Shown here piece after piece: positions 1-64,000 of a stretch of 64,000 nucleotides of DNA (the first letter of the stretch is position 1; each line of letters opens with the position of its first letter). Both the position numbers and the translations under genes were made by a program. The notes under the pieces are model-generated. The model did not search any database. It was given only the letters and a program-made list of their open reading frames with translations, and was not told the origin of the DNA. The stretch comes from a virus. The DNA is taken from positions 171,673 through 235,672 of the IMG/VR virus record IMGVR_UViG_3300020473_001965; one strand, written 5' to 3'.

Positions 1-404
1 ATGATGTTGAGAAGAGACTGATAAACAGTCTTTCCGAAGGCCCAAAGGCGTACACCCTTATCTTCTTCCCCTCGAACGATGACAGGAGCATAGGTCCTCA
101 TCTTAGGGTATAGCTTCTTTGCTAGCTCATACGATTCCTTAGAACCGTCGTCACGAAGCTTAGTGATAAGCTCCTGGATGGGGTCAGGCTTTCCAAACTG
201 GTATGGTGCCAAAAGACCCGGGTTATTTCCAATATTGTAGTAGAAATAACGCTCCTTGAAAGGTTGACCATCATTATCTTGGAAGGATAGCAAGCGAACT
301 GTGTGTTCTTCGCCTTCTTGCGGCCGCCACATCGTGTTTCGCTTTGAATTGTTACCAGAAAGCTGTCCCAGCTTCTTTCGAATTGCATCTAAATCAATTG
401 CCAT
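1..404 (-). CDS. 32: Single-stranded DNA-binding protein, T4 gp32-like (3' end beyond window)
   Basis: The first 134 codons are in the window; the gene runs off base 1 with no stop. It starts at ATG (402-404) with a good AAGGAG ribosome site just upstream. The N-terminus (MAIDLDAIRKKLG) is followed by WRPQEGEEHTVRLL, then DPIQELITKLRDDG and VRLWAFGKTVYQSLL. This matches the order of gp32 of T4-like phages: a basic N-terminal cooperativity segment, then the OB-fold core. gp32 coats ssDNA during replication, recombination and repair. The segment where T4 gp32 carries its zinc-binding Cys/His residues has no cysteine here, so the zinc module appears absent. It lies 85 bases after the preceding gene. 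Family assignment rests on pattern similarity, not on a search. Confidence 0.85.
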   Translation of the reverse strand, partial: MAIDLDAIRKKLGQLSGNNSKRNTMWRPQEGEEHTVRLLSFQDNDGQPFKERYFYYNIGNNPGLLAPYQFGKPDPIQELITKLRDDGSKESYELAKKLYPKMRTYAPVIVRGEEDKGVRLWAFGKTVYQSLLNI

Positions 405-489
405 TTTTTATCTCCTTAATGTTTAATGTGCAAATGTCCAATTACTTGGCTTGTATAAAGTACTGTGTGTGTATTAGTTGTTCAAATAT

Positions 490-1083
490 TTATTTGTTTG
501 TCTTGCGACTTTTTTTGCCCTTTTTTCTCTTACCGGGCATGTAAGGTTTTGCTCCTCCGAAGCCGCTGCCGGCTGCGGCGGCAGGAGTTCTTCTCTTTCT
601 CCCATGGGATGGTGGTGATTGGCCGAGGGGCAGAGTCACCCCTCTGATTGTTCCTCTAGAAGCGCCGCCTCCTCCACCCATACCAATTGCATTTATTTCT
701 TCTACTTCATCTTCTTCTTCGAGTTCATCTTCATCAATAATGTCTTCGCCGTCTTCAGACTCTGCTTTCTTGGTCGGTCCCGGGTATGCGGGAGGTGTAT
801 GAGGAGGCTCTAAAGACAGTGTTCCTCCTTCTAGCAAGATATGCCTAACATATTCTCTAATCAAACCCTCTTCCATTGTTTCCTCCAACTCCTCATCGTA
901 GCATTCAAATGAATCTTCATCGCATTCAGGATCGTAAAAACCCGCTAAAGGTGTACTGGTTTTTCTTGAGAAATCAGTTGATGCATAAGAAGAAGGATCG
1001 CCTACTTGACCTGTCAGGGTTGGTGACTTAATTCTTCCAGATGCATAACCGGGTGCTATATGAAATTCAGCTGATTTTGGCAT
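490..1083 (-). CDS. Acidic/basic bipartite protein, possible internal head protein
   Basis: 197 residues with no family I recognise. The order is a Ser/Gly-rich N-terminus, an acidic block with the helical segment EEGLIREYVRHILLEGG near residues 72-88, a second acidic block (EDELEEEDEVEE), a glycine run, and a strongly basic Lys/Arg-rich C-terminus ending at residue 197. The helical segment ends in LLE-G, which fits the (L/I)-x-E cleavage rule of T4 prohead protease gp21, so it may be a capsid-targeting peptide; this is inference. The layout (acidic middle, Gly-rich linker, low complexity) resembles the 200-residue protein at 33532-34134. It sits 20 bases after the HD-like gene and 85 bases before gp32. 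Confidence 0.6.
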   Translation of the reverse strand: MPKSAEFHIAPGYASGRIKSPTLTGQVGDPSSYASTDFSRKTSTPLAGFYDPECDEDSFECYDEELEETMEEGLIREYVRHILLEGGTLSLEPPHTPPAYPGPTKKAESEDGEDIIDEDELEEEDEVEEINAIGMGGGGGASRGTIRGVTLPLGQSPPSHGRKRRTPAAAAGSGFGGAKPYMPGKRKKGKKSRKTNK

Positions 1084-1103
1084 GTATATACATATTCTCT
1101 ACA

Positions 1104-1685
1104 TTACCCTTTTAATACAGCAGTCAGCCTGATAGCGTTATTTAAAGCCACAGACAAAATGGGCTGTCCGTTATGATAGAACTTAGACTCATCTGCCAGA
1201 GCACCTGAGCTTAAGAGGACTGCTAGCCATTCATTCTTTGAAAGATTTATTCCCAAATGATTTAGCAGCCAGAGCGATCGATGTTCAACTGTCATTTTTT
1301 CAAGCTTTTCATTAAACTTAAAATGTTGACCTAGTTTTTCCTGGTGCCACTTGGATGTCTCTTTGACAAAAAGGTCATGTTCGGTGTCCCCTACCTTTCC
1401 TATTGCATGAAACAACGATACTGTTATCATCTCGTCAGACGTCAAGCCCAAATTGTGTGCTTCGTTTTCTCTCCTTAAGTGATTTAAGACACTCAAAGAA
1501 TACTCTATGAGACCTCCTTGATAGGCCCAGCCCTGCTCTTCCCTGCAATTAAACGGGCACAAAGCAAGGCGCTCTCCAAGTGCCTCAATAAAAAGCTCAT
1601 AAGACTCAGACCTCTCTGAAACTTTCTGACTTAACTTATAGAATAATTCAAAATTGGACTGAATTTTTTCTGTTGGTAAACTCAT
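1104..1685 (-). CDS. HD-domain phosphohydrolase-like protein with lost metal ligands
   Basis: 193 residues. The overall pattern matches HD-superfamily proteins common in marine T4-like phages: a helical N-terminus, then GGLIEYSLSVLNHL, LFHAIGKVGD, TSKWHQEKLGQHF and SLWLLNHLGINLSKNEWLAVLL. In active members the first motif normally reads GGL-x-x-H-S and the second HD-x-GK. Here the first His is Tyr62 and the Asp of the HD pair is Ala94 (His93 is kept). A hydrolase lacking both would be expected to bind metal poorly, so this may be a ligand-binding or structural remnant. Start ATG at 1685 has an AGGAG site. The neighbours are small hypothetical genes and gp32. Confidence 0.65.
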   Translation of the reverse strand: MSLPTEKIQSNFELFYKLSQKVSERSESYELFIEALGERLALCPFNCREEQGWAYQGGLIEYSLSVLNHLRRENEAHNLGLTSDEMITVSLFHAIGKVGDTEHDLFVKETSKWHQEKLGQHFKFNEKLEKMTVEHRSLWLLNHLGINLSKNEWLAVLLSSGALADESKFYHNGQPILSVALNNAIRLTAVLKG

Positions 1686-1732
1686 TCATCATCTCCTGGT
1701 AAATCATACACCAAGAGAGTCGATTTTACAAA

Positions 1733-1963
1733 TTAATCTAAGTTTTTAAGCTCTGATAGAACGAAGTTACGAAGCTTTTCGGCTGTAAAAGTCTCAATGA
1801 GGTCTTCTTCGTGATCCTTGTTGTAGTGTAGATTTTCTCCACCTGACCACGCGTCTTCTTTAGCCTTGACATCTTCTGGTTTGTCTTTGTCGATTGCTAA
1901 GCCTGTTGCCTTCTTCATTTCTTCAATTATGATTCTTTTAAGATCACTCTTCTTGATTCTCAT
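1733..1963 (-). CDS. Small charged protein with a KRIIIEE N-terminal helix
   Basis: 76 residues, start ATG with GAGGAG seven bases upstream. The N-terminus (MRIKKSDLKRIIIEEMKKA) is a short amphipathic helix of a kind seen at the front of many small marine phage proteins. The C-terminus has a second amphipathic segment (TAEKLRNFVLSELKNLD). The middle is acidic and polar. No enzymatic motif, signal peptide or membrane segment is visible. It lies between the polymerase (51-base gap) and the HD-like gene (47-base gap). The helix resembles capsid-targeting peptides of prohead proteins, but that is only a suggestion. Confidence 0.6.
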   Translation of the reverse strand: MRIKKSDLKRIIIEEMKKATGLAIDKDKPEDVKAKEDAWSGGENLHYNKDHEEDLIETFTAEKLRNFVLSELKNLD

Positions 1964-2014
1964 CTTTAACTCCTCAAGACTACAGGATTAATTATTAACG
2001 TCAACGCCAAATTA

Positions 2015-3223
2015 TTAAACTTTAGATATGGAAAGTGGGAATGATTCTTTAAACCCGGAAATCACAGAGGCTGTTTTGACTAAATTCTTTAAATCGTCGA
2101 CAGCAAAAGGAGCTACATCCAAAAGCAGAGCATCGTGAATAATGTAAATGGGCGTTATGCCCAAGTCTTTTGCCCGGATCTCTTCAATAATTTTTCTAAA
2201 TCCGGACAGACACACGTCTACACCCGTCGATTGTATATAGTGACTCACAAGTAAATGTGAATCACACTTAGTGAATGTCAACGGGCGACCGTAATAGTTT
2301 TGTATTGAGCTTCCGCTTTCATGACACTCTCTTAACAACCTTCTAGCAAGTACGTCTATCTTAAAAAACGTTCTTATTTTATCCAGGACTATGGAAGCAT
2401 CGACGTCTCGACCGACAATAAGCTGTAACTTAACGGGCGATATACCGTAAAGTGCTCCCATGACTGCAATTTTTAACTTTACTCGATCAAGTTTTAGCCC
2501 TGTTTTTAAAGCTAAGCTATCGTAGATATCTTTATCAAATTCGACTCCGGCAAGGCACCCAGCTATTCGAGGCTCTAGAGAAGAGTAATCTACTTGTATT
2601 ATTCTTCCTCCGGGATATCTTGACTTAAAAATCTTTCTATGCTCTTTCTTAAGTGTAAGAATCTTGGGTCCTCTTTTAACAACTGTCCTTCCAGTCGCAC
2701 CTTGTTGATAGACAGGAGGTGGCAGCTTGTCGTCTGGCTTAGGACTAAAAGAATTAAGCGTTGATATCAATGTCGGGTTCGTTTCTTGAGCCTTTAGATC
2801 GTTAAGAATTTTTTTATCAATCAAGGCAGGTTGCAAGCTCGTCAGTGCTTCTCTGTTGACTAGAAAGTTGTCGACGTATGTTGTATCATTTATCTTGTCA
2901 AGTGCGCTCCAGAGATCAGCCACAAGGTTAGAAATATAACTTTGGAACACAGCTCGAGGGAGTGCATGATGCCATGGTATTGAAAGTCCAGCGGGTAGAC
3001 CACAAGTTGTATACGCAGTCACGTATTTTTCTGGTGGTCTGTCTCGTGGATCGATATTGAACATCAAGCACAAATCATTTAAAGACCTAACTGCATTGGG
3101 AGCATTTCCGTATATCCATGCATCTTCAGGTGGCGATGATACCCAAGAAAAGAGACCTGTACTCCTTTCACACAAAAGATTCTTATCTGTCCCTAAGAGG
3201 TTTTTTGAAATACAAACTTGCAC
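2015..3223 (-). CDS. Family A DNA polymerase, polymerase domain only
   Basis: 402 residues. The palm motifs of the Pol I family are clear: TGR near residue 178, motif A VDYSSLEPRIAG (Asp212, Glu217), motif B with Arg247, Lys251, Gly256 and Tyr259-Gly260, and motif C IYIIHDALLLDV (Asp364). No 5'-3' or 3'-5' exonuclease domain is present, so the protein is shorter than ordinary phage Pol I enzymes; an exonuclease could be encoded elsewhere, as I recall for the split polymerase of Rhodothermus phage RM378. Two oddities: the position equivalent to E. coli Phe762 is Met255, and the residue after the motif C Asp, normally Glu, is Ala365. The start is a GTG with no clear ribosome site; an in-frame TAA sits just upstream, so no longer form exists. 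Confidence 0.85.
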   Translation of the reverse strand: MQVCISKNLLGTDKNLLCERSTGLFSWVSSPPEDAWIYGNAPNAVRSLNDLCLMFNIDPRDRPPEKYVTAYTTCGLPAGLSIPWHHALPRAVFQSYISNLVADLWSALDKINDTTYVDNFLVNREALTSLQPALIDKKILNDLKAQETNPTLISTLNSFSPKPDDKLPPPVYQQGATGRTVVKRGPKILTLKKEHRKIFKSRYPGGRIIQVDYSSLEPRIAGCLAGVEFDKDIYDSLALKTGLKLDRVKLKIAVMGALYGISPVKLQLIVGRDVDASIVLDKIRTFFKIDVLARRLLRECHESGSSIQNYYGRPLTFTKCDSHLLVSHYIQSTGVDVCLSGFRKIIEEIRAKDLGITPIYIIHDALLLDVAPFAVDDLKNLVKTASVISGFKESFPLSISKV

Positions 3224-3253
3224 ATGTTAAAATAACACGCATAAAGAAAATGT

Positions 3254-6200
3254 TCAAGGAAGACGAGCTTCGGCAGCTTTGACTCTATTTTCCCACACAG
3301 TTTTTTGACTAGAATCTTCCTCTGAAGAAAATGAAGAGCCTAGCCAGGCGTTAAAGAGGCCTATTAGGCGCTTGCATTTTGCTTTATTGTTATCAGACTT
3401 TTTCTGCTTTGCGTCTTTGTCTTTGCCTGTTCTCCTGTCAGCGTCTTCTTTGTACCTAGCAGCCAGGATGGCTGCGCCTTCGATATCATGCAGAAGGTTT
3501 CTAGGTTTCACGCTTCTGAGCGTTGCTAATCTAGCTGCCTTAGCAGCTGCCTTTTCAGCAGCTTCTTTTGCGATCCCCGCTTCTTCAGCATGTTCGTTAA
3601 TTAAGTCTGTTTCAACAATTCCACGAAGAGCTTGCTGGTTAGTAACTCTCACTCTTACTTCATCTTTGTTTGCATCAACTTCATCTATGGCAGCCGCTGT
3701 CTGATCATCAACAGTTGTTCCGCTCGAGCCTACACGTGTTGCGATATCTGACAGGCGTTGAGTCAGATCTTTAAAGACTGCATATCCCCCTGTGTATAAG
3801 AGATTTGCAGACGTCGTAAACTTTCCTGCCGCAACTTCATGAGACACACTCATTACACTGTACAAAGCATCAAGATCTGTGCCTGTTCTGAAGTCTACAA
3901 AAACTGTTTGCAAGGGTGCGATAATGGGACATCCTGGAAGGGTCAAGTTTAATTGTTGAGGCATCATAGTCATCGGCATTATATCTTCTTCGATACCAGA
4001 ATCATCGCCTGGATCAGACCCCTTCAACATGTGAACGGTGTTCAAGTCAGAATTTGATGAGTTACTAATACTTGCAGCAAATAGTGCTGAATTACTAGAG
4101 CCTATGTCAATAGAAGGTGCAAAAGTTTTTAATAAGTCTTTGTATGCGTTGCCTCGTTTAAATACTAGATAGTCTCCTTCGTTTGACAATAGACCTAAAT
4201 CTTCAGCAAAAGTATAAGCTCTATTTCTATCAATCGCACGTGAAACAGATGCTGTGTAAGGCTCCTCTTCACCTTCAGATTGATTAACTGCAGACGGGAC
4301 ATAGTCTTCAAAGATTCTATACATTAAATCTGTCGCTCCTGAATATGACATCGATTTTTCGTCTTCAATGTATATCCTCAAGATCTTTGACGATTCGCAT
4401 GTGGCTGCGCCTCCTACTTCTGCTTTTCCCTCTGGGGTCAAAGGCTGGATTGGAGGTGCTTCAAACTGAACCTTTATCAGTGGGGTTCTGAACTCATAGG
4501 GGCCCGTTTCGTAAGCGTGCTTTAATGCTTCTGACCTTTTGCTGTTAGCAGTTTCGAGAACTCGTTCAGACTCAATTTCTTTATAATCAAAAAACCCTGT
4601 GTCCTTGTTTACAGTTCTTGTATAGTCGCGACCTTTTGATCCGAAGCCGTATTCTGCCCATCCTTGATTATCAAAAAAGACGTTCTGAATCAGTCCTACA
4701 AAATCCATTATCCCTATGTTGGGACCTTGTGCATTGGTAACTCGATCCATTGCAGCTTTAAAGTCTGGCCAGTGGATTGGTATCGCTGCGATTGACATGT
4801 TGCTTATATAAGAAGCTCTGTCATTAATAACACCCCATATCACTTGAATCTCGTCAAACTCAGGAAAACCTGGGGCGTATGTCAGAGGTGATACGACGTA
4901 GAGATTGAAAAGCTTTCCTAGAGAAACATAGTCTCGGTTTTGCTTTCCTATCAACATATACTTTTCGACGCGTGCTGAATCTTTTAAGTCAGGCTTGTAT
5001 TCGTAAAGCCTTGGGTGTGTACTACCTCCCCAGCATTTATCCCAAACGAGCCAAGGATCAGGCGCGTCCCAAACTCCAGTCAACTTCTTAGACGCAACGC
5101 TTTTGATTGTCTCTCTTGCTGAAGTCAACGCTGATATGTTTGACCCACCCGACCCTATCAATTCTTCTAGTGCAGCTACTGCATCATCGGGAACAGCATC
5201 ACCAGCTTTTTTTGCAGTCGCTATTAAGGCATTGATTGAGTCAAGTGCTATAGGAAATGTAAATTGCTTTCCGGCTTTGCCTGCTGATTCAAAAATCTTT
5301 TTAATTCTTGTCGTAGGAAGGCCGGGGGTTTTTTCAGGCAAATAATCACGTATAGAGACGATGAGATCTTCCAGGTCTTGCAACATCCTCTGTTCAGATT
5401 TTGCGACATCATCGAGTATCTTTCCACCCTCGATAAACTGTTGTGCTCCGCTAGCTGCAATCGTCAACGTTACCTGAACTTCTCCTGTTGGAGTGAAAGA
5501 ATACGAAGAGTTTGCAATCATGAACGTCTCAGATCTTCTCATGCTATTGATAAATTGACCAAAAGGTGCGTCGCCTATCGGCAAGTTTGCATCTGGATGG
5601 ATCCAGCCATATTCTATTTTTAGATATGTAGTGCCCATATGACGTGGGCTTACGAGAGATGCTATTTCTGCAAGTCGAGATCTGTCATGCAGAGTAAAAG
5701 TTAGAGACCCGTCTGTAAAGATAATAGAGTTTACTTGGGGCGCTACATTTAGCTTTATGCCCATAAGAGACATGAACGGACGGTATGGGTCGATTACGCC
5801 AGATGTGGTTCCATTAAACCCACCTATTCTAGTTACTGTCCCACGGCGCTCGTCGGAATTTACCAGTGTTTGTGGTGATAAGAATACTTCCATGCCGCTT
5901 ACATTTCTTATTTTCGATTGTTCAGCCTTCACGGACGTATCGTCTGCGCCGTCGGGCATTTCCAGCCTGTTTGAAGTTTTTGACCATGATGTGGAAGAGA
6001 ACTCATCCTCGCCTAGTAAAAACCTGTATAATGATGGGACACCTTCTGCATCTACATTATCTGTACCACGACCTGGTCCGAAAAATTGAACGTCTAAATA
6101 CGGCACACACCTGGACAACTCAATTGTTGGAAGTGCATTAAGAAAGATGTGCAGAGCTTCAGAATTTCCTGTTTCTCTAGAGAATGTTATATCATTGCTG

Positions 6201-6706
6201 CAAATATTGGTTATTATGGGTTCTTCTATCTCTTCTCTATTTTGGGCCACCACCGCAGCAGGCGATGTCGATTCGAGTACCCTCATCATCATCACCGTCC
6301 AAACACCCATCCAGCATGTGGCATTATCAGGATTTAAGCTAAATCCACCTCCGGCTGCCGGAGAAAGAGTAGGCGGGCCAAATGACTGCACTACAACTTT
6401 GCCTGCAAGATCTCCAGTATTGGCTTCTAGCATCTGGATGATCTCACCTATGGGTGGGTTTCCATTACCGACCCCATACAGAGAATTGCGAAGGAGAGAG
6501 ATCGCATCGATTTCACTCACTGTCTTAGGAATTGCTGCGTTCGGCCCTGTATCTGTGTTTCCTTCAATATTATTGACAGGCTCAAACGTTACAGCGTCAG
6601 CTATGCCTTCAAGCAATCCTGTATTCCTACCCAGATACTTGGACAACTCATTTATTACTTCATAAAGATTTGATGGGTTCCATCTTTTTATTTGATCGCC
6701 AGACAT
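3254..6706 (-). CDS. Baseplate hub-like protein (gp27/gpD type), large
   Basis: 1150 residues, much longer than T4 gp27. The central region (FTDGSLTFTLHDRSRLAEIA, then MGTTYLKIEYGWIHPD) and a later region (QTVFVDFRTGTDLDALYSVM, then SVSHEVAAGKFTTSANLLYT) follow the pattern of gpD/gp27-type hub domains, in which a beta-barrel module ends in a V-x-S-x-x-H turn and a G-x-F-x-T strand. The C-terminal 150 residues or so are Ala/Lys/Glu-rich and probably coiled coil. It is 7 bases downstream of the LysM-type gene and in line with the tape measure and other baseplate genes, which supports a place at the tail tip. Assignment is by pattern and context; a dedicated structure comparison would be decisive. 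Confidence 0.65.
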   Translation of the reverse strand: MSGDQIKRWNPSNLYEVINELSKYLGRNTGLLEGIADAVTFEPVNNIEGNTDTGPNAAIPKTVSEIDAISLLRNSLYGVGNGNPPIGEIIQMLEANTGDLAGKVVVQSFGPPTLSPAAGGGFSLNPDNATCWMGVWTVMMMRVLESTSPAAVVAQNREEIEEPIITNICSNDITFSRETGNSEALHIFLNALPTIELSRCVPYLDVQFFGPGRGTDNVDAEGVPSLYRFLLGEDEFSSTSWSKTSNRLEMPDGADDTSVKAEQSKIRNVSGMEVFLSPQTLVNSDERRGTVTRIGGFNGTTSGVIDPYRPFMSLMGIKLNVAPQVNSIIFTDGSLTFTLHDRSRLAEIASLVSPRHMGTTYLKIEYGWIHPDANLPIGDAPFGQFINSMRRSETFMIANSSYSFTPTGEVQVTLTIAASGAQQFIEGGKILDDVAKSEQRMLQDLEDLIVSIRDYLPEKTPGLPTTRIKKIFESAGKAGKQFTFPIALDSINALIATAKKAGDAVPDDAVAALEELIGSGGSNISALTSARETIKSVASKKLTGVWDAPDPWLVWDKCWGGSTHPRLYEYKPDLKDSARVEKYMLIGKQNRDYVSLGKLFNLYVVSPLTYAPGFPEFDEIQVIWGVINDRASYISNMSIAAIPIHWPDFKAAMDRVTNAQGPNIGIMDFVGLIQNVFFDNQGWAEYGFGSKGRDYTRTVNKDTGFFDYKEIESERVLETANSKRSEALKHAYETGPYEFRTPLIKVQFEAPPIQPLTPEGKAEVGGAATCESSKILRIYIEDEKSMSYSGATDLMYRIFEDYVPSAVNQSEGEEEPYTASVSRAIDRNRAYTFAEDLGLLSNEGDYLVFKRGNAYKDLLKTFAPSIDIGSSNSALFAASISNSSNSDLNTVHMLKGSDPGDDSGIEEDIMPMTMMPQQLNLTLPGCPIIAPLQTVFVDFRTGTDLDALYSVMSVSHEVAAGKFTTSANLLYTGGYAVFKDLTQRLSDIATRVGSSGTTVDDQTAAAIDEVDANKDEVRVRVTNQQALRGIVETDLINEHAEEAGIAKEAAEKAAAKAARLATLRSVKPRNLLHDIEGAAILAARYKEDADRRTGKDKDAKQKKSDNNKAKCKRLIGLFNAWLGSSFSSEEDSSQKTVWENRVKAAEARLP

Positions 6707-6713
6707 AAGCCTA

Positions 6714-6998
6714 CTATAATGCGTTTGATATAATACCTAAATCTGTAGGTATTCTAAGAAAAGTTCCGGGTGGGCACTGCAGACCCCAACCTATGTCGGA
6801 AGCGGCGGCTATTACCCACCAGAGGCGTGTGTCTCCATAGTATTTGTGTGCAACGTGATCCAACCTCTCAGATTCTCTTAGGGCAAGCTCTTTTACAGGT
6901 ACTTTTTTCCTCTTGACAAGCCCACGTACAACCCTTATAGCGTCAGATGTTCCGTAGTAAAGCCTTTCACGCTGAGAAGTTATCTTATGTCTTTTCAT
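6714..6998 (-). CDS. LysM-like tail/baseplate protein (gp53 or gpX type)
   Basis: 94 residues. The core SERLDHVAHKYYGDTRLWWV followed by IAAASDIGWGLQCPPGTFLRIP is the LysM-like fold found in phage tail protein X and in the C-terminal part of T4 gp53: D-x-x-A-x-x-Y-Y-G-D, a W-x-I strand, and a PG-x-x-L-x-I-P closing strand. In phages these domains lie in the baseplate and help bind the tube or hub rather than peptidoglycan. Start ATG has a GGAG site. It is packed between two large baseplate genes with gaps of 3 and 7 bases. Confidence 0.8.
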   Translation of the reverse strand: MKRHKITSQRERLYYGTSDAIRVVRGLVKRKKVPVKELALRESERLDHVAHKYYGDTRLWWVIAAASDIGWGLQCPPGTFLRIPTDLGIISNAL

Positions 6999-7001
6999 TC
7001 G

Positions 7002-10000
7002 TTAGTCTCCATTCGGCTTACTCTTTTCATATGGCCCTCTGGCAAGCTTACCTACAGAGTTTCCAGCATTGTAGATTGGTGCCCTGTTCATTCCGTACTT
7101 ATCTAATCCAGGCCCAATATCGTGGATTGGGGAGAATGAGATTGTAATCTGACAAGCTTTTGGCGCTTTTGATCCTTCTGAAGTTTCCCAGGTTATTTGA
7201 TCAAGCCACTGAAAGTCCATCTGAGTTATGAATCCTGCGAGGCCTCGACCCATGGAGGATTCAAATGCCCTGACAACTGGGTTTGTCTCAGAAGACATGA
7301 ATTCTCCAAAGTCTGGTGGGTCTGCAGCAGGTGCGTACTCAATTGAATCAGGATCTACTTCAAAGACCCCGGCCTTGGCAAGAATATAATACGGTATTAC
7401 AACTTTAGAAAGATCGAGATCCCTAACCTTCATAGCTTGTTGAAATGTCCCATATTTTAAAGCCGCTGCCGCCAGGGCGCCGGCGGCACCTACCACAGTT
7501 TTTCGGGCCGGAGGTATGGGCGCAGTGACTTTACAATGAGCTATTCCGTATTTTGATATATTGCCAAAATCGCCAGATGTCAATCCCATTTCTAAAGATT
7601 CTAGTGTTGGTTCGATTTTTGAAATCTCAAAGACCATACCAGACGGAACCCAAACTTGACGCATCTTTTCTTTTCCGTCCTTCTGGATCATGACTTTCAC
7701 TCTTTCTTTACTGGTGAATTTTGCGGAAATTGCGCCAAGGAGAGGCGGCTCGGCGTATTCTGGAGTTGCACTTTTATTAATCGCTGAATTTACATCTTCC
7801 GTCAGCTCGACTGCAGAGATGATATCAGATGCAGCCTCGGCAGCAAAGTCTGGATTTACACCTGGGCCGAAAAGCCTTGCCAGTGCAAATTTAGAATAAT
7901 TTGATTTTATTAAATCACCTAATCTCAATCGAATCATTGGAGATGCTGCTAGTACTTGTGAGAACGGGGCAGTAAAAGGTTTGTCATCATTTACGTCTGG
8001 GTTTTGCACCATGGTTCCGCCAGAATACTGTGGGTACATCAGTGTCGTCAGCTTGTTAATCTTCCACCACATCTCATCAAAATCCCTCGGATTAGTTGAG
8101 ACAACCCAGAAGGTCATTCCAATCGCTCGCTGCGTATTGTTGTAAATCATCACTGGATCTGCACGGCCGTACCCTTGATTTGAGTCATAATTGGCTGTAT
8201 AGGAATCAGATAGTGACGTCAAAAAAGCATTAAATGATACAATTTCGTTTGTTCTAATATCGTGAAAATAAAAAGGCATGTACTCGCCTTCGCAAAGATC
8301 TTCTACTTTTTTAACTAACTCGGCTGAAAGTCTTGTGTCGCCTGAATCGAGAACCTGTTGCTTGTATCTATGGTCATCCCCCAAAGCGTCTTTAAACTCA
8401 TTTTGATAGTTTGGATCTTCTAGACCGAATGATACTATTTCACCGCCGACAGATTTTGCCATTGTCAAGACGTCTGCACTTATCAAGTAAGTACTGGGAG
8501 GGGCTCCCTGGCGCCAAACTAGTGTTTGATCAGCCCCGTCGATTGTATATCTACTTTTACCTACTCGATATTCTTGAATTCCTGCCTTTAACTCTATTGC
8601 ATCGATTGATGAGACTTTTGTATCAATAACTCCTGAAGCATCGCCAGGTTTAGAAATTATCTTGGATGCATCAGCTTCAATAAGGACGTCTTCGTAGATA
8701 TCACCCATTGCTGCTAGCATGTTTATGTAGCCAATTAGTTTCGAGTTCCTAATTGTGGCAAAGAGGTCAGCAATTGCGCCTAAGGCAGCGAACAGACCTC
8801 CCTTGAAAATGTCACCAAACGCCAGGCCGATCTCAATGGTCGATCTAATGACAGCACGGAAAACAATTGAATAATAACCCGGGGAGTCATTAATGTTTCT
8901 CCCGCCCGGCAAGAATGAAAATATCCCACCTGAGCCTCCTTTGAAGGCATCTACTTCTCCAAAGAAAATTTCTGTCCCTAATGATGTCGCCTCGACAAAA
9001 TCCATGTTCGTAGGACGTACACCGAAGAACGATGGTTTAACAAGCGCCGCTCCGCTGCCTCGGAAAAATTTACCTATTTTTCCTGGGTTTGGGTTGTTAT
9101 ACGATGATACTAGCTTATTACTCGATGGAAGAGGTAGGATCAGTGCACCAATAATCATCGCCACAAGATCTACTAGTATTCCAATTGCTAGAACAAGCGC
9201 AATGACAAGCACAGTCATTCCCATTTTTGGTGTTGCGCCGAACGGTTCAAGTGGGCTGTTTAAAACACCCCAAGATTTATCACGAAAACCCTTGTAGACT
9301 TTTGTAACAGATGCACCTTTAGTCTCTCGGTTTCCTCCGCCGAAACCGGGTTTCTCGACATTACGAGCAAGAACATCATTGGGGTCAACTTTTGTAGCCC
9401 CTAGCTGCTGGAGAGAAGGTAGGATCGCTGCCAAGTCGCCCGTTGACGGTGAGTGTCCTGTCGCAGCTACGATGAGCTTGTGACCGATATCCTTCATCTC
9501 TTTTAGCTTAACACCCCCAGAGTTACTATCATACTCACCTAATTTGTCTTGCTTCGAAACAAACTTCAAAGCATCAACATCACCTGATGACATCGGGGAT
9601 CTGGATGGGTTGTAGGGTGACTTACCATCGGGGTGGAATCTATTGAATTGTGTCAAAACTGGGCTTATTAAAGCTTTGTCACGAGCCTGCTTAAGGGCTT
9701 CATGACCGGTTTTTGCCTCATCTTTTCCTGACTTATCAACAACATCAGCTATTTGATTTCCATCAAAGGTTCCGCCGCCCTTAGCATCGGGTGCAGACCC
9801 TCCTGAAATGGTATCATAATACGATCTTAGACCTGCTGCGTCGATGTTTTTATCGTATGAAACAGCAGATCCGCCGGATCCTACTGTGTGGTGGGCGCGG
9901 CCGCCGTCGTCAGCTATGATAGAAAAATCTTCAGATCCCGGTTTTAAAAAATACCTGTTCGATTCATTTGTTTCTTTTGCAACATAGTCACCTAACGCAT

Positions 10001-10151
10001 CTCGAATATCTTCTCGAAGATCATCAACACCAGGATCAGCTGTACCGTCTCCCTGCTGATCGATTATATAATCGATCTTGTCAGTACCTTCTTTGGCACC
10101 ATAGGGGTGTGCCCTTAGAAAATCTTTTAATGTTGATCTTGACTCTGCCAC
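7002..10151 (-). CDS. Large baseplate/tail-tip structural protein with hydrophobic hairpin
   Basis: 1049 residues, GTG start with an AGGTGA site. The N-terminal 300 residues are polar and Gly/Asp-rich. A strongly hydrophobic stretch (LVIALVLAIGILVDLVAMII, roughly residues 310-340) could span a membrane. The central part (FYFHDIRTNEIVSFNAFLTS, then GYGRADPVMIYNNTQRAIGM and DEMWWKINKLTTLMYPQYSG) looks like a tube-initiator or baseplate fold in which a tube-like beta barrel is built around F-x-D-I-R-T and GYGR-D-P motifs. I have no precise family name. Location between the tape measure and the hub supports a tail-tip role. The hydrophobic segment might enter the host membrane on ejection, which is inference. 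Confidence 0.6.
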   Translation of the reverse strand: MAESRSTLKDFLRAHPYGAKEGTDKIDYIIDQQGDGTADPGVDDLREDIRDALGDYVAKETNESNRYFLKPGSEDFSIIADDGGRAHHTVGSGGSAVSYDKNIDAAGLRSYYDTISGGSAPDAKGGGTFDGNQIADVVDKSGKDEAKTGHEALKQARDKALISPVLTQFNRFHPDGKSPYNPSRSPMSSGDVDALKFVSKQDKLGEYDSNSGGVKLKEMKDIGHKLIVAATGHSPSTGDLAAILPSLQQLGATKVDPNDVLARNVEKPGFGGGNRETKGASVTKVYKGFRDKSWGVLNSPLEPFGATPKMGMTVLVIALVLAIGILVDLVAMIIGALILPLPSSNKLVSSYNNPNPGKIGKFFRGSGAALVKPSFFGVRPTNMDFVEATSLGTEIFFGEVDAFKGGSGGIFSFLPGGRNINDSPGYYSIVFRAVIRSTIEIGLAFGDIFKGGLFAALGAIADLFATIRNSKLIGYINMLAAMGDIYEDVLIEADASKIISKPGDASGVIDTKVSSIDAIELKAGIQEYRVGKSRYTIDGADQTLVWRQGAPPSTYLISADVLTMAKSVGGEIVSFGLEDPNYQNEFKDALGDDHRYKQQVLDSGDTRLSAELVKKVEDLCEGEYMPFYFHDIRTNEIVSFNAFLTSLSDSYTANYDSNQGYGRADPVMIYNNTQRAIGMTFWVVSTNPRDFDEMWWKINKLTTLMYPQYSGGTMVQNPDVNDDKPFTAPFSQVLAASPMIRLRLGDLIKSNYSKFALARLFGPGVNPDFAAEAASDIISAVELTEDVNSAINKSATPEYAEPPLLGAISAKFTSKERVKVMIQKDGKEKMRQVWVPSGMVFEISKIEPTLESLEMGLTSGDFGNISKYGIAHCKVTAPIPPARKTVVGAAGALAAAALKYGTFQQAMKVRDLDLSKVVIPYYILAKAGVFEVDPDSIEYAPAADPPDFGEFMSSETNPVVRAFESSMGRGLAGFITQMDFQWLDQITWETSEGSKAPKACQITISFSPIHDIGPGLDKYGMNRAPIYNAGNSVGKLARGPYEKSKPNGD

Positions 10152-10167
10152 TTAAGTTCACCTATTA

Positions 10168-10416
10168 CTAAGTATTCATCTTCTGAATATTCTCTTTAAA
10201 CTCCTGACGCTCTTCGTCAGATAGCTCATTTAATCCTTGATAGAATTTTGCGATGTTTGGCATGAATATACTGGTTATCTCTTCAACAAAACCTTCTACG
10301 TGTGCCTTCTGTTCTTCATCGAGCTGATCGTAGTACTTCTTGAATCGATCGTCTTCTTGAAGCTTCTTTTTAAAGTCTACATCTAAAAGGTCGGATGGGT
10401 TTACTCTTGATGACAT
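10168..10416 (-). CDS. Small charged helical protein next to tape measure
   Basis: 82 residues, ATG start with an AGGAGA site. It is rich in Glu, Lys, Asp and Phe and is probably all helical (for example DDRFKKYYDQLDEEQKAHVE and LSDEERQEFKENIQKM). No known family. It lies 10 bases downstream of the tape measure gene and 16 bases upstream of the next baseplate gene, so it may be a minor tail or assembly protein. Confidence 0.6.
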   Translation of the reverse strand: MSSRVNPSDLLDVDFKKKLQEDDRFKKYYDQLDEEQKAHVEGFVEEITSIFMPNIAKFYQGLNELSDEERQEFKENIQKMNT

Positions 10417-10426
10417 TTCTTATCTC

Positions 10427-13400
10427 CTATTTGGGTGGTGGTGTCTTCTTAAATGGTAAGTGTACTTTGAAGTTTTCTGTTTGTAACATTGCCTTGGCCA
10501 GATTCTCTGCGTCAAGATGAATATCAAGCGCGAAGTTAATCGATATCGGCTTGTCTTTGATCTTAGTAAATTCTTCTACGATTGATAAATGATCTTCAAT
10601 ATCATCGATTGTGGCTTTCAATTCAATGTTAGGAATGCCTTCAACCAGCGTGTTGATTGTAGCAAGCTCCATTGCCAGTGCTTCGATGTGCCCCTGGAGC
10701 GTAACGGCAGCTTCGATTCTCTCATCCCAGAGTTCTGGAATATAACCATAAAGGAATTCATGCTGGAATAAATCAGCTAGGTCGTTACCATCTGTAATGG
10801 CGTCTTGCATGTAACTGTACATCTCAGCAAAAGTTCCCGCGTATGCACCCATATTGTATCCCGAAGCATTGGCATTATACAACATACTCCCGATAGATTC
10901 AAATGCATTGGCCATGACTACACCCGCTTCATTAAAGTTGTCTGTCATTGATGGACCCAGCTTCATTATCTTCTTTGATGACTCGTTCAAGTTGGACATC
11001 GAGTCCAACGTACTGTTAACCAACCCTACTTGTTTCTGGATAGCTTCTTGCTGCTCGGCGAAGGCGGACATGCCCCGGCCCATCATTTCGAGCATTGTTC
11101 CTCCGGTTGCCCGGTCTAGCGCCGTTTTGCCGTCTTCGGTTTTGGCGCGGGCTGTGTCTCGAACTCGTTGCTGACCATGCATGCCGGCGAGGTGCTGCAA
11201 CTTGTTCTCCATCATCTCATCTGCGGAGATGTCCAACATCCCCAGGGCAACCAGTTGGTCATTTCCTGCGCCCCCGAAGCCGGCTTCACTCATTTCTCGC
11301 TGCATCTTCTTCCCGGCCAAGCCCATTTCAATCATCTCTACTTGGAACTTGTCATTCATCTTCTTGATGCGTCGAAACATGCCGTCGGGCCCGAGCATAA
11401 CAGATTCAAAATCAGAGATTGCGTTTTCCATCGCAGACTGAGCAGCTGCTCGATCGAACTCAATATCTGATGCATCGTGCATTGTCTTGACGATGTCTTG
11501 AACACCTCCGACGACTGTCTGGATCATCTGAAATGCTGTCTGAATGCCTTTACCAGTTGCTGATAATTCTCCAGTATTGGGATCTATTCCGAATTTTCCT
11601 GCAATTGCCGGACCTATTGCCTCCATTGCGTCGAGCGCAGTGTTAATACCTGAGTCTAGGCCTTCAATCAGCCAGCTACCATTCTGCTTCATTACTTTGG
11701 ATTCAGATCCGAACTTCCAAAATTTCTTCAGGGAATCGCCCATTCCGGACGAAACCCTGCCCCACCCTTTCTTTAGACTGTTTAGCGCTCGTGACTTCTT
11801 GAATGGCGCGCCGAAACCGTCGAGTAGCCAACTGCCTGCTTTTTTAAGTCCTCCTAGAATCTTCCTTCCTGCGCCTGATTTAGTGAACTTCTTTAAAAAG
11901 CCTAGAGACTTTGAGAACATTCCGGTAAACTTTTTACTCTTACCTTCTTTTTCAACACCCATGTTGATACCTTGCATCATCGGGCGACCAATCCACTTTG
12001 CAAGGTTTTTGGCAGGGGATCCTAACCCGATCCAGCCTCCTACTTTCTTTAATCCTCTTTTGACACTTTTCTTTGCAGAGCGGCCGATGTCTTTTGCTTT
12101 TTTAACTCCAGAATCGATGCCATCCATGATGCCCTTTCCTACTTCTTTTGCTTTGGCTTTGGCTTTATCTTTGAGGTCCCCCAAGCCTTTCATGAGATTA
12201 CTGCCAAGGTTTTTTGCCATGCTCCAACCCTTCTTCACCCACTTGGCTGCTTTCTTAAACGGCCAAAGGAGAATGTTGACGATTGCATCTTTAGCCGCTG
12301 CAAAACCGTCGATCATCTCTTGCATTATTGGTGGGAGCGATCCGGGCAATAGCCAAGACCATACGCTCTTAATTATTTCCCAGGCTTTCTTGAACGGCCA
12401 AGTTATGATGTCGACGAAGGCTTGTCCGACTGAGGCGAACCATTCAATAGTGCTGTTCCAGGCGTCTCTAATCCAGTTTCCAAGATCTTGGAAGGCGCCC
12501 CAGATTACTTCTACAAATAGCCAGTGGAAGGCGTCTCCGAGACCTGCCCAAGAATCTATGAGCCCTTGTTCAAAATTAAAAAAACCAAATGTTAGGAAGT
12601 CACCAAAAGCTGCACCCCACTCTAAGAAGGCTCGAATACCCGAACCTATAGTGTCAAATACCTTTGATATAACACTGCCCGTACCAGTCCAAATGTCTTT
12701 AACCCTCGAGAGGTGCTCACCCATCTTTTTAAGCCCTTGCCAGAAGAAAACTACGGGTGTTACTAGCTTTCCAAACAACTTGCCGACACCTTTCAGCAGG
12801 CCTGCAAACTTTGATGTCTTTGGAAAAACATTTCCAAAGAAAGTACTGAATTTACTTCCTACGTCTTTAATCCATTTTCCGGCTGACTGAAACCACTGAC
12901 CTACTGTATAAAGAGGTTTAAACATCTTATCAGCAATCTTTCCAGGGCCGGTCAGCCAACTGAGGAATCCGTTCCACGCTGCTTGAAAAGGTTTGAAAAT
13001 AAAGCTGGCACCCTTCATTGCGTTCCAGATTGTACTGAAGAACCCTCCAATAAACGCTCCCGCACCAATAATACCCAGACCTGCAACTTTAAGAAGAACA
13101 GCAGGGCTGAAAAGTGCCATTAAAGCTAAAACGATATAGGCCGCTTCTTTAGGATTAGATTTTGCCCATTCATAAATTCCCTTGCAGATCTCGGCCAGAA
13201 TCAGTTCGATGTAGGGCCAGAGAGCTTTGAAGAATCGACCCCATGCGCTGAAGAGTTTCGCAAAACCCGATTCCATCTGGCCCACGTTTCCTTCCCCGGT
13301 TAGGGAGGCTTCGAACATTGGGAAGAATTCCTCTAGAGCCTTTGCAGCAGCAGTTACTAGTTCAGCTGCCATTCCGGCGAGGTAGTCCAGGGCTTTCATA

Positions 13401-15058
13401 ATGGCATCTTTGAATCCCATCCCAAATACTGATTGGAATGTCTTGTCAAAGTCTTGAAATGCTTCGGTAAATTTACCCTGCATCAACAAGTCAAAGAATC
13501 CGCCGGGTCGTGCAAGCTGGTCCATCAGTGGAAGTAGCTTGCTGATGTTGTCAATAATCTTGTCGAAAAACCCTATGTCAACGAGGCGTTGGAAAACCTC
13601 ACCTAGCTTCCAACCGAGTTCGTACATTTTCTCATTAAGTTCTTGAAACGACTGAAGATCGCCTTTTGACTTCATAAAGTCACTAAAGCCTTTCGTGATG
13701 TTCTCAAATATTCCACCTGTAGACAGAATTTCAATCATCTTTGAGAATTCATTAGTGAGATTCTTTACTGCGGCTGTCATCTTGTCCGCATCTGACATCT
13801 GGTCTTTTGAAGCTTTCTTCAAGTCTTTGACTGATTTACCCCTGTTCTTTTGTGAGAACATCAGCTGGGCTTCCTGCTCTGATAGGCCTGTCTGAGAAGC
13901 GAGGAGTCGTAACTGCGCTGCATTCATCTTTTCAGATGATTTCCCGGCGGCGAACATTCTCTTTCGCAACATCTCCAGATTCTTAATAGGATCCTTGGCA
14001 GCATTTTTCATCATCTTCATTGGATTTAGAGCCATGCCGAATGCTTGACCTAAAGCAGCTGCTGACTTGGCAGCATTATCGAAGTTCATAAACTTGTTTG
14101 TGATTTTAGCCAGGGACTTAAATGAAGTTCCAAGAGATCTTAAGCGACCTGCAGTTACGGCTGCAGTCTTAATTGTGATGTTACCAAAGTTGGCGACATC
14201 AGCCATTATCCCACCGATATCTTTCGAGATGACCTTTTGAGCAACCCCTGTTGCTTCCATCATTGCGTAGGATTGTTGAACTAATTCATCAGAGAAAGAA
14301 TTCAGGTCTCTTCCAGTAGCTAAGGCTCGTGTTCCCAAAGCTTGCATTTCGGTTGCACCAAGACCCAGCACCTTGCTTAGAATGAGCGTATTTTCAATGT
14401 TTGGCATTAGGCCATTGGCATCTAAAGCGTTAAATGTGTCGCCTAGATCTTCAGCAGCTTTACCCACTGCGGCATATTCCTCGCCTGACATGAACTTGAA
14501 CATGTTGCCAAACTTTTTCTCAACTGCGCCGGCGCCCTTGGCCATCTGGCGGAGACCCTTTGCTTGAGAACCGAACTGAGTTGCCAAATCTTGAGACTTT
14601 TGGGCAATCTCGGCACGCTTTTGGGCTATTTCATTAGCCATCTTCATCAACGCATTGACGACTTTTAGAGGTGCAATTATAAGGTTGAAGTTAAGCTTTA
14701 AGAAAGACTTGCCTAAAGATAGGAAGCCACCTCGCATCGCGTTGGCTGCTTTTGTCGCAAGCTCAATCGCGCTAGCCATACCCTTTAATGCTGCTGCGGC
14801 TACACCGGCTGCTCTACCAAACTTCTTTGTATCTTTAGCTGCTACACGCAAGGCCTTGCTAAGGGCACCTGTCATAGAGTTTGTTTTAGCAAGCTCTTTA
14901 CCAAATGTTGATCCAAAATCTCCGCCGGCGTCGGAAAGCCGGTTAATCTCTTGTGAACCTTTTCTCCATGCAGACGTAAGCTGTTGAGAGAGCTTTATCT
15001 GCTCACCCATAGCATCATTTATGTCATTTAAATCATCAACATTGATATCAGATGCCAT
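10427..15058 (-). CDS. Tail tape measure protein
   Basis: 1543 residues. It has long helical, Ala/Lys/Gly/Trp-rich sequence, a hydrophobic patch (LALMALFSPAVLLKVAGLGI) in the middle, and repeated Trp/Lys amphipathic segments (for example WPFKKAWEIIKSVWSWL and WPFKKAAKWVKKGW). These are typical of tape measure proteins, which set tail length and occupy the tube lumen. At about 1.5 angstroms per residue the length predicts a tail near 230 nm, roughly twice that of T4. It follows the tube protein and the gp26-type/chaperone pair, the usual place for a tape measure. The 74-base gap before it contains CTGTATATTTATTTTACAG, an imperfect inverted repeat. The antisense strand has long open frames that are only shadows of this biased composition. 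Confidence 0.85.
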   Translation of the reverse strand: MASDINVDDLNDINDAMGEQIKLSQQLTSAWRKGSQEINRLSDAGGDFGSTFGKELAKTNSMTGALSKALRVAAKDTKKFGRAAGVAAAALKGMASAIELATKAANAMRGGFLSLGKSFLKLNFNLIIAPLKVVNALMKMANEIAQKRAEIAQKSQDLATQFGSQAKGLRQMAKGAGAVEKKFGNMFKFMSGEEYAAVGKAAEDLGDTFNALDANGLMPNIENTLILSKVLGLGATEMQALGTRALATGRDLNSFSDELVQQSYAMMEATGVAQKVISKDIGGIMADVANFGNITIKTAAVTAGRLRSLGTSFKSLAKITNKFMNFDNAAKSAAALGQAFGMALNPMKMMKNAAKDPIKNLEMLRKRMFAAGKSSEKMNAAQLRLLASQTGLSEQEAQLMFSQKNRGKSVKDLKKASKDQMSDADKMTAAVKNLTNEFSKMIEILSTGGIFENITKGFSDFMKSKGDLQSFQELNEKMYELGWKLGEVFQRLVDIGFFDKIIDNISKLLPLMDQLARPGGFFDLLMQGKFTEAFQDFDKTFQSVFGMGFKDAIMKALDYLAGMAAELVTAAAKALEEFFPMFEASLTGEGNVGQMESGFAKLFSAWGRFFKALWPYIELILAEICKGIYEWAKSNPKEAAYIVLALMALFSPAVLLKVAGLGIIGAGAFIGGFFSTIWNAMKGASFIFKPFQAAWNGFLSWLTGPGKIADKMFKPLYTVGQWFQSAGKWIKDVGSKFSTFFGNVFPKTSKFAGLLKGVGKLFGKLVTPVVFFWQGLKKMGEHLSRVKDIWTGTGSVISKVFDTIGSGIRAFLEWGAAFGDFLTFGFFNFEQGLIDSWAGLGDAFHWLFVEVIWGAFQDLGNWIRDAWNSTIEWFASVGQAFVDIITWPFKKAWEIIKSVWSWLLPGSLPPIMQEMIDGFAAAKDAIVNILLWPFKKAAKWVKKGWSMAKNLGSNLMKGLGDLKDKAKAKAKEVGKGIMDGIDSGVKKAKDIGRSAKKSVKRGLKKVGGWIGLGSPAKNLAKWIGRPMMQGINMGVEKEGKSKKFTGMFSKSLGFLKKFTKSGAGRKILGGLKKAGSWLLDGFGAPFKKSRALNSLKKGWGRVSSGMGDSLKKFWKFGSESKVMKQNGSWLIEGLDSGINTALDAMEAIGPAIAGKFGIDPNTGELSATGKGIQTAFQMIQTVVGGVQDIVKTMHDASDIEFDRAAAQSAMENAISDFESVMLGPDGMFRRIKKMNDKFQVEMIEMGLAGKKMQREMSEAGFGGAGNDQLVALGMLDISADEMMENKLQHLAGMHGQQRVRDTARAKTEDGKTALDRATGGTMLEMMGRGMSAFAEQQEAIQKQVGLVNSTLDSMSNLNESSKKIMKLGPSMTDNFNEAGVVMANAFESIGSMLYNANASGYNMGAYAGTFAEMYSYMQDAITDGNDLADLFQHEFLYGYIPELWDERIEAAVTLQGHIEALAMELATINTLVEGIPNIELKATIDDIEDHLSIVEEFTKIKDKPISINFALDIHLDAENLAKAMLQTENFKVHLPFKKTPPPK

Positions 15059-15132
15059 TAGACAAACCGCCTTACGCTACAGTACCTGTAAAATAAATAT
15101 ACAGTTCTTAAAAATCTAGGTATATAAGGCGC

Positions 15133-15378
15133 CTACAAAGGCCAGTCAATGCCTACTTTTTTCAATTCTAAGACAGCTACTTTTTTCTCATTAACAAGGT
15201 CTTTTACCTCAGACAATGTTGTCTCTTCTGAGTCTAATGCTTCTAGAAGAGCAAGTGAAGCATCGTAGGCACGCCCCAATGTCTCTGTCCTTTTACCTTC
15301 TCGCTTAAGACCTGCATATTCCTTGCGCTCAAGAAGAGAAGAAGCAGCCCCTATAATAATTTTATCATGAGTTTTCAT
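15133..15378 (-). CDS. Small hypothetical protein between chaperone and tape measure
   Basis: 81 residues from the ATG at 15378 (MKTHDK), which has a GAGG site at good spacing; a TTG four codons upstream would overlap that site and is less likely. Helical, Ala/Leu/Glu/Lys-rich, with segments ASSLLERKEYAGLKREGKRT and SLALLEALDSEETTLSEVKD. No known family. Its place immediately before the tape measure suggests a tail assembly role. Confidence 0.6.
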   Translation of the reverse strand: MKTHDKIIIGAASSLLERKEYAGLKREGKRTETLGRAYDASLALLEALDSEETTLSEVKDLVNEKKVAVLELKKVGIDWPL

Positions 15379-15406
15379 TTGGTACCTCAAGATTAATTAT
15401 CTTCTA

Positions 15407-15622
15407 TCACGTGCTTCTTCTTAATCTTGCGGGAACTTGGGCCCTGTTTTTACCAGAGAGCATCCTTGATTGTGCGTCTTGCTGGTGTGCTGCATGTGGG
15501 TTAGGCTGTTGTTTTTCGTTAGCCTTTTCAATTTCTTTACCTGTTCTTTCTATAAACCAGTGTCGATACTTGACTGGTATGTTATAGGTCTCACTATAAG
15601 TGAAACCCATGTAATACATCAA
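15407..15622 (-). CDS. Frameshifted extension of gp26-type protein (tail assembly chaperone-like)
   Basis: 71 codons if read from the TTG at 15622, but the same frame stays open upstream to a TAA at 15680-15682, and the open part begins exactly at a run of seven T (15677-15671). The upstream codons encode GLTPNDREALLEQHFL, which runs on smoothly into LMYYMGFTYSETYNIP and YRHWFIERTGKEIEKA, so the likely domain begins before any start codon. No ribosome site precedes the TTG/ATG. The natural reading is a +1 (or -2) shift from the gp26-type gene, giving a fusion of about 370 residues. The later part (ANEKQQPNPHAAHQQDAQ) is a polar tail. Confidence 0.75.
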   Translation of the reverse strand: MMYYMGFTYSETYNIPVKYRHWFIERTGKEIEKANEKQQPNPHAAHQQDAQSRMLSGKNRAQVPARLRRST

Positions 15623-15653
15623 TAGAAAGTGTTGCTCAAGAAGTGCTTCTCTA

Positions 15654-16520
15654 TCATTCGGCGTCAGGCCAAAAAAAGTTTACCCCGAGAGGTACCCCCA
15701 GTTCAGACCCCTCTCCACATGCAGGACACTCAAACCAGGAGGTCATGTCTATTCCTGGCTCTATATCGTCCATGTACTTTCTAAGTGCACGTGAGTCCCT
15801 TGCGGGCATATTTCTAATAAAGTTATTAATCTTTGATCGATCAGTAACTCCAGCGACTTCGACAAGAGTATGTTCAAGCCGTTGAGTAATATTGCTCTCT
15901 GAGATCTGTCCCATCTTCTTTCTTCTGGCATCGATCCTTGTAATTTCTTCTTCATCGGCGCCTGTCAAGAATCTGAACTTTACCTTCTTCTTAGTATAAG
16001 GTAGTTCGAAAGTAAAGAGGTTTTCACCTATGTCGTCTGGTGCTGCTCCTAGCCGGTTAATTGGCATTTCGGCTAAGTCAAACTCATATTTAGAGGATGT
16101 TCCACATTCAGGGCATGTTACCTCTGTTTTATACTCAGCACCGTATCCTGTAACTCTTAGAGCTATCATCAAAGCGTTTCGGTCACCAGAGATTAGGTCG
16201 GCTGCTCTAATGTTTTTGTCAACTAAGCAAGACTCAATTAGGTGTGTGATTACTGTCCCCTTTTTAATAAGAGCACGTGATGTCAGAATATCTTCTTCTC
16301 GAGCTGTCATAGGACGGATATCTACAGTTTCTTGGCCATGAAGAGGGTGATCTTCTGGATAGACTTGTCCTAAAGACGGCAACGGAACAGATTCATAAGG
16401 GATCTCTAGCCCAAAATCATCTTTCATTACATTGCTTATTGGAGCTCCTGGCATTGCCATTTTAGGTGCTTCTTCTTCAGAAAAAACCTTATTTCTAGTC
16501 TGTTTCTTTTTGTTGCTCAA
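15654..16520 (-). CDS. 26: gp26-type baseplate/tail assembly protein with two CxxC zinc knuckles
   Basis: 288 residues, TTG start with an AGGAG site eight bases away. The sequence fits the T4 gp26 baseplate family: IPYESVPLPSLGQVYPEDHP, TAREEDILTSRALIKKGTVI, then TCPECGTSSKYEFDL, FRFLTGADEEEITRI and the C-terminal FECPACGEGSELGVPLGV. The two CPxCG knuckles probably bind one zinc. In T4, gp26 takes part in baseplate hub assembly. Here the gene is just upstream of the tape measure with a second frame overlapping its 3' end, the arrangement of the G/GT tail assembly chaperones of lambda-like phages. It may therefore act as a short form plus a longer frameshifted form. Confidence 0.8.
   Translation of the reverse strand: MSNKKKQTRNKVFSEEEAPKMAMPGAPISNVMKDDFGLEIPYESVPLPSLGQVYPEDHPLHGQETVDIRPMTAREEDILTSRALIKKGTVITHLIESCLVDKNIRAADLISGDRNALMIALRVTGYGAEYKTEVTCPECGTSSKYEFDLAEMPINRLGAAPDDIGENLFTFELPYTKKKVKFRFLTGADEEEITRIDARRKKMGQISESNITQRLEHTLVEVAGVTDRSKINNFIRNMPARDSRALRKYMDDIEPGIDMTSWFECPACGEGSELGVPLGVNFFWPDAE
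15671..15677 (-). promoter_or_regulatory. Candidate programmed frameshift site (T7 run)
   Basis: On the coding strand the run reads AAC TTT TTT TGG in the gp26-type frame. Slipping +1 or -2 on the T run gives GGC CTG ACG, which enters the frame of the downstream extension; a -1 slip would meet TGA three codons on. The gp26-type stop lies only 15-17 bases after the run, and a TAA in the new frame sits just before it. So the open frame starts at the slippery site itself. I did not identify a clear stimulatory hairpin. Confidence 0.6.
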
Positions 16521-16582
16521 TTTAAACTCTCCTAATTGACCTTATCAATTATTCACAAATACCCAATTTTAGTAAAACTTAT

Positions 16583-16987
16583 TTACACATAATTGTCAAG
16601 AAAATCATCATCAAGACCATCGTCTAAGTCATCTTCAAATTCATCTTCAATGTCTGCAAGCTCATAGATCTGATCTATGTCTTGAATATCTACAAATGTA
16701 TCGAAGTGATCTTCTGCTGTTGATAAAATATCTTCTTTGCCGAAGTAAAAATCCAATTTATCTTCGGGCACTTCAATTGTATCTTCACCCTTACCGTGGG
16801 TTACATCTAGGATGTATACGTTTACTCCCTGTTGCTTTTTAACAGACAGTACATTGAATGGTATGTCTATGTCGACACCTAATGATTCTGCACAATCCTG
16901 GTCACTTATGCACGCGATGCGACGAGAAGGCTGCACGTCTTTGAGCTTTTCACCATACTTTTGAAAAAGTAACTTTGATGTATCCAT
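16583..16987 (-). CDS. Acidic-tailed hypothetical protein downstream of tail tube
   Basis: 134 residues. The first 80 residues look like a small mixed fold (RRIACISDQDCAESLGVDID, then NVYILDVTHGKGEDTIEVPE), followed by a highly acidic tail (EDEFEDDLDDGLDDDFLDNY). No family recognised. There is no clear Shine-Dalgarno before the ATG; the leader between the tube terminator and the start is AT-rich. Being the first gene after the tube terminator and before the gp26-type gene, it probably belongs to tail assembly. Confidence 0.55.
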   Translation of the reverse strand: MDTSKLLFQKYGEKLKDVQPSRRIACISDQDCAESLGVDIDIPFNVLSVKKQQGVNVYILDVTHGKGEDTIEVPEDKLDFYFGKEDILSTAEDHFDTFVDIQDIDQIYELADIEDEFEDDLDDGLDDDFLDNYV

Positions 16988-17025
16988 GGTAAAATTTATT
17001 TTATTTTTCTAAACATGTAAAAATT

Positions 17026-17057
17026 AAAAAACTCTCGTAGTAATCTACGAGAGTTTT
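17026..17057 (-). terminator. Intrinsic terminator after tail tube gene
   Basis: An inverted repeat with arms ACTCTCGTAG and CTACGAGAGT and a four-base loop (17031-17054), followed on the minus strand by a T run (complement of 17026-17030). It lies about 30 bases after the tube stop codon. A shorter T run on the other side means it could also stop plus-strand transcription. Confidence 0.85.
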
Positions 17058-17082
17058 AAAGCAAAGCTTAATGACTAAATTA

Positions 17083-17571
17083 TCAGTACTGCAGTACGCA
17101 GTTGTCAAATCTTAGTGTCATTGCGATTTCAACTAAGTCTGATCCGTCGTAAGACAAGTCGTTGAAGTTAGCTTCTGTGAGAAATGCTCCCTTAATATCC
17201 CACAGTTCAACAACAGTACCTACTGGATCTAGAAGCTTGAGTTGACAATCACGCTTGTAGAAGTCAGCATAACCTGCGCGACCTGATACAGACTCGAAGT
17301 GTGTTCTTACCCACTCCATTACCTGTTGGGCACCAGAAGGTGCGATCGGATCGTGCAAGGTTACAGACATTGTGCCGAACGTTGTTTTGCCGGCGACGTA
17401 TCTGTGGTGGTTAATCCATGGAATTGCAACTTCCTCTGTGGTGTACGTTGGACGTGCAGCGGTTTTCATTAAGAATGCATCAATGCCCTCAATAGCGAAT
17501 ACCCATCGAAATTTTCTTTTGGGCTCGAACTTATTTGGGAGCATGTCAGTTACGGAAAGAGTATCAGCCAT
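17083..17571 (-). CDS. 19: Tail tube protein, T4 gp19-like
   Basis: 162 residues, the usual length of gp19. Features of the family are the FRWVFAIEGIDAFLMKTAAR strand and helix, VAIPWINHHRYVAGKTTFG (the H/R-x-Y-x-G-K region before the tube loop), the MSVTLHDPIAP strand, VMEWVRTHFESVSGRAGYAD, and the final LVEIAMTLRFDNCVLQY. The protein stacks as hexameric rings to form the inner tube. ATG start with an AGGAGA site. It follows the second sheath gene by 58 bases and ends at a strong terminator, which fits a need for high, separate expression. Confidence 0.92.
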   Translation of the reverse strand: MADTLSVTDMLPNKFEPKRKFRWVFAIEGIDAFLMKTAARPTYTTEEVAIPWINHHRYVAGKTTFGTMSVTLHDPIAPSGAQQVMEWVRTHFESVSGRAGYADFYKRDCQLKLLDPVGTVVELWDIKGAFLTEANFNDLSYDGSDLVEIAMTLRFDNCVLQY

Positions 17572-17629
17572 TTTGGGTTTCTCCTGATGATATTATGCTA
17601 ATAATTATTACACTCATTTATTTTCTATC

Positions 17630-20600
17630 CTAAATTTCTGCACCAGCATTTGTGATGACGAAGTCTAGTGATATGAATTCTGCAACTCTTGTGGGTTGCA
17701 AGAATATCTTACCTCTTAAGGTGTTGTTTTCTACATCTGCCTGCGTTGTTGTAGATGTGTCAATTACTACCTTGAATTTATCCAGTCCCTGCTGTTCTTG
17801 GATTCTAGTAAGAATTGGTTGTACAGCGCCTGAGAATTTTGCGAGCGTTGACTCTCTGTTTGGTTCGAACAGAATTCTGTTAGCTACTGCCTTGACTTGT
17901 CTTCTGATTTCAATCAACAGTCTTCTCACGTTGACTCGATCAAGCGAGCTCTGTCTAGCGAGAAGCGTCTTTTGACCCCAAACGACCATGCCTTGTGAGC
18001 CTGGGAAGCTTGTTAGTGGGTTTACATCTGAATCATAAATTGTATCAAGGTTTGCACGACTTAATTTCACTGCGCCTTTTCTTCCCTCAGATGAAGGATC
18101 TAGAGCGCCGCGGCTGAAGCCAGCTGGAGCGAACCATGGGTGAGCAACTCTATCATTTTGAGAGAATGCACCCAGGACAACAACAGAAGGCGGTACTTGC
18201 AGGTTTGATCCTACGAATGGATCTCTTACTACCACATCGGGGAAGTAAGCTGCAGCAAATGACGTGTCCAAACCTCTGTCTTTGAAAGCTGTGATAGTGT
18301 TGTTGACACCCACATCTTGAACAGAGCCTGTTACAACCTTATTGTCGACGTCGCGCTCTTCGATGTCCATGATGTACATTGCATCAAATCTTGTTTCAAC
18401 AGCTGTTATTGCCTTGTCTGTGATTTGCTCGTGCCTGATACCTGGTATTGCCAGAAGCTTAATGTCGACATCTGCCTTCGTAGAAATAATATCGAGTGCC
18501 TTAGCGTAAGCCGAAACGGTTGGTCCATCTGACTCACCCTGAGCTGCCTCGTCCATTTCTCTCTTAACAGCATTGTTAAGTAGTTTTGACTTGTCTTCAT
18601 CGAAAATGTTGACACCGTCATATCCACCTTGAATAAAGAAGGTGAACTTGGCATATTTTCTAACACCCGGATCACTTAAGTCTGTTGCTATATTTAAGCC
18701 GCGTGTCTTGTTAGAAGCATTTGTAGCGATACCACCAAATCGGTGATATGATGCACTGTGCCACTGCTTAGCGTCGGGGGTCCCTGATGTTCCTGTTCTT
18801 ACCAAGATGTTCTCAAGTGTGAAAAGCCCACCTTGGAAATTGTCGGCGTCAAGGACTCCAAATTGTGTAGAGTTAGCTGTCCCTGCATTGTCTCCTGCCC
18901 ATGCTGGTTGATATGTTTCTTGCCAACCCGGGAAATATGTGGTATATGACTTCAGAGAGTTATTAAACTTCACGCCTCTGTTGAGCTCAAGATGATCGTC
19001 TTGCTGCTCAAACTGAATGCCCCAATAGTACGTTGGATCTGACTGCTCTTTTGGAGGTCTGTTTACCTTAATGTTCTTTCTGTAAGGAACGGGCAGTGTT
19101 TGAGCTCTCTTTAAGACTGATGCATCGTTCATTCTTCCGACGTGATTCGGTGGAGTTGTTAAGCATTCTGTTCCAGATGTTACTAGGTGGAAGTGACCTC
19201 TAAACCCTACTGGGAGTGAAGTGTCTTCAATCTTTCCGTCCGTCACGTCATCATTTAATGAAACTCTAATGTAGCTCGATCTATTGGGGTGTTCACCGTA
19301 GTTGACAAGCTTTTGAGCACCCAATTTCTTATCAAAATCGAACTTCGTATATTTGTCACCGACAACTCTTGGCAAGAACCTGTCAGAAAGGGGGTTTAAA
19401 GATAGGCCTCTAAACTGCTCCAAGACGACACGGTTTGTATCAGTATCATAGAAGTCTCTAACAAGCAGATCAAAAGTTCCGTATTTATCGATATCTGATT
19501 TTGAATTCTGGATATTTTCAATTGAGATCTTAAAGAGATGGTTGGCATATTTACCGTCGTCTCTAGAGAAGATCTTGAATAGATTAACAGGCTTGCCACC
19601 AAACTTCTGAGAAATTACCCATGGAGAACGTGGTTCTCTGTACCTTGTCTCGAACCCTTCGTAGTTAGGTGCCTTGTTAGAAGCGTTTGTGTTTCTTGCT
19701 AACGCTCCTGTAAGTAAGAATGCTACATCTTGATAAATTGGTGCACCTGCGCCGGCTCCGGAGCCGTTTACTTCAGTAGCACCTTGTTGAAGAACTCCTG
19801 ACCCTGTCACCTTAGCTAGCGCAGGGTGAATGTCATAGTGAGCGTACAGATAGTGACCTGCTTCTTCTATTTTTGTAGGATCTGTGTTAAAGACACTAGA
19901 AATGTAGTTTCCTGCGTCAGGATCAAAGGATGATGTAATGACATTTGGATATTGGCCTGTTCCTTTGTGTCCATTGAGAAGCATTACGAATTCTTGCTTT
20001 CCGTTTCTGATGTTAACAGAACCTGTCATGAAACCGAATGCTGGTGATACAGAACCTGCAGTTGTTGACTGAGGCGTTTGCTTACTTGCGCCGGCTGCGG
20101 TGATTCCACCAGATAGTGATAGAACAACGCCAGAAGGTGCTAGAACAACTCCTCGAATGATTGGTGTTGAACCACCAGTTCCTCCGTCAAAGGACGTGGC
20201 TGAACCCTGAGACCCTGTAATTGATACTCTGGGAGCGCCTCCCGTCATTAAATCATGTCCTGAAAGTGCTACGTTTCCAATTGGTCCGCCGATAGACTGT
20301 GTAATGTGCACCACAGCTGATCCGGCTACGTAATTTACCTCGCAGCGAAGCTTATTACCCGAGGCTGAACCTGTTGAAGTAGCACCTACACCGAAATTGA
20401 TCGCGTGGTGAAGGGAACCGAAGATCGATCTTGCAAGTTTTGCAGCAGTGTTGACTCCGCTGTAGCCGATCGCTCTAGAGGTTGACTGTTCCTGCGTCTT
20501 TGCTGCGTTGATCGATGCAGAGTAAACATTGCCCATACCGTCTCTAAAGCTAAATCCTGAGTCGCCTACTAGGGTTGCATATCCATCAACGGTCAGACGG

Positions 20601-21097
20601 ACCTTTGCACCCACTTCGTCAAGCTGGACGCCGGCGTCGCTTAAAGCTGTACTTCTGTTAGACTCTGACATGAAGCAACCCAGGAAGTAAGTCCTTCCTA
20701 AGGGAGAGGAGTTACCCTTTGTTGCGTATGGGTTGTCGCCTAATTTTCCTGTTGGTTGAACTAGACGTTGACCAACAACAAATCCTGCGTTAGTTACCTT
20801 TCCATCAGATGCCTTCTTTTTACCGTCACCCGTTCCTAAGACTCTCACGTATGTTGCTGATTGTGCATTTTTTAGCCATTCAACAACTGCGATTGGACCG
20901 AATTTTTCTGCGTCGGTTTCACCAAATTCTGCAACGAAGTCCTTGATTGTTCCGACTGTAACAGGAACAAAGGCTGGTCCTCGATTCGCAGTTCCGATAA
21001 CACCAGCTGGAACACCAGAAGGCGTGACTCCTGACGGCCCTGATAAATCTATTTCTCTTGTGCTTACGCCTGCGCTTTTAAAAGTTAATTCTGGCAT
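17630..21097 (-). CDS. 18: Tail sheath protein, second copy (longer, with inserted beta module)
   Basis: 1155 residues against about 660 in T4 gp18. The N-terminus (KSAGVSTREIDLSGPSG, then GVIGTANRGPAFVPVTVGT) and the C-terminus (HPWFAPAGFSRGALD, ARQSSLDRVNVRRLLIEIRR, PTRVAEFISLDFVITNAGA) are diagnostic for contractile sheath proteins. Residues about 165-310 are an extra beta-rich module (LTVDGYATLVGDSGFSFRD through HITQSIGGPIGNVALSGHDL to SFDGGTGG) that also occurs twice in the adhesin at 46155-49436. The gene is a paralogue of the adjacent 1060-residue sheath gene. ATG start with an AGGAG site; 42 bases separate the two. Which copy forms the bulk sheath is unknown. Confidence 0.92.
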   Translation of the reverse strand: MPELTFKSAGVSTREIDLSGPSGVTPSGVPAGVIGTANRGPAFVPVTVGTIKDFVAEFGETDAEKFGPIAVVEWLKNAQSATYVRVLGTGDGKKKASDGKVTNAGFVVGQRLVQPTGKLGDNPYATKGNSSPLGRTYFLGCFMSESNRSTALSDAGVQLDEVGAKVRLTVDGYATLVGDSGFSFRDGMGNVYSASINAAKTQEQSTSRAIGYSGVNTAAKLARSIFGSLHHAINFGVGATSTGSASGNKLRCEVNYVAGSAVVHITQSIGGPIGNVALSGHDLMTGGAPRVSITGSQGSATSFDGGTGGSTPIIRGVVLAPSGVVLSLSGGITAAGASKQTPQSTTAGSVSPAFGFMTGSVNIRNGKQEFVMLLNGHKGTGQYPNVITSSFDPDAGNYISSVFNTDPTKIEEAGHYLYAHYDIHPALAKVTGSGVLQQGATEVNGSGAGAGAPIYQDVAFLLTGALARNTNASNKAPNYEGFETRYREPRSPWVISQKFGGKPVNLFKIFSRDDGKYANHLFKISIENIQNSKSDIDKYGTFDLLVRDFYDTDTNRVVLEQFRGLSLNPLSDRFLPRVVGDKYTKFDFDKKLGAQKLVNYGEHPNRSSYIRVSLNDDVTDGKIEDTSLPVGFRGHFHLVTSGTECLTTPPNHVGRMNDASVLKRAQTLPVPYRKNIKVNRPPKEQSDPTYYWGIQFEQQDDHLELNRGVKFNNSLKSYTTYFPGWQETYQPAWAGDNAGTANSTQFGVLDADNFQGGLFTLENILVRTGTSGTPDAKQWHSASYHRFGGIATNASNKTRGLNIATDLSDPGVRKYAKFTFFIQGGYDGVNIFDEDKSKLLNNAVKREMDEAAQGESDGPTVSAYAKALDIISTKADVDIKLLAIPGIRHEQITDKAITAVETRFDAMYIMDIEERDVDNKVVTGSVQDVGVNNTITAFKDRGLDTSFAAAYFPDVVVRDPFVGSNLQVPPSVVVLGAFSQNDRVAHPWFAPAGFSRGALDPSSEGRKGAVKLSRANLDTIYDSDVNPLTSFPGSQGMVVWGQKTLLARQSSLDRVNVRRLLIEIRRQVKAVANRILFEPNRESTLAKFSGAVQPILTRIQEQQGLDKFKVVIDTSTTTQADVENNTLRGKIFLQPTRVAEFISLDFVITNAGAEI

Positions 21098-21139
21098 TCC
21101 CCAGTTCTCCTATAGAGTGTTTCAATTCATAACTATTCA

Positions 21140-24100
21140 TTACACGAAACTTGCGCCAGTTGTATCGACAATAAAGTCAACTGAGATGAACTCTACTGTT
21201 CTTGTCGGAACAACGACGATCCTTCCGTTTAATCTATTTGCTGCAACATCCTCTTCGGTGTTGTTTGAGCTGTCCATTGTGACAGAGAATTTTTCAATTC
21301 CTGCTTGTGCCTGTACGAGAGCTAAGAGAGGTACAACCTGTCCTACGAACCTAGATCTTGTATCTGGCGTATTCTGTTCAAACACGAACCTTGTCGCGAT
21401 GTTAGAAACAATTCTCTTGACTTCAAGCATTAATCTTCTAACATTGACGCGATCAAGTGCCGACTTAGAAGCCTGCAGCGTCTTTTGACCAAAGATTACG
21501 TAACCTTCTCTAGGGAAAGTTGCGATTGGATTAATCCTTGAATCGTAAAGTGTATCTCTGTCTCCAGCATTCAATCTTACATCGACTCTGTCTACCATGT
21601 CGAGTGCCGCTCTATTGAATCCCGCAGGTGCGAACCATGGGTATGATACTTTATCATTATACCCTAGTGCTGCAATGGCTGCGACAGATGGCGGAACCTT
21701 AGCTTTCCTTCTATTGTAAGGATCATCAATAAAGACATCGGGGAAGTATGTAGCTACGTAGTTGTTGTCAAGAGCTCTTCCAGCAAACTCTTCTGATGTC
21801 TTCTGAACGTCAGGTTTGGCAGTTGAGTCATCAAAGAGACGATTTCCGCTCTCATCGTACTCGACTAAGTCCATGAGATACATCAACATACTGTATTCCT
21901 TAGCTCTTTGAGCTGCGTAGTCTGTTACAAATGCGTCTCTAATACCTGGGACTGCGAGGATGTTAGTATTTACTGTCATCTCGTCTGTCATTATTTTAAC
22001 GGCTGTTCTATAACTTGCGACTGCGTTGTTGTCCTTTCCTGAGCCTGCTACGTTTACGGCGGCTGCGGAAGCATTTACAAGCCCTGGCGACCTGAATGAC
22101 GTGTTTGCACCTCCATTTGTATCTGTTGATGCGGATCTGTCATTTAACTTAGCAGCATTTACGTCAAGAATGTTGACGCCATCGAATCCACCGTAGAAGA
22201 ATGTTGTAAACTTAGAGAATCCTGTAAATCTGTTGAAGTATACAGATGATGTTAAGTTAACAAGTGTTCCCAGTGTAACTCTATGCTTTCCTGCCGAATC
22301 TTTAATCAAGTAATTGGAAGGGTCTGGCGTCTCATTTCTGAGATAGGCTGCAGCCTTCATGTGCTCTCCAGCTGAAGCTGTAAAGTTACTTACGAGTACT
22401 GTTGTGACTTTTTGAGATGCGCCTACAAAGTTACCAAAAGCTACCTTTGAAAGTGAGAACTTATTGTTACAGAAAGCGTCAGCAGCTGAACCCGTTACAA
22501 GGTTACCCATCTTTGCCAAGCCCATGAACTTACCATAGTTCTCGATTATCTGATTTTGTTGTGATCCATTGTTCGGCTTGAATGATGCGTTTGCAATAGA
22601 ACCTGTCTCTGGAACTCTTTCAAACTGAACACCCCAGTAGAATCTTGAATCAGGCACCTCGTTCTTTCCTGGTTTACCTGGAACACCATCATCATTCGTG
22701 TTTTCATATTGGCCTTTTGTGACCTTAAACCTGAATGGGATTGGTGGAACGATTGAACCAGAGAGGTTTCTTGCTGCCTTTGCTCCGTCGGATGAGCCGG
22801 AGGCTAACCAAGCGCCAAGTCTCAAGGGTGGGTGCTGGCCGTGGCCGCTCAAAAGTGCAGCAGGTACAGTTCTATCAGTCAGCTGATTGTTTGTATTGAT
22901 AACAGGGACACCTCTGAATCCGAAGGGAAGTGCTGTTCCTGGAACCTCTCCCGCTTCTAAGACGTCAGAAATGACAACCCTTACAAGCTGAGACTTGTTG
23001 GGGTATTTTCCTTCGACAATGATTCGACGTTCTTCTTCGTCCTCGGCGTCATGATTATAATATGCCTTCATGTCTCCAATTACGGCCGCAACGTACCTTT
23101 CATCTTTTGGATTTAATGAGCAGTTAGCAAAAGACTCAATTACCTCAGGGTTGCCATCGGTGTCGTCAAAGCTTCTAATTTCTACATTGAATGTTCCATA
23201 CGGGCTGGCCTGGTTGTCAGATTTTCTAAGATTTCTAATCGACACCTTAAATTTATTGTTGCCCCATGCTCCATCTGAAAGTGTCTCGAAGTGAAACAGA
23301 TCATACTCAGATTTACCGAAAGGTTGAGATATGATTGATGGCGTCCTTGGTGTCGTGTATCTTGTATCGAACCTTCCGTACATTTGTCTAAATGCTAGAC
23401 CAGATGGGTTCTTAGTTGATGCTGATCCTGAAAGTAGTCCTACTGAGCCTCCGTCGCCGGTGTGGCCTGCAACCTTTGCAATTTCTGGGTCTACAGGGAA
23501 GTGGGCATATAACAAGTGCTGCTCAGAGATGAACTTCGCTGGGTTCGTGTTGAGAACTTTCGCAATATAATTCTGATCAGACGGGTTTAGAGAGCAGGAC
23601 AGAATCTTAAGACCGGGTCGCTTATCAGTTACGGCAAATGCAGATCCTGCAGATGATGAAATAGCTAGCTTGAAAAGACCCTTGAGATCTCCTGATGCTA
23701 TTATCTTGTTAGAGTCTGTTATTGATCCTGCAGCAAACTTTGATTTTGCCGGGACTGAACCTGTCGGCGAAAGGATCATCATTCTCGTTCCTGACGGTAC
23801 GAAAACTATTCCTCGAATTAAGTTTACTATTTCTTCGCCGGAGTAATCACCTGTGTCGAAAGAATCATTGTCAGTGAACATTGGCAAGGTGACAGATTCA
23901 CTAGCAGAGAGGTAATGTCTAGCAGCAATGAACTGTACAGCACCTTGATGTCTTGCGTCAGTGCCTGGCTGTGCCATCGAATAAAGGGTAAAGCCTGCAT
24001 TTTTAACAGTACCTTTTGCCTTTGTTGTTGTCATGTCATCTAGAGAATCATTAGCTCCAGCACCCAACACTCTCATATATGTTAAAGATGTCTTGTGCTT

Positions 24101-24322
24101 TAAAAATTCTCTTACTGCATACGGTCCAAATTTTTCTGGATCTAATCCGCCAAATTTAGTTCTAAAGTCTTCAAAGGCACCGAGAGTTACAGGAACGAAC
24201 GCAGGACCTTTTTCTGCTGTGCCTACGACGCCCGCAGGAGTTCCTACGGGACCTTGCACGACAGGGGCAACGTCTATTTCTCTTTCAAAAAAACCCGGTG
24301 AACGAAAAGTTTGCTCAGCCAT
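21140..24322 (-). CDS. 18: Tail sheath protein, first copy
   Basis: 1060 residues. The N-terminus (TFRSPGFFEREIDVAP, then GVVGTAEKGPAFVPVTLGAF) and C-terminal core (YPWFAPAGFNRAALDM, LYDSRINPIATFPREGYVIF, SKSALDRVNVRRLMLEVKRI, PTRTVEFISVDFIVDTTGAS) match contractile sheath proteins, which polymerise round the tube and shorten on infection. It is clearly paralogous to the next gene at both ends but lacks that copy's inserted module. GAGGAG site before the ATG. The 115-base gap upstream carries TATTTATA on the coding strand, a possible promoter element. Confidence 0.92.
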   Translation of the reverse strand: MAEQTFRSPGFFEREIDVAPVVQGPVGTPAGVVGTAEKGPAFVPVTLGAFEDFRTKFGGLDPEKFGPYAVREFLKHKTSLTYMRVLGAGANDSLDDMTTTKAKGTVKNAGFTLYSMAQPGTDARHQGAVQFIAARHYLSASESVTLPMFTDNDSFDTGDYSGEEIVNLIRGIVFVPSGTRMMILSPTGSVPAKSKFAAGSITDSNKIIASGDLKGLFKLAISSSAGSAFAVTDKRPGLKILSCSLNPSDQNYIAKVLNTNPAKFISEQHLLYAHFPVDPEIAKVAGHTGDGGSVGLLSGSASTKNPSGLAFRQMYGRFDTRYTTPRTPSIISQPFGKSEYDLFHFETLSDGAWGNNKFKVSIRNLRKSDNQASPYGTFNVEIRSFDDTDGNPEVIESFANCSLNPKDERYVAAVIGDMKAYYNHDAEDEEERRIIVEGKYPNKSQLVRVVISDVLEAGEVPGTALPFGFRGVPVINTNNQLTDRTVPAALLSGHGQHPPLRLGAWLASGSSDGAKAARNLSGSIVPPIPFRFKVTKGQYENTNDDGVPGKPGKNEVPDSRFYWGVQFERVPETGSIANASFKPNNGSQQNQIIENYGKFMGLAKMGNLVTGSAADAFCNNKFSLSKVAFGNFVGASQKVTTVLVSNFTASAGEHMKAAAYLRNETPDPSNYLIKDSAGKHRVTLGTLVNLTSSVYFNRFTGFSKFTTFFYGGFDGVNILDVNAAKLNDRSASTDTNGGANTSFRSPGLVNASAAAVNVAGSGKDNNAVASYRTAVKIMTDEMTVNTNILAVPGIRDAFVTDYAAQRAKEYSMLMYLMDLVEYDESGNRLFDDSTAKPDVQKTSEEFAGRALDNNYVATYFPDVFIDDPYNRRKAKVPPSVAAIAALGYNDKVSYPWFAPAGFNRAALDMVDRVDVRLNAGDRDTLYDSRINPIATFPREGYVIFGQKTLQASKSALDRVNVRRLMLEVKRIVSNIATRFVFEQNTPDTRSRFVGQVVPLLALVQAQAGIEKFSVTMDSSNNTEEDVAANRLNGRIVVVPTRTVEFISVDFIVDTTGASFV

Positions 24323-24349
24323 TAGTGTTTACTCCTCGAGTAGTTACAT

Positions 24350-24357
24350 TATAAATA
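24350..24357 (-). promoter_or_regulatory. TATTTATA element upstream of first sheath gene
   Basis: Coding strand reads TATTTATA 28 bases before the sheath ATG. The plus strand therefore shows TATAAATA, the T4 late promoter consensus, pointing the other way. The same eight bases stand 17-22 bases before two other genes (41113-41120 and 44588-44595). Function is unproven. Confidence 0.3.
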
Positions 24358-24437
24358 TTAACGAACAGGTCAAAATACCACTGCCTGTGATTGTTTGTGA
24401 AAACTACCTGCTCAAGTGTGTTTAAAAATCTTTCCAT

Positions 24438-25769
24438 CTATCCCTCACCCCCCTTTGAGTCAGGCACAAGAGATGAACTCTTGGATGAGAGAGTACCGCC
24501 TGGTGTCGGGCCGTTTGCCGAAGCTGCATTTGAAGATCCTCCACCGCTTATATCTAGTGACCCTAAATCACTAACTATCGTAGCACTTACAGTAGATTCC
24601 CCAGATTGTGCATCGCTTGACAGCACCCTCAAGAATCTTTGAGAATTAAATGGATCTTGTATATATTCAGGACGGCCTCTCCAGTGGAGGTCATCGCCAT
24701 GGCGGTCGAGCAGCGCTGTATCTTCGAGCGTAAATGCATCGATATCAGATGCGCCTACTGGGTTCTGTGTCTTCGTCCCAGCTGCAACAGAAACCGATGA
24801 CTGTGCTAGAGTAAAAGCAATGTTTGGTGCTGATATAAATCTTCTAAAAGGCGACACGGCACCTTCAGGTTGGTTTGCGACTAAGTACGCGTCTACGCTT
24901 AAGGTGAACGTGTACCTTACAATTCTTTCCTGATCTGTAAAGTCGTCAAAATTTGTCCCGTCATTTAATTCATCATCAACATAGGCTACAAACCAATATC
25001 CTTTGTCAGTTGTGATCTTGAAGTTATTGCCGGGAGCTTGATAAGCAAGTATTGTTTGCTCAAGAAGCGAATTCATATGCGTTGTGTATTGTGTCCAAAA
25101 CGTTACTTCGTAAGTCATTCCGTAAAATTTTGGAAAAGGAACAGTGATTATCTCGTATATGTTAGATCCCAACTTGCTGTCTAGTGATATCGAAGTAGGG
25201 CCCTTCTGATAATCTCTGCTTGCAAGCCTTCCTGGTTCTGAATTTTGCTTAGGATCTTTCAAATCAGTTATCGCATCATCTGAAACTACGCCGTCTTGAT
25301 TGTTTAAGTTCATCTTATTGACAATTCTTTGATATCTTCTGTCAGATGAGTCGAGCCTCTTTTTAAGTACTAAGTCTCCCGTATCTTGGCCTCTTCCTGT
25401 GCGGGATTTTGACTGTGTCATTCCTGATCTTCTTATTGAAATCAAAGGGAGGATTAACGCACCCTGGTCATCGCGAATCGGCTTGAGTCGTTTGACTAGT
25501 GCGAATCTCTCACCTGTTGCAAAAATAACAGGCACAGATTTTTGAGCGCCTCGATGCGTTACAGTTAATTTCAAGTCTTTGTCAAAAAGCGTGAACACAG
25601 CTTTGTCAACATCTTCGATTGTGCATGCTGGAATGTGGAAATCATCAGGTATGTTATTTCCTTCATAGCCTGTCGGAATACGCTTTGATCCATCAATGAA
25701 CTCTCTTGTTTCGTACCTGTTTGTTGATGAAGCAGGTTCTGATAACTTTGATGTGTCTTTTGGTGCCAT
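24438..25769 (-). CDS. 15: Tail terminator/sheath stabilisation protein, gp15-like
   Basis: 443 residues. The middle part (ITVPFPKFYGMTYEVTFWTQ, then MNSLLEQTILAYQAPGNNFK, then YVDDELNDGTNFDDFTDQER with IVRYTFTLSVDAYL) follows the pattern of T4 gp15, the proximal tail sheath stabilising protein that caps the finished tail. The N-terminal third and the Ser/Gly-rich C-terminus have no match I know. Start ATG with AGGAAG. It sits between the gp14-type neck gene (11-base gap) and the sheath genes, the same order of function as in T4. Function by pattern and context. Confidence 0.7.
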   Translation of the reverse strand: MAPKDTSKLSEPASSTNRYETREFIDGSKRIPTGYEGNNIPDDFHIPACTIEDVDKAVFTLFDKDLKLTVTHRGAQKSVPVIFATGERFALVKRLKPIRDDQGALILPLISIRRSGMTQSKSRTGRGQDTGDLVLKKRLDSSDRRYQRIVNKMNLNNQDGVVSDDAITDLKDPKQNSEPGRLASRDYQKGPTSISLDSKLGSNIYEIITVPFPKFYGMTYEVTFWTQYTTHMNSLLEQTILAYQAPGNNFKITTDKGYWFVAYVDDELNDGTNFDDFTDQERIVRYTFTLSVDAYLVANQPEGAVSPFRRFISAPNIAFTLAQSSVSVAAGTKTQNPVGASDIDAFTLEDTALLDRHGDDLHWRGRPEYIQDPFNSQRFLRVLSSDAQSGESTVSATIVSDLGSLDISGGGSSNAASANGPTPGGTLSSKSSSLVPDSKGGEG

Positions 25770-25780
25770 CTTATTACTTC

Positions 25781-26443
25781 CTACTCGTCATAGAAACTAG
25801 ACCCGGCATTTGAGTCTGTTCCCTTATGAGATACTTCTTGAGGTTCACTGATAGGTTGTTCTAAGATACCCTTGTCTTGAAGTGCTCTTACGTCTCCTGT
25901 CTCCCCGAGGCTATTCCTATCAAAGCCTCGCTGCTGTACGAACTTGTCCTGAATGGCATCCTTTTCTGCATTTCCTTCATCAGTTGGCCCCAAGACTTTT
26001 TCTTCTATTAAGCTCTTTCTAGCTTGTCTACCTACAAGCTTCAAACCTGTCTTATATTCAACTTGCCCGTAAACATTCTTATCCCAGATAGCTGAAGTTA
26101 CTTCGAAGAATATTTCTCCAAAACTAAAAAAGTCGCCCTCAGACACCTCGATCCCCTTGTCTAAAAGATCTCGATAGTGAAGGAATGCCTCGATGTTGTA
26201 CGTCTCTTCAGATCCAAACCTATTTGTTCTTATCTGTTCTGGTGTCCAGTTTACCAAGGCATCTATTTCAATAGGTTCTTCAAAAACTTTCTCTGGTGCT
26301 TCTTCGTAGACTTCATGGACCTTAGTCTTCATTATCGACACAGAGTAGTAATAGATCTTCTGACCTATGACATCTTTAGTTATTTCTTTTGTCAGGTCAG
26401 AGATTAAATCTATTTCTCGAGGTGTGATAAAAAGTCTAGACAT
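25781..26443 (-). CDS. 14: Neck protein, gp14-like (tentative)
   Basis: 220 residues. EIDLISDLTKEITKDVIGQK starts a short head-tail joining protein whose middle has a beta-rich stretch (GDFFSFGEIFFEVTSAIWDK, then YKTGLKLVGRQARKSL). The C-terminus is polar and low in complexity. Its place, between gp13-type (4-base gap) and gp15-type (11-base gap) genes, is that of T4 gp14. Sequence evidence alone is weak, so the name rests mainly on order. Confidence 0.6.
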   Translation of the reverse strand: MSRLFITPREIDLISDLTKEITKDVIGQKIYYYSVSIMKTKVHEVYEEAPEKVFEEPIEIDALVNWTPEQIRTNRFGSEETYNIEAFLHYRDLLDKGIEVSEGDFFSFGEIFFEVTSAIWDKNVYGQVEYKTGLKLVGRQARKSLIEEKVLGPTDEGNAEKDAIQDKFVQQRGFDRNSLGETGDVRALQDKGILEQPISEPQEVSHKGTDSNAGSSFYDE

Positions 26444-26447
26444 TACA

Positions 26448-27617
26448 TCATCCCATTATAATAGCTTTGCCATTAGGCATGGGGATCATACTCAATTGTT
26501 TTCTAACAGACTCGGCTCTAGCTGTATCTGTCTCAACAATTTTGTCATATGTCATTGAGTCAAGCATCTCTCGAAGTTGACTTATAAGCGCATCTTTTTC
26601 TGCTTTTCCGGCAGAAACCAAATCGCCTCCGTTCAACTGTAGATCACCGCCCGGGATTGGAACAGAACCAAATTTGGATCGAATTAGACCTAGCAGTTCT
26701 TTGCTCAGTGCAAGTGTATATTGGCGTATCCACTGCTTAGCCATGCTGTTTATCTTAGAATAAGACAGATTTCCAAACGGTATGTTGGACATGTTAGAGA
26801 CGCCATAGATTGTATCGTCTCTAAAGCTTGGTTTAAGTGGGTCAGGTGCAAAAGAAACTCTTAAAAACATCTTTTTTGGATTAGTCTGCGTGGGCTTTGG
26901 AAAGATTCGAATTTTTGTTCCAATAATCTGATAAGAGTAATTCGATCTTCTTACTTTTTGAGACACCTTCAGCTGTCCGGCTCGAAGGATATCTTCAAAG
27001 ACAGGCAACACATAAAAGATTGTTTCTGGCGTGAACGACTCAAAACTGAATTCATTATTTAAGTAGTTTATTGCAGACGTCGTGTCAAAAAATCTGTATG
27101 CCTGGGTTGGATTGTAGTGAAAAACTTCTCTTACACGCATCTTAGATCTGTGTGTATTATTACTACTTGTAAACAATACATTTCCATCAGCATCTTTAAG
27201 ATCTGAGTAGATGTCGTAGTCTTGTTGATCTTGAACTAGTTGAATCGAACCAGAGTGCATGTTATAAGAGCCTCCGATTCCGGCTTCCATTGCATAAGGT
27301 TCCGCAAACCGTCCCAAGAATTCTAAGTTTTCCTTAGGGTGTTTCTGTTCGGATCCGGACATACTACCGGTTGCCAACCCTAAGAAGTTATTTAACTGTG
27401 ATTTAGTCTGATATTGATTAACAAGATTGCTATATTCAAACATAGCTTCTTCAAAATTTGCCCATACTTGCTTTTTTGTCAGCTCGACAGAAAGAATGTC
27501 ATCCCCCAACTTACGCTTTATAAATGTAACCATTTTGTCAGCGTCAGACTGAAACTGGCTGTCGTCATCAAAAGCACCAAAAGGTGTAGGGCTTGTTGTG
27601 TTAGCAAATGTCGCCAT
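26448..27617 (-). CDS. 13: Neck protein, gp13-like
   Basis: 389 residues from the ATG at 27617 (MATFANTT), which has AGGAG nine bases upstream; the TTG three codons earlier overlaps the spacer and is less likely. The region NSMAKQWIRQYTLALSKELL followed by GLIRSKFGSVPIPGGDLQLN and a helical end (KDALISQLREMLDSMTYDKI) is typical of gp13-type head completion proteins of T4-like phages. The N-terminal third contains the helix TFIKRKLGDDILSVELTKKQ seen in the same group. gp13 with gp14 forms the neck that joins the filled head to the tail. Confidence 0.75.
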   Translation of the reverse strand: MATFANTTSPTPFGAFDDDSQFQSDADKMVTFIKRKLGDDILSVELTKKQVWANFEEAMFEYSNLVNQYQTKSQLNNFLGLATGSMSGSEQKHPKENLEFLGRFAEPYAMEAGIGGSYNMHSGSIQLVQDQQDYDIYSDLKDADGNVLFTSSNNTHRSKMRVREVFHYNPTQAYRFFDTTSAINYLNNEFSFESFTPETIFYVLPVFEDILRAGQLKVSQKVRRSNYSYQIIGTKIRIFPKPTQTNPKKMFLRVSFAPDPLKPSFRDDTIYGVSNMSNIPFGNLSYSKINSMAKQWIRQYTLALSKELLGLIRSKFGSVPIPGGDLQLNGGDLVSAGKAEKDALISQLREMLDSMTYDKIVETDTARAESVRKQLSMIPMPNGKAIIMG

Positions 27618-27764
27618 GTAAACCAACTCCTTGAAATCGCACTTATAAGTATAAGAAAAACAGCCTAATTTCTTTTTGAAGAAATGCTAACTTTTCAAAC
27701 AATTGCAATGTGATCTGTCTACAGTTTGTCACCAGGCAAAATAAAAAAAATCGATTTATTTCTA

Positions 27765-27962
27765 TCAAACAACATAAAAGTCATGTTCTGGTGACCAAAT
27801 TGCTCCTATCGGTGTCAAGACAAACCATTTTTTATCCACCATAAAACAATCTTCCAGCTTAACTGTTTTTTCATGTTTAACAATCAAAATACCGTAGCAG
27901 CTGTCAGCAGGACCGACAACAAAATGCACAAGGGCACCGACATGTGGATGCTTTCGGGACAC
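27765..27962 (-). CDS. Small hypothetical protein before neck genes
   Basis: 65 residues, GTG start just after a strong terminator, with no clear ribosome site. The protein has a compact beta-type look (VGALVHFVVGPADSCYGILI, then DKKWFVLTPIGAIWSPEHDF) without low-complexity sequence, which favours a real gene. No family recognised. It is separated from the gp13-type gene by about 147 bases in which I see no other gene. Position is right for a short leader gene of the neck operon. Confidence 0.45.
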   Translation of the reverse strand: MSRKHPHVGALVHFVVGPADSCYGILIVKHEKTVKLEDCFMVDKKWFVLTPIGAIWSPEHDFYVV

Positions 27963-27975
27963 ATAGTAAGTATCT

Positions 27976-28009
27976 AAAAAAAAGCCGCCGACTCAAAAGA
28001 GTCGGCGGC
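27976..28009 (-). terminator. Intrinsic terminator after decoration-like gene
   Basis: An 11-base perfect stem (GCCGCCGACTC with its complement, 27984-28009) with a four-base loop, followed on the minus strand by eight T (27983-27976). It lies 21 bases after the stop of the gene at 28031-28501 and separates the head genes from the neck and tail genes. Confidence 0.92.
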
Positions 28010-28030
28010 AGTAAGAATTAATCGCTTCTA

Positions 28031-28501
28031 TTATGATGTAGCAAGTGTTGCTGTGTCATTAAGAAGTGCAGTTGTGTGATAGCTGGTTCCATCACAGAAG
28101 ATGCTAATACGATCTCCGATCTTTGGGTTAGCTAATGTGATCTTCTGCTGATTTGTGATTGGGGCAACAACAACTGTTGTTCCGTTGCTTGCATCAAACA
28201 TCAATCCTTCCAATGAGTTTGCGCCTCCGCTGATATCAACAACGTGAGCGTGTGCTGAAGCTGAGACGATGTCTACATAGAAACCGGCTTTGGCAGCAGC
28301 AATTGTAGGAAGTGTTACGGTTCTTGCACCGCCACTAAGGACGACGATAGCACCTGAATCAGATGCTCCAAGGGTCACATTTCCTCCAGAGCCGTCAACA
28401 ATTGCTCTTCGGTTATTTAGACCTGCACCGGTAGTAAGATCTACTCCGGTTCCGGACTCTTGATAGAGTCCTTTTTCATTTGTGTAATTTACTTTTGGCA
28501 T
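28031..28501 (-). CDS. Head decoration-like/beta-sandwich virion protein
   Basis: 156 residues, Gly/Ala/Ser/Thr-rich and cysteine-poor, predicted all-beta. The segment SGGARTVTLPTIAAAKAGFY, then SISFC-type strands near the end (IGDRISIFCDGTSYHTTALL), resembles small capsid-fibre or decoration proteins of marine phages, in which T-V-T-L-P starts the domain. Strong AAAGGAGAG site and a strong terminator of its own suggest high expression, as for a protein in many copies. Place in the virion is inferred. Confidence 0.6.
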   Translation of the reverse strand: MPKVNYTNEKGLYQESGTGVDLTTGAGLNNRRAIVDGSGGNVTLGASDSGAIVVLSGGARTVTLPTIAAAKAGFYVDIVSASAHAHVVDISGGANSLEGLMFDASNGTTVVVAPITNQQKITLANPKIGDRISIFCDGTSYHTTALLNDTATLATS

Positions 28502-28609
28502 AATAATCTCTCCTTTATAAGGTAAATGCTCCCGATGCGCCGGTCCCCCGCGGGTGTCAGGTGATTATGTGAATCGGCCCACATGTAAGTAGGAGTTTAA
28601 GAGAGAATT

Positions 28610-28906
28610 TTACTTAATCAAACCTGCTTTTCTAATCTTGTTGGAGACTCCCCGCGGGCCCTGTCTAAGCTCAGAACTAAACTCTGTATCTAGAATTGAC
28701 AAAAGTTTGTCAACTTTTTCTTCAAGTGACACGACTCTTTCAACTGTTGACGGCTTTTTAACTGTCGTCTTTGTTGTTGACTTTGTTGTTTTAGTAGTTC
28801 TAGGAGCTACAGTCTTAGTTGCAGCCTTAGTCGTCTTTTTTCCAGTCGACTTCGTTGTCTTTGTTGTTTTTGTTGTGTTGGTGATTCTTCCTGATGAGCT
28901 TGGCAT
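28610..28906 (-). CDS. Lys/Thr-repeat protein with C-terminal coiled coil
   Basis: 98 residues. The first half is a run of Lys-Thr-Thr repeats (TTKTTKTTKSTGKKTTKAAT, then TTKTTKSTTKTTVKK), similar in style to histone H1 tails and bacterial AlgP-like proteins. The second half contains a heptad segment (VERVVSLEEKVDKLLSILDT) likely to form a coiled coil, and a basic end. It has no known family. ATG with AGGAG. The repeat could bind DNA inside the head, or serve as a linker between virion proteins; the data do not choose between these. The 108-base gap after it is unusually GC-rich with the palindrome CCCGCGGG, but I see no gene in it. Confidence 0.7.
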   Translation of the reverse strand: MPSSSGRITNTTKTTKTTKSTGKKTTKAATKTVAPRTTKTTKSTTKTTVKKPSTVERVVSLEEKVDKLLSILDTEFSSELRQGPRGVSNKIRKAGLIK

Positions 28907-28914
28907 TTTTTCTC

Positions 28915-29619
28915 CTAATTATCAAAGCTGTATTTGAAGTTACTTATTAAGTCTGAGAAACTATTGGTGACAATGTCATACGACTTATTTGTGTAGTACA
29001 CTCTGTAATCGTACTTAGACTTCCTAATGTCAGTTTTTAGTTTCGGTATATTTAATGGTCCTAATCCTATCATACCACATACCATAGAAAAGTCAACTTC
29101 TAGGTCCTCATATCTTATAATAAAATCTAGGGGTAATTCGTAAAAAAGTTTATATCTTGAAGTGAACCAATCAATGATTCGCTCTTGTTTTCCTGTTTTG
29201 CTAAACGAGGCATACGTCTCTAAAAAAGTTAAAAATTTATCTTGTAGCGTTTTTGACCCATCATGTTGATCTGGTTTTAAAATGTGATTAGTCAGTGTCG
29301 TATCAGGTGAATAAAATGACCACCAAAAATAACTCACAACTGCATCGTATGGATTTCTAATAGTTGTAAATTTAAAGTATTTGTCTATGTTCAGATTATT
29401 TCTCAAAACTTCGGTAGGTGGCGTATGTTGATGCCACACTGGCCTGTAGCCTAATCGATTATTTCTTTCATGATATCCCAAAGATTTTTCGCCATCATAA
29501 GGTGAACCTGTTAGAATATCGTCAGGTCCGCAAAAGGGTGTCATGGCAAGCTCAAGACTTGATCCTGCTGATTTCATTTGCTTAAAAAAGACAAAACTAT
29601 GTCTATGAGATAAAATCAT
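28915..29619 (-). CDS. Sulfotransferase family protein
   Basis: 234 residues. The N-terminal FVFFKQMKSAGSSLELAM is the 5'-phosphosulfate-binding loop of sulfotransferases (usually K-T-x-G-S-S) and TTIRNPYDAVVSYFWW (Arg88, Ser96) is the 3'-phosphate-binding motif. The end (YRVYYTNKSYDIV) matches the Y-Y-x-x-x-x-x-x-I-V pattern near the C-terminus of the carbohydrate sulfotransferase group. Such enzymes move sulfate from PAPS to a sugar or protein. The gene lies between the capsid terminator and the Lys/Thr-repeat gene. There is no ribosome site; TGCTATACT, an extended -10-like sequence, lies just upstream of the ATG. A role in modifying virion or host surface sugars is possible. Confidence 0.85.
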   Translation of the reverse strand: MILSHRHSFVFFKQMKSAGSSLELAMTPFCGPDDILTGSPYDGEKSLGYHERNNRLGYRPVWHQHTPPTEVLRNNLNIDKYFKFTTIRNPYDAVVSYFWWSFYSPDTTLTNHILKPDQHDGSKTLQDKFLTFLETYASFSKTGKQERIIDWFTSRYKLFYELPLDFIIRYEDLEVDFSMVCGMIGLGPLNIPKLKTDIRKSKYDYRVYYTNKSYDIVTNSFSDLISNFKYSFDN

Positions 29620-29666
29620 GTTTTATAGTATAGCAAATCATCAATTCAATAAACAAATAATATAAA

Positions 29667-29694
29667 ACGGGCGCCCTTTTTAGGGGGCGCCCGT
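29667..29694 (-). terminator. Intrinsic terminator after major capsid gene
   Basis: A ten-base GC-rich perfect stem (ACGGGCGCCC with its complement) with an eight-base loop, followed by TTTTATATT on the minus strand. It starts 30 bases after the capsid stop codon and isolates the sulfotransferase from capsid transcription. Confidence 0.9.
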
Positions 29695-29723
29695 TATTTT
29701 GTCTAAGGTTACCTAATTTTAGT

Positions 29724-31607
29724 TTAGATAATGTGCATATCCAAGCAGGTAACTGTACCGTAGAAGTCAGAACGAACCATCTTCTTGCCGTAGCGAGTCA
29801 TCACGCCCTTGCGGGGTGTGAAGTCTTCTGGCGCGAAGATAGTAGGAGTGACGATGAGCGGTACGTACGGAGCGTAGACGTATCCTGTCTCAAGGTATGA
29901 TCCGCCCTTGTATCCGACGAGGATCTTGTTGCGTGGGAAGTAAGGATCCTTGTAAACCGTGAAACGGTTTGAAAGGGAACCAACCTTCTCTGCACCAAGG
30001 CTCATTGGAGAGCTGACCTGACCTTGTCCGTCGAGGCTGTAGCTTGGCTTGTAGAGCACAGAGCTCTCAAGGATAGTAGCAACATCAGGACTGACAACGA
30101 TGAAGTTCGCAGAACCACGCAGGGTCTTTCTGTGAATGGTATTGGCAACGTCGATGATTGTCTCGACGAGAGTCTCGTACCATTCGCGGACCGTACCAGT
30201 GAAGGCTGGGCCGGCAGAAAGCGTGCTGGAAAGATCTACTTCATCTCCAGTATCCTTATCAACGAACTTACCAGGTGCACGTGACCAGTAAAGGTTAGCA
30301 CCATTTGCCTCTGTAAGGAGGTCGTTGAGGATCTCACGATCGAGCTCAAGAGCGATCTGCTCGGAGAGGATCTGAGTAAGCTCAACCTCAGCATCCATGC
30401 TGTGGTAAGCGTTCAGGTCCTGAGCAAGCTCTGGAGACCAGCGAGCGCGCAACTTACGTGTAGCTGCGGTAACTGCGATGGACTCGATCTTGATGTCGAT
30501 CTCAGGGATGACTGGGCTTGGGGTGCCTGTTCCGAAGTTGGATTCGAAAGCTGGAATAGTAAGCGTGTCACCCTGATCAGCGTTAGCTGAAAGGCTAGGA
30601 CCGATTACCCAAGAAACATCAGCTGCACCAGCAGGAACTGATCCACCGTCACTCAAAGCAAGAGCGAAGAGAACGTGTGTTCCACCTACAGGATCGTCGG
30701 ACCAAGCTGAGCCTGTCCAGTCACCACGACGTGTAGCACGACGAAGGTTAAGAACACCGTTACCAGCCTGATACTTCTCGCCCCATGCTGAAACGTTGTT
30801 TGCCGTTGCGAAGTCTGTAATGGCAACCTGGTTAAGCATAGAAAGATCTGAACCAGAAAGCTGTCCGGTCTGAAGCATGCAGAATGCGACGTCAAGATCA
30901 CCATCATCAATTGCGCGACGAACCTGAGGATCGTAACCAAGATATTTGGCGTTAGAGCCTGAGAAGTCAGTCAGTGCAGCAACTGTGTGTGAAGCTGTCC
31001 ATGTCTTACCGTTGGATCCACCCCAAGCACCGAAAGCGTTCATAAGAGGAAGTGCTGAACCACTGTGAACTCTCGAGAAGCCGGTACCGGCGAGGTCGTA
31101 CATACCACCAGCTGCAAGTGATCCTGAACGGACGCCCTTACCGCGTGGGTTGTTATAGATTGACTGACCAGCTGCGTACGTAGAATCTGTGGTGCTGCGA
31201 CCAGGGCGATCTCCGCCAGGTTGATAGTCACCACCAACGTTGTTTCCGTAGGTGTAGTCAAGATAGAAGAGCAGTCCAGAAGGAAGGCTCATTGGCTGAA
31301 TTGAAACAAGCTCGTTTGCAACCAATCCACCGAAAACACGGCGAACGATTGGGAAAGCGATGTTCGTAAAGCCACGAATATCGTTTGATGTTGAAAGAGC
31401 ACCACCACCTGTAGACAGAGAGTTGGTCTCACGAAGAAGCTGAGCAGCCTGGTTCTCTAAAAGCATCGCCATGTTCTCGCGGTTTGTACCTTCGAGTCCA
31501 CGGAGAAGACCAGTTCTGTTCCACTTCTCTGTAAGCCTGTTACCCTCAGAGCCCATATGACGTGAGCGTATATCTTCGGTGAGCTGCTCTAATGTGAATT
31601 TACTCAT
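29724..31607 (-). CDS. 23: Major capsid protein, gp23-like
   Basis: 627 residues (T4 gp23 has 521). The signature FTNIAFPIVRRVFGGLVANE and LVSIQPMSLPSGLLFYLDYT is diagnostic. Later conserved parts are IDIKIESIAVTAATRKLRAR, WSPELAQDLNAYHSMDAEVE and LTQILSEQIALELDREIL, then DFYGTVTCLDMHII at the end. The N-terminal 65 residues or so are helical and charged, the part normally removed by the prohead protease. Strong AAGGAGATA site. It directly follows the scaffold gene (37-base gap) and ends at a strong terminator. Confidence 0.96.
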   Translation of the reverse strand: MSKFTLEQLTEDIRSRHMGSEGNRLTEKWNRTGLLRGLEGTNRENMAMLLENQAAQLLRETNSLSTGGGALSTSNDIRGFTNIAFPIVRRVFGGLVANELVSIQPMSLPSGLLFYLDYTYGNNVGGDYQPGGDRPGRSTTDSTYAAGQSIYNNPRGKGVRSGSLAAGGMYDLAGTGFSRVHSGSALPLMNAFGAWGGSNGKTWTASHTVAALTDFSGSNAKYLGYDPQVRRAIDDGDLDVAFCMLQTGQLSGSDLSMLNQVAITDFATANNVSAWGEKYQAGNGVLNLRRATRRGDWTGSAWSDDPVGGTHVLFALALSDGGSVPAGAADVSWVIGPSLSANADQGDTLTIPAFESNFGTGTPSPVIPEIDIKIESIAVTAATRKLRARWSPELAQDLNAYHSMDAEVELTQILSEQIALELDREILNDLLTEANGANLYWSRAPGKFVDKDTGDEVDLSSTLSAGPAFTGTVREWYETLVETIIDVANTIHRKTLRGSANFIVVSPDVATILESSVLYKPSYSLDGQGQVSSPMSLGAEKVGSLSNRFTVYKDPYFPRNKILVGYKGGSYLETGYVYAPYVPLIVTPTIFAPEDFTPRKGVMTRYGKKMVRSDFYGTVTCLDMHII

Positions 31608-31644
31608 TGAATATATCTCCTTAATTAAAATTCAATTAGAAAGT

Positions 31645-33201
31645 TTACTTAAGACCTGCAAGCGTTGCCCAGCGATCAACTTCTGTATCAGATGCTGTCG
31701 ATGTAGCAGAGCGTGTTGGCCTAGATGAACCCACAGCCTTTCGAACTGTTGATTCGTTAATTGAACCACTTTTCTTCTTAGAAGAAATCGATTCTGTCAT
31801 TGTCTTGTAAAGCAGCTTGACTTCTCTTAAGCTTCTTGCATTATCCAGTGACTCGACGATCGAACGCATTTGGCGAGTCGATATATTCTTGTTCTGGAGA
31901 AGCTTATTTGCATAGAGTAACTTTGCATTGAAGAGATTCATCTCTTTCAACTGGGTCTGAAGTTCGTTAACAGCGTCAACTGCTTCAGAAAGCTGTCCCT
32001 GGAGATCACGATTCTTGCGTGACTCATTAACAACTGCAGCACGGAGTTTCTTGTTCTCTGCGTGCACGTTTAAATCTTTATCTGACATGGCAAGAGGATC
32101 TTTTCCTCGCTTGCCACCCCCGAAATCGTCTCCGGACTTGCCGGAACCTTTGCCACCGAACTGATCAGCCATGTCCTTAGCAATTCCCTTTACCTTCAAA
32201 AGGTCGGGAGCTTCACTGAGTGCTCTCATAGCAGCAATTTCTCGACGGAGCATTCCCTCGTCGATTTCAATCCATTCGTCATCATCGGTGTCTGCCTCTT
32301 GCATGTCACCTTCATGATGCATTTCTTCGCCTGCGTACATGGCTTCTTCGACTTCTTCCTCACCCCCTTCGTCGTCGCCTTCTACGTCTTCTTCGCCGGC
32401 TTCTTCGCCTAAAGCGTCTTTAAGTGCGGCAAGTAGCTCTTCAGCAGCATCAGGATCAAGTTCGAGGTCAACTGCCTCGCCTTCGTCTTCTACAGCTTCA
32501 TCGCCTGGTTCATCGAGGTCTTCAGCCTCATCTTCTTCGCCGCCTTCGTCTGGGGCGTCCAAGTCTAGATCTAAATCTTCATCAGCATCAGCTTCATCTT
32601 CGTCTTCCTCGAAGAGATTAAGCTCACTGAGGTCTAATTCGTAAAGAACTTCATCTTCCGAGCGTTTTGACATTTTGATAGTCTCCTTAATAATGGTGTC
32701 AAGTGTTAAAGATAGAGCGGTGTCTGCATCAGATGATCCATCACCTTCGACTATACGTATTAGCTGATCACGTAAAGTTTTTGCCTCTGATATAATATTA
32801 GAAGCAATTAATTCAAATTTTTCATAGACTGCATCATCTTTTTCTTCAATTGTATTATAAAGAACGGCTGCATCTCTAAATGATTCTATTAGGCTCTTTA
32901 GGGCAACCTTGCTTTCCCGGGTCAATTCTTTGTCATTGTCATCTTCTGTTATCGACGCCAAGACGTTTTCATCTACTTCAAAAAAAATGTCTTCGGATTC
33001 ATCTAATCCGAAGATTTCTGCCATGAAATCGTCACTTTCTAGATCTGATGTGCTTTGAGCCTCATCCAACAATTCTTTTTCAACTAATCGTTTTATCTGA
33101 GGTGTCATCGCTTCAATTATTGCTTTTTTAGCATTTGCTTCAGCTGCTTCTCTTAATTGCTTTGCTTCCGCAATTGCTTCTGTGTATAATGAGTTTGACA
33201 T
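31645..33201 (-). CDS. 22: Prohead core scaffold, gp22-like
   Basis: 518 residues. Long helical N-terminus, a very acidic centre (for example DEDEADADEDLDLDLDAPDE) and a conserved-looking C-terminal region (NAKLLYANKLLQNKNISTRQ, then MRSIVESLDNARSLREVKLL) typical of gp22-type scaffold proteins of marine T4-like phages. The last residues are DRWATLAGLK; the 146-residue protein at 34735 also ends with WATLA. The scaffold forms the prohead core and is later degraded by gp21. The large acidic insertion makes it almost twice as long as T4 gp22 (269 residues). Placed between protease and capsid genes as expected. Confidence 0.8.
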   Translation of the reverse strand: MSNSLYTEAIAEAKQLREAAEANAKKAIIEAMTPQIKRLVEKELLDEAQSTSDLESDDFMAEIFGLDESEDIFFEVDENVLASITEDDNDKELTRESKVALKSLIESFRDAAVLYNTIEEKDDAVYEKFELIASNIISEAKTLRDQLIRIVEGDGSSDADTALSLTLDTIIKETIKMSKRSEDEVLYELDLSELNLFEEDEDEADADEDLDLDLDAPDEGGEEDEAEDLDEPGDEAVEDEGEAVDLELDPDAAEELLAALKDALGEEAGEEDVEGDDEGGEEEVEEAMYAGEEMHHEGDMQEADTDDDEWIEIDEGMLRREIAAMRALSEAPDLLKVKGIAKDMADQFGGKGSGKSGDDFGGGKRGKDPLAMSDKDLNVHAENKKLRAAVVNESRKNRDLQGQLSEAVDAVNELQTQLKEMNLFNAKLLYANKLLQNKNISTRQMRSIVESLDNARSLREVKLLYKTMTESISSKKKSGSINESTVRKAVGSSRPTRSATSTASDTEVDRWATLAGLK

Positions 33202-33282
33202 GAATGTACTTCCTATAACTGCAAGAGCCTGAATTTAATTATGTCTTAGAATTTAATTATTCTGTACAAAATGTTAATTCAG

Positions 33283-33531
33283 CTAGCGAGAACGTTCTTT
33301 TCTTTGCCTTCTTATTGCCCTGTTTTTCTTTTCTCGCTTTTTTTGTGATTTTGTTTTGTGATACTCAGTCTTTTCAACGTAGATCTTAACAACCCTTTCT
33401 TTTTTACATTTCTTTATAAAACGTCGTATCAAAGCTTCAGAGTTATCGCCGCGGACAGGTGTTTTTCTACCTCGTCGTCGGGTCCGATTCAGATCATTTT
33501 CACTGACGGAAACGTTTGCTCCTTTTTTCAC
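33283..33531 (-). CDS. rpsU: Ribosomal protein bS21 (phage-encoded)
   Basis: 82 residues, GTG start preceded by GAGG inside the end of the previous gene. After a 26-residue N-terminal extension, residues 27-82 follow the bS21 pattern: V-x-G-D-N-S-EALIRRFIKKCKKERVV, then a basic Y-H-K-T-K-S-x-KKREKK region and an Arg/Lys-rich end. bS21 sits on the 30S platform near the anti-Shine-Dalgarno region and aids start-site choice. It replaces or competes with the host protein in some phages. Here it is the last gene of a run of head genes and directly abuts the 200-residue protein, so it should be made with late proteins. Confidence 0.85.
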   Translation of the reverse strand: MKKGANVSVSENDLNRTRRRGRKTPVRGDNSEALIRRFIKKCKKERVVKIYVEKTEYHKTKSQKKREKKNRAIRRQRKERSR

Positions 33532-34134
33532 TTAAACCTCTTCATCAAATATAAACACTGGTTCATCTTCATCAAAAAGTATATCAACCAGCCTATACTT
33601 TCTAGGTCTTTTTTCATCTCTTGGAAGTTTTTGACCGGCGGCAAATGATCTCTTTGATGTTACCCCGCCACGGGGTGCATGTCCTGTTGTGTAACCTACG
33701 GGTGATACACCGCCTGTTGCGCCGCCGGCTTGTCTACCCTTGTACAGACCAGGCATTGGAGTAATAGAAACACCAGATGTTTCATTTACTGTGTTGTAAT
33801 TTTTTTCTGCACCCTGGTGTAGATCAAAACGAACTGAATGCCCTGAGAAACTTCCGTAGTCTCGACGCTTATACGGGTCTGAAGTTTTGTGTGTGAGGCT
33901 TACTTTGTTTTGAAGCTTCTTTTCCGTCTCTGGATCCAAGTCCTCGAGATCATCTTCTTCGCAAGACTCATCATCAAGGATGTCGGGTTCTCTATATGGA
34001 TATGTCCCTTGTTTTTGATAAACTTTAGGATTGCTAATGGTTCCATACCCTGACCCAGTTCTGGGGTCGGGCAAACTCATGGCTGCAGCCCTTATGTACT
34101 CTCGCAAAATTGGTTCATAAGGGCTGCCAGTCAT
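33532..34134 (-). CDS. Low-complexity head-module protein, unknown
   Basis: 200 residues without a known family. It starts with a short helix (YEPILREYIRAAAMSL), then a Tyr/Gly-rich stretch, an acidic block (DDESCEEDDLEDLDPETEKK), a Gly-rich linker with the repeat-like TGHAPRGGVTSKRS, and an acidic/hydrophobic end (RLVDILFDEDEPVFIFDEEV). ATG start with GGAG overlapping the end of the upstream gene. Architecture is like that of the 197-residue protein at 490-1083. Its place between decoration-like genes and bS21 points to the head, but nothing more specific can be said. Confidence 0.55.
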   Translation of the reverse strand: MTGSPYEPILREYIRAAAMSLPDPRTGSGYGTISNPKVYQKQGTYPYREPDILDDESCEEDDLEDLDPETEKKLQNKVSLTHKTSDPYKRRDYGSFSGHSVRFDLHQGAEKNYNTVNETSGVSITPMPGLYKGRQAGGATGGVSPVGYTTGHAPRGGVTSKRSFAAGQKLPRDEKRPRKYRLVDILFDEDEPVFIFDEEV

Positions 34135-34142
34135 CTAATTAA

Positions 34143-34634
34143 TTATTCTCCAGCCCTAGTACCAAGGCCGTAAGCTTTCAATGTGTGCTTAGCAATTCCT
34201 GCGGAAGATTCAGCAGGGATTCGAGAAGTAGCAGCTGGACCGGAGCCGAATTCGGATCCTGGGTCTGCAGGAGTGGGTCCTTCAGGCATGTCCTTGGCAT
34301 TCATGCTTCCCTCTCCTGGTGAAGCTAAGCCCGGAGTAAATGGTGTACTAGGAAGGCCGCCGCCTCCGGTGGCTACATCAGCAAAGTTTGGAGCATTAGT
34401 ATAATCTCTATCTTGCTCGCCGAAAGTATGACCACCATCATTAACAATAGCGCTAAGAAGAAGATCATCACCCTGTGCCTGGATGGAATCTCTTGTCAAA
34501 GTTCCGTTATGTATTGGCGAACCTGGGTAGGCTGTTTGTAAATTTTCCGTCCCGTGAGTCGAAAGTCCGGAGACACCGCCCTTTGCGAATTCGGATGAAA
34601 CATAATCAACTGTGTTTTGGTTGTGTGAAGGCAT
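34143..34634 (-). CDS. Gly/Pro/Ser-rich virion-like protein, unknown
   Basis: 163 residues, low complexity, with no predicted long helix or membrane segment. Contains Gly/Pro-rich runs (TGGGGLPSTPFTPGLASPGE) and many Asn/Asp/Thr. ATG start with an AAGGAA site; the upstream 100-base gap is AT-rich. No family recognised. Composition fits a flexible virion or core protein and its neighbours are head genes. Confidence 0.5.
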   Translation of the reverse strand: MPSHNQNTVDYVSSEFAKGGVSGLSTHGTENLQTAYPGSPIHNGTLTRDSIQAQGDDLLLSAIVNDGGHTFGEQDRDYTNAPNFADVATGGGGLPSTPFTPGLASPGEGSMNAKDMPEGPTPADPGSEFGSGPAATSRIPAESSAGIAKHTLKAYGLGTRAGE

Positions 34635-34734
34635 TTTTTGTTTCCTTGTTGTCTAGTCTGTGGTCATTGAAGACTACAAGATTAAATATCACTAACAATG
34701 AAAATCTTTATAAGATGATTTAAATTTGAGAGTA

Positions 34735-35175
34735 TTACCTTAATTTCTTCTCAGCAAAAGCTAGCGTTGCCCAATTACCAGCGCCATCAAATAGGTCTTC
34801 AATATTATTGTTAGAAACAACTTGTGCGGCTTGATCAGCTTGACCAGATGAGCCTGCAAGGGACATCATAGATCTCCTTGGGTCACTAGAGTCAGCGCCA
34901 TATTGTTCTTGAAGTGTTGTCCTGGCAGTATCAGCAAAAATTGCACTCATGACAGGATCATCTGTCATTGTTGAAGTGACTTCATTAACTTTCTTTCCAA
35001 ACGTCACATTGTCCAGCGCTGGTCGACGAGGAGTAGGTGAACCCTTGCGCCGTGAAACGCCTGATAGATTTTTTGATGATTGCAATGTTGCGGGTGCATT
35101 AATTCCTTCACTTAAGATCTCAACGAGACATTCCTTAACAATTCCCTTTAACATGCTTTTAGTCACTTTTGCCAT
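34735..35175 (-). CDS. Prohead-associated protein with cleavable-looking N-terminal helix
   Basis: 146 residues from the ATG at 35175, one base after the stop of the upstream gene, with GGAGG in that gene's last codons; the TTG 11 codons upstream lies inside the previous gene and is unlikely. The N-terminus (MAKVTKSMLKGIVKECLVEI, then LSEG) is an amphipathic helix ending in L-S-E-G, which fits the (L/I)-x-E cleavage rule of T4 gp21. The middle is basic then acidic; the end (DGAGNWATLAFAEKKLR) shares WATLA with the scaffold's C-terminus. An internal head or core protein is likely but unproven. Confidence 0.6.
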   Translation of the reverse strand: MAKVTKSMLKGIVKECLVEILSEGINAPATLQSSKNLSGVSRRKGSPTPRRPALDNVTFGKKVNEVTSTMTDDPVMSAIFADTARTTLQEQYGADSSDPRRSMMSLAGSSGQADQAAQVVSNNNIEDLFDGAGNWATLAFAEKKLR

Positions 35176-35176
35176 C

Positions 35177-35605
35177 TTAGCCAACGCCTCCAAGAATTGC
35201 TCTTGCAATAGACCCGGAAGTTGATCCAGTCAAAACTGGGAATTCTGCTGCCCGAATTCTAGTTAGACCTGCAATTATATTGAAAGATGCTGCAGTTGCA
35301 GAATCTTTAGTGAAATAAAGTGTCTTGCACCTCAACTCCATTCTAGGGGTGGTTTCCCCCGCCTTGACTACAAAATAATTTGCTGTATTGACACCTCTTG
35401 CTCCATTTGCAGTAAACCCTACGCGGAGACCTGCCGAACTAGAATTATAAACTGATATCCATCTAGTTACTTCTGGAAAGTCTAGACGTATTGGTACGTT
35501 TTGAGAAGTTACCTCACCTGCAGCAGAAGCTGTCACATAAGGCACTCCTGAAATTTGGTATTCAGGTACAAAATTAGCATTTGGACGTGGATTTTTTAAT
35601 GACAT
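35177..35605 (-). CDS. Beta-rich decoration-like head protein
   Basis: 142 residues, predicted all-beta, with no cysteine cluster and no known family name. Segments such as RLDFPEVTRWISVYNSSSAG and LRVGFTANGARGVNTANYFV, then KTLYFTKDSATAASFNIIAG resemble small capsid-surface proteins of marine phages. It has a GGAG site and stands 6 bases after the protease gene. A surface decoration role is inferred from fold type and place. Confidence 0.55.
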   Translation of the reverse strand: MSLKNPRPNANFVPEYQISGVPYVTASAAGEVTSQNVPIRLDFPEVTRWISVYNSSSAGLRVGFTANGARGVNTANYFVVKAGETTPRMELRCKTLYFTKDSATAASFNIIAGLTRIRAAEFPVLTGSTSGSIARAILGGVG

Positions 35606-35611
35606 AGTTCT

Positions 35612-36223
35612 TTACTCCCAATCCAAGATTTCATTGAATATTCTATCAACTTTGTCTGAGTTGTTAAAAAAGGCATCGAGGTCGGCCTCTGTTACAAGTT
35701 GTTTTCCTTCTCTCATAACAAATGCACCAGGTGTTGAAGGCTCAGAAACGAAATCCCAACAAATTAGCTGGAAATCATCTTGCACTACTTGATATTGACC
35801 TTGGCGCTTTGTTGAACCCACACCCCGAGAAGATATGCCTAACTTCACCCCAGATTCTACAAGGCTCTGGAGTATTTTTCCACAGGGTGTATCGAGAAGC
35901 TCCACAGAACCATAGACAACATCGCCCTCGAGATGAGCTTCCCTAATAATGTGAGAAACATTCTTGAGTTCAACCACAGAAGAATCTGGATGGTCACATT
36001 CTCCTAGTGCTCTATTTTCTTGAATAAATTTTTGATAATTTCTTAATTCTCTTTCGAGTATTGCTTTCGGGTATATTCTCCCATTTTGATTTACGGTCTC
36101 TGCTTTTTGAAGAATTCCTTTCAAAATAATTTTTCCATCATTAAGTTCTCGGGACTCTTTAATCATGTCAGGAGTGTAGTCAAAATTAGAGTAAGAATTT
36201 ATGACATGTAATTTTTTAGACAT
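35612..36223 (-). CDS. 21: Prohead maturation protease, gp21-like
   Basis: 203 residues. The herpes-protease-like fold of gp21 is indicated by GKIILKGILQKAETVNQNGR, IYP, the His motif GECDHPDSSVVELKNVSHII (His78) and the Ser motif KLGISSRGVGS (Ser131/132), followed by QLICWDFVSEPSTPGAFV. The enzyme digests the scaffold and trims capsid and core proteins, cutting after (L/I)-x-E in T4. Start overlaps the preceding core gene by eight bases. The region order portal, core, protease, scaffold, capsid matches T4 with insertions. Confidence 0.92.
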   Translation of the reverse strand: MSKKLHVINSYSNFDYTPDMIKESRELNDGKIILKGILQKAETVNQNGRIYPKAILERELRNYQKFIQENRALGECDHPDSSVVELKNVSHIIREAHLEGDVVYGSVELLDTPCGKILQSLVESGVKLGISSRGVGSTKRQGQYQVVQDDFQLICWDFVSEPSTPGAFVMREGKQLVTEADLDAFFNNSDKVDRIFNEILDWE

Positions 36224-37052
36224 TTTCGTTCTCCAATTGATTGATCATGCTTAGAATCGTAAGAGACTTAGAGACTGTTTCGTCATTAATGTTGCTAAAA
36301 TCATGCTCGTTAATTTTAGTCAAAACTCTTTCAACTTTTGACATGACATATTCACTGTCTGTAGAGTAATTCTCAAGTGTTTGTTTTGCTTTAGATACCA
36401 ATCCTACAACATCGTCTTGTATAGCAGCAGGGTTGCCTGTGAAAACGTACTTTCTTAAAAGTGCTCTTTGGTCGCTGCTTAGATTTTTACCGTATCTATC
36501 ATTAAATTTTTCTGCCATTAGGCGCACGACAAAACTATCAACATCTTTCTTTTCGTCTATGTCAAACTCATCTGATCGCTTGTCTTCCAAAAGCCAAGAA
36601 GCTATTTTATCTTCATACTCTGCAAGGACTCGAAGATCTCCGGGAGACTCCCTTCTCCATTCATTCAGAACTGTCTGGACTGTTGCATAAAGTCGATAAT
36701 CATCGATCTTAGTCTTATAAACCTTTTCGGAGTCCAGTTGGTAATTTATTTCTCTTATTAAATTAGACTTTTCTTTATCTAACGCTTTTTCGTTTAGGGC
36801 GCTCGATGCTTTCTTTGCCTCGGATAAAATTGAATTTGCTACAGATTGGTTGCTCACAGTAGTTTCGATGAGTGATCTAAATAAACGATATTCTTTATAA
36901 ATCTCTGTGTTTGGGGCATAATATTTTCGAATTATCTTCGAGGCAATTTTTCGCTGCTTATCTCTTTTTTCAACTAAACATTCAGCTATGTACTTTACCA
37001 AGATTTCATAAATTACGCCTACATTTCTTTTTTTGTTGTGCGTTTTAGACAT
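36216..37052 (-). CDS. Helical head-assembly/core protein (unnamed, conserved type)
   Basis: 278 residues, nearly all helical and rich in Lys, Glu and Ser. It opens with NKKRNVGVIYEILVKYIAEC, then KIIRKYYAPNTEIYKEYRLF, a pattern I associate with an uncharacterised protein of marine T4-like phages found between portal and protease. T4 has the small core proteins gp67 and gp68 at this site. No catalytic motif. The eight-base overlap with the protease gene suggests coupled synthesis. Confidence 0.6.
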   Translation of the reverse strand: MSKTHNKKRNVGVIYEILVKYIAECLVEKRDKQRKIASKIIRKYYAPNTEIYKEYRLFRSLIETTVSNQSVANSILSEAKKASSALNEKALDKEKSNLIREINYQLDSEKVYKTKIDDYRLYATVQTVLNEWRRESPGDLRVLAEYEDKIASWLLEDKRSDEFDIDEKKDVDSFVVRLMAEKFNDRYGKNLSSDQRALLRKYVFTGNPAAIQDDVVGLVSKAKQTLENYSTDSEYVMSKVERVLTKINEHDFSNINDETVSKSLTILSMINQLENENV

Positions 37053-37070
37053 TTTATTGTTATTACTCCA

Positions 37071-39077
37071 CTATTTGTCTTCGTCCTCGTGGGACTCATT
37101 TAGTATTACGGATGTGTTATTACTTATCTTTTCGCCCAAGTTTTTTATAACAGATCGGATCTCATTATTAAACTTTGCATTTTTATCAAGCTGAGAGTCG
37201 AAAAAATCATCTAAAAATCCATCAGCTTCTTTCATTGTAAGGCTTCCAATTCTAGCTAGCTCTGCCCCGGGTGTCCTTGATCGTTTATTTTCACCTGTTG
37301 CTGAGGCGCCTAAATCTATTGCTGGTACGCCTGTCTTTCCTGCGCGCCGGCGTCGGCGGTCATGACCTGTGACTTTTGAAGTAGGCTTTACTGGATTTTC
37401 ATCGTCTTCGTCATCGTCTTCGTCAAGTAAAAGATCATCGTCTTCGTCGTCGGCTTCATTAGCAATCATTTCTTCAAAAGTTTTTGAAGTTAAAAGGTCT
37501 GTTGTCCTCGGGGTGTAACCAGCTGTCTCTGTACCTGCGTCTTCGGGAGTTGGTTCATCTCCCCCTTCATCGCCGCCGCCGCCTTCGTCGCCGCCGCCGC
37601 CTCCGAAAATGTCGCCGCTTGGTGCTCCGAAGACACCACCGGGGGTGTCATCTGCTGCAGGTTCACCTTCGGCGGCGCCAGGAGGTTGAATCGATTCTAT
37701 CTCAAGCTCTCTTATCTTGTCTTGCTCTCTTCCCTCTTCGACTTCATCAATAGCTTCATCAGTTAAACCTATAATGTTTTTTCTAATCCATCTCTTGTCA
37801 ACAATACCTTCTGGTACTTGGCCGGCGATTTCCATTTTTGATCTAAACAGCTCTAGCTTTTGCTGCTGTGCTATTGTGCTTGGATTAGAAAGTCTAAGAT
37901 CAAAATCAATTAAGTCGTCACCGTCATAACCCTTTACATACAGTGTGATAATAGCAATCTTATTCAATTCGGCAATGATTGTTCGCTGAATCCTTGCAAT
38001 TGATCTTGAGAATCTTATATCTTCTTGAGCAAGAGTTGCTTTTGAAGAAAGAGCCTCATCGTAACCTAAGTAAGCTTTAGGGATTTTTAGTGCTGCAAAA
38101 AGCTTCTTCTGAACGTATTCAACATCGTTGATATCGTTTTGATTTGTTCCTCCTGCTAAAGTGTCAATTTTTGTCCCTGTTTCTGTACCACGCACTGGTA
38201 GAAAATAATCTTCATCAACAGAGAGTGGGTTATATCTCAAGTCAACTCGCCCAGTCTTTTTATCAACAACCTGACTTCTCTTGAGCGTCGTCTGAACTTG
38301 CTCCATATAGTTAGGGACTTCTTCAGGTGGGACGTTACCTACGTCAATGTAGAAAACTCTTCTTTCAGGTGATCTAATAACTCTATAAACAAGCATAGCA
38401 TCTTCAATAAGAATCAACTGCCTCCAGATTCGGCGGGCAGCTTCTAGAACTGATGATCCGTACGGTAAGAATGCATCGTTACCTAAAAGCCTAAAATGAG
38501 ATATTTGCCAGTTTTCAAGAATCTGGTTTCCTTGCGTTATCCATCGAAATCGCACTGCCATGGGGTCGTTAGGGTCGAAACCCTCTTCTCTCTCAAGCTC
38601 ATTTACTGGAATAGGGTACGCGTTAATTACCCCCTCGTCTGGATCTACATCATTAAACAAAAAGAAGTCGCCGTACTTGCATAAAGTTCTGACCCAAGAA
38701 GATAGATTAAAATCTACATTTATGACGTCATAAAAGAGTTCTTCAAGTATTCTCTGAATTTGAGGGTTTTCTGAATATATGTGAAGAACCCTTCCTTTTT
38801 CATCTGGGGCGGTAGACTCTTCTGAATATATGTCTAGAGCACTTGCAATTTCAGGCATATATTCCATTTCAGAAAAGTCTGCATATCTTGCAGTTCTATC
38901 ATATGACCCGTATGCGCTCATGGTATGAGAGTACACACCGCTTTGATTTCTCTTGAACGTGTCAAAAGGTGTATTCTTAGAAATAGTTTTGTATTTTTTT
39001 ACGCTTCTATTAACAGCAGGGCCTGACCTAAAAAGATTTGTCAGTCTCTTGAAAAGCGTTTTTTCGTCTTGCGCCAT
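37071..39077 (-). CDS. 20: Portal protein, gp20-like
   Basis: 668 residues (T4 gp20 has 524). Diagnostic stretches are RTARYADFSEMEYMPEIASA, ALDIYSEESTAPDEKGRVLH, LIEDAMLVYRVIRSPERRVF and YIDVGNVPPEEVPNYMEQVQ, then FFAALKIPKAYLGY-type sequence (FAALKIPKAYLGYDEALSSK). Twelve copies form the ring through which DNA enters and leaves. The C-terminal 200 residues add a Gly/Glu/Asp-rich low-complexity region (GGGGDEGGGGDEGGDEP, then DEDDDLLLDEDDDEDDE) and a basic end, absent from T4. It follows the terminase by three bases. Confidence 0.95.
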   Translation of the reverse strand: MAQDEKTLFKRLTNLFRSGPAVNRSVKKYKTISKNTPFDTFKRNQSGVYSHTMSAYGSYDRTARYADFSEMEYMPEIASALDIYSEESTAPDEKGRVLHIYSENPQIQRILEELFYDVINVDFNLSSWVRTLCKYGDFFLFNDVDPDEGVINAYPIPVNELEREEGFDPNDPMAVRFRWITQGNQILENWQISHFRLLGNDAFLPYGSSVLEAARRIWRQLILIEDAMLVYRVIRSPERRVFYIDVGNVPPEEVPNYMEQVQTTLKRSQVVDKKTGRVDLRYNPLSVDEDYFLPVRGTETGTKIDTLAGGTNQNDINDVEYVQKKLFAALKIPKAYLGYDEALSSKATLAQEDIRFSRSIARIQRTIIAELNKIAIITLYVKGYDGDDLIDFDLRLSNPSTIAQQQKLELFRSKMEIAGQVPEGIVDKRWIRKNIIGLTDEAIDEVEEGREQDKIRELEIESIQPPGAAEGEPAADDTPGGVFGAPSGDIFGGGGGDEGGGGDEGGDEPTPEDAGTETAGYTPRTTDLLTSKTFEEMIANEADDEDDDLLLDEDDDEDDENPVKPTSKVTGHDRRRRRAGKTGVPAIDLGASATGENKRSRTPGAELARIGSLTMKEADGFLDDFFDSQLDKNAKFNNEIRSVIKNLGEKISNNTSVILNESHEDEDK

Positions 39078-39080
39078 TTT

Positions 39081-40703
39081 TTACTTCCACAACCAGTCAA
39101 AGTCAACCGGTATTTTATTGCTTGTTGTTTTATCTGCGTCCTTGTCAACGTCACTATTGCTTGTTGAAATTGGCATAAACGGATTAAGCCGATCAGTTAA
39201 ATGTCCAGTAACATTTTTATCTCGATATTGATTTCTAGTAAATTTCATTCCCTGGAGCATCGCTTTATTTAGTGCCATAGCATCTTTACTGTAATCGGAA
39301 GATGTGTCATAAAGCCAGACACCTATTGCCAAACTCATGACTAGATCATCATTATACCCTTTCATAGCTTGAGGTTTATTGTTTTTCCAAACGAAAGTCT
39401 TGAGTTCTTCATAAAGCCTGCTAGAGTAGATCTTTATTTCTTTGTTTCTTAGGACTTCTTCAAGCTTTGTAAGTATTTGATTTCTAGATTTTCTTTGTGT
39501 ATCAAAGCCGGCTTTGTCTGTGTCATACCCAGGCGTGTAAGCGCCGATATAAACAGACTTTCTGTTTCGATAATAAAGTTTCGGATAATTTAACTCTTTT
39601 AATTTTAAAATTGTTGCGTATCCGAACGAATTGTTTTCAGGAACCATTAACGCATTATTATATTTTGTTCCCCAATCGAATAGTAATTGTGCAAATCTAT
39701 CAGGAGGTATTTTTCCTTTATATTCAGCTACAATCTCAGCAGTTGCTGTATCAAGTATGTGAAAAGTTGAAAAATCTTTTGCATCTCCTCTAGCAATATC
39801 TGCAGACACAATATATTGATGTGCGCTCAAAGGCTGTTTCCAAACCCAAACGCACCGTGCCGGACCGTCTCGAAATGAAGGTGCTTGAATCATGTTTGCA
39901 ACCCATTCGATATCCTCGTTGGTCAAGAATGTTTCACCTGAAGATGCGAAATCGCAGTTTAGCTCTTGAGCTATCTGCCTTTTTGTCATATTGCTGGTTT
40001 CTTTTTTGAACCAGTCGTCATCGCGCTCTGGGTGGACGTCCCAAGGTAACGTTATAGGATTAAAATCATTTAGATTATCCAATGCATCTGTGTACAATTT
40101 ATGGTACTGTCCACCTACTCCATTGGGTGTTGATAAGATTACAGCGCGTCCACCAGTAGATAGTGTAGGATATAACCCCATCCACAATTCATCAAAGTTT
40201 CTAACAAATGCGGCCTCATCGATAATCAAAAGTGAAAGAGCTTCAGATCGGCCGGCGTCGTCTGATGTGGGTATCGCTTTTATTGAAGATCCGTGACTAA
40301 ATTCTATAGACTGCTTATTGTCTGCAACTATCTCAGGCAGTATCAACCACTTGGGTAACGACCTTATTAAGACTTTAACTTTTCTAATAAAGTTTTGAGC
40401 GACTGCAAGTTTTGTCGCAATGATTAGAATATTTTTATCTTTATGAAAGAGGGCTAACCACGCTGCGTAAGATGCAGTTAATGTTGATAGGCCTAATTGT
40501 CTTGCTTTAACTACTACATTAAATCTGTGATTTATAAAATCTTGAACACAATCATCTTGGAAGTCAAACGTCTTGAATGGTATTAAGCCCCTAGTAGGGT
40601 GCTGGATCTTAACGTACTTGTTGAAAAAGTATTTTGGATCTTTACCACACTTAATAATTTCTTTGACTTGGTAGTTTTTAGATGGTTGCTTACTAGCCGG
40701 CAT
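39081..40703 (-). CDS. 17: Terminase large subunit, gp17-like
   Basis: 540 residues. ATPase: an atypical Walker A VVVKARQLGLST (Lys66, Ser73, Thr74; no Lys before Ser/Thr), Walker B LLIIDE (158-163) and the coupling motif VILSTPNG. Nuclease: VSADIARGDAKDFSTF (Asp302), ALMVPENNSFG (Glu356) and GYNDDLVMSLAI. The protein pumps DNA into the prohead through the portal and cuts it when the head is full. ATG start with a weak GTAGAG site. The gene before it is separated by one base. A small terminase subunit is not obvious in this window. Confidence 0.95.
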   Translation of the reverse strand: MPASKQPSKNYQVKEIIKCGKDPKYFFNKYVKIQHPTRGLIPFKTFDFQDDCVQDFINHRFNVVVKARQLGLSTLTASYAAWLALFHKDKNILIIATKLAVAQNFIRKVKVLIRSLPKWLILPEIVADNKQSIEFSHGSSIKAIPTSDDAGRSEALSLLIIDEAAFVRNFDELWMGLYPTLSTGGRAVILSTPNGVGGQYHKLYTDALDNLNDFNPITLPWDVHPERDDDWFKKETSNMTKRQIAQELNCDFASSGETFLTNEDIEWVANMIQAPSFRDGPARCVWVWKQPLSAHQYIVSADIARGDAKDFSTFHILDTATAEIVAEYKGKIPPDRFAQLLFDWGTKYNNALMVPENNSFGYATILKLKELNYPKLYYRNRKSVYIGAYTPGYDTDKAGFDTQRKSRNQILTKLEEVLRNKEIKIYSSRLYEELKTFVWKNNKPQAMKGYNDDLVMSLAIGVWLYDTSSDYSKDAMALNKAMLQGMKFTRNQYRDKNVTGHLTDRLNPFMPISTSNSDVDKDADKTTSNKIPVDFDWLWK

Positions 40704-40704
40704 A

Positions 40705-41091
40705 CTACTCTACTTCAAAAAGTGTTTTTCGCCTGTAATAAGCAGTCTTTCTAGGGCTGTGAGGGGAAGCATTGATTACTTCAATGCTGTCTTCGGATGT
40801 AAGTTGTTTTGTCTTTAAAGATCGTCCAGCTGCTTCCTTAAAGTCTTTCTTAACTTCTTTCATTTTATTGTTTGTAGCTTGAGTTGATTCATTTTCGAAT
40901 GCCTTCTTTTGATCTCTCATGCTAGATTCACTTGCAAATGTCACAATAGATGTATAATCAACACAGAGTCGATTCGGATCAGAACCATAAAGAGAACACT
41001 TCACAGAAGCAACAGGAGAAAGTGTCGAAGATTTACCGTAAGTTGAATTTAAAATTTGTCCTAGAACATGGATGTCTTGTACTGATAGCAT
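40705..41091 (-). CDS. Conserved-type small protein upstream of terminase, unknown
   Basis: 128 residues. N-terminal part mixed alpha/beta (SVQDIHVLGQILNSTYG, then KCSLYGSDPNRLCVDYTSIV), helical middle (KMKEVKKDFKEAAGRSLKTK), then SIEVINASPHSPRKTAYYRR and an end KTLFEVE. I associate this pattern with a protein of unknown function in other marine T4-like phages. Its place, one base before the large terminase, would suit a packaging partner such as the small terminase, but the sequence does not show the usual DNA-binding helices. ATG with GGAG. Upstream 40 bases contain TATTTATA (41113-41120). Confidence 0.6.
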   Translation of the reverse strand: MLSVQDIHVLGQILNSTYGKSSTLSPVASVKCSLYGSDPNRLCVDYTSIVTFASESSMRDQKKAFENESTQATNNKMKEVKKDFKEAAGRSLKTKQLTSEDSIEVINASPHSPRKTAYYRRKTLFEVE

Positions 41092-41112
41092 TATGTTAAC
41101 TCCAAAAGTCGT

Positions 41113-41120
41113 TATAAATA
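41113..41120 (-). promoter_or_regulatory. TATTTATA element before the terminase operon
   Basis: Coding strand TATTTATA 22 bases before the ATG at 41091, in a 40-base gap; the plus strand reads TATAAATA. See the matching elements before the first sheath gene and the Mre11-Rad50 fusion. Confidence 0.3.
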
Positions 41121-41131
41121 TTCACTGTGTT

Positions 41132-41434
41132 TTAAAACTTTAAGTCTGCAATCGATATCTTTCTATTCTGCAGATCTTTCTCGACCACATCTTTTGGTGG
41201 GCGTGCACCTGAAAGCCATGCGTCTCTATCTAAATATGCATAATTTACTTCACAATTTGAACAGCACTTGCTATTATTATAAGACTCTAAGTCAAGTGTA
41301 GAATTAAACATTACATCACACACTGGACACTCTGCAGGTAGAATCATTATTTTCTTTTTTGGTTTTATAATAGTAAGGCCGTCAGAATTAATTCTGTATT
41401 TCCTGTCTTTATCCAAAGATTTCCATTGCATCAT
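41132..41434 (-). CDS. Small zinc-ribbon protein
   Basis: 100 residues. A CPVC knuckle (LPAECPVCDVMFNS) and a second knuckle (KCCSNCEVNYAYLD) about 20 residues later form a probable four-Cys zinc ribbon. The N-terminus is basic and beta-like, the C-terminus helical. The ATG overlaps the stop of the Mre11-Rad50 gene (TAATG), so translation is probably coupled. Proteins with such ribbons next to recombination or terminase genes could bind DNA or a protein partner; no family assigned. Confidence 0.65.
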   Translation of the reverse strand: MMQWKSLDKDRKYRINSDGLTIIKPKKKIMILPAECPVCDVMFNSTLDLESYNNSKCCSNCEVNYAYLDRDAWLSGARPPKDVVEKDLQNRKISIADLKF

Positions 41435-44400
41435 TACTCCACAAAAACATAAGAGTCTTTACTCTTTCTTGTAATATCAATTACATTGTCAACAACATCT
41501 TTAACTGCGTCTACGTGAGATATTACTAAAATATGATGAAACCATTTTTTCAAAGATTCAAGAAGTCTATTGCAAGCCTCTACGTTCATTTCATCTAGCG
41601 CCCCAAATCCTTCATCAATAATCAAAAGATCAGTCTTTGGCAAAGACGAAACATTGATAAGTGCAACTCTAATTGCCAAAGACGCCATCATCTTCTCCAT
41701 TCCTGAAGCCAACTCTATTACACGCTTAGAATCTCCGTAATTAATGTATATGTCCATCTGATTTGAATTCTTATCTGCCTCTAGTTCTACTGTAAAACCT
41801 ACGACTCCCTGAAGAATTTTTGCAATCTCAGAATTAATAGAAGGTAGTTGTGACATGATTATTTGAAGCGGTATACCTTTTTTCGACATTGCATTGTTGA
41901 AAAGATCGTATATTTTTAACTTCTTTTTTAAGTCAATGAATTTTTCTTTCTCTTCTTTTAAGGAATTTAGATTGCTTTCCATCTTGCCGACAGATTCTGC
42001 CAGCGATATCCTCAAAGAGTCAGAGTTGTTTATTTTTTCTGTTAACTCTTCTATTTTTGTTTTTAACTCCAAGAGTTTTTCATCTACAGATATATCAAGT
42101 ACCTTTGACTCCAAATCTGAGAGTGTTTCTTTTGCAACTACTAGTTTCTCTCTCTTGTTTTTCAATGCGCTCGCATTATTCTTCTTTTTAAACTTTAAGT
42201 CATTTCTTTCAGACTTTAGCTCGACTTCTTGTTGCAATACCTTGTTGTATTTAGAAAGTTTTTCTTCGAGCTTCTCTTCTTTAAAAAGTTCTATTGCCTT
42301 CTCTGTCGCCTCAAATTGACCTTCTAGTGTTTCAATTAGCTCTCTTTGACTCCCTATCTTTAATTTGCTCTTGTGAGAGTCTTTTATAAACTTGCATGTA
42401 GGAAAAGAATCTCCGCATGGTACTTCAGACAGATGCTTTACAGACTTTTCTTGATTAGATAGTCGTGTTTTCTCTTTATCAAGTGTTGCTTTGATTTCTA
42501 TGAAACTAGTTTCAACTTGACGCTGCTCCCTAATCCTCTGATTAAGATCTTCACGAGAAAACAAGCCCTGAAAATTTTCTATCTTTTTAAGCTTTTCATC
42601 GACATGCTTAATCTCTAAGTCAAGTTCGCTGTTCTTATTTTCTAAATCTAGAATATCCTCTTCGATTCTTGTGGTCAATTTTTTCTGTGAATCTACGTCA
42701 TGATGCGTTACTACATCGGCATCATCAAACTTTGACAGAGATAATTTTAAATCTTGAAGCTTTGCTCTGTCTGTGTCTATTCGAAGCTGTGTTTTAACAA
42801 TCTGCTCTCTTTTCTTATCTAGTGATTGTTTAACATCATAAATGGCTACATCCCAATCTCGATCTGGAACATTTTTCAAAGCACTCTGAAGGTCTCTTGA
42901 CTCTTCTTTTGACGAATCCAGCATTTTTTCGAAGATTTCTAGGTCAAGAAACTTGGTAAGAATCATTTTTCTTGATGTCGCCCGCTCTCTAATGAAATTA
43001 TTCATCTGGCCTTGGGACGCCAAAGACGTCATAAGAAAGTCATCAGCAGTCCCCAAAAGTCTGCGCAGAACTTTTTCTGTTTCTCTACGCTGTTCTTCTG
43101 TCATGTCTTGAATCATCTCGCCATCGAGCCCGGTTCGATAGAAATTTAAGTGAGTTGTAGCATTAACTTGACCGCTTCTATTTTGATGCTTGACTGATTG
43201 GCGCTCTGTCCTATAGTTTTTACCATTTATTCCCAAGTCTATTTCTACCTTGCAATGACCTTTTCTACTATTAATGACATGAACGTTTTTAATTGGGCCT
43301 CGATCTGTAGTGTTGTAAAGGCCGTACATCAATGTTCCGATGATTGATGATTTTCCAGATCTATTTTTTCCAAATATTCCCGTAATTCCCGGCAGTGTCT
43401 CAAAGTTTATATAGTTTCCTTTGCCATATCCAAAAACATTGTCAAACTTCATAGACTTGATAGACCACTTTGTGTTTCTAGTAACGGCCGTGTCAAAAAC
43501 GGCTGCTTGGCTATGCTTTGAAACCAAATCTTCAAGAGTTTTCCACTCGTCTTCTTTTAAGACCGCACCTTTGTAATACTCTTTCATCAATAATTGAAGT
43601 GTCTTTTCGGATCGCAAATCTTTAATTGCACTACCTTCTTTGGAAGTTCTTAAAGATGTCTCACCAAAGTCGACGTCATATTTGTATACGATTTCTGTAG
43701 CTTCTTTAACATGTTTCAACTCTGAATGCAGATGAACGATATCGGTTTGATTTATTTGGTTTTCAGATTTTACTCGAAATCTTGCTCCATCTGGGTGCTT
43801 TCTTGCTTCTTCCATCGTGTCAGGAACATTTCCCTTCCACTCGATTGTGACAAAGGGCATGGTGTGGTGTACTTCATAAAACTTACTAGTATACTCATCT
43901 TTAGATTTAATATCCCAAAATAAAAACCCTTTACCCGGATCTTCACCGTAGTTTTGCTGAATTGTTGAGCCGCAATAAGCTATGCGTTTTTCATCGTCGA
44001 GATATTGCATCTTGTGGATATCGCCCAACAGTGCAAATTCATATTCATCAAAAAAACTAGTCTTTACTTCACCTTCGATGTTCCAGTTAATATCAGTCTT
44101 TGATCCTAAAACACCGCCGTGAAAAAGTGCGATATTAACGTCTCCCGGAACAGGTTTGACAGATTCCCAGTTTTCTTCATCAAAACAAGAAAAGACGCAC
44201 CAATTAAATCCTGCAACGCCTGTTGGGTATGTTCCTGACTTTTTATATAGATAAATGTTCGGATTATTCAAGGCTTTGACAATAGGTGTTATTGCGTCTT
44301 GCCGATCTTTGTTTAAAATCAGACCGTCATGATTACCTAAGATAACATGTGTAGGAGCAATTTCAGCAAGACCCTGGAACCACCAGGACAAAACATCTAT

Positions 44401-44571
44401 TAATTCTGGAGAGATTCCCTGAGTTTTGGAGTGTACTATGTCTCCGCCTACATAAATTACATCAGGCTTTTGTGCTTTTGCTTTTTTAAAAAAGTCTTTG
44501 AAAGCATCTACGTACTCTTTGTGTCGCGATAGTCCCCTAAAGTGAACATCAGCTATGTGTATTATTTTCAT
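41434..44571 (-). CDS. Fused Mre11-Rad50 (gp47-gp46/SbcD-SbcC) recombination nuclease
   Basis: 1045 residues in one frame. Residues 1 to about 365 are a calcineurin-like Mre11/SbcD nuclease: IADVHFRG (Asp8, His10), VGGDIVHS (42-47), LGNHDG (79-83), HGG (151) and GDIHK (183-187). From about 366 an SMC-type ATPase begins: Walker A GKNRSGKSS (391-399), Q-loop ASQGQ, two coiled-coil arms around a zinc-hook-like C-x6-C (Cys709, Cys716), signature ASGMEKMMASL, Walker B LLIIDEGFGALDE (982-994) and HILVISHVD. In T4 these are two genes (47 and 46) acting as a complex on DNA ends. The fusion fixes their ratio. Start ATG has only a weak ribosome site. Confidence 0.92.
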   Translation of the reverse strand: MKIIHIADVHFRGLSRHKEYVDAFKDFFKKAKAQKPDVIYVGGDIVHSKTQGISPELIDVLSWWFQGLAEIAPTHVILGNHDGLILNKDRQDAITPIVKALNNPNIYLYKKSGTYPTGVAGFNWCVFSCFDEENWESVKPVPGDVNIALFHGGVLGSKTDINWNIEGEVKTSFFDEYEFALLGDIHKMQYLDDEKRIAYCGSTIQQNYGEDPGKGFLFWDIKSKDEYTSKFYEVHHTMPFVTIEWKGNVPDTMEEARKHPDGARFRVKSENQINQTDIVHLHSELKHVKEATEIVYKYDVDFGETSLRTSKEGSAIKDLRSEKTLQLLMKEYYKGAVLKEDEWKTLEDLVSKHSQAAVFDTAVTRNTKWSIKSMKFDNVFGYGKGNYINFETLPGITGIFGKNRSGKSSIIGTLMYGLYNTTDRGPIKNVHVINSRKGHCKVEIDLGINGKNYRTERQSVKHQNRSGQVNATTHLNFYRTGLDGEMIQDMTEEQRRETEKVLRRLLGTADDFLMTSLASQGQMNNFIRERATSRKMILTKFLDLEIFEKMLDSSKEESRDLQSALKNVPDRDWDVAIYDVKQSLDKKREQIVKTQLRIDTDRAKLQDLKLSLSKFDDADVVTHHDVDSQKKLTTRIEEDILDLENKNSELDLEIKHVDEKLKKIENFQGLFSREDLNQRIREQRQVETSFIEIKATLDKEKTRLSNQEKSVKHLSEVPCGDSFPTCKFIKDSHKSKLKIGSQRELIETLEGQFEATEKAIELFKEEKLEEKLSKYNKVLQQEVELKSERNDLKFKKKNNASALKNKREKLVVAKETLSDLESKVLDISVDEKLLELKTKIEELTEKINNSDSLRISLAESVGKMESNLNSLKEEKEKFIDLKKKLKIYDLFNNAMSKKGIPLQIIMSQLPSINSEIAKILQGVVGFTVELEADKNSNQMDIYINYGDSKRVIELASGMEKMMASLAIRVALINVSSLPKTDLLIIDEGFGALDEMNVEACNRLLESLKKWFHHILVISHVDAVKDVVDNVIDITRKSKDSYVFVE

Positions 44572-44587
44572 ACCGCACCAAATAAAC

Positions 44588-44595
44588 TATAAATA
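44588..44595 (-). promoter_or_regulatory. TATTTATA element before the Mre11-Rad50 gene
   Basis: Coding strand TATTTATA 17 bases before the ATG at 44571, within a 48-base gap after the primase gene; plus strand reads TATAAATA. Third member of the set at 24350 and 41113. Confidence 0.3.
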
Positions 44596-44619
44596 AAGCT
44601 ATTCATAATGTTCAAAAGA

Positions 44620-45597
44620 TTATATCTTTATAGAACTAGAGGTTATTATCCCGCCTATTAAGTCGAATAACTTGTCTGTTGATCTCCAGGGTTTAGCAGA
44701 TTGTTTTAGTTTTAAAAACTCAGATGTTGTCATTTCTCCAACATCATCATGCCCAGACGTGTCTAATATTCTTACAGGGACATCATAACTAGATAGGCAG
44801 CTAGCTATCTTCTGAGTCTTTTGAGACATGTCACTATCTAAAGCCAAAACGATGGGTGTCTTGTTTGATATTATCCTGTTAAATAAAATAGAGTCTTCAG
44901 AGAGAGAAGATCCTAAAAGACACGTAGCGTTTTCATCGCACTTCATCAGGTCAAAAGGTCCTTCGACTAGCGTCAATTCTCTTGTCCAGTCAATGTTAAT
45001 TTCGTTAAAAATTATCTGAGTTCGTGGAACTTTTGCATTAATATAGCGCCGGGTCTCATCTTTGTCGATGGATCTTCCAACATAGTAGTTTGTCTTTCCT
45101 TCAAAATCAAACGAAGGAATTACAACGCGCCTACGAAATCTCCCGGAAGTGCAAGATCCTAATCTATAGTACCATAAATCTCTACTTGACAGTCCCCTAC
45201 GCGTAACGTAACGTATCACAGCACGGAGATCTGGGTCAAGAGATTTTTGACATGTTCCTAAAAGAACAAACCCGTCAGGTAAGTTGACGTCAACTGAATC
45301 TTCTTCTTGTTCATTGTTATCCGAAATTAGCTTTGCAGTGCAAAACTTACTGTAGTACTCTTCCAAATGCGTTCTAGAAAAGAACTTCTTGATGATGGGT
45401 GCAAGAGATCTGGACTTAAGTCCACATATCCAGCAGTGTGTAACGTCTGTGTCTATTCGAATTGAAAGTTTCTTCTTAGATGGATTTCTCTCTCCGCATT
45501 TGGGACACTGCACGGCTACATTTATTCCGTCGGAAGATACGACACATTTCCCAAAAACTTTTTGAATAAAGTCTATTTTTTCTTTCGAAGAATACAA
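44620..45597 (-). CDS. 61: DNA primase, DnaG/gp61-type
   Basis: 325 residues, TTG start (three bases after the resolvase stop, with no in-frame ATG nearby). An N-terminal zinc finger (VQCPKCGERN and THCWICGLKS) is followed by a region RYVTRRGLSSRDLWYYRLGS, then RRVVIPSFDFEGKTNYYVGR, and a TOPRIM domain with ELTLVEGPFDLMKC (Glu) and PIVLALDSDMSQK (Asp-x-Asp). This is the layout of T4 gp61 primases, which lay RNA primers for lagging-strand synthesis with a gp41-type helicase (not in this window). Confidence 0.88.
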   Translation of the reverse strand: MYSSKEKIDFIQKVFGKCVVSSDGINVAVQCPKCGERNPSKKKLSIRIDTDVTHCWICGLKSRSLAPIIKKFFSRTHLEEYYSKFCTAKLISDNNEQEEDSVDVNLPDGFVLLGTCQKSLDPDLRAVIRYVTRRGLSSRDLWYYRLGSCTSGRFRRRVVIPSFDFEGKTNYYVGRSIDKDETRRYINAKVPRTQIIFNEINIDWTRELTLVEGPFDLMKCDENATCLLGSSLSEDSILFNRIISNKTPIVLALDSDMSQKTQKIASCLSSYDVPVRILDTSGHDDVGEMTTSEFLKLKQSAKPWRSTDKLFDLIGGIITSSSIKI

Positions 45598-45600
45598 TTT

Positions 45601-46155
45601 CTATATCATCATTCCGGCTTTGCATATCACATATGCATCAGACATATCGTAAGCTGCCGGATCTAAAATTCTTTGCCCTACACGCGGACCTGACTTAAGA
45701 ATTTTATACGGCCACTCTACCTTTGTATTAGATGATTCTGTATCTTGATCTACCCAAACATGGACCTGCTCTTTAGTTGATAAATCTGATTTTCTATTGA
45801 TTTTCAAACCTAGAGTCTTTCTAGCTGTGTTAACGTTAATATAGACCGGATCTTTTCCTGTCAATACTGACATTTCGTATGATACCATCCCATTGAATCT
45901 GGCTAGTGTCAACAACGTTTTTGCTGAACTTCCACCTGGGCGAAATGCTTGAAGATTCTCTTCAACATAGACACATTCTATCGGATGTGTACGAATAACT
46001 TCCGATAGTTCATCTGAGATGTCTGACACCCTGCTGAATAAACTCTTCTTGTTATCTAACCTAATATATCCTAATCTTATTAGCAAACCCTCAGAGTTAA
46101 ACAGAGAGTATCCCGTACAACTAGTTGAAATGTCTAACCCTAAAAAGAAACCCAT
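45601..46155 (-). CDS. RuvC-like Holliday junction resolvase
   Basis: 184 residues with the RNase H-fold acidic residues in order: FLGLDISTSCTGYSL (Asp8), CVYVEENLQAF (Glu), and the final DPAAYDMSDAYVICKAG with two Asp. This is the RuvC-type active site, cutting four-way junctions made in recombination-dependent replication. T4 uses the unrelated endonuclease VII (gp49), so this is a functional substitute. The ATG overlaps the stop of the adhesin gene by one base (TAATG), linking a structural operon to DNA genes. Confidence 0.85.
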   Translation of the reverse strand: MGFFLGLDISTSCTGYSLFNSEGLLIRLGYIRLDNKKSLFSRVSDISDELSEVIRTHPIECVYVEENLQAFRPGGSSAKTLLTLARFNGMVSYEMSVLTGKDPVYINVNTARKTLGLKINRKSDLSTKEQVHVWVDQDTESSNTKVEWPYKILKSGPRVGQRILDPAAYDMSDAYVICKAGMMI

Positions 46156-49100
46156 TAAAAATCTATCTTTGTCTTAAAAAGAAACTCGTCACTACTTCGC
46201 TTGACGACAGGTTGTGCAAAGTTTGTCTTTGTAACAATATTAAAGTTGTCATCATGAAAGTTAATACCAGTAATGTAAACAAAGTCTGTAGACGTATCAT
46301 TGGCATAGATAGATGCTGAAGTGGCTACGAACGTTGGATTAGATGATGAATTTATCTGTCCGGCGCCTGCCTTAACAAGTACTTTCATTACATGAACATC
46401 GTGTTCACCTTTGAAGTCAATTGTATGTTTGTCTTTTCCAAACATGGGGATGTTCGGGGATTTAATGATCATCACACCTTCGTCATAGTAAATGTTGCCC
46501 ACAGACGACCATTTTGCGTGCGGTGTCTTTGAGTCAGCCCTATAGATGTTGCCTCTTGAATTGTCCCTTAACGTCATTGGAACGACACCTTCAGCATTAG
46601 CTATGTCAGATACAGTGGGTGATATAGACCCGGTCAACCCGGGGTCATGCATCCTAAGGGACCCAGGCTTAATTCTTTTTCCGTAAAAGAGGTTAGATGC
46701 ATCAAAGAAAACAACTTGATTTGATGAGTTATCTCTAGTTCGCTGGTATATCGTTAAAACGACTCCCGGCGCTTGACCTAGATTATCAGGATTTGATCCC
46801 ATAATTTGAGAAGCTATTTCTGATTCGTCGTTTGTCAAACTCTCAATTAGAGATGATGTTAGGATTAAGTCATTAAGTGTTACCAGAGACAGATCTAAGT
46901 TTCCTAAGTCATTTACAAATTTACCCATTTCAGCTGTTGACTTCGGTGAGGTGGTATAAGTTCCTGATTTAAGAAGATCAAAATTAGGCTTAAAGTATCC
47001 GTTGTCGTTTGGCAAGACAAGTAGATTTCTGGCCCTTACTGAACCTGTTGCATAAAGATATTGGTTCATTGTCAGTTCTACTTGCGCATCTCCAGAGACC
47101 ACCGATGCTGTCAAGTTAAACATTCGCGGGTATTCTTTTTGAACAAACTCTCTCAAGTAGTTTTCACAGTTTACTAAGTGCCCACCCACACCAAAAGAAA
47201 GTGACACGTTGAACGGATCATCTGTGGTTGATCTCGTTGTTTGAAAAGGTGTTAACAAGTTGTTTCTTTTTCTTGATTCTTTTGTAAATAAAACAGGAAG
47301 GTAAAATAACATGTCTTTGTAGCTTGGTGGCCCTTGGATTGATGACGTTAAAACTTCCTGTGTTGTAAGATATCTGTTGTAAATTCTTATATCGTGAACT
47401 TCTGCATTTAGAGGATTGCTAAAACTAAAGCTTGAAGGATCGCAATTTTCTGCTGCTAGACTCCTTACACCTTCATTTGTATTTGCATTAGGATTGAAAA
47501 ACTGCACCATGTTGGATGATGAGTGCATTAGATTTCCGCCAACAAAGTAATTTCCTATTATTAACCCTTGAGGATCAGCAACACTCGCTGTGGTGGCGTT
47601 TGTGCCTCCGCCAAAATACATTTGTTGACCAGATGGGTTGAAAATAGAAGCAGTCAAGTTTACGACAGGTGGGCGCTCTGATCCTGTTGCATGCAAACCA
47701 TGGTGAAAAATATGACCTGTTCCTGTTATGATCAGTGTGTTTCCAACTGTTCCACCTGTTTTGTGTTTAATAGTAACAGCATTAGATGAAACTGATGTTG
47801 TCAAGCCCAGCCCAGATCTTCTTACTCTATTTGCAAACACACTTGCTGCTTGAGCCCCTGTTGTTAGCCCATAAACAGGTATCCTTCGTGTGTTAGATCC
47901 TGAGACTCCGAACAGTAAGTTTGGAGAATTACTGGTATCAAACTCAAAAAGTCTTACCTTTCCATTCGTCCCGGTCATAACGATGACGGTTCCGTCAGGC
48001 GGTACAGCTCCAAATGTAAAACTAGCACTGGCCAAGATCTTTCCTGTCTTGTTAACGGGCGCTATACTAGCAGACGGAATTGAAAATTCGCCCCTTTGGA
48101 TGCCGTCAATAAGAATTGAGCCAGACCCGGCGTTTAAAGTCCTCGTGCCCCAACGGATTGCAACATGGTGCCAATGATTTTTTTGCAGTGAATTATCATT
48201 TGTTAAAAAGATTAAGTCACCTGGGTAGTTACTAGAACCTCCAGATGTACCCCTGTTGGATGTGTTTGTATAGGCCACGCTTGTTGGCTTTACATCCGCA
48301 CTGTGTGAAAGCTGGAGCATGATTCGAAAAGAAGTGGGCAGACCCTTTTCATCTTTTCTTGACCCGCTTACTACTGATACTGCAAAGGTTGATGACAAGT
48401 GCGTAATGCATCCTGCGACATATGGGTCTGATGCTTTTAACGTTGTTCTTCGTGGGTTTACATAAAAGCTTAAAGTAAATGCCTTAGAAGGGGTATAGGG
48501 GCCATACGTTGTATCATCTTTAAAATAGTTTGGATAAATTAGTGCACTATTAGAAGGAACATATGAAGCAGTGAAGAAGTTAAGTGTTTGATAGTTTGTA
48601 AATGCGTAGTGAGATGTTGGGTTATCAACTCTGTGATACGGCATTATCACGTTTTTTATTACATTCTTTCTACCTGTGTCTTTTGTATATTTGAATGAAG
48701 GTTCAAAACGTATTATCTCCATCGCCTTTTTATTTCTAGCCGACTCTGGATTTGCATGCACTCCAGAGATATACAACTCTATCGCACTTCTAAATTCCCC
48801 CGCATCTGAGCCGCCCGTAAATGTGGAGGGTATTGTTAGGTTCGTAACACTTCCTGAAGACGGGTTTTGATACTGGGTTGAGATGGTTGTGTTCCCAGAA
48901 GCGCCTCCTGTCTTTTGTGTTAAAACAACTGTCGTTGTCGAACCATCTTTAAACTTAGACTTTATGTCAAGCCCAGAAGCTGTGACTTTTTTAAATGCAT
49001 TGTTGAAAGTTGCAGCTGCAGTCGCAGCGGACCCAGTTACGTTGTTTACTGTCACTCTGGTTGCCATTGATGCACTATAAACACTGGTCGGGGAATGTGC

Positions 49101-49436
49101 ATCAAACTCGAATCTAGACGTCTTTCCTTGGGTGTCTGAGACTATTATTATGTCTCCGTCTTGCGGTACTCCTCCGAACGTTATTTCTGCCGACGCTCTT
49201 GTCGGCTGCTTGGCAGAGTCTATGCAATCCAGGCGCAAATCTTCCAAACTATCTGATTGCAGCTTAGTTTCATCAAATGCTGCAATTGATTGCGCCTGCT
49301 TTTCATATGGCGACCTTCTTGCAAAAACGTAAACAGATCCAGTCACTCCCGCAGACGACGATGTGTATGACCTCACCGGATGTGTTGCAAGAGTAACTAA
49401 TTCAAAATTATCTGGACCTAGTTTGATTATCGCCAT
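46155..49436 (-). CDS. LamG-containing virion adhesin with two inserted beta modules
   Basis: 1093 residues. Residues about 82-210 and 470-580 are two copies of a beta-rich module (for example ITFGGVPQDGDIIIVSDTQG, then TQKTGGASGNTTIS ending in FTGG; ASFTFGAVPPDGTVIVMTGT, then KHKTGGTVGNTLIITG). A concanavalin/LamG domain begins near 310 (KAFTLSFYVNPRR, then KNHWHHVAIRWGTR and GSILIDGIQRGEFS), is interrupted by module 2 and ends with AEVHDIRIYNRYLTTQEVLT. The last 65 residues (SSNPTFV, then DFVYITGINFHDDNFNIV, KTKIDF) match the end of the next upstream protein. LamG domains usually bind sugars, so a role in host recognition is likely. Confidence 0.7.
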   Translation of the reverse strand: MAIIKLGPDNFELVTLATHPVRSYTSSSAGVTGSVYVFARRSPYEKQAQSIAAFDETKLQSDSLEDLRLDCIDSAKQPTRASAEITFGGVPQDGDIIIVSDTQGKTSRFEFDAHSPTSVYSASMATRVTVNNVTGSAATAAATFNNAFKKVTASGLDIKSKFKDGSTTTVVLTQKTGGASGNTTISTQYQNPSSGSVTNLTIPSTFTGGSDAGEFRSAIELYISGVHANPESARNKKAMEIIRFEPSFKYTKDTGRKNVIKNVIMPYHRVDNPTSHYAFTNYQTLNFFTASYVPSNSALIYPNYFKDDTTYGPYTPSKAFTLSFYVNPRRTTLKASDPYVAGCITHLSSTFAVSVVSGSRKDEKGLPTSFRIMLQLSHSADVKPTSVAYTNTSNRGTSGGSSNYPGDLIFLTNDNSLQKNHWHHVAIRWGTRTLNAGSGSILIDGIQRGEFSIPSASIAPVNKTGKILASASFTFGAVPPDGTVIVMTGTNGKVRLFEFDTSNSPNLLFGVSGSNTRRIPVYGLTTGAQAASVFANRVRRSGLGLTTSVSSNAVTIKHKTGGTVGNTLIITGTGHIFHHGLHATGSERPPVVNLTASIFNPSGQQMYFGGGTNATTASVADPQGLIIGNYFVGGNLMHSSSNMVQFFNPNANTNEGVRSLAAENCDPSSFSFSNPLNAEVHDIRIYNRYLTTQEVLTSSIQGPPSYKDMLFYLPVLFTKESRKRNNLLTPFQTTRSTTDDPFNVSLSFGVGGHLVNCENYLREFVQKEYPRMFNLTASVVSGDAQVELTMNQYLYATGSVRARNLLVLPNDNGYFKPNFDLLKSGTYTTSPKSTAEMGKFVNDLGNLDLSLVTLNDLILTSSLIESLTNDESEIASQIMGSNPDNLGQAPGVVLTIYQRTRDNSSNQVVFFDASNLFYGKRIKPGSLRMHDPGLTGSISPTVSDIANAEGVVPMTLRDNSRGNIYRADSKTPHAKWSSVGNIYYDEGVMIIKSPNIPMFGKDKHTIDFKGEHDVHVMKVLVKAGAGQINSSSNPTFVATSASIYANDTSTDFVYITGINFHDDNFNIVTKTNFAQPVVKRSSDEFLFKTKIDF

Positions 49437-49456
49437 TATCTACATCTTTTAAAATA

Positions 49457-50674
49457 CTAGAAATCTAAGCGAACCCTGAACGTCACATCCTTTTCATCAT
49501 TCTTTTCAACTGGTCTCGAAAGTTTAGCAACAGCGAGAAGATTGTCATTCGAATCGAACAAACCGACTGTTGTTACGAAAGAGAAAGTTCGCTGGGTTTC
49601 TTCCTGACCCTCATCGATGACAACAATGTCACTATCAGAATCCACAAAAGTCGGATTCGAAGAGTAATTAAACTCATCTGCTGAAGCTCTACAGAAAATC
49701 AGCGTACTATTAATATTGGTAATATTCTGGAAAGTCAACGAAGTGTTAGAACCACTTCCAAACCTTGTTGAACAAATATGATCGCATATATTATCAATTG
49801 AAGCAGACGCCACGAAAGAAGGAATGAACTTAGCGTTTGTTTGCTCAGCTGTATGACCTATGATTGTCTTTCCAGCTGCAATGTAAGTCGTATTGTCATT
49901 CATTGCGTCAATAGATCCGGACATCCTTTGGGATCCGGATGTGACTTTTGCCAAGTCTAATACTGCAATTCCTCGATCGTAGAAGAGCAATCCTACGTTT
50001 CTAGCTGTGTTTGATGCGTCAACAATATTACCTACATTACCACCCACGGTTACTAGCTTATTCGTTGACGATCCCAAGTCAGTAAAGATAGCTGATCCTG
50101 ACTCGGACGTTACAGCCAAGTTAAACGGAGTTTGAACTCCATCATTAGCAGCTGATGCACTTTGGAAAAATTTCATAGCAAACGTTTCACGCTTAATTGC
50201 GTCCCTGGAAAAAAGTCGCTTAAACGACATAAACATCGCTGTATCCATTCCATTTGTTGAGTCAGATGACCCAAAGGGAGATACAAATTGAGATGTTGCA
50301 TTACCTAGTAATAGCTGCGCATATTGTTTGTAAACATTAACTTTTTCCCTCATCATCACAGTCTGAGATGGGAACAGTTTCTTTCCAAAAGAGTCTTCTC
50401 CAGAAGATGCACTATTGACTGTGGACCCTGTGTGATAAAGCCCTACAGTCAAGTCAAACACGGGGTTTGCAGTCTGAAGTGAGAAGTCTTGATCATATAC
50501 AGTCTGGAACAGTGAGGATGTAATACCGGGGCCTACACCTCCCGTAACAAATACTTGATATTTTCTTCGTGTTGTTGATCCTGATATATCCTCTGATATC
50601 ACGTCAACCAGCTGGTTCAAAAACGATCTTGACGTTTTAATATCCGCTGCTGTTAATTCTTTAAAGGTTGCCAT
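49457..50674 (-). CDS. Virion structural protein sharing C-terminal domain with adhesin
   Basis: 405 residues, Ser/Thr/Asn/Phe-rich and mainly beta. The C-terminal 75 residues (FNYSSNPTFVDSDSDIVVID, then FSFVTTVGLFDSNDNLLAVA and KLSRPVEKNDEKDVTFRVRL) are the same domain as the end of the 1093-residue adhesin: a V/I-T-x-V/I-G-L/I-x-x-D-x-N strand pair followed by P-V and a final K/R-x-D-F. A helix-rich centre (MREKVNVYKQYAQLLLG) lies before it. GGAG site before the ATG. Probably a baseplate or fibre-joining part; no firm family. Confidence 0.6.
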   Translation of the reverse strand: MATFKELTAADIKTSRSFLNQLVDVISEDISGSTTRRKYQVFVTGGVGPGITSSLFQTVYDQDFSLQTANPVFDLTVGLYHTGSTVNSASSGEDSFGKKLFPSQTVMMREKVNVYKQYAQLLLGNATSQFVSPFGSSDSTNGMDTAMFMSFKRLFSRDAIKRETFAMKFFQSASAANDGVQTPFNLAVTSESGSAIFTDLGSSTNKLVTVGGNVGNIVDASNTARNVGLLFYDRGIAVLDLAKVTSGSQRMSGSIDAMNDNTTYIAAGKTIIGHTAEQTNAKFIPSFVASASIDNICDHICSTRFGSGSNTSLTFQNITNINSTLIFCRASADEFNYSSNPTFVDSDSDIVVIDEGQEETQRTFSFVTTVGLFDSNDNLLAVAKLSRPVEKNDEKDVTFRVRLDF

Positions 50675-50687
50675 CTTTGCTCCGTAA

Positions 50688-51383
50688 TTAGCTGCTTATT
50701 TGAACTTCGAAATCATAAACTGAGCCGTCTTGGACTCCTGTTGCCTTAACAAAGGTGCTGATTTTTGAATCTGAACCTCCGTAAATTGTAAAATGATTGT
50801 CTGTAAGTGATTTTACTTCAAGAGTCATAGTTAATTTTGATCCACCGATAGATGTCACCGCCTCATCTCGAAGCAATAGGTATGTTGCCATATTATTGAA
50901 ATCTATATTGTCGGGAGACTGCCCTTGAACTTGCAAGAAAAGATTGCTCATTGTGACTATAAAAGCTTGATTTCTTAATTCTACATCAATAGAATCTTCA
51001 TTATCTATCTCTTGCGTCAACGTTATTGATCTTGTTGTGTTTGATGTTCTTCCCATCGTAACAATAGATCCGGCAACTCCTTCCCCAGATAATGATAAAC
51101 TTGGCAACCTCAAAATACTTGGGTTCGATAAGCTAATTAGCTTGTATTTTAATGCCTGATCGCCATTTGTCAATGCTTCGAAAATAGGTGTGTTCTTTTC
51201 TACTTTTTCTTTACCAACAGTTCGACCGTACTTTTTAATCACTCCATAATCAACTTCATCATCGCCTAGCGCGAATTTAGTAATTGAAAAAGAGCCGTCA
51301 TTCCGAGAAAGGAACTTTCGGCCGGTGTCTGTTAGAACTGCGTCTAAGATTATATTGTTTGTGCTGTGATCGAGAAACCCCAT
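50688..51383 (-). CDS. Baseplate/fibre-associated protein (FLDHSTNN type)
   Basis: 231 residues. The N-terminus (MGFLDHSTNNIILDAVLTDT, then GRKFLSRNDGSFSITKFALG, DDEVDYGVIKKYGRTVG) follows a pattern conserved among marine myovirus structural proteins of unknown function. A related N-terminal pattern (GILDKKTRILDSIVTYSGRQ) opens the 311-residue protein at 60344. The rest is beta-rich. Strong GAGGAG site. Within the baseplate-periphery operon, and the 77-base gap before it carries AATAAATA followed by GTTTTACTAA, a possible promoter. Confidence 0.6.
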   Translation of the reverse strand: MGFLDHSTNNIILDAVLTDTGRKFLSRNDGSFSITKFALGDDEVDYGVIKKYGRTVGKEKVEKNTPIFEALTNGDQALKYKLISLSNPSILRLPSLSLSGEGVAGSIVTMGRTSNTTRSITLTQEIDNEDSIDVELRNQAFIVTMSNLFLQVQGQSPDNIDFNNMATYLLLRDEAVTSIGGSKLTMTLEVKSLTDNHFTIYGGSDSKISTFVKATGVQDGSVYDFEVQISS

Positions 51384-51437
51384 GGATTACTTCTCCTCTT
51401 AAATTAATTATACATTTACCAAAAAATGTTAGTAAAA

Positions 51438-51448
51438 CTATTTATTCT
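51438..51448 (-). promoter_or_regulatory. Late-promoter-like AATAAATA element
   Basis: Coding strand GAATAAATAGT, then TTTACTAA, about 57 bases before the ATG at 51383. A second copy of the GTTTTACTAA part, preceded by TAAATAA, lies at the same distance before the gp26-type gene (near 16571-16584). The AT-rich core resembles T4 late promoters but is not identical. Low confidence. Confidence 0.25.
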
Positions 51449-51460
51449 CTTCATTGTAAA

Positions 51461-53383
51461 CTAAGATGACCTTCTATTAAATTTTCTTCTTTGAGCCTTC
51501 CTTCTTCTCTTTCTTCTTCTAGCTCTCCGTGTAGCCCTTCTAGCCCTGACAAGTGCTAAATCTTCTGTTTCTTCTTTTCCGCGAGGTCTTGTATCATCTA
51601 TTTCTATTGATATTTTACGCTCTTTTTGCTGATCTACATTTATAAACTGAAGCTGATAGGAACCTGACTTGTCCCGTGGGCTTCGCTTTGTTGTTTTGAT
51701 CAGCTCTAGATCACTCCCAGCCTTGTCGGTTATCTTTAAGTATTCAGGATCAAAATAAATATGCACTCTTCTATGACCTGAGTCTCTTATAGTGTCTACA
51801 AACAGGTCTTGTTTTAAATAAAGGTTTGGATATTGTTTTGGTGCACCGGAAGGTGATATTTCTTTTGTTACCAGCCTATTGTTGGCTCTGTCAAAAGTTA
51901 CTTCAAACTGATTAGAATAATTTGAAGTAAAGTTTCTTGCGTCAATCGAACATACTGCGTATATAAACTTAGAGTCCATTGTAAAGTCGTTATCTCTATA
52001 GTTAAGTGCGGGATGCTTTAAATAAATTCTTCTACTCTCATCAATATCTTCGAGGTCGGGATGACGCTGGGTGCTGTCATCAAAATCTAACATTGCTACT
52101 AATTCAAAGGGTTCTAGAATGCTTTTTCTTCTAAAAACTTGAAACTTTTTAATATCGCGCTGGGGGTTTACAGGAAAATTCCACATTAGGTTCAGCGTGT
52201 TAGACGTAAAATGCCAGACTGGTTTAAAATCAGCTGGTTCACTTGGAGGCATAGTTTCTATGCACTCTACTATTGCTCTGTTACTAGGCTTGGACATTAT
52301 TAACATTGTTGACGACATAATATCTGTTTGATCTTCAGATGGCGCCTGGAAGTCTACTTGTGCTACAGTTTTGATTTGATAAACGTATGTTTTTCCATAT
52401 TTTACACGCGTATCAATAAGCCTGGTTGATGTTGGATTGTTTATTATAATGTCTTTTATTTTAACGAGCTCATATGTCTCGTCATCTACCTCGTATTTTT
52501 CTATGATGTACCCAATCACTCGTGATTTAGTATCTGCTTGACCTGCATCTATCATCCTGACTCTTATGGGTTCTGCAATTAGATCGTATTCTTCTGGGTC
52601 TATTTCGTTTGGTTTTACACCTGTTAGAGCTTCTTCAGTAATTGCTTCACTTAATTCGTCTAAATCTGCCATTTCATCAGCAAATATTGATGACGGATCT
52701 GATGTTGCTGAATCTATTAGTACATCGGCAAACTTATTATTTAACTGTATTGCTAGTGTTACATCTCTGGCATTGGGTGATTTCTTTCTTGAGAGTTCTT
52801 CTCTTTTTTCTTCGTCAACAAATCGTGCTCCCGTTGCCTGTGCATTCATTGCATCAGCAAGAAATTTTGGAGTCACCTCTGGGCCGGTTCTTTGATTTAG
52901 CTCCTTTGCTTTGTCAGTTGGGGATGCTGGATTTTTTTCTTGTGTCAGATTTAATGTCATGTTCAAAAAGGGCGTTAACTTATCGTCAAGCCCCGAATCT
53001 TGAACTACTAAACCTGTGAAACTGTTATTAGAAATAGAAGCTTCATCTTGTATCTCGTCTATGTGATCTTGTATTCTAAGAAACCTTATTCTCTTAGACT
53101 CTTCTACGCCTGGTACGTTTACTTTTAGGGGGCGCCATGTCAAAGCGATGTACCGTGGTACTTTTCTTTCTAGTTCTTTCTTAGCAGCTGGAGACATTCG
53201 TCTACTAGAGACGAGATTCTGTCCTGACCTTCTTAGAATTTTTCTAGCATTTGGATCATACTTGTCGCTTGTTGTCTCGTCTGCTTCGAAAAAGTTATAA
53301 TAAAATTTGGCGCGGACTCTAGAGACTTCAGGAACATCGACAAACGACACAAGAGAGGATGGGTATGTTAGTTTTCTAGGCAT
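51461..53383 (-). CDS. Large structural protein with FN3-like domains and Arg-rich tail
   Basis: 640 residues. The centre has two or more fibronectin-III-like units (TSTRLIDTRVKYGKTYVYQI, then NTLNLMWNFPVNPQRDIKKF and FVFRR-type strand QVFRRKSILEPFELVAMLDF). The last 35 residues are almost all Arg/Lys/Ala (for example RARRATRRARRRKRRRKAQR). No known family name. Start ATG overlaps the stop of the preceding gene (TAATG). The basic tail is unusual for a surface protein and could bind DNA, lipid or an acidic partner. Confidence 0.6.
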   Translation of the reverse strand: MPRKLTYPSSLVSFVDVPEVSRVRAKFYYNFFEADETTSDKYDPNARKILRRSGQNLVSSRRMSPAAKKELERKVPRYIALTWRPLKVNVPGVEESKRIRFLRIQDHIDEIQDEASISNNSFTGLVVQDSGLDDKLTPFLNMTLNLTQEKNPASPTDKAKELNQRTGPEVTPKFLADAMNAQATGARFVDEEKREELSRKKSPNARDVTLAIQLNNKFADVLIDSATSDPSSIFADEMADLDELSEAITEEALTGVKPNEIDPEEYDLIAEPIRVRMIDAGQADTKSRVIGYIIEKYEVDDETYELVKIKDIIINNPTSTRLIDTRVKYGKTYVYQIKTVAQVDFQAPSEDQTDIMSSTMLIMSKPSNRAIVECIETMPPSEPADFKPVWHFTSNTLNLMWNFPVNPQRDIKKFQVFRRKSILEPFELVAMLDFDDSTQRHPDLEDIDESRRIYLKHPALNYRDNDFTMDSKFIYAVCSIDARNFTSNYSNQFEVTFDRANNRLVTKEISPSGAPKQYPNLYLKQDLFVDTIRDSGHRRVHIYFDPEYLKITDKAGSDLELIKTTKRSPRDKSGSYQLQFINVDQQKERKISIEIDDTRPRGKEETEDLALVRARRATRRARRRKRRRKAQRRKFNRRSS

Positions 53384-56300
53384 TAGTCATCTCCGTTCAT
53401 AAACTGTGTAAAAAGATTTCTTCTTCGGGTTCCAGTTGGAGTTTCAGCAACGGCTGCTTCCTCTGCGCCTCTCCTTGACTCACTTTTAGAGGCTGATATC
53501 ATTTCAACAGCAACGAAATATTCATAAATAGATACTTTGCCTTCTGACTTTCTTCTTGGTTTCAAATACCACCTACCATTACGCCGGATGATCGCTTTTC
53601 GTCGACGAGCGTTTCTAAATGCTCGCCTTCCCGACTTGGTAGAATTTGTCTTTTTCACATCTATCGCAAAGTCATCAGGATCTACTGGTAAACAGTAAAC
53701 TCTATCAAATAGTGTTGGCTGGAGAACTGTATGCTGGTTATTTTTGGCTCTAAACAGTGTTGTTTTGCAAAAAGACTCTATTTGTTTTATTGTAGCTTGA
53801 TGCTCTTTATACTCTTGTTCTGTTTCTATGTCTTCATCAGTCAAGTAGATGCTCATAACGTCGGACAATAATTTCTTTGTTCTTTTATCACTATCAATCC
53901 TGCTTTTTACAGGTTGCGCGGCGCTTGCCAAGAAAAACTCCTGCTCATCAATATTGATTCCTGTCATTAGTCTGATGTAATACTTTAGTGCTTGATCATA
54001 GATTCCGTTTCTAACGATTGCATAACGATTTGCACCCTTGGGAAGTACTTTAAAATCATCGCTCTCAATCATAGTCTTGTAATCTAAACCATCTTTGCCT
54101 ATTCTCCCTCTGCTGTCATATTCTTGATAGATAAGCTTTTCTCTGACGATGTCGGAAAATTTATCTGTCAATCTAATTTCATCAAATGAATCAACTGGAG
54201 AGAGGTGATATCTGTCACAAAATGTATAGTATCTATGAGAAAACACAAGATCATCAAATTGTTGATCGCGCTTATAGACCCTGAATCTTATCATGTAATC
54301 TTTTTTATACGGGTCATAAAGCGCTGACCTTCTTGAGTCATCGACCATTTCTGTCTGGAGTCTTTTGACCATCCCTAAGGGAAGCCCTACGCACAGAATG
54401 TTTAGATTATTAGCTCTACGTGACCTAAATCTTCTCTGCCTTAATGTTTGATCCATCAAAGCAGATTGACCGAACTTAAATCTGTCATAGTGCGGCACAG
54501 GAATCGATTTCAATTCTTCTGTGTTAGTTGCAATAGACTCTAACTGCTTTTGCTTAAGCGCAATTTGATGCTCATTCAATCCGGCCACTATTACGGGCCC
54601 CCCGGGGGTGTTCAGAAGCGCGTTTAATAGTTTTTGGTGTCTTCTCGAACCTTCTGTGTCAAACCATCGCTGTAATCGAATAGCTTCCCAAACAAGATTC
54701 CTCCCATACATTCTAAGCATTCTAAGGCGCTGTTGAAGAAAGATTCTTTCCTCTTCTAGAGCGTCTTCTGAACCTTCGAAAAACCCTATTGCATCTTCGT
54801 ATACTTCTTCCTCATAGTCAGATTTATGAGATTGATCATACTGATCTGTTGTTTGTCCGTCTATGGGTATCCAGTCGACAATACCTGTTGATATATGACC
54901 TGAAGCAGCTACACCTGCCCGAAAATATGTCATGCTGTTCCTGTGCCAGATCTTGCTTCCATTAATTGCTGACTCTTGTTTTTTCTCGAACTTAACAAGT
55001 GCAGATTCGTAAATTTGGTTTACAATCGTTAAACATGCATCAAAATACAACGCTTGAAAATGATCTTCTGGAATCCCCTTGTTTCTAGACATTCTTACGG
55101 GATTTTCCGGGGTCGCGGCGTTAAAGATATCTGGAACAGTGTCCATAGTTAAAGCCCTAAGACCTTTAGCTGCTTGTTGAACTAAATCTAATCTATCTTG
55201 TGCTTGTTGCTCCATGGTGTCTGCGGCTTTATATTGTGAAAGGGCTTTGTTTCTGTGAGTCTCTCCTATTGTGTTAACCATCTTCGCGATTGTACCGTGA
55301 CCCGGAGAGAAGAGCATGGCCATACCGATCTTCGCGGAGGTTGAGCTCATCGATGGGTATGACATGTTGGAGTGTGGGGGCGGTGGGGGCGGTGTCATTT
55401 TGCCAACAAGCTTAAACATCTTTCGGGCTTTCTGCATGTTTTTGTCAGCTTTTCTTCTTAGTTGGCCAGCAGTAACTGTCGCCATTCTAAGTAATCCTCG
55501 TGCACCCATAACATCATCGTTCAACTCATTGCCCAAGCTTCTTGCTGCAGCAAAAGCTGCCGGATCTACCCTCCTCTTTGCTGTCGTGAGATGCGATCTA
55601 TACCCCCGCATCATCACAGCGGCGAAAGCTCCTAACTCAGTTTCTGGATCGCAAAAATCCATTGCGGCCTTTACCGAATCTGTCTTGACTTGGGGGCCCA
55701 TGTCTTTGTCTTTGTTCTTCCCGCGGCGAGCACCTGTTTTTCCACCAACAACTCTCGATGTATTTTTTCCATTCTTCATTAATCTCGAAGGAATTCTATG
55801 AAGAAGGATGCGGCACAAATCTTTTATGTGTCGAGCACACTCGTAAGGCGTTTGTAGTTCATTAACATCTATCGTAAAGGGCCTTTTTGATCGCTTTCTG
55901 AGGTTCATGTGGCGCATGCGAGCGGCTACCGGATTCTCGGGACCAGGGTTTGCTAATTTAGCTAGCAGCCCCTGTCTTTCTAGTTGCTGCTTCAACTCTT
56001 CGTCTTCTTCTAGCATTTCTCTTAATGCTTCTTGCTGCTTTAGGAGTTCTCTTCGATAAGCAGTCTTTATAATCTGTATTACGCAGAATCTTGCTCGATC
56101 GCTTCTCTCAGTCAGCTCTGAAATTAGACCTATTCTAGATCTTTCTGGCTTTCGCCTTGAATCGGCTACGGTCCACCTAACTGTGTTTGTCATCCTTCTC
56201 AAGACAGAGTCACCATGGAAGTCTGCGTGGTCACCATAAAGTTTTGATGGCCTTCTTGCCGACTTGCGGCCGCCTGTGCCGGGGAGGTAATACATTGTGC

Positions 56301-57801
56301 TGGCACATACTGTCGCGGTGAGTAGTGATTGCATAAATTCCCTGGCAAAGTCAGCGTAACCACTAACATCAAATGCTCCAGATTCAATTATGTGATCTGC
56401 CAGAGCTACTGCCCCGGGGGCGTGAATATCATCTCCATCTCGAGATCGAACATACGAAGACTCAAAAGGTAGGCATGATACTCCCTCGTCTTCCGATACT
56501 AATCGAAGAGCACTTGAAGCGCCTTCAAGCCCTGCGTCTTCGTCTAGATAGTCGGCAGGTGAACCAAAGGTATGACTAAAAAACTCTTGAGGCCCCGGAA
56601 CAACACCGATACGATCTACAAGCTTATCATGCACTACAGGTAAGGCTCTAGCAATAGAATACTTCGACTCTAGTGAAATAGCGTTTACTAAAACTCTTAT
56701 CTTGTCTGTATCGTCATCAGGCAATTCACTTAATTTGTCTTTGTAATTTTCAAATGGATCCATCTCACTGTTAGCGTCAATAGTAAATGTTACTGCGCCG
56801 ATGCCGCCCGATTTCACAGTTTCATCCACATTAAACGGATGAGAATCTGATGCCCTTACCTTCGCATTCTTATCTACAAGGACTGGAGAGTGATGTTCAA
56901 GTGTGTTCTTAACGTCTTGCAATATCTGGGCGATGACTTTTGTGTTGCTGAAGTTCACATAGTTTGATTTAGAATATCCTGTCTGAGTCAGCAATTCTGC
57001 TGCTGTTCCCACAGTTTGGGGCGCTGACTTTGCTCTCTTTAATGCTCTTGAAGCGTTATTAACCCGTGTTGCATAAAAGTCAGAATCCCCGCCTGAAATC
57101 CTTGCAGCATCAGCCTTCATTTTAGCATTGTCAAGTCTTTTTTGTGCCCTGCTTATTCTCATCATTCTTCGACGAGCTACGGCGGCGTTATATCTTCCTA
57201 CAATCCGCTCCAGCTGGGGTTTTGCATCTAACATATACTTTGTATAGTTTACACGACGCATGATTCTTCCCAAATCATGTACGTGCGTCTTTGTTTCAGC
57301 AATCACACTGTCATACTCTTCAAGTATTCTATCTATTTCATCTGCTAGTGCATCGTTCTCTTTTAGCCTATCTAAGATCTCACCGTTATTGTCAAGGTAG
57401 GTCTGTCGGAGGCTTTTTTGTGCTTCTAAGACATCATGAATTCTACCGATTTTGGTTCTTCCATTAGATCCGTAAGCGGGTTGGAAATTCATTTGAAAAA
57501 TAATTTCAGGACGTAGTTTTGACACACCTCTTGACTCAAGATAGACATCAGACTTCTTAGATATCTCTAGTTTCTTTCTGTTATGATTAACCCTTTCCTT
57601 TCGTCTTCGATTTCTTCTTGCAAACTTAAATTTTCCATTACGCGTAACCCTTAGCTTGCCTCTTGCCCTCTTGTCTCCGGCAAAAGAACGCATAACTATT
57701 TTTCTCTGAGTTTTTCTGGCTCTTTTCTTTCGTCTTCTAGATCGATTTGACTGTGTGTTGAATTTTACTTTCTTCAACTTTAAAGGCTTTTTGACAGGCA
57801 T
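53383..57801 (-). CDS. Giant Arg-rich virion-associated protein, unknown
   Basis: 1472 residues, the second longest in the window. The first 80 residues are very basic (RSRRRKKRARKTQRKIVMRS, then NRRRKERVNHNRKKLEISKK). Long helical, charged stretches follow, with coiled-coil-like parts (for example YNAAVARRRMMRISRAQKRL). A Pro-rich patch (KMTPPPPPPHSNM) lies near residue 810. The C-terminal part is more ordered, with SEGKVSIYEYFVAVEMISAS close to the end. No domain recognised. It overlaps both neighbours by one base, so it is made with the two FN3-type proteins, probably as part of one large peripheral baseplate structure. Confidence 0.6.
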   Translation of the reverse strand: MPVKKPLKLKKVKFNTQSNRSRRRKKRARKTQRKIVMRSFAGDKRARGKLRVTRNGKFKFARRNRRRKERVNHNRKKLEISKKSDVYLESRGVSKLRPEIIFQMNFQPAYGSNGRTKIGRIHDVLEAQKSLRQTYLDNNGEILDRLKENDALADEIDRILEEYDSVIAETKTHVHDLGRIMRRVNYTKYMLDAKPQLERIVGRYNAAVARRRMMRISRAQKRLDNAKMKADAARISGGDSDFYATRVNNASRALKRAKSAPQTVGTAAELLTQTGYSKSNYVNFSNTKVIAQILQDVKNTLEHHSPVLVDKNAKVRASDSHPFNVDETVKSGGIGAVTFTIDANSEMDPFENYKDKLSELPDDDTDKIRVLVNAISLESKYSIARALPVVHDKLVDRIGVVPGPQEFFSHTFGSPADYLDEDAGLEGASSALRLVSEDEGVSCLPFESSYVRSRDGDDIHAPGAVALADHIIESGAFDVSGYADFAREFMQSLLTATVCASTMYYLPGTGGRKSARRPSKLYGDHADFHGDSVLRRMTNTVRWTVADSRRKPERSRIGLISELTERSDRARFCVIQIIKTAYRRELLKQQEALREMLEEDEELKQQLERQGLLAKLANPGPENPVAARMRHMNLRKRSKRPFTIDVNELQTPYECARHIKDLCRILLHRIPSRLMKNGKNTSRVVGGKTGARRGKNKDKDMGPQVKTDSVKAAMDFCDPETELGAFAAVMMRGYRSHLTTAKRRVDPAAFAAARSLGNELNDDVMGARGLLRMATVTAGQLRRKADKNMQKARKMFKLVGKMTPPPPPPHSNMSYPSMSSTSAKIGMAMLFSPGHGTIAKMVNTIGETHRNKALSQYKAADTMEQQAQDRLDLVQQAAKGLRALTMDTVPDIFNAATPENPVRMSRNKGIPEDHFQALYFDACLTIVNQIYESALVKFEKKQESAINGSKIWHRNSMTYFRAGVAASGHISTGIVDWIPIDGQTTDQYDQSHKSDYEEEVYEDAIGFFEGSEDALEEERIFLQQRLRMLRMYGRNLVWEAIRLQRWFDTEGSRRHQKLLNALLNTPGGPVIVAGLNEHQIALKQKQLESIATNTEELKSIPVPHYDRFKFGQSALMDQTLRQRRFRSRRANNLNILCVGLPLGMVKRLQTEMVDDSRRSALYDPYKKDYMIRFRVYKRDQQFDDLVFSHRYYTFCDRYHLSPVDSFDEIRLTDKFSDIVREKLIYQEYDSRGRIGKDGLDYKTMIESDDFKVLPKGANRYAIVRNGIYDQALKYYIRLMTGINIDEQEFFLASAAQPVKSRIDSDKRTKKLLSDVMSIYLTDEDIETEQEYKEHQATIKQIESFCKTTLFRAKNNQHTVLQPTLFDRVYCLPVDPDDFAIDVKKTNSTKSGRRAFRNARRRKAIIRRNGRWYLKPRRKSEGKVSIYEYFVAVEMISASKSESRRGAEEAAVAETPTGTRRRNLFTQFMNGDD

Positions 57802-60344
57802 CAGTAATTTCTCCCTTGTCGTCTTCTCTTAGAGGCAATCCCAGAGGATATTAACTGCCCTATCCGGGTAGTCTCCCCTCTTGTAAAGTCTACGTAAACC
57901 GGCGTCACCTTGAATTCGATAGGGCCGCGAATTCTAGGTGTAAATCTGTCAATTAAAACGTATCGATTTCTACCTGGAATAGATACAGTGTGAAAAATAG
58001 GTAAAGAGGACTTTCTTAACTCGACTGAAACTATAAAGTGATCAATTTTTGAAGCGTCTCCGCGGATTGACCAGGTTAGCTTATTTTCATATCTATTAAT
58101 TTTTTCGACATCTCCCCGCCTTACTTCAGGTAATTGATCTTTGAAGCTTGCATCTATTGTTTTGACCGATCCTGTCTTCGCTGCATTAAAGATCGTATTT
58201 TTTCCAGTATTTCTAGATCTACCTCGGCGAGGTAAAAGCGTACCTGTCCTCAAAGCTTTTCTTGAAAGCTTTTTAGCAATAGCCACCCTGTACTTCCTTT
58301 TAGTTCTTCGATCAGTTCTAACTATTCGAGAGCGCCTCAAGAGCGCAGCCGGGTGTATTCTACACCCTGTAACTACATACCTGTATTCATTTCCGCTCTC
58401 GAGAGGTTTTAATCGACTTGTTCTGGAAAGTCTTCGATCGTCAAAAATAGAACTAGAGGAGGGATCAAATATGTTGAATTGTTCTCTCTCGCCTGTTGTT
58501 AGGTTGAACCTTTCGATCGAAAAGACAGTCAAAAAGTCTGCATTGTCTCTCATTTCTTCATTTTGCTCATCTGTATTGTAAAATCTAGCTGTACCAGACC
58601 TTTTTTGATAACGCTTGAGCATATTTGTAAGATTAGTTCTTCCAGAAGTCTGTGTCTCATCTGTCACTATTTTCATTCTTACGTTTGGAGAGCCATGCTT
58701 AGATATTCTTACATCTTCTAGCTCAAACTCAACTTCAGAATCTAGTTTTTGATACTCAACAAATGCTGTGTCGATTGTCCTTACTTTTAAACCGTCTAGA
58801 AAAGTTAGGTCGACTATGTACTCATAGACCCTACCGTCTCGAACAGAAGTGTCAATAAACTGCATTGACTCACTATCAATAATATGTTCGGGCGTGTCTA
58901 CATCTTTTAATTCTCTAAAAAGTACTTTAAATTTTTTCTCTTTAGCAGACAAGTCTCGTCGAAGAATTGACATTGTTATTGCTGATGTATCGAAATTTTT
59001 AACCTCTATACTTAGCCCATCAACGTCTGGTTGAAGAAATATCGAGCTAAACTTATTTCTAACTGCCCTATTTTCAGTTCCTATTTTACATGGCGGAGCT
59101 ACAACAGATCGAAACCCATAACCTCTTCTTCTACCTCGTACAGGTATTGCTCTATAGATTATTGGATTAGTGTTTTGAACATTATCAACAATTCTTAAGA
59201 ATCTTGTTCCGGTTGTCCTTGATCTTCCTCTCTTTCTAATCCTATATCTTCCTACAAGCTCATAGTCGGAATTGATTAAAATATCAGAATCATTAATAAT
59301 TCTTCTATATACTTCGATTGAATTTGCTTTTTTGTCTCGTTGTCTTATCTCTAAAACATTTTTTCCCGGTACACAATTAACATATCGAATAGAGGGTGCT
59401 CTTCTAGGGTATATGTAATCTGTATAAAACTTTGGATGGTTTAGTCTGTGAACTTCTCTTTGAAGAATTGCCCCTTCGCGATCAAGCAATTCAATAACTA
59501 CTGAAAGTTTTCTAGCTTTTCGAAACACTTTGTTACGAATGTTAATTCTTTTTCTTACAGTTACGTACTGCTTTTTTCGTCTAACAAGGACGGGTATCAG
59601 TTCATTGGGAGGTAACTCTTCTAGAGCAGTTGTGTTGTTTATTTCTGTGAGATCTTTTCTCAACGTCTTGATTATTTTGCTTCGTCGAGCATCTTTCTCC
59701 ATTTTTGCTGTTGTTAAGATACCCGTTATCGCATCATCTTGAGTGTTTATTTTGTCTCTTGACATTACTAAGTTTGCAGGGTCTTCATTGAACTTATTGA
59801 TAGCTTCAAGAGAAAAACTCTGAACGTTTGAGGAGTCTTGAGTGCTTAGGTCTTCTTCAGTTATCAAAGAGTTTACATAGCTTGTCTCTATGTTCTCATC
59901 AAGCAGATCAGAAACTGTCTTAAACTCATAAGTCCTTATATTCGGCAAAAGTGTTATAGCATCTTCTTCATCGAACCTATCAACATATCTTGCAATCTCA
60001 TTATTAAACCTGCTTGTTATGTCGATATGTCTTCGAGCAATTATGTCTCTTCTTCTTGCCCTTATTCTATCTTTAGTCTTTGGCCTATCCACTAAAAGAG
60101 CATCAATGGCAGACGCTGGTGTGAGACCTCCTGGGCCGTCAAATGCGGATTTTCTCTTTTTAGATGTGGGATATCTCAGAGTAATTCTTAGCTTAGATGC
60201 CCTTAGTTTTATGGCTCTTATTTGATTTACTCTGACTGCAAATTCATAGGTAAATCGCCTGCGACGTCTACTATAATTTACTAAGTTGATGAATTCATCA
60301 TCAACATCAATTGCGTCTATTTCTTGTGATGTAAAAGCCTTCAT
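57801..60344 (-). CDS. Large structural protein, FN3-like and Arg-rich
   Basis: 847 residues. Many Arg pairs and triplets along the whole length, and FN3-like beta units (IDTSVRDGRVYEYIVDLTFL; KLTWSIRGDASKIDHFIVSV with HTVSIPGRNRYVLIDRFTPR). The unit IDTSVRDGRVYEYI closely resembles IDTRVKYGKTYVYQ of the 640-residue protein, so the two are probably related. C-terminus basic (SGIASKRRRQGRNY). TGATG overlap with the next gene and TAATG with the previous one. Likely part of the same outer baseplate assembly; no function known. Confidence 0.6.
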   Translation of the reverse strand: MKAFTSQEIDAIDVDDEFINLVNYSRRRRRFTYEFAVRVNQIRAIKLRASKLRITLRYPTSKKRKSAFDGPGGLTPASAIDALLVDRPKTKDRIRARRRDIIARRHIDITSRFNNEIARYVDRFDEEDAITLLPNIRTYEFKTVSDLLDENIETSYVNSLITEEDLSTQDSSNVQSFSLEAINKFNEDPANLVMSRDKINTQDDAITGILTTAKMEKDARRSKIIKTLRKDLTEINNTTALEELPPNELIPVLVRRKKQYVTVRKRINIRNKVFRKARKLSVVIELLDREGAILQREVHRLNHPKFYTDYIYPRRAPSIRYVNCVPGKNVLEIRQRDKKANSIEVYRRIINDSDILINSDYELVGRYRIRKRGRSRTTGTRFLRIVDNVQNTNPIIYRAIPVRGRRRGYGFRSVVAPPCKIGTENRAVRNKFSSIFLQPDVDGLSIEVKNFDTSAITMSILRRDLSAKEKKFKVLFRELKDVDTPEHIIDSESMQFIDTSVRDGRVYEYIVDLTFLDGLKVRTIDTAFVEYQKLDSEVEFELEDVRISKHGSPNVRMKIVTDETQTSGRTNLTNMLKRYQKRSGTARFYNTDEQNEEMRDNADFLTVFSIERFNLTTGEREQFNIFDPSSSSIFDDRRLSRTSRLKPLESGNEYRYVVTGCRIHPAALLRRSRIVRTDRRTKRKYRVAIAKKLSRKALRTGTLLPRRGRSRNTGKNTIFNAAKTGSVKTIDASFKDQLPEVRRGDVEKINRYENKLTWSIRGDASKIDHFIVSVELRKSSLPIFHTVSIPGRNRYVLIDRFTPRIRGPIEFKVTPVYVDFTRGETTRIGQLISSGIASKRRRQGRNY

Positions 60345-61279
60345 TATTCAAAAACCAACGTAAACATGTTAACAAAAGTGTACGAATCTTTACTGTCAGG
60401 AAATACTTTTCCTACGAAAAAAACGTGCTTTTCAGGAAAATCTTCATCTCCTGTGACAAATTCTCCAAAATCAATGACATCAAGCTTTTTAAAAGTTGTC
60501 TGGCCGATTTCAAAAAACTGCCCTATTAAATTATTCTCTAGTGACGTTTCATAGAACGTAATAGTTTCTTTCTCCCTTCCCTTAAGCTCAGCAGCTAGAT
60601 CTTCGTACTTCATCATCGGATTTTGACCTAAGTCTGGATAATCTCCAAGAGGTAGTTTGTCACCTACTGTGTTTGTTGCAGCATTTACAGGAGGCAAATA
60701 TAAAAAGTTTGCAACATGAGAAAGGCGTTTATCTTGAAAAAGAGATTCGACATTGTCAATAGAAGTCTCGCTAAGGTCACCTTGCTCAAAAGGTGCGTCA
60801 GGCCTGATGTTGAACTTCATGCTAAGTTTGTCAATATTGAACTTATTATGTCCTAGAAATGCGTTTTTTGTCCCGATAACATTGTTCTTTTCAAAACTGT
60901 CAATTGTTCCAGACAGCATGTCTGAAGCAGCACTATTAAACTGTATTGAATTTTTTACAGCGCTCTGTTTTTTGGTTCCACTTGAACCAGAAAGCACCTT
61001 GCTTCCTAAAGATGCCGCGCCCTCTGCAGAAAAGGGCAGCATAAATCCGCTATCATCTGTCTCAAAAGTTAGCTGATCATGTATTGTATTGGCAGCTTCG
61101 AAGAACAACCTTGACTGTGCGTCAGAAGAGCCACTCACTATATCACGCTCATAAAAAGTATGTGTATCAGTAAATGAAGCGTACTCTATCTTCAATTTTC
61201 CAGCAGCAATCTGCTGTCTCCCACTATAAGTGACAATTGAATCTAGTATTCGTGTCTTTTTATCTAGTATGCCTGACAT
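60344..61279 (-). CDS. Baseplate/fibre-associated protein (ILDKKTRILD type)
   Basis: 311 residues, ATG with GAGG. The first 45 residues (SGILDKKTRILDSIVTYSGR, then QQIAAGKLKIEYASFTDTHT) share a pattern (L-D-x-x-T, I-L-D-x-V/I-x-T-x-x-G-R) with the 231-residue protein at 50688. The rest is mixed, ending in beta strands (KHVFFVGKVFPDSKDSYTFV). This type is found near baseplate and fibre genes of related phages as far as I recall. Function unknown. Confidence 0.6.
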   Translation of the reverse strand: MSGILDKKTRILDSIVTYSGRQQIAAGKLKIEYASFTDTHTFYERDIVSGSSDAQSRLFFEAANTIHDQLTFETDDSGFMLPFSAEGAASLGSKVLSGSSGTKKQSAVKNSIQFNSAASDMLSGTIDSFEKNNVIGTKNAFLGHNKFNIDKLSMKFNIRPDAPFEQGDLSETSIDNVESLFQDKRLSHVANFLYLPPVNAATNTVGDKLPLGDYPDLGQNPMMKYEDLAAELKGREKETITFYETSLENNLIGQFFEIGQTTFKKLDVIDFGEFVTGDEDFPEKHVFFVGKVFPDSKDSYTFVNMFTLVFE

Positions 61280-61296
61280 GTTGCCTCAAATTATAA

Positions 61297-62913
61297 CTAT
61301 CCACAGTACAAAAATCCGTACACATCTGTTGCTAATCCTTCAGAATTAAATGAGATGTCTTCCATGGACTTACCTACTGTACTACTCCTAATAATATCGT
61401 CGGATTGCTTCATAAGATAACCAGGTACATCTGATGTTACAAGGAGATCGCCTTTTGAAACACTTCCATTTTGGTTGCAAACTTTAAAACCGGTCAGGAT
61501 CGATTCGGTTTCACCTTCGTTGTGCTGCTTCGTGTCACCAATAGAAGCTACCTTCCAAAGTTTCTTAAACTCAGGAGTTGCTTCCCACTCACCTGATTCA
61601 TTTTGTATCCCCTGGTCTACATAGTTTCCCAATGAGTCTCTTTTTTTCTTTGATTCACTAGGAACGTGATCACCGACATTTCTAAAAACTTCTAGGCCGG
61701 CTTCGTCGCGACGCTTATAGACTTGATACCAAACTATTCCAACAACATCTTTTTGATTTGCCGATGTTGTCTTTACTATCTTTTGGCCGGATAGTGACAC
61801 TGCGTCGCCTGTTTCTAGATCTTGATCAGATGAATAAATGTGGCCTTCCGTAAAAAAAGCGTCTTCAGACACATTACCGTCCAAGTATAGCATATTGCCA
61901 TCGCTGTTTCTTAAGTACGCGATTGTAGAACCACCTACTCCCAGATATATCCTTCCTGCCAAGGACGCGTGTGTACTACCGTAGAAAGAAAGAAAACCTT
62001 GAGTGGCTGAGTTAGATGTTGCAACCCTGAACTGGCCGGCTTCATCATCAGGGCAGGCCATACATAAAATGCTGAAACCGCTGTCTTCGATAACAACTGT
62101 ATTTCCTGTATTTGTCGTATGCCCTGCCGAACCTGATCTTATATGAAGTTTTGCGCCGGCGTTGGGAGAGGTGGTGCCAATGGAAAAAGATCCGTCTTTC
62201 TTAATATTGGCCTTGGAGTCGTTGTTCGTATAGAATCGTAGATCGTGATTTGTTACTGTTCCAATTTGTCCCAATTTTGTGGAGATGGAGTCTCTTGCGT
62301 CAACAAACATTTGGACGTTTCCACTGTAGCGATTTGCAGTCAGTTCAATCCTTGCTCTTTCAACTGCAGAAGTAGTTGCTGATCCGCCGAATTCTGCGCG
62401 GTCGCCAATCCTCAAGTTGCCTCCGTAAACATGAGCAATCGTACTAGGATACACGGTCCCTATTCCGACATACCCATCTTGGGTAATTGTTAGACGAGTA
62501 CTCGATTTGGTCTTGAGATACATTCCATGAGCACCGTTACCCTTGGCATCTATAGCTATCCCATCATTAGCGATTATATGGAGATCGTTTACAAACGTCT
62601 CCAAATACATGTGACTTTGGTTATACTGTAATAGGCAGCCCTTATATTCTCCTCCGTGATTGAATTTTATGACGGATCCGTTGGTTGACTTTCCATTGTT
62701 TAGTTCAAGCCTGCACCAGTCTTGAGAGTCATCTCTTATTGTTAAGTTTGCCTCGTATTTAGAACCTGACACTTTTGCAACTGTGTCCTTGTTGACAGAA
62801 TTGCTCTTTTTTCCTATCAGGGTCTTATGAGGAATTATAACTTTTTTAATATTCCTGTTACTGTCAACTGACTTATGTACTGCCTTTTTCCTATACTCAT
62901 CTTGTGACGACAT
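61297..62913 (-). CDS. Tail fibre protein with G2-peptidase-like C-terminal domain
   Basis: 538 residues. Beta-repeat units with the fibre signature DGYVGIGTVYPS and DGSFSIGTTSPNAGAKLHIR recur, as in phage fibres. From about residue 360 (IYSSDQDLETGDAVSLSGQK) the domain resembles peptidase G2/intramolecular chaperone C-termini: KDVVGIVWYQV, then SILTGFKVCNQNGSVSKGDL, LVTSDVPGYLMKQSDD and STVGKSMED. These domains trimerise fibres and may cleave themselves; I cannot place a cleavage residue. The start overlaps the stop of the upstream gene (TAATG). Confidence 0.75.
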   Translation of the reverse strand: MSSQDEYRKKAVHKSVDSNRNIKKVIIPHKTLIGKKSNSVNKDTVAKVSGSKYEANLTIRDDSQDWCRLELNNGKSTNGSVIKFNHGGEYKGCLLQYNQSHMYLETFVNDLHIIANDGIAIDAKGNGAHGMYLKTKSSTRLTITQDGYVGIGTVYPSTIAHVYGGNLRIGDRAEFGGSATTSAVERARIELTANRYSGNVQMFVDARDSISTKLGQIGTVTNHDLRFYTNNDSKANIKKDGSFSIGTTSPNAGAKLHIRSGSAGHTTNTGNTVVIEDSGFSILCMACPDDEAGQFRVATSNSATQGFLSFYGSTHASLAGRIYLGVGGSTIAYLRNSDGNMLYLDGNVSEDAFFTEGHIYSSDQDLETGDAVSLSGQKIVKTTSANQKDVVGIVWYQVYKRRDEAGLEVFRNVGDHVPSESKKKRDSLGNYVDQGIQNESGEWEATPEFKKLWKVASIGDTKQHNEGETESILTGFKVCNQNGSVSKGDLLVTSDVPGYLMKQSDDIIRSSTVGKSMEDISFNSEGLATDVYGFLYCG

Positions 62914-64000
62914 TAGCCGACGTCCTCTTCAACTATGACAGCTGAATCTAGTATTGAATCATCAAATGGGTAGGGTCTGTTTCTAAACTTGCCGTCTCTG
63001 TCTGCATCAAAGAAGGGAAGAGAGGATGAAGCGACCGGGCTTAAGTTTTGCGAGTATGTTCGAACAGGCTTGATTCTACGATCTGTTATTGTACTTACAA
63101 ATCTGATATGCACTGGACCTCGTGTCACAAAGTTATTTGACCTCCTGCGACGGCGGATCCTAAAAAATAATCTCCTTCGCCTTAATCTAGGGGTTCGGAC
63201 AAAGAATCTTGTGTAAGGTCTTTGTTCAAGCATATCTCTATACTGCCCGTATGTGTCATGTCGATAAACGGCAGTAGTGTTCATCGGTTCAGTATTAATC
63301 AGCCCATACCTGAAACCTGAAGCACCTTTATGCTTTGTCGATCTCCTTATGCATGCCATCGTGCCCGTTGTATGACCCGCTGCGTTGGCTCTGATAAATC
63401 CTAAATATCTGTCGTCGGCTACATGTGGTGCGGCGTCTTTTGGATTGGTTTGGACCGCATCAGAACCATCATTACCTGTCAAGAAACTCTTGTGAAAGCC
63501 GTTGCGGCCGCGTGGATTTGAAGAATTAGAATTTACAAATCTAATTTTAGCATTATCACTATAAGACCCAAAAGGAGTAAATAAAGCATCCTGGGCCGGG
63601 TCGGCACCGATTCTAAATAGCGTTTTTCTTACCTGTTTTGGGTTAGACATGTACATGTTTGGTTGGCGGGCTCCAAGTGAACCTGCTTTTGCTGTTGACC
63701 TTATATCAGTTCCCGAGTAGACTGTCAACATGTATCTTTGAGGTTTAGCTATTCTCCTTGGGCTCATCTCAAAAGGAAATGCCAGAGATCCTGAGTACTG
63801 CCCTTCGTTGATATAGGAAGCTGTAGAGGCACCTAGTGATTGAGACGTAATTTTACTATGTGGATCGTCAGGGCCTTCGATATAATTGTAATGCTCGCCG
63901 CGGATTACTTCAACACCGTTAGGGCTTCGAGATATACCGTCTTTAGGACCCTTGGCATTTGTAAGAATAGAAGATCCTCTTACCCAACCTGCACGATCAG
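62913..64000 (-). CDS. Structural protein, 5' end beyond window
   Basis: The frame is open without a stop from 62913 to the window edge (at least 362 codons). The internal Met at 63767 is preceded in the same frame by continuous coding sequence (for example GASTASYINEGQYSGSLAFP, then FEMSPRRIAKPQRYM), so it is not the true start. The centre has Arg runs (TPRLRRRRLFFRIRRRRRSN) and polar beta-like sequence elsewhere; the end is acidic (DSILDSAVIVEEDVG). No family recognised. Co-translated with the fibre gene, it is probably a fibre or baseplate part. Confidence 0.65.
   Translation of the reverse strand, partial: DRAGWVRGSSILTNAKGPKDGISRSPNGVEVIRGEHYNYIEGPDDPHSKITSQSLGASTASYINEGQYSGSLAFPFEMSPRRIAKPQRYMLTVYSGTDIRSTAKAGSLGARQPNMYMSNPKQVRKTLFRIGADPAQDALFTPFGSYSDNAKIRFVNSNSSNPRGRNGFHKSFLTGNDGSDAVQTNPKDAAPHVADDRYLGFIRANAAGHTTGTMACIRRSTKHKGASGFRYGLINTEPMNTTAVYRHDTYGQYRDMLEQRPYTRFFVRTPRLRRRRLFFRIRRRRRSNNFVTRGPVHIRFVSTITDRRIKPVRTYSQNLSPVASSSLPFFDADRDGKFRNRPYPFDDSILDSAVIVEEDVG

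Follow-up and report, generated by a model that had tools for sequence, protein, structure and literature searches.

A divergent bS21 homologue with a clade-restricted basic insertion among the head genes of a T4-like jumbo phage

What might a gene for bS21, a small ribosomal protein with a part in selecting the mRNAs to be translated, do among the head genes of a phage? The question is raised by an 82-aa open reading frame with a GTG start and a TAG stop (33283-33531, minus strand) in the stretch of DNA analysed here, the window, which is the last 64 kb of the viral record IMGVR_UViG_3300020473_001965 (record length 235,672 bp). The record is that of a T4-like jumbo phage, probably of marine habitat; about 97% of the window is coding, and 48 of its 50 called genes lie on the minus strand. 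On this strand the ORF is flanked on one side by the genes for the large terminase (TerL; 39081-40703; PF03237, E 1.7e-15; phrog_2, E 3.3e-52), a gp20-type portal (37071-39077; PF07230, E 6.4e-76) and the prohead protease (35612-36223; PF03420, E 3.4e-27), and on the other by those for a 518-aa acidic protein (31645-33201) and a gp23-type major capsid protein (MCP; 29724-31607; PF07068, E 7.7e-77); terminase, portal, protease and MCP all lie within a few genes of it. The 518-aa protein, for which Pfam and PHROG searches gave no convincing family match, is a probable scaffold or core protein, as its gene lies directly upstream of the MCP gene and occupies the same protease-to-MCP position in relatives. 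The protease-MCP interval holds the ORF and five genes of unknown family. An earlier note, made from the sequence alone, had described the ORF as abutting head genes, which is borne out: the stop codon of a 200-aa gene of unknown function (33532-34134, minus strand; no Pfam or PHROG matches; 56-61% identity to the relatives L015-L017) lies immediately upstream, and the scaffold-like gene begins 81 nt past the ORF.

Three other genes of the window deserve mention. A sulfotransferase-family gene (PF03567; 28915-29619, minus strand; 60-62% identity in L015-L017) lies directly downstream of the MCP gene, and a 402-aa ORF among the tail genes (2015-3223, minus strand) matches DNA polymerase family A (E 1.5e-10). 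A single 1045-aa ORF (41434-44571, minus strand) combines a Metallophos domain with an SbcC/Rad50-type ATPase; in T4 the Metallophos-type and SbcC/Rad50-type subunits are separate proteins (gp47 and gp46).

As judged from its sequence, the homology of the 82-aa ORF to bS21 is settled, and the ORF is a divergent, typical phage bS21 in a known setting. The profile search by which the earlier note proposed to verify this identity gave scores on both sides of the cut-offs: with PF01165 of Pfam (cut-off 27) the single sequence reaches 23.4 bits (E 4.7e-5) and with TIGR00030 of NCBIfam (cut-off 28.95) 22.6 bits, both too low, whereas a record-wide PF01165 search that included neighbours in frame gave 27.3 bits, above the cut-off of 27. 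The identity itself is upheld by the homologues. PF01165 is matched by 20 of 20 phage homologues (alignment A4; best E 1.6e-12), and an HMM made only from phage bS21s outside the window's clade gives the window protein 54.8 bits, compared with 6.5 bits for the best of 2000 shuffles and at most 5.4 bits for other proteins of the record. Profile-profile comparison with bacterial bS21 gave 93.5% for the window's clade and 98.2% for all 20 phage homologues, with hhalign E-values over 57 columns of 2.3e-7 and 3.7e-14, respectively. Helices are predicted at residues 31-44, 47-54 and 61-81, and helix 1 (LIRRFIKKCKKERVV) is strongly conserved among the phage relatives. Like bacterial bS21 (rpsU), the protein has the helix 1 pattern [RK]RFxKxCxK and a basic C-terminal helix; it differs in having CKKERVV for CEKAGIL, KTKSQ for EKPS and a long linker. 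Purifying selection is evident in the closest pair of relatives, L016 and L017, where dN is 0.07 and dS 0.72 (dN/dS about 0.1), with 24 of the 39 differences at third positions. A fold search with the predicted model returned nothing significant (best E 4.1, S. aureus ribosome chain 5nd8_u), and a search of an annotated phage collection with the bS21s of the window and of L006 gave no matches.

The earlier note had further ascribed to the protein a 26-residue N-terminal extension, a description that has to be revised. Residues 1-9 (MKKGANVSV) align with ordinary phage bS21 starts such as MAINVSV and MATNVAV, and the extra residues follow this strand. A better description is a basic insertion of 11-16 residues that separates the N-terminal NVSV strand from helix 1; alignments A4 and A5 and the linker length place it in the window at about residues 10-25 (SENDLNRTRRRGRKTP; 33457-33504, minus strand), with uncertain ends. 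The linker between strand and helix 1 measures 25 residues in the window and 26-31 in L015, L016, L017 and L083, compared with 9-14 residues outside this clade, E. coli included. Placement of the strand is based on the short motif N-[VI]-x-V and the multiple alignment, the strand being absent from the predicted model and the hhalign alignment starting only at residue 27. The extra stretch is basic (7 K/R vs 3 D/E over 20 residues in the window), and the N terminus is poorly modelled, with a pLDDT of about 50 over the stretch, as expected of a disordered segment. True Arg/Asn-rich N-terminal extensions, located before the strand and unlike the internal insertion of the window's clade, occur in the bS21s of L011-L014 (e.g., L011:5875-6192, L012:257-547 and L013:1310-1588).

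Two scans for related viral bS21 loci returned 13 and 65 loci, some shared and many near-copies. In the relatives listed, bS21 shares the strand of the head genes, and the protease-MCP position recurs in dozens of contigs: in a distant group (TerL identity about 50%) bS21 follows the protease gene at once or a few genes later, and in the window's wider clade (TerL at least 60%) its place is immediately ahead of the scaffold-like gene. Its presence is patchy. Among 35 wider-clade loci spanning protease to MCP, 8 carry bS21, always in the same slot, and 27 have none in that slot (the count refers to the slot only) while keeping protease and MCP. On the TerL tree the insertion is confined to a single clade, that of the window (99% support), and the bS21-free phages require four to six state changes. 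These slot data fit an ancestral bS21 that was lost repeatedly, although bS21 may instead have been gained repeatedly within the wider clade.

The start of the gene is unusual as well. The bS21 GTG (33529-33531) comes straight after the TAA that ends the 200-aa gene, and the terminal part of that gene contains a Shine-Dalgarno (SD) site, GAAGAGG (33537-33543, minus strand), 5 nt upstream of this start; translation of bS21 is likely coupled to that of the 200-aa gene. In the wider clade the bS21 start is GTG in the window, L083, L128, L133 and L155, TTG in L015, L016 and L017, and ATG in L135 and L142, the starts having been assigned by rule and that of L133 taken from the second-ranked candidate. 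GTG and TTG thus interchange while ATG is avoided: non-ATG starts are found in 8 of these 10 bS21s, compared with 6 of 48 window genes (Fisher p 6e-5) and about 1 of 55 other phage bS21s (Fisher p 8e-8), p-values that are overstated since the sequences are related. In the window, L016 and L083, the three loci inspected, the GTG or TTG overlaps or touches the upstream stop codon and the SD site is inside the end of the upstream gene. Non-ATG starts together with this overlap suggest that bS21 synthesis is coupled and perhaps regulated. In Bacteroidota, rpsU autoregulation involves an exceptionally strong SD, below -13 kcal/mol (PMC9976891); this type of control was not seen here, the bS21 SD of -6.5 kcal/mol (nine-base anti-SD duplex) being ordinary for the record. 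An inverted repeat at the start of the 200-aa gene (34085-34127; 15-nt arms, 93% complementary) could be a regulatory hairpin.

The identity of the host was approached through bS21 itself, as the earlier note had envisaged, and this phylogeny named none. In the bS21 tree, which has only 66 columns and a limited bacterial sample, the two subsets of the wider clade group together (93/87), and all the phage copies fall together, to the exclusion of every sampled bacterial one (100/99). The phage motif FxKKCKKE was found in no bS21 across 84,980 genomes, and a search of one bacterial phylum, covering 399 genomes, yielded nothing beyond ordinary scores (at most about 41 bits). Assignment by the nearest bacterial bS21 was rejected, as the best hits among the matches listed were scattered over Fibrobacterota, Gemmatimonadota and Acidobacteriota (40-51% identity to a phage relative). 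A typical Bacteroidetes host is not favoured because the phage uses SD sites: half of the window's starts reach -5 kcal/mol or lower, compared with 11% of ATG controls.

Several features of this locus have precedents. Published accounts already describe phage bS21 near head genes, its late expression and ribosome entry, and basic 'extensions' at its N terminus (Mizuno 2019; Al-Shayeb 2020; Chen 2022); in the passages of these accounts considered here, neither the lineage-specific insertion nor the conserved non-ATG start was found. The closest parallel in layout is offered by the freshwater Bacteroidetes jumbo phages of Chen et al. 2022 (PMC9723584), large myoviruses with bS21 among TerL, portal, prohead protease and MCP; of 900 published bS21 phages, 310 have a protease and 154 an MCP near bS21 (PMC9723584). 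As described, bS21 and the head genes occupy opposite strands in those phages, while in the window they share a strand and bS21 abuts the upstream gene; the hosts are predicted to be Bacteroidetes and the bS21 copies are host-like, whereas the window genome uses SD sites. The rpS21 of the huge phages of Al-Shayeb et al. 2020 (PMC7162821) likewise has extra basic residues near the N terminus, which were proposed to bind RNA; from the description they stand before the strand, rather than after it as in the window, although some may be of the window type. Pelagibacter phage HTVC008M (Mizuno et al. 2019, PMC6375957) is, in turn, a T4-like marine myovirus with a bS21 for which ribosome incorporation was shown; that bS21 is reported to be close to the host copy (54% identity), in contrast to the window bS21, which stands apart from the sampled bacterial copies. 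Outside the window, the record also encodes a one-piece phage tmRNA (record position 5354-5720, L238:5354-5720, minus strand; Rfam RF00023, 111.7 bits, E 1.8e-44; tag ANNNYHYEQRLAA) and, elsewhere, eight tRNAs, a set that fits a phage supplying several translation parts; tmRNA and several translation parts have been reported in huge phages (PMC7162821).

How, then, might the protein act? We consider it probable that the phage bS21 is made with the head proteins, takes over from host bS21 or makes up for its absence, and tilts initiation in favour of phage mRNAs, with the basic loop adding contacts. Coupled to translation of the preceding 200-aa gene, bS21 would be produced together with the head proteins and would take its place on the 30S platform, beside the 3' end of the 16S rRNA, where it would favour phage mRNAs. 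The disordered basic loop just ahead of helix 1 may make additional contacts, either with rRNA or, close to the Shine-Dalgarno pocket, with mRNA. Published work puts the N-terminal helix of bS21 over the anti-SD, at the site of mRNA binding (PMC9723584), from which we infer that a basic loop preceding this helix would lie close to the mRNA or to the 3' end of the 16S rRNA. A factor that acts on SD pairing would have targets in this phage, which uses SD sites. The position of bS21 in the head cassette fits late timing: in other phages bS21 transcripts appear late in infection alongside those of structural genes, a late role has been proposed for it in the freshwater Bacteroidetes phages, and the idea of a late switch of translation, which the earlier note had also put forward, is already in Chen et al. 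2022 (PMC9723584). Several results weigh against the proposed role. The single sequence scores below the Pfam and NCBIfam cut-offs, its N terminus is poorly modelled and the fold search gave no significant hit; E. coli ribosomes carrying a viral bS21 are almost inactive (PMC6375957), and 27 of the 35 related phages have no bS21 in this slot. A stronger ribosome site in late genes, for which the earlier note had suggested looking, was not found: with crude gene calls, SD strength does not separate the window's structural genes (mean -5.5 kcal/mol) from the rest of the record (-5.0 kcal/mol; p=0.23). In addition, the T4-type late promoter TATAAATA is absent from the coding strand, its three matches all being on the non-coding strand, the number expected by chance.

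Three other roles have to be weighed. The phage bS21 could act as a brake: once incorporated into host ribosomes, it would depress host initiation without actively favouring phage mRNA. Viral bS21 does enter E. coli 70S ribosomes, and because these are almost inactive, with only some 5% of their activity left (PMC6375957), the effect may be inhibition and not redirection; however, the host in that assay was mismatched and a single reporter served as readout, and a location beside head genes implies expression when phage protein output should peak, which makes a pure brake unlikely.

A use in the head itself, as a small basic internal or core protein that is packaged and perhaps delivered with the DNA, seems improbable. 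T4 has small core genes in the slot next to its scaffold gene, and its prohead protease recognizes sites of the type [LIF]-x-E. The bS21 slot does adjoin the scaffold-like gene and the protein is very basic, but its helix 1 motif is strongly conserved, inspection of the sequence by eye revealed no [LIF]-x-E sites, and the 27 related phages that lack bS21 in the slot still have protease and MCP. Packaging was raised as a possibility by Chen et al. (PMC9723584). Least probable of all is mere replacement, in which phage bS21 would complete ribosomes after loss or degradation of host bS21 and leave mRNA choice unchanged. In its favour, bS21 binds loosely and can be exchanged, and initiation on most mRNAs is poor in ribosomes without it (PMC6375957, PMC9976891); against it, the phage protein diverges strongly from all sampled bacterial copies and carries an insertion ahead of helix 1, both of which suggest an altered function.

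The favoured reading, a bS21 that biases initiation towards phage mRNAs, can be carried further, to a specialised initiation factor whose loop alters mRNA choice, whose non-ATG coupled start sets its dose by feedback and which would remodel ribosomes in step with head production; this more elaborate scheme we regard as rather unlikely.

In all, a bS21 in a phage head cassette is, as such, ordinary. If the loop changes mRNA choice, it would offer a small and transferable means of controlling initiation specificity. The clade provides a natural contrast, with related phages that have the insertion, lack the insertion or lack bS21 in the same slot, and this contrast bears on the question of whether phage bS21 redirects ribosomes.
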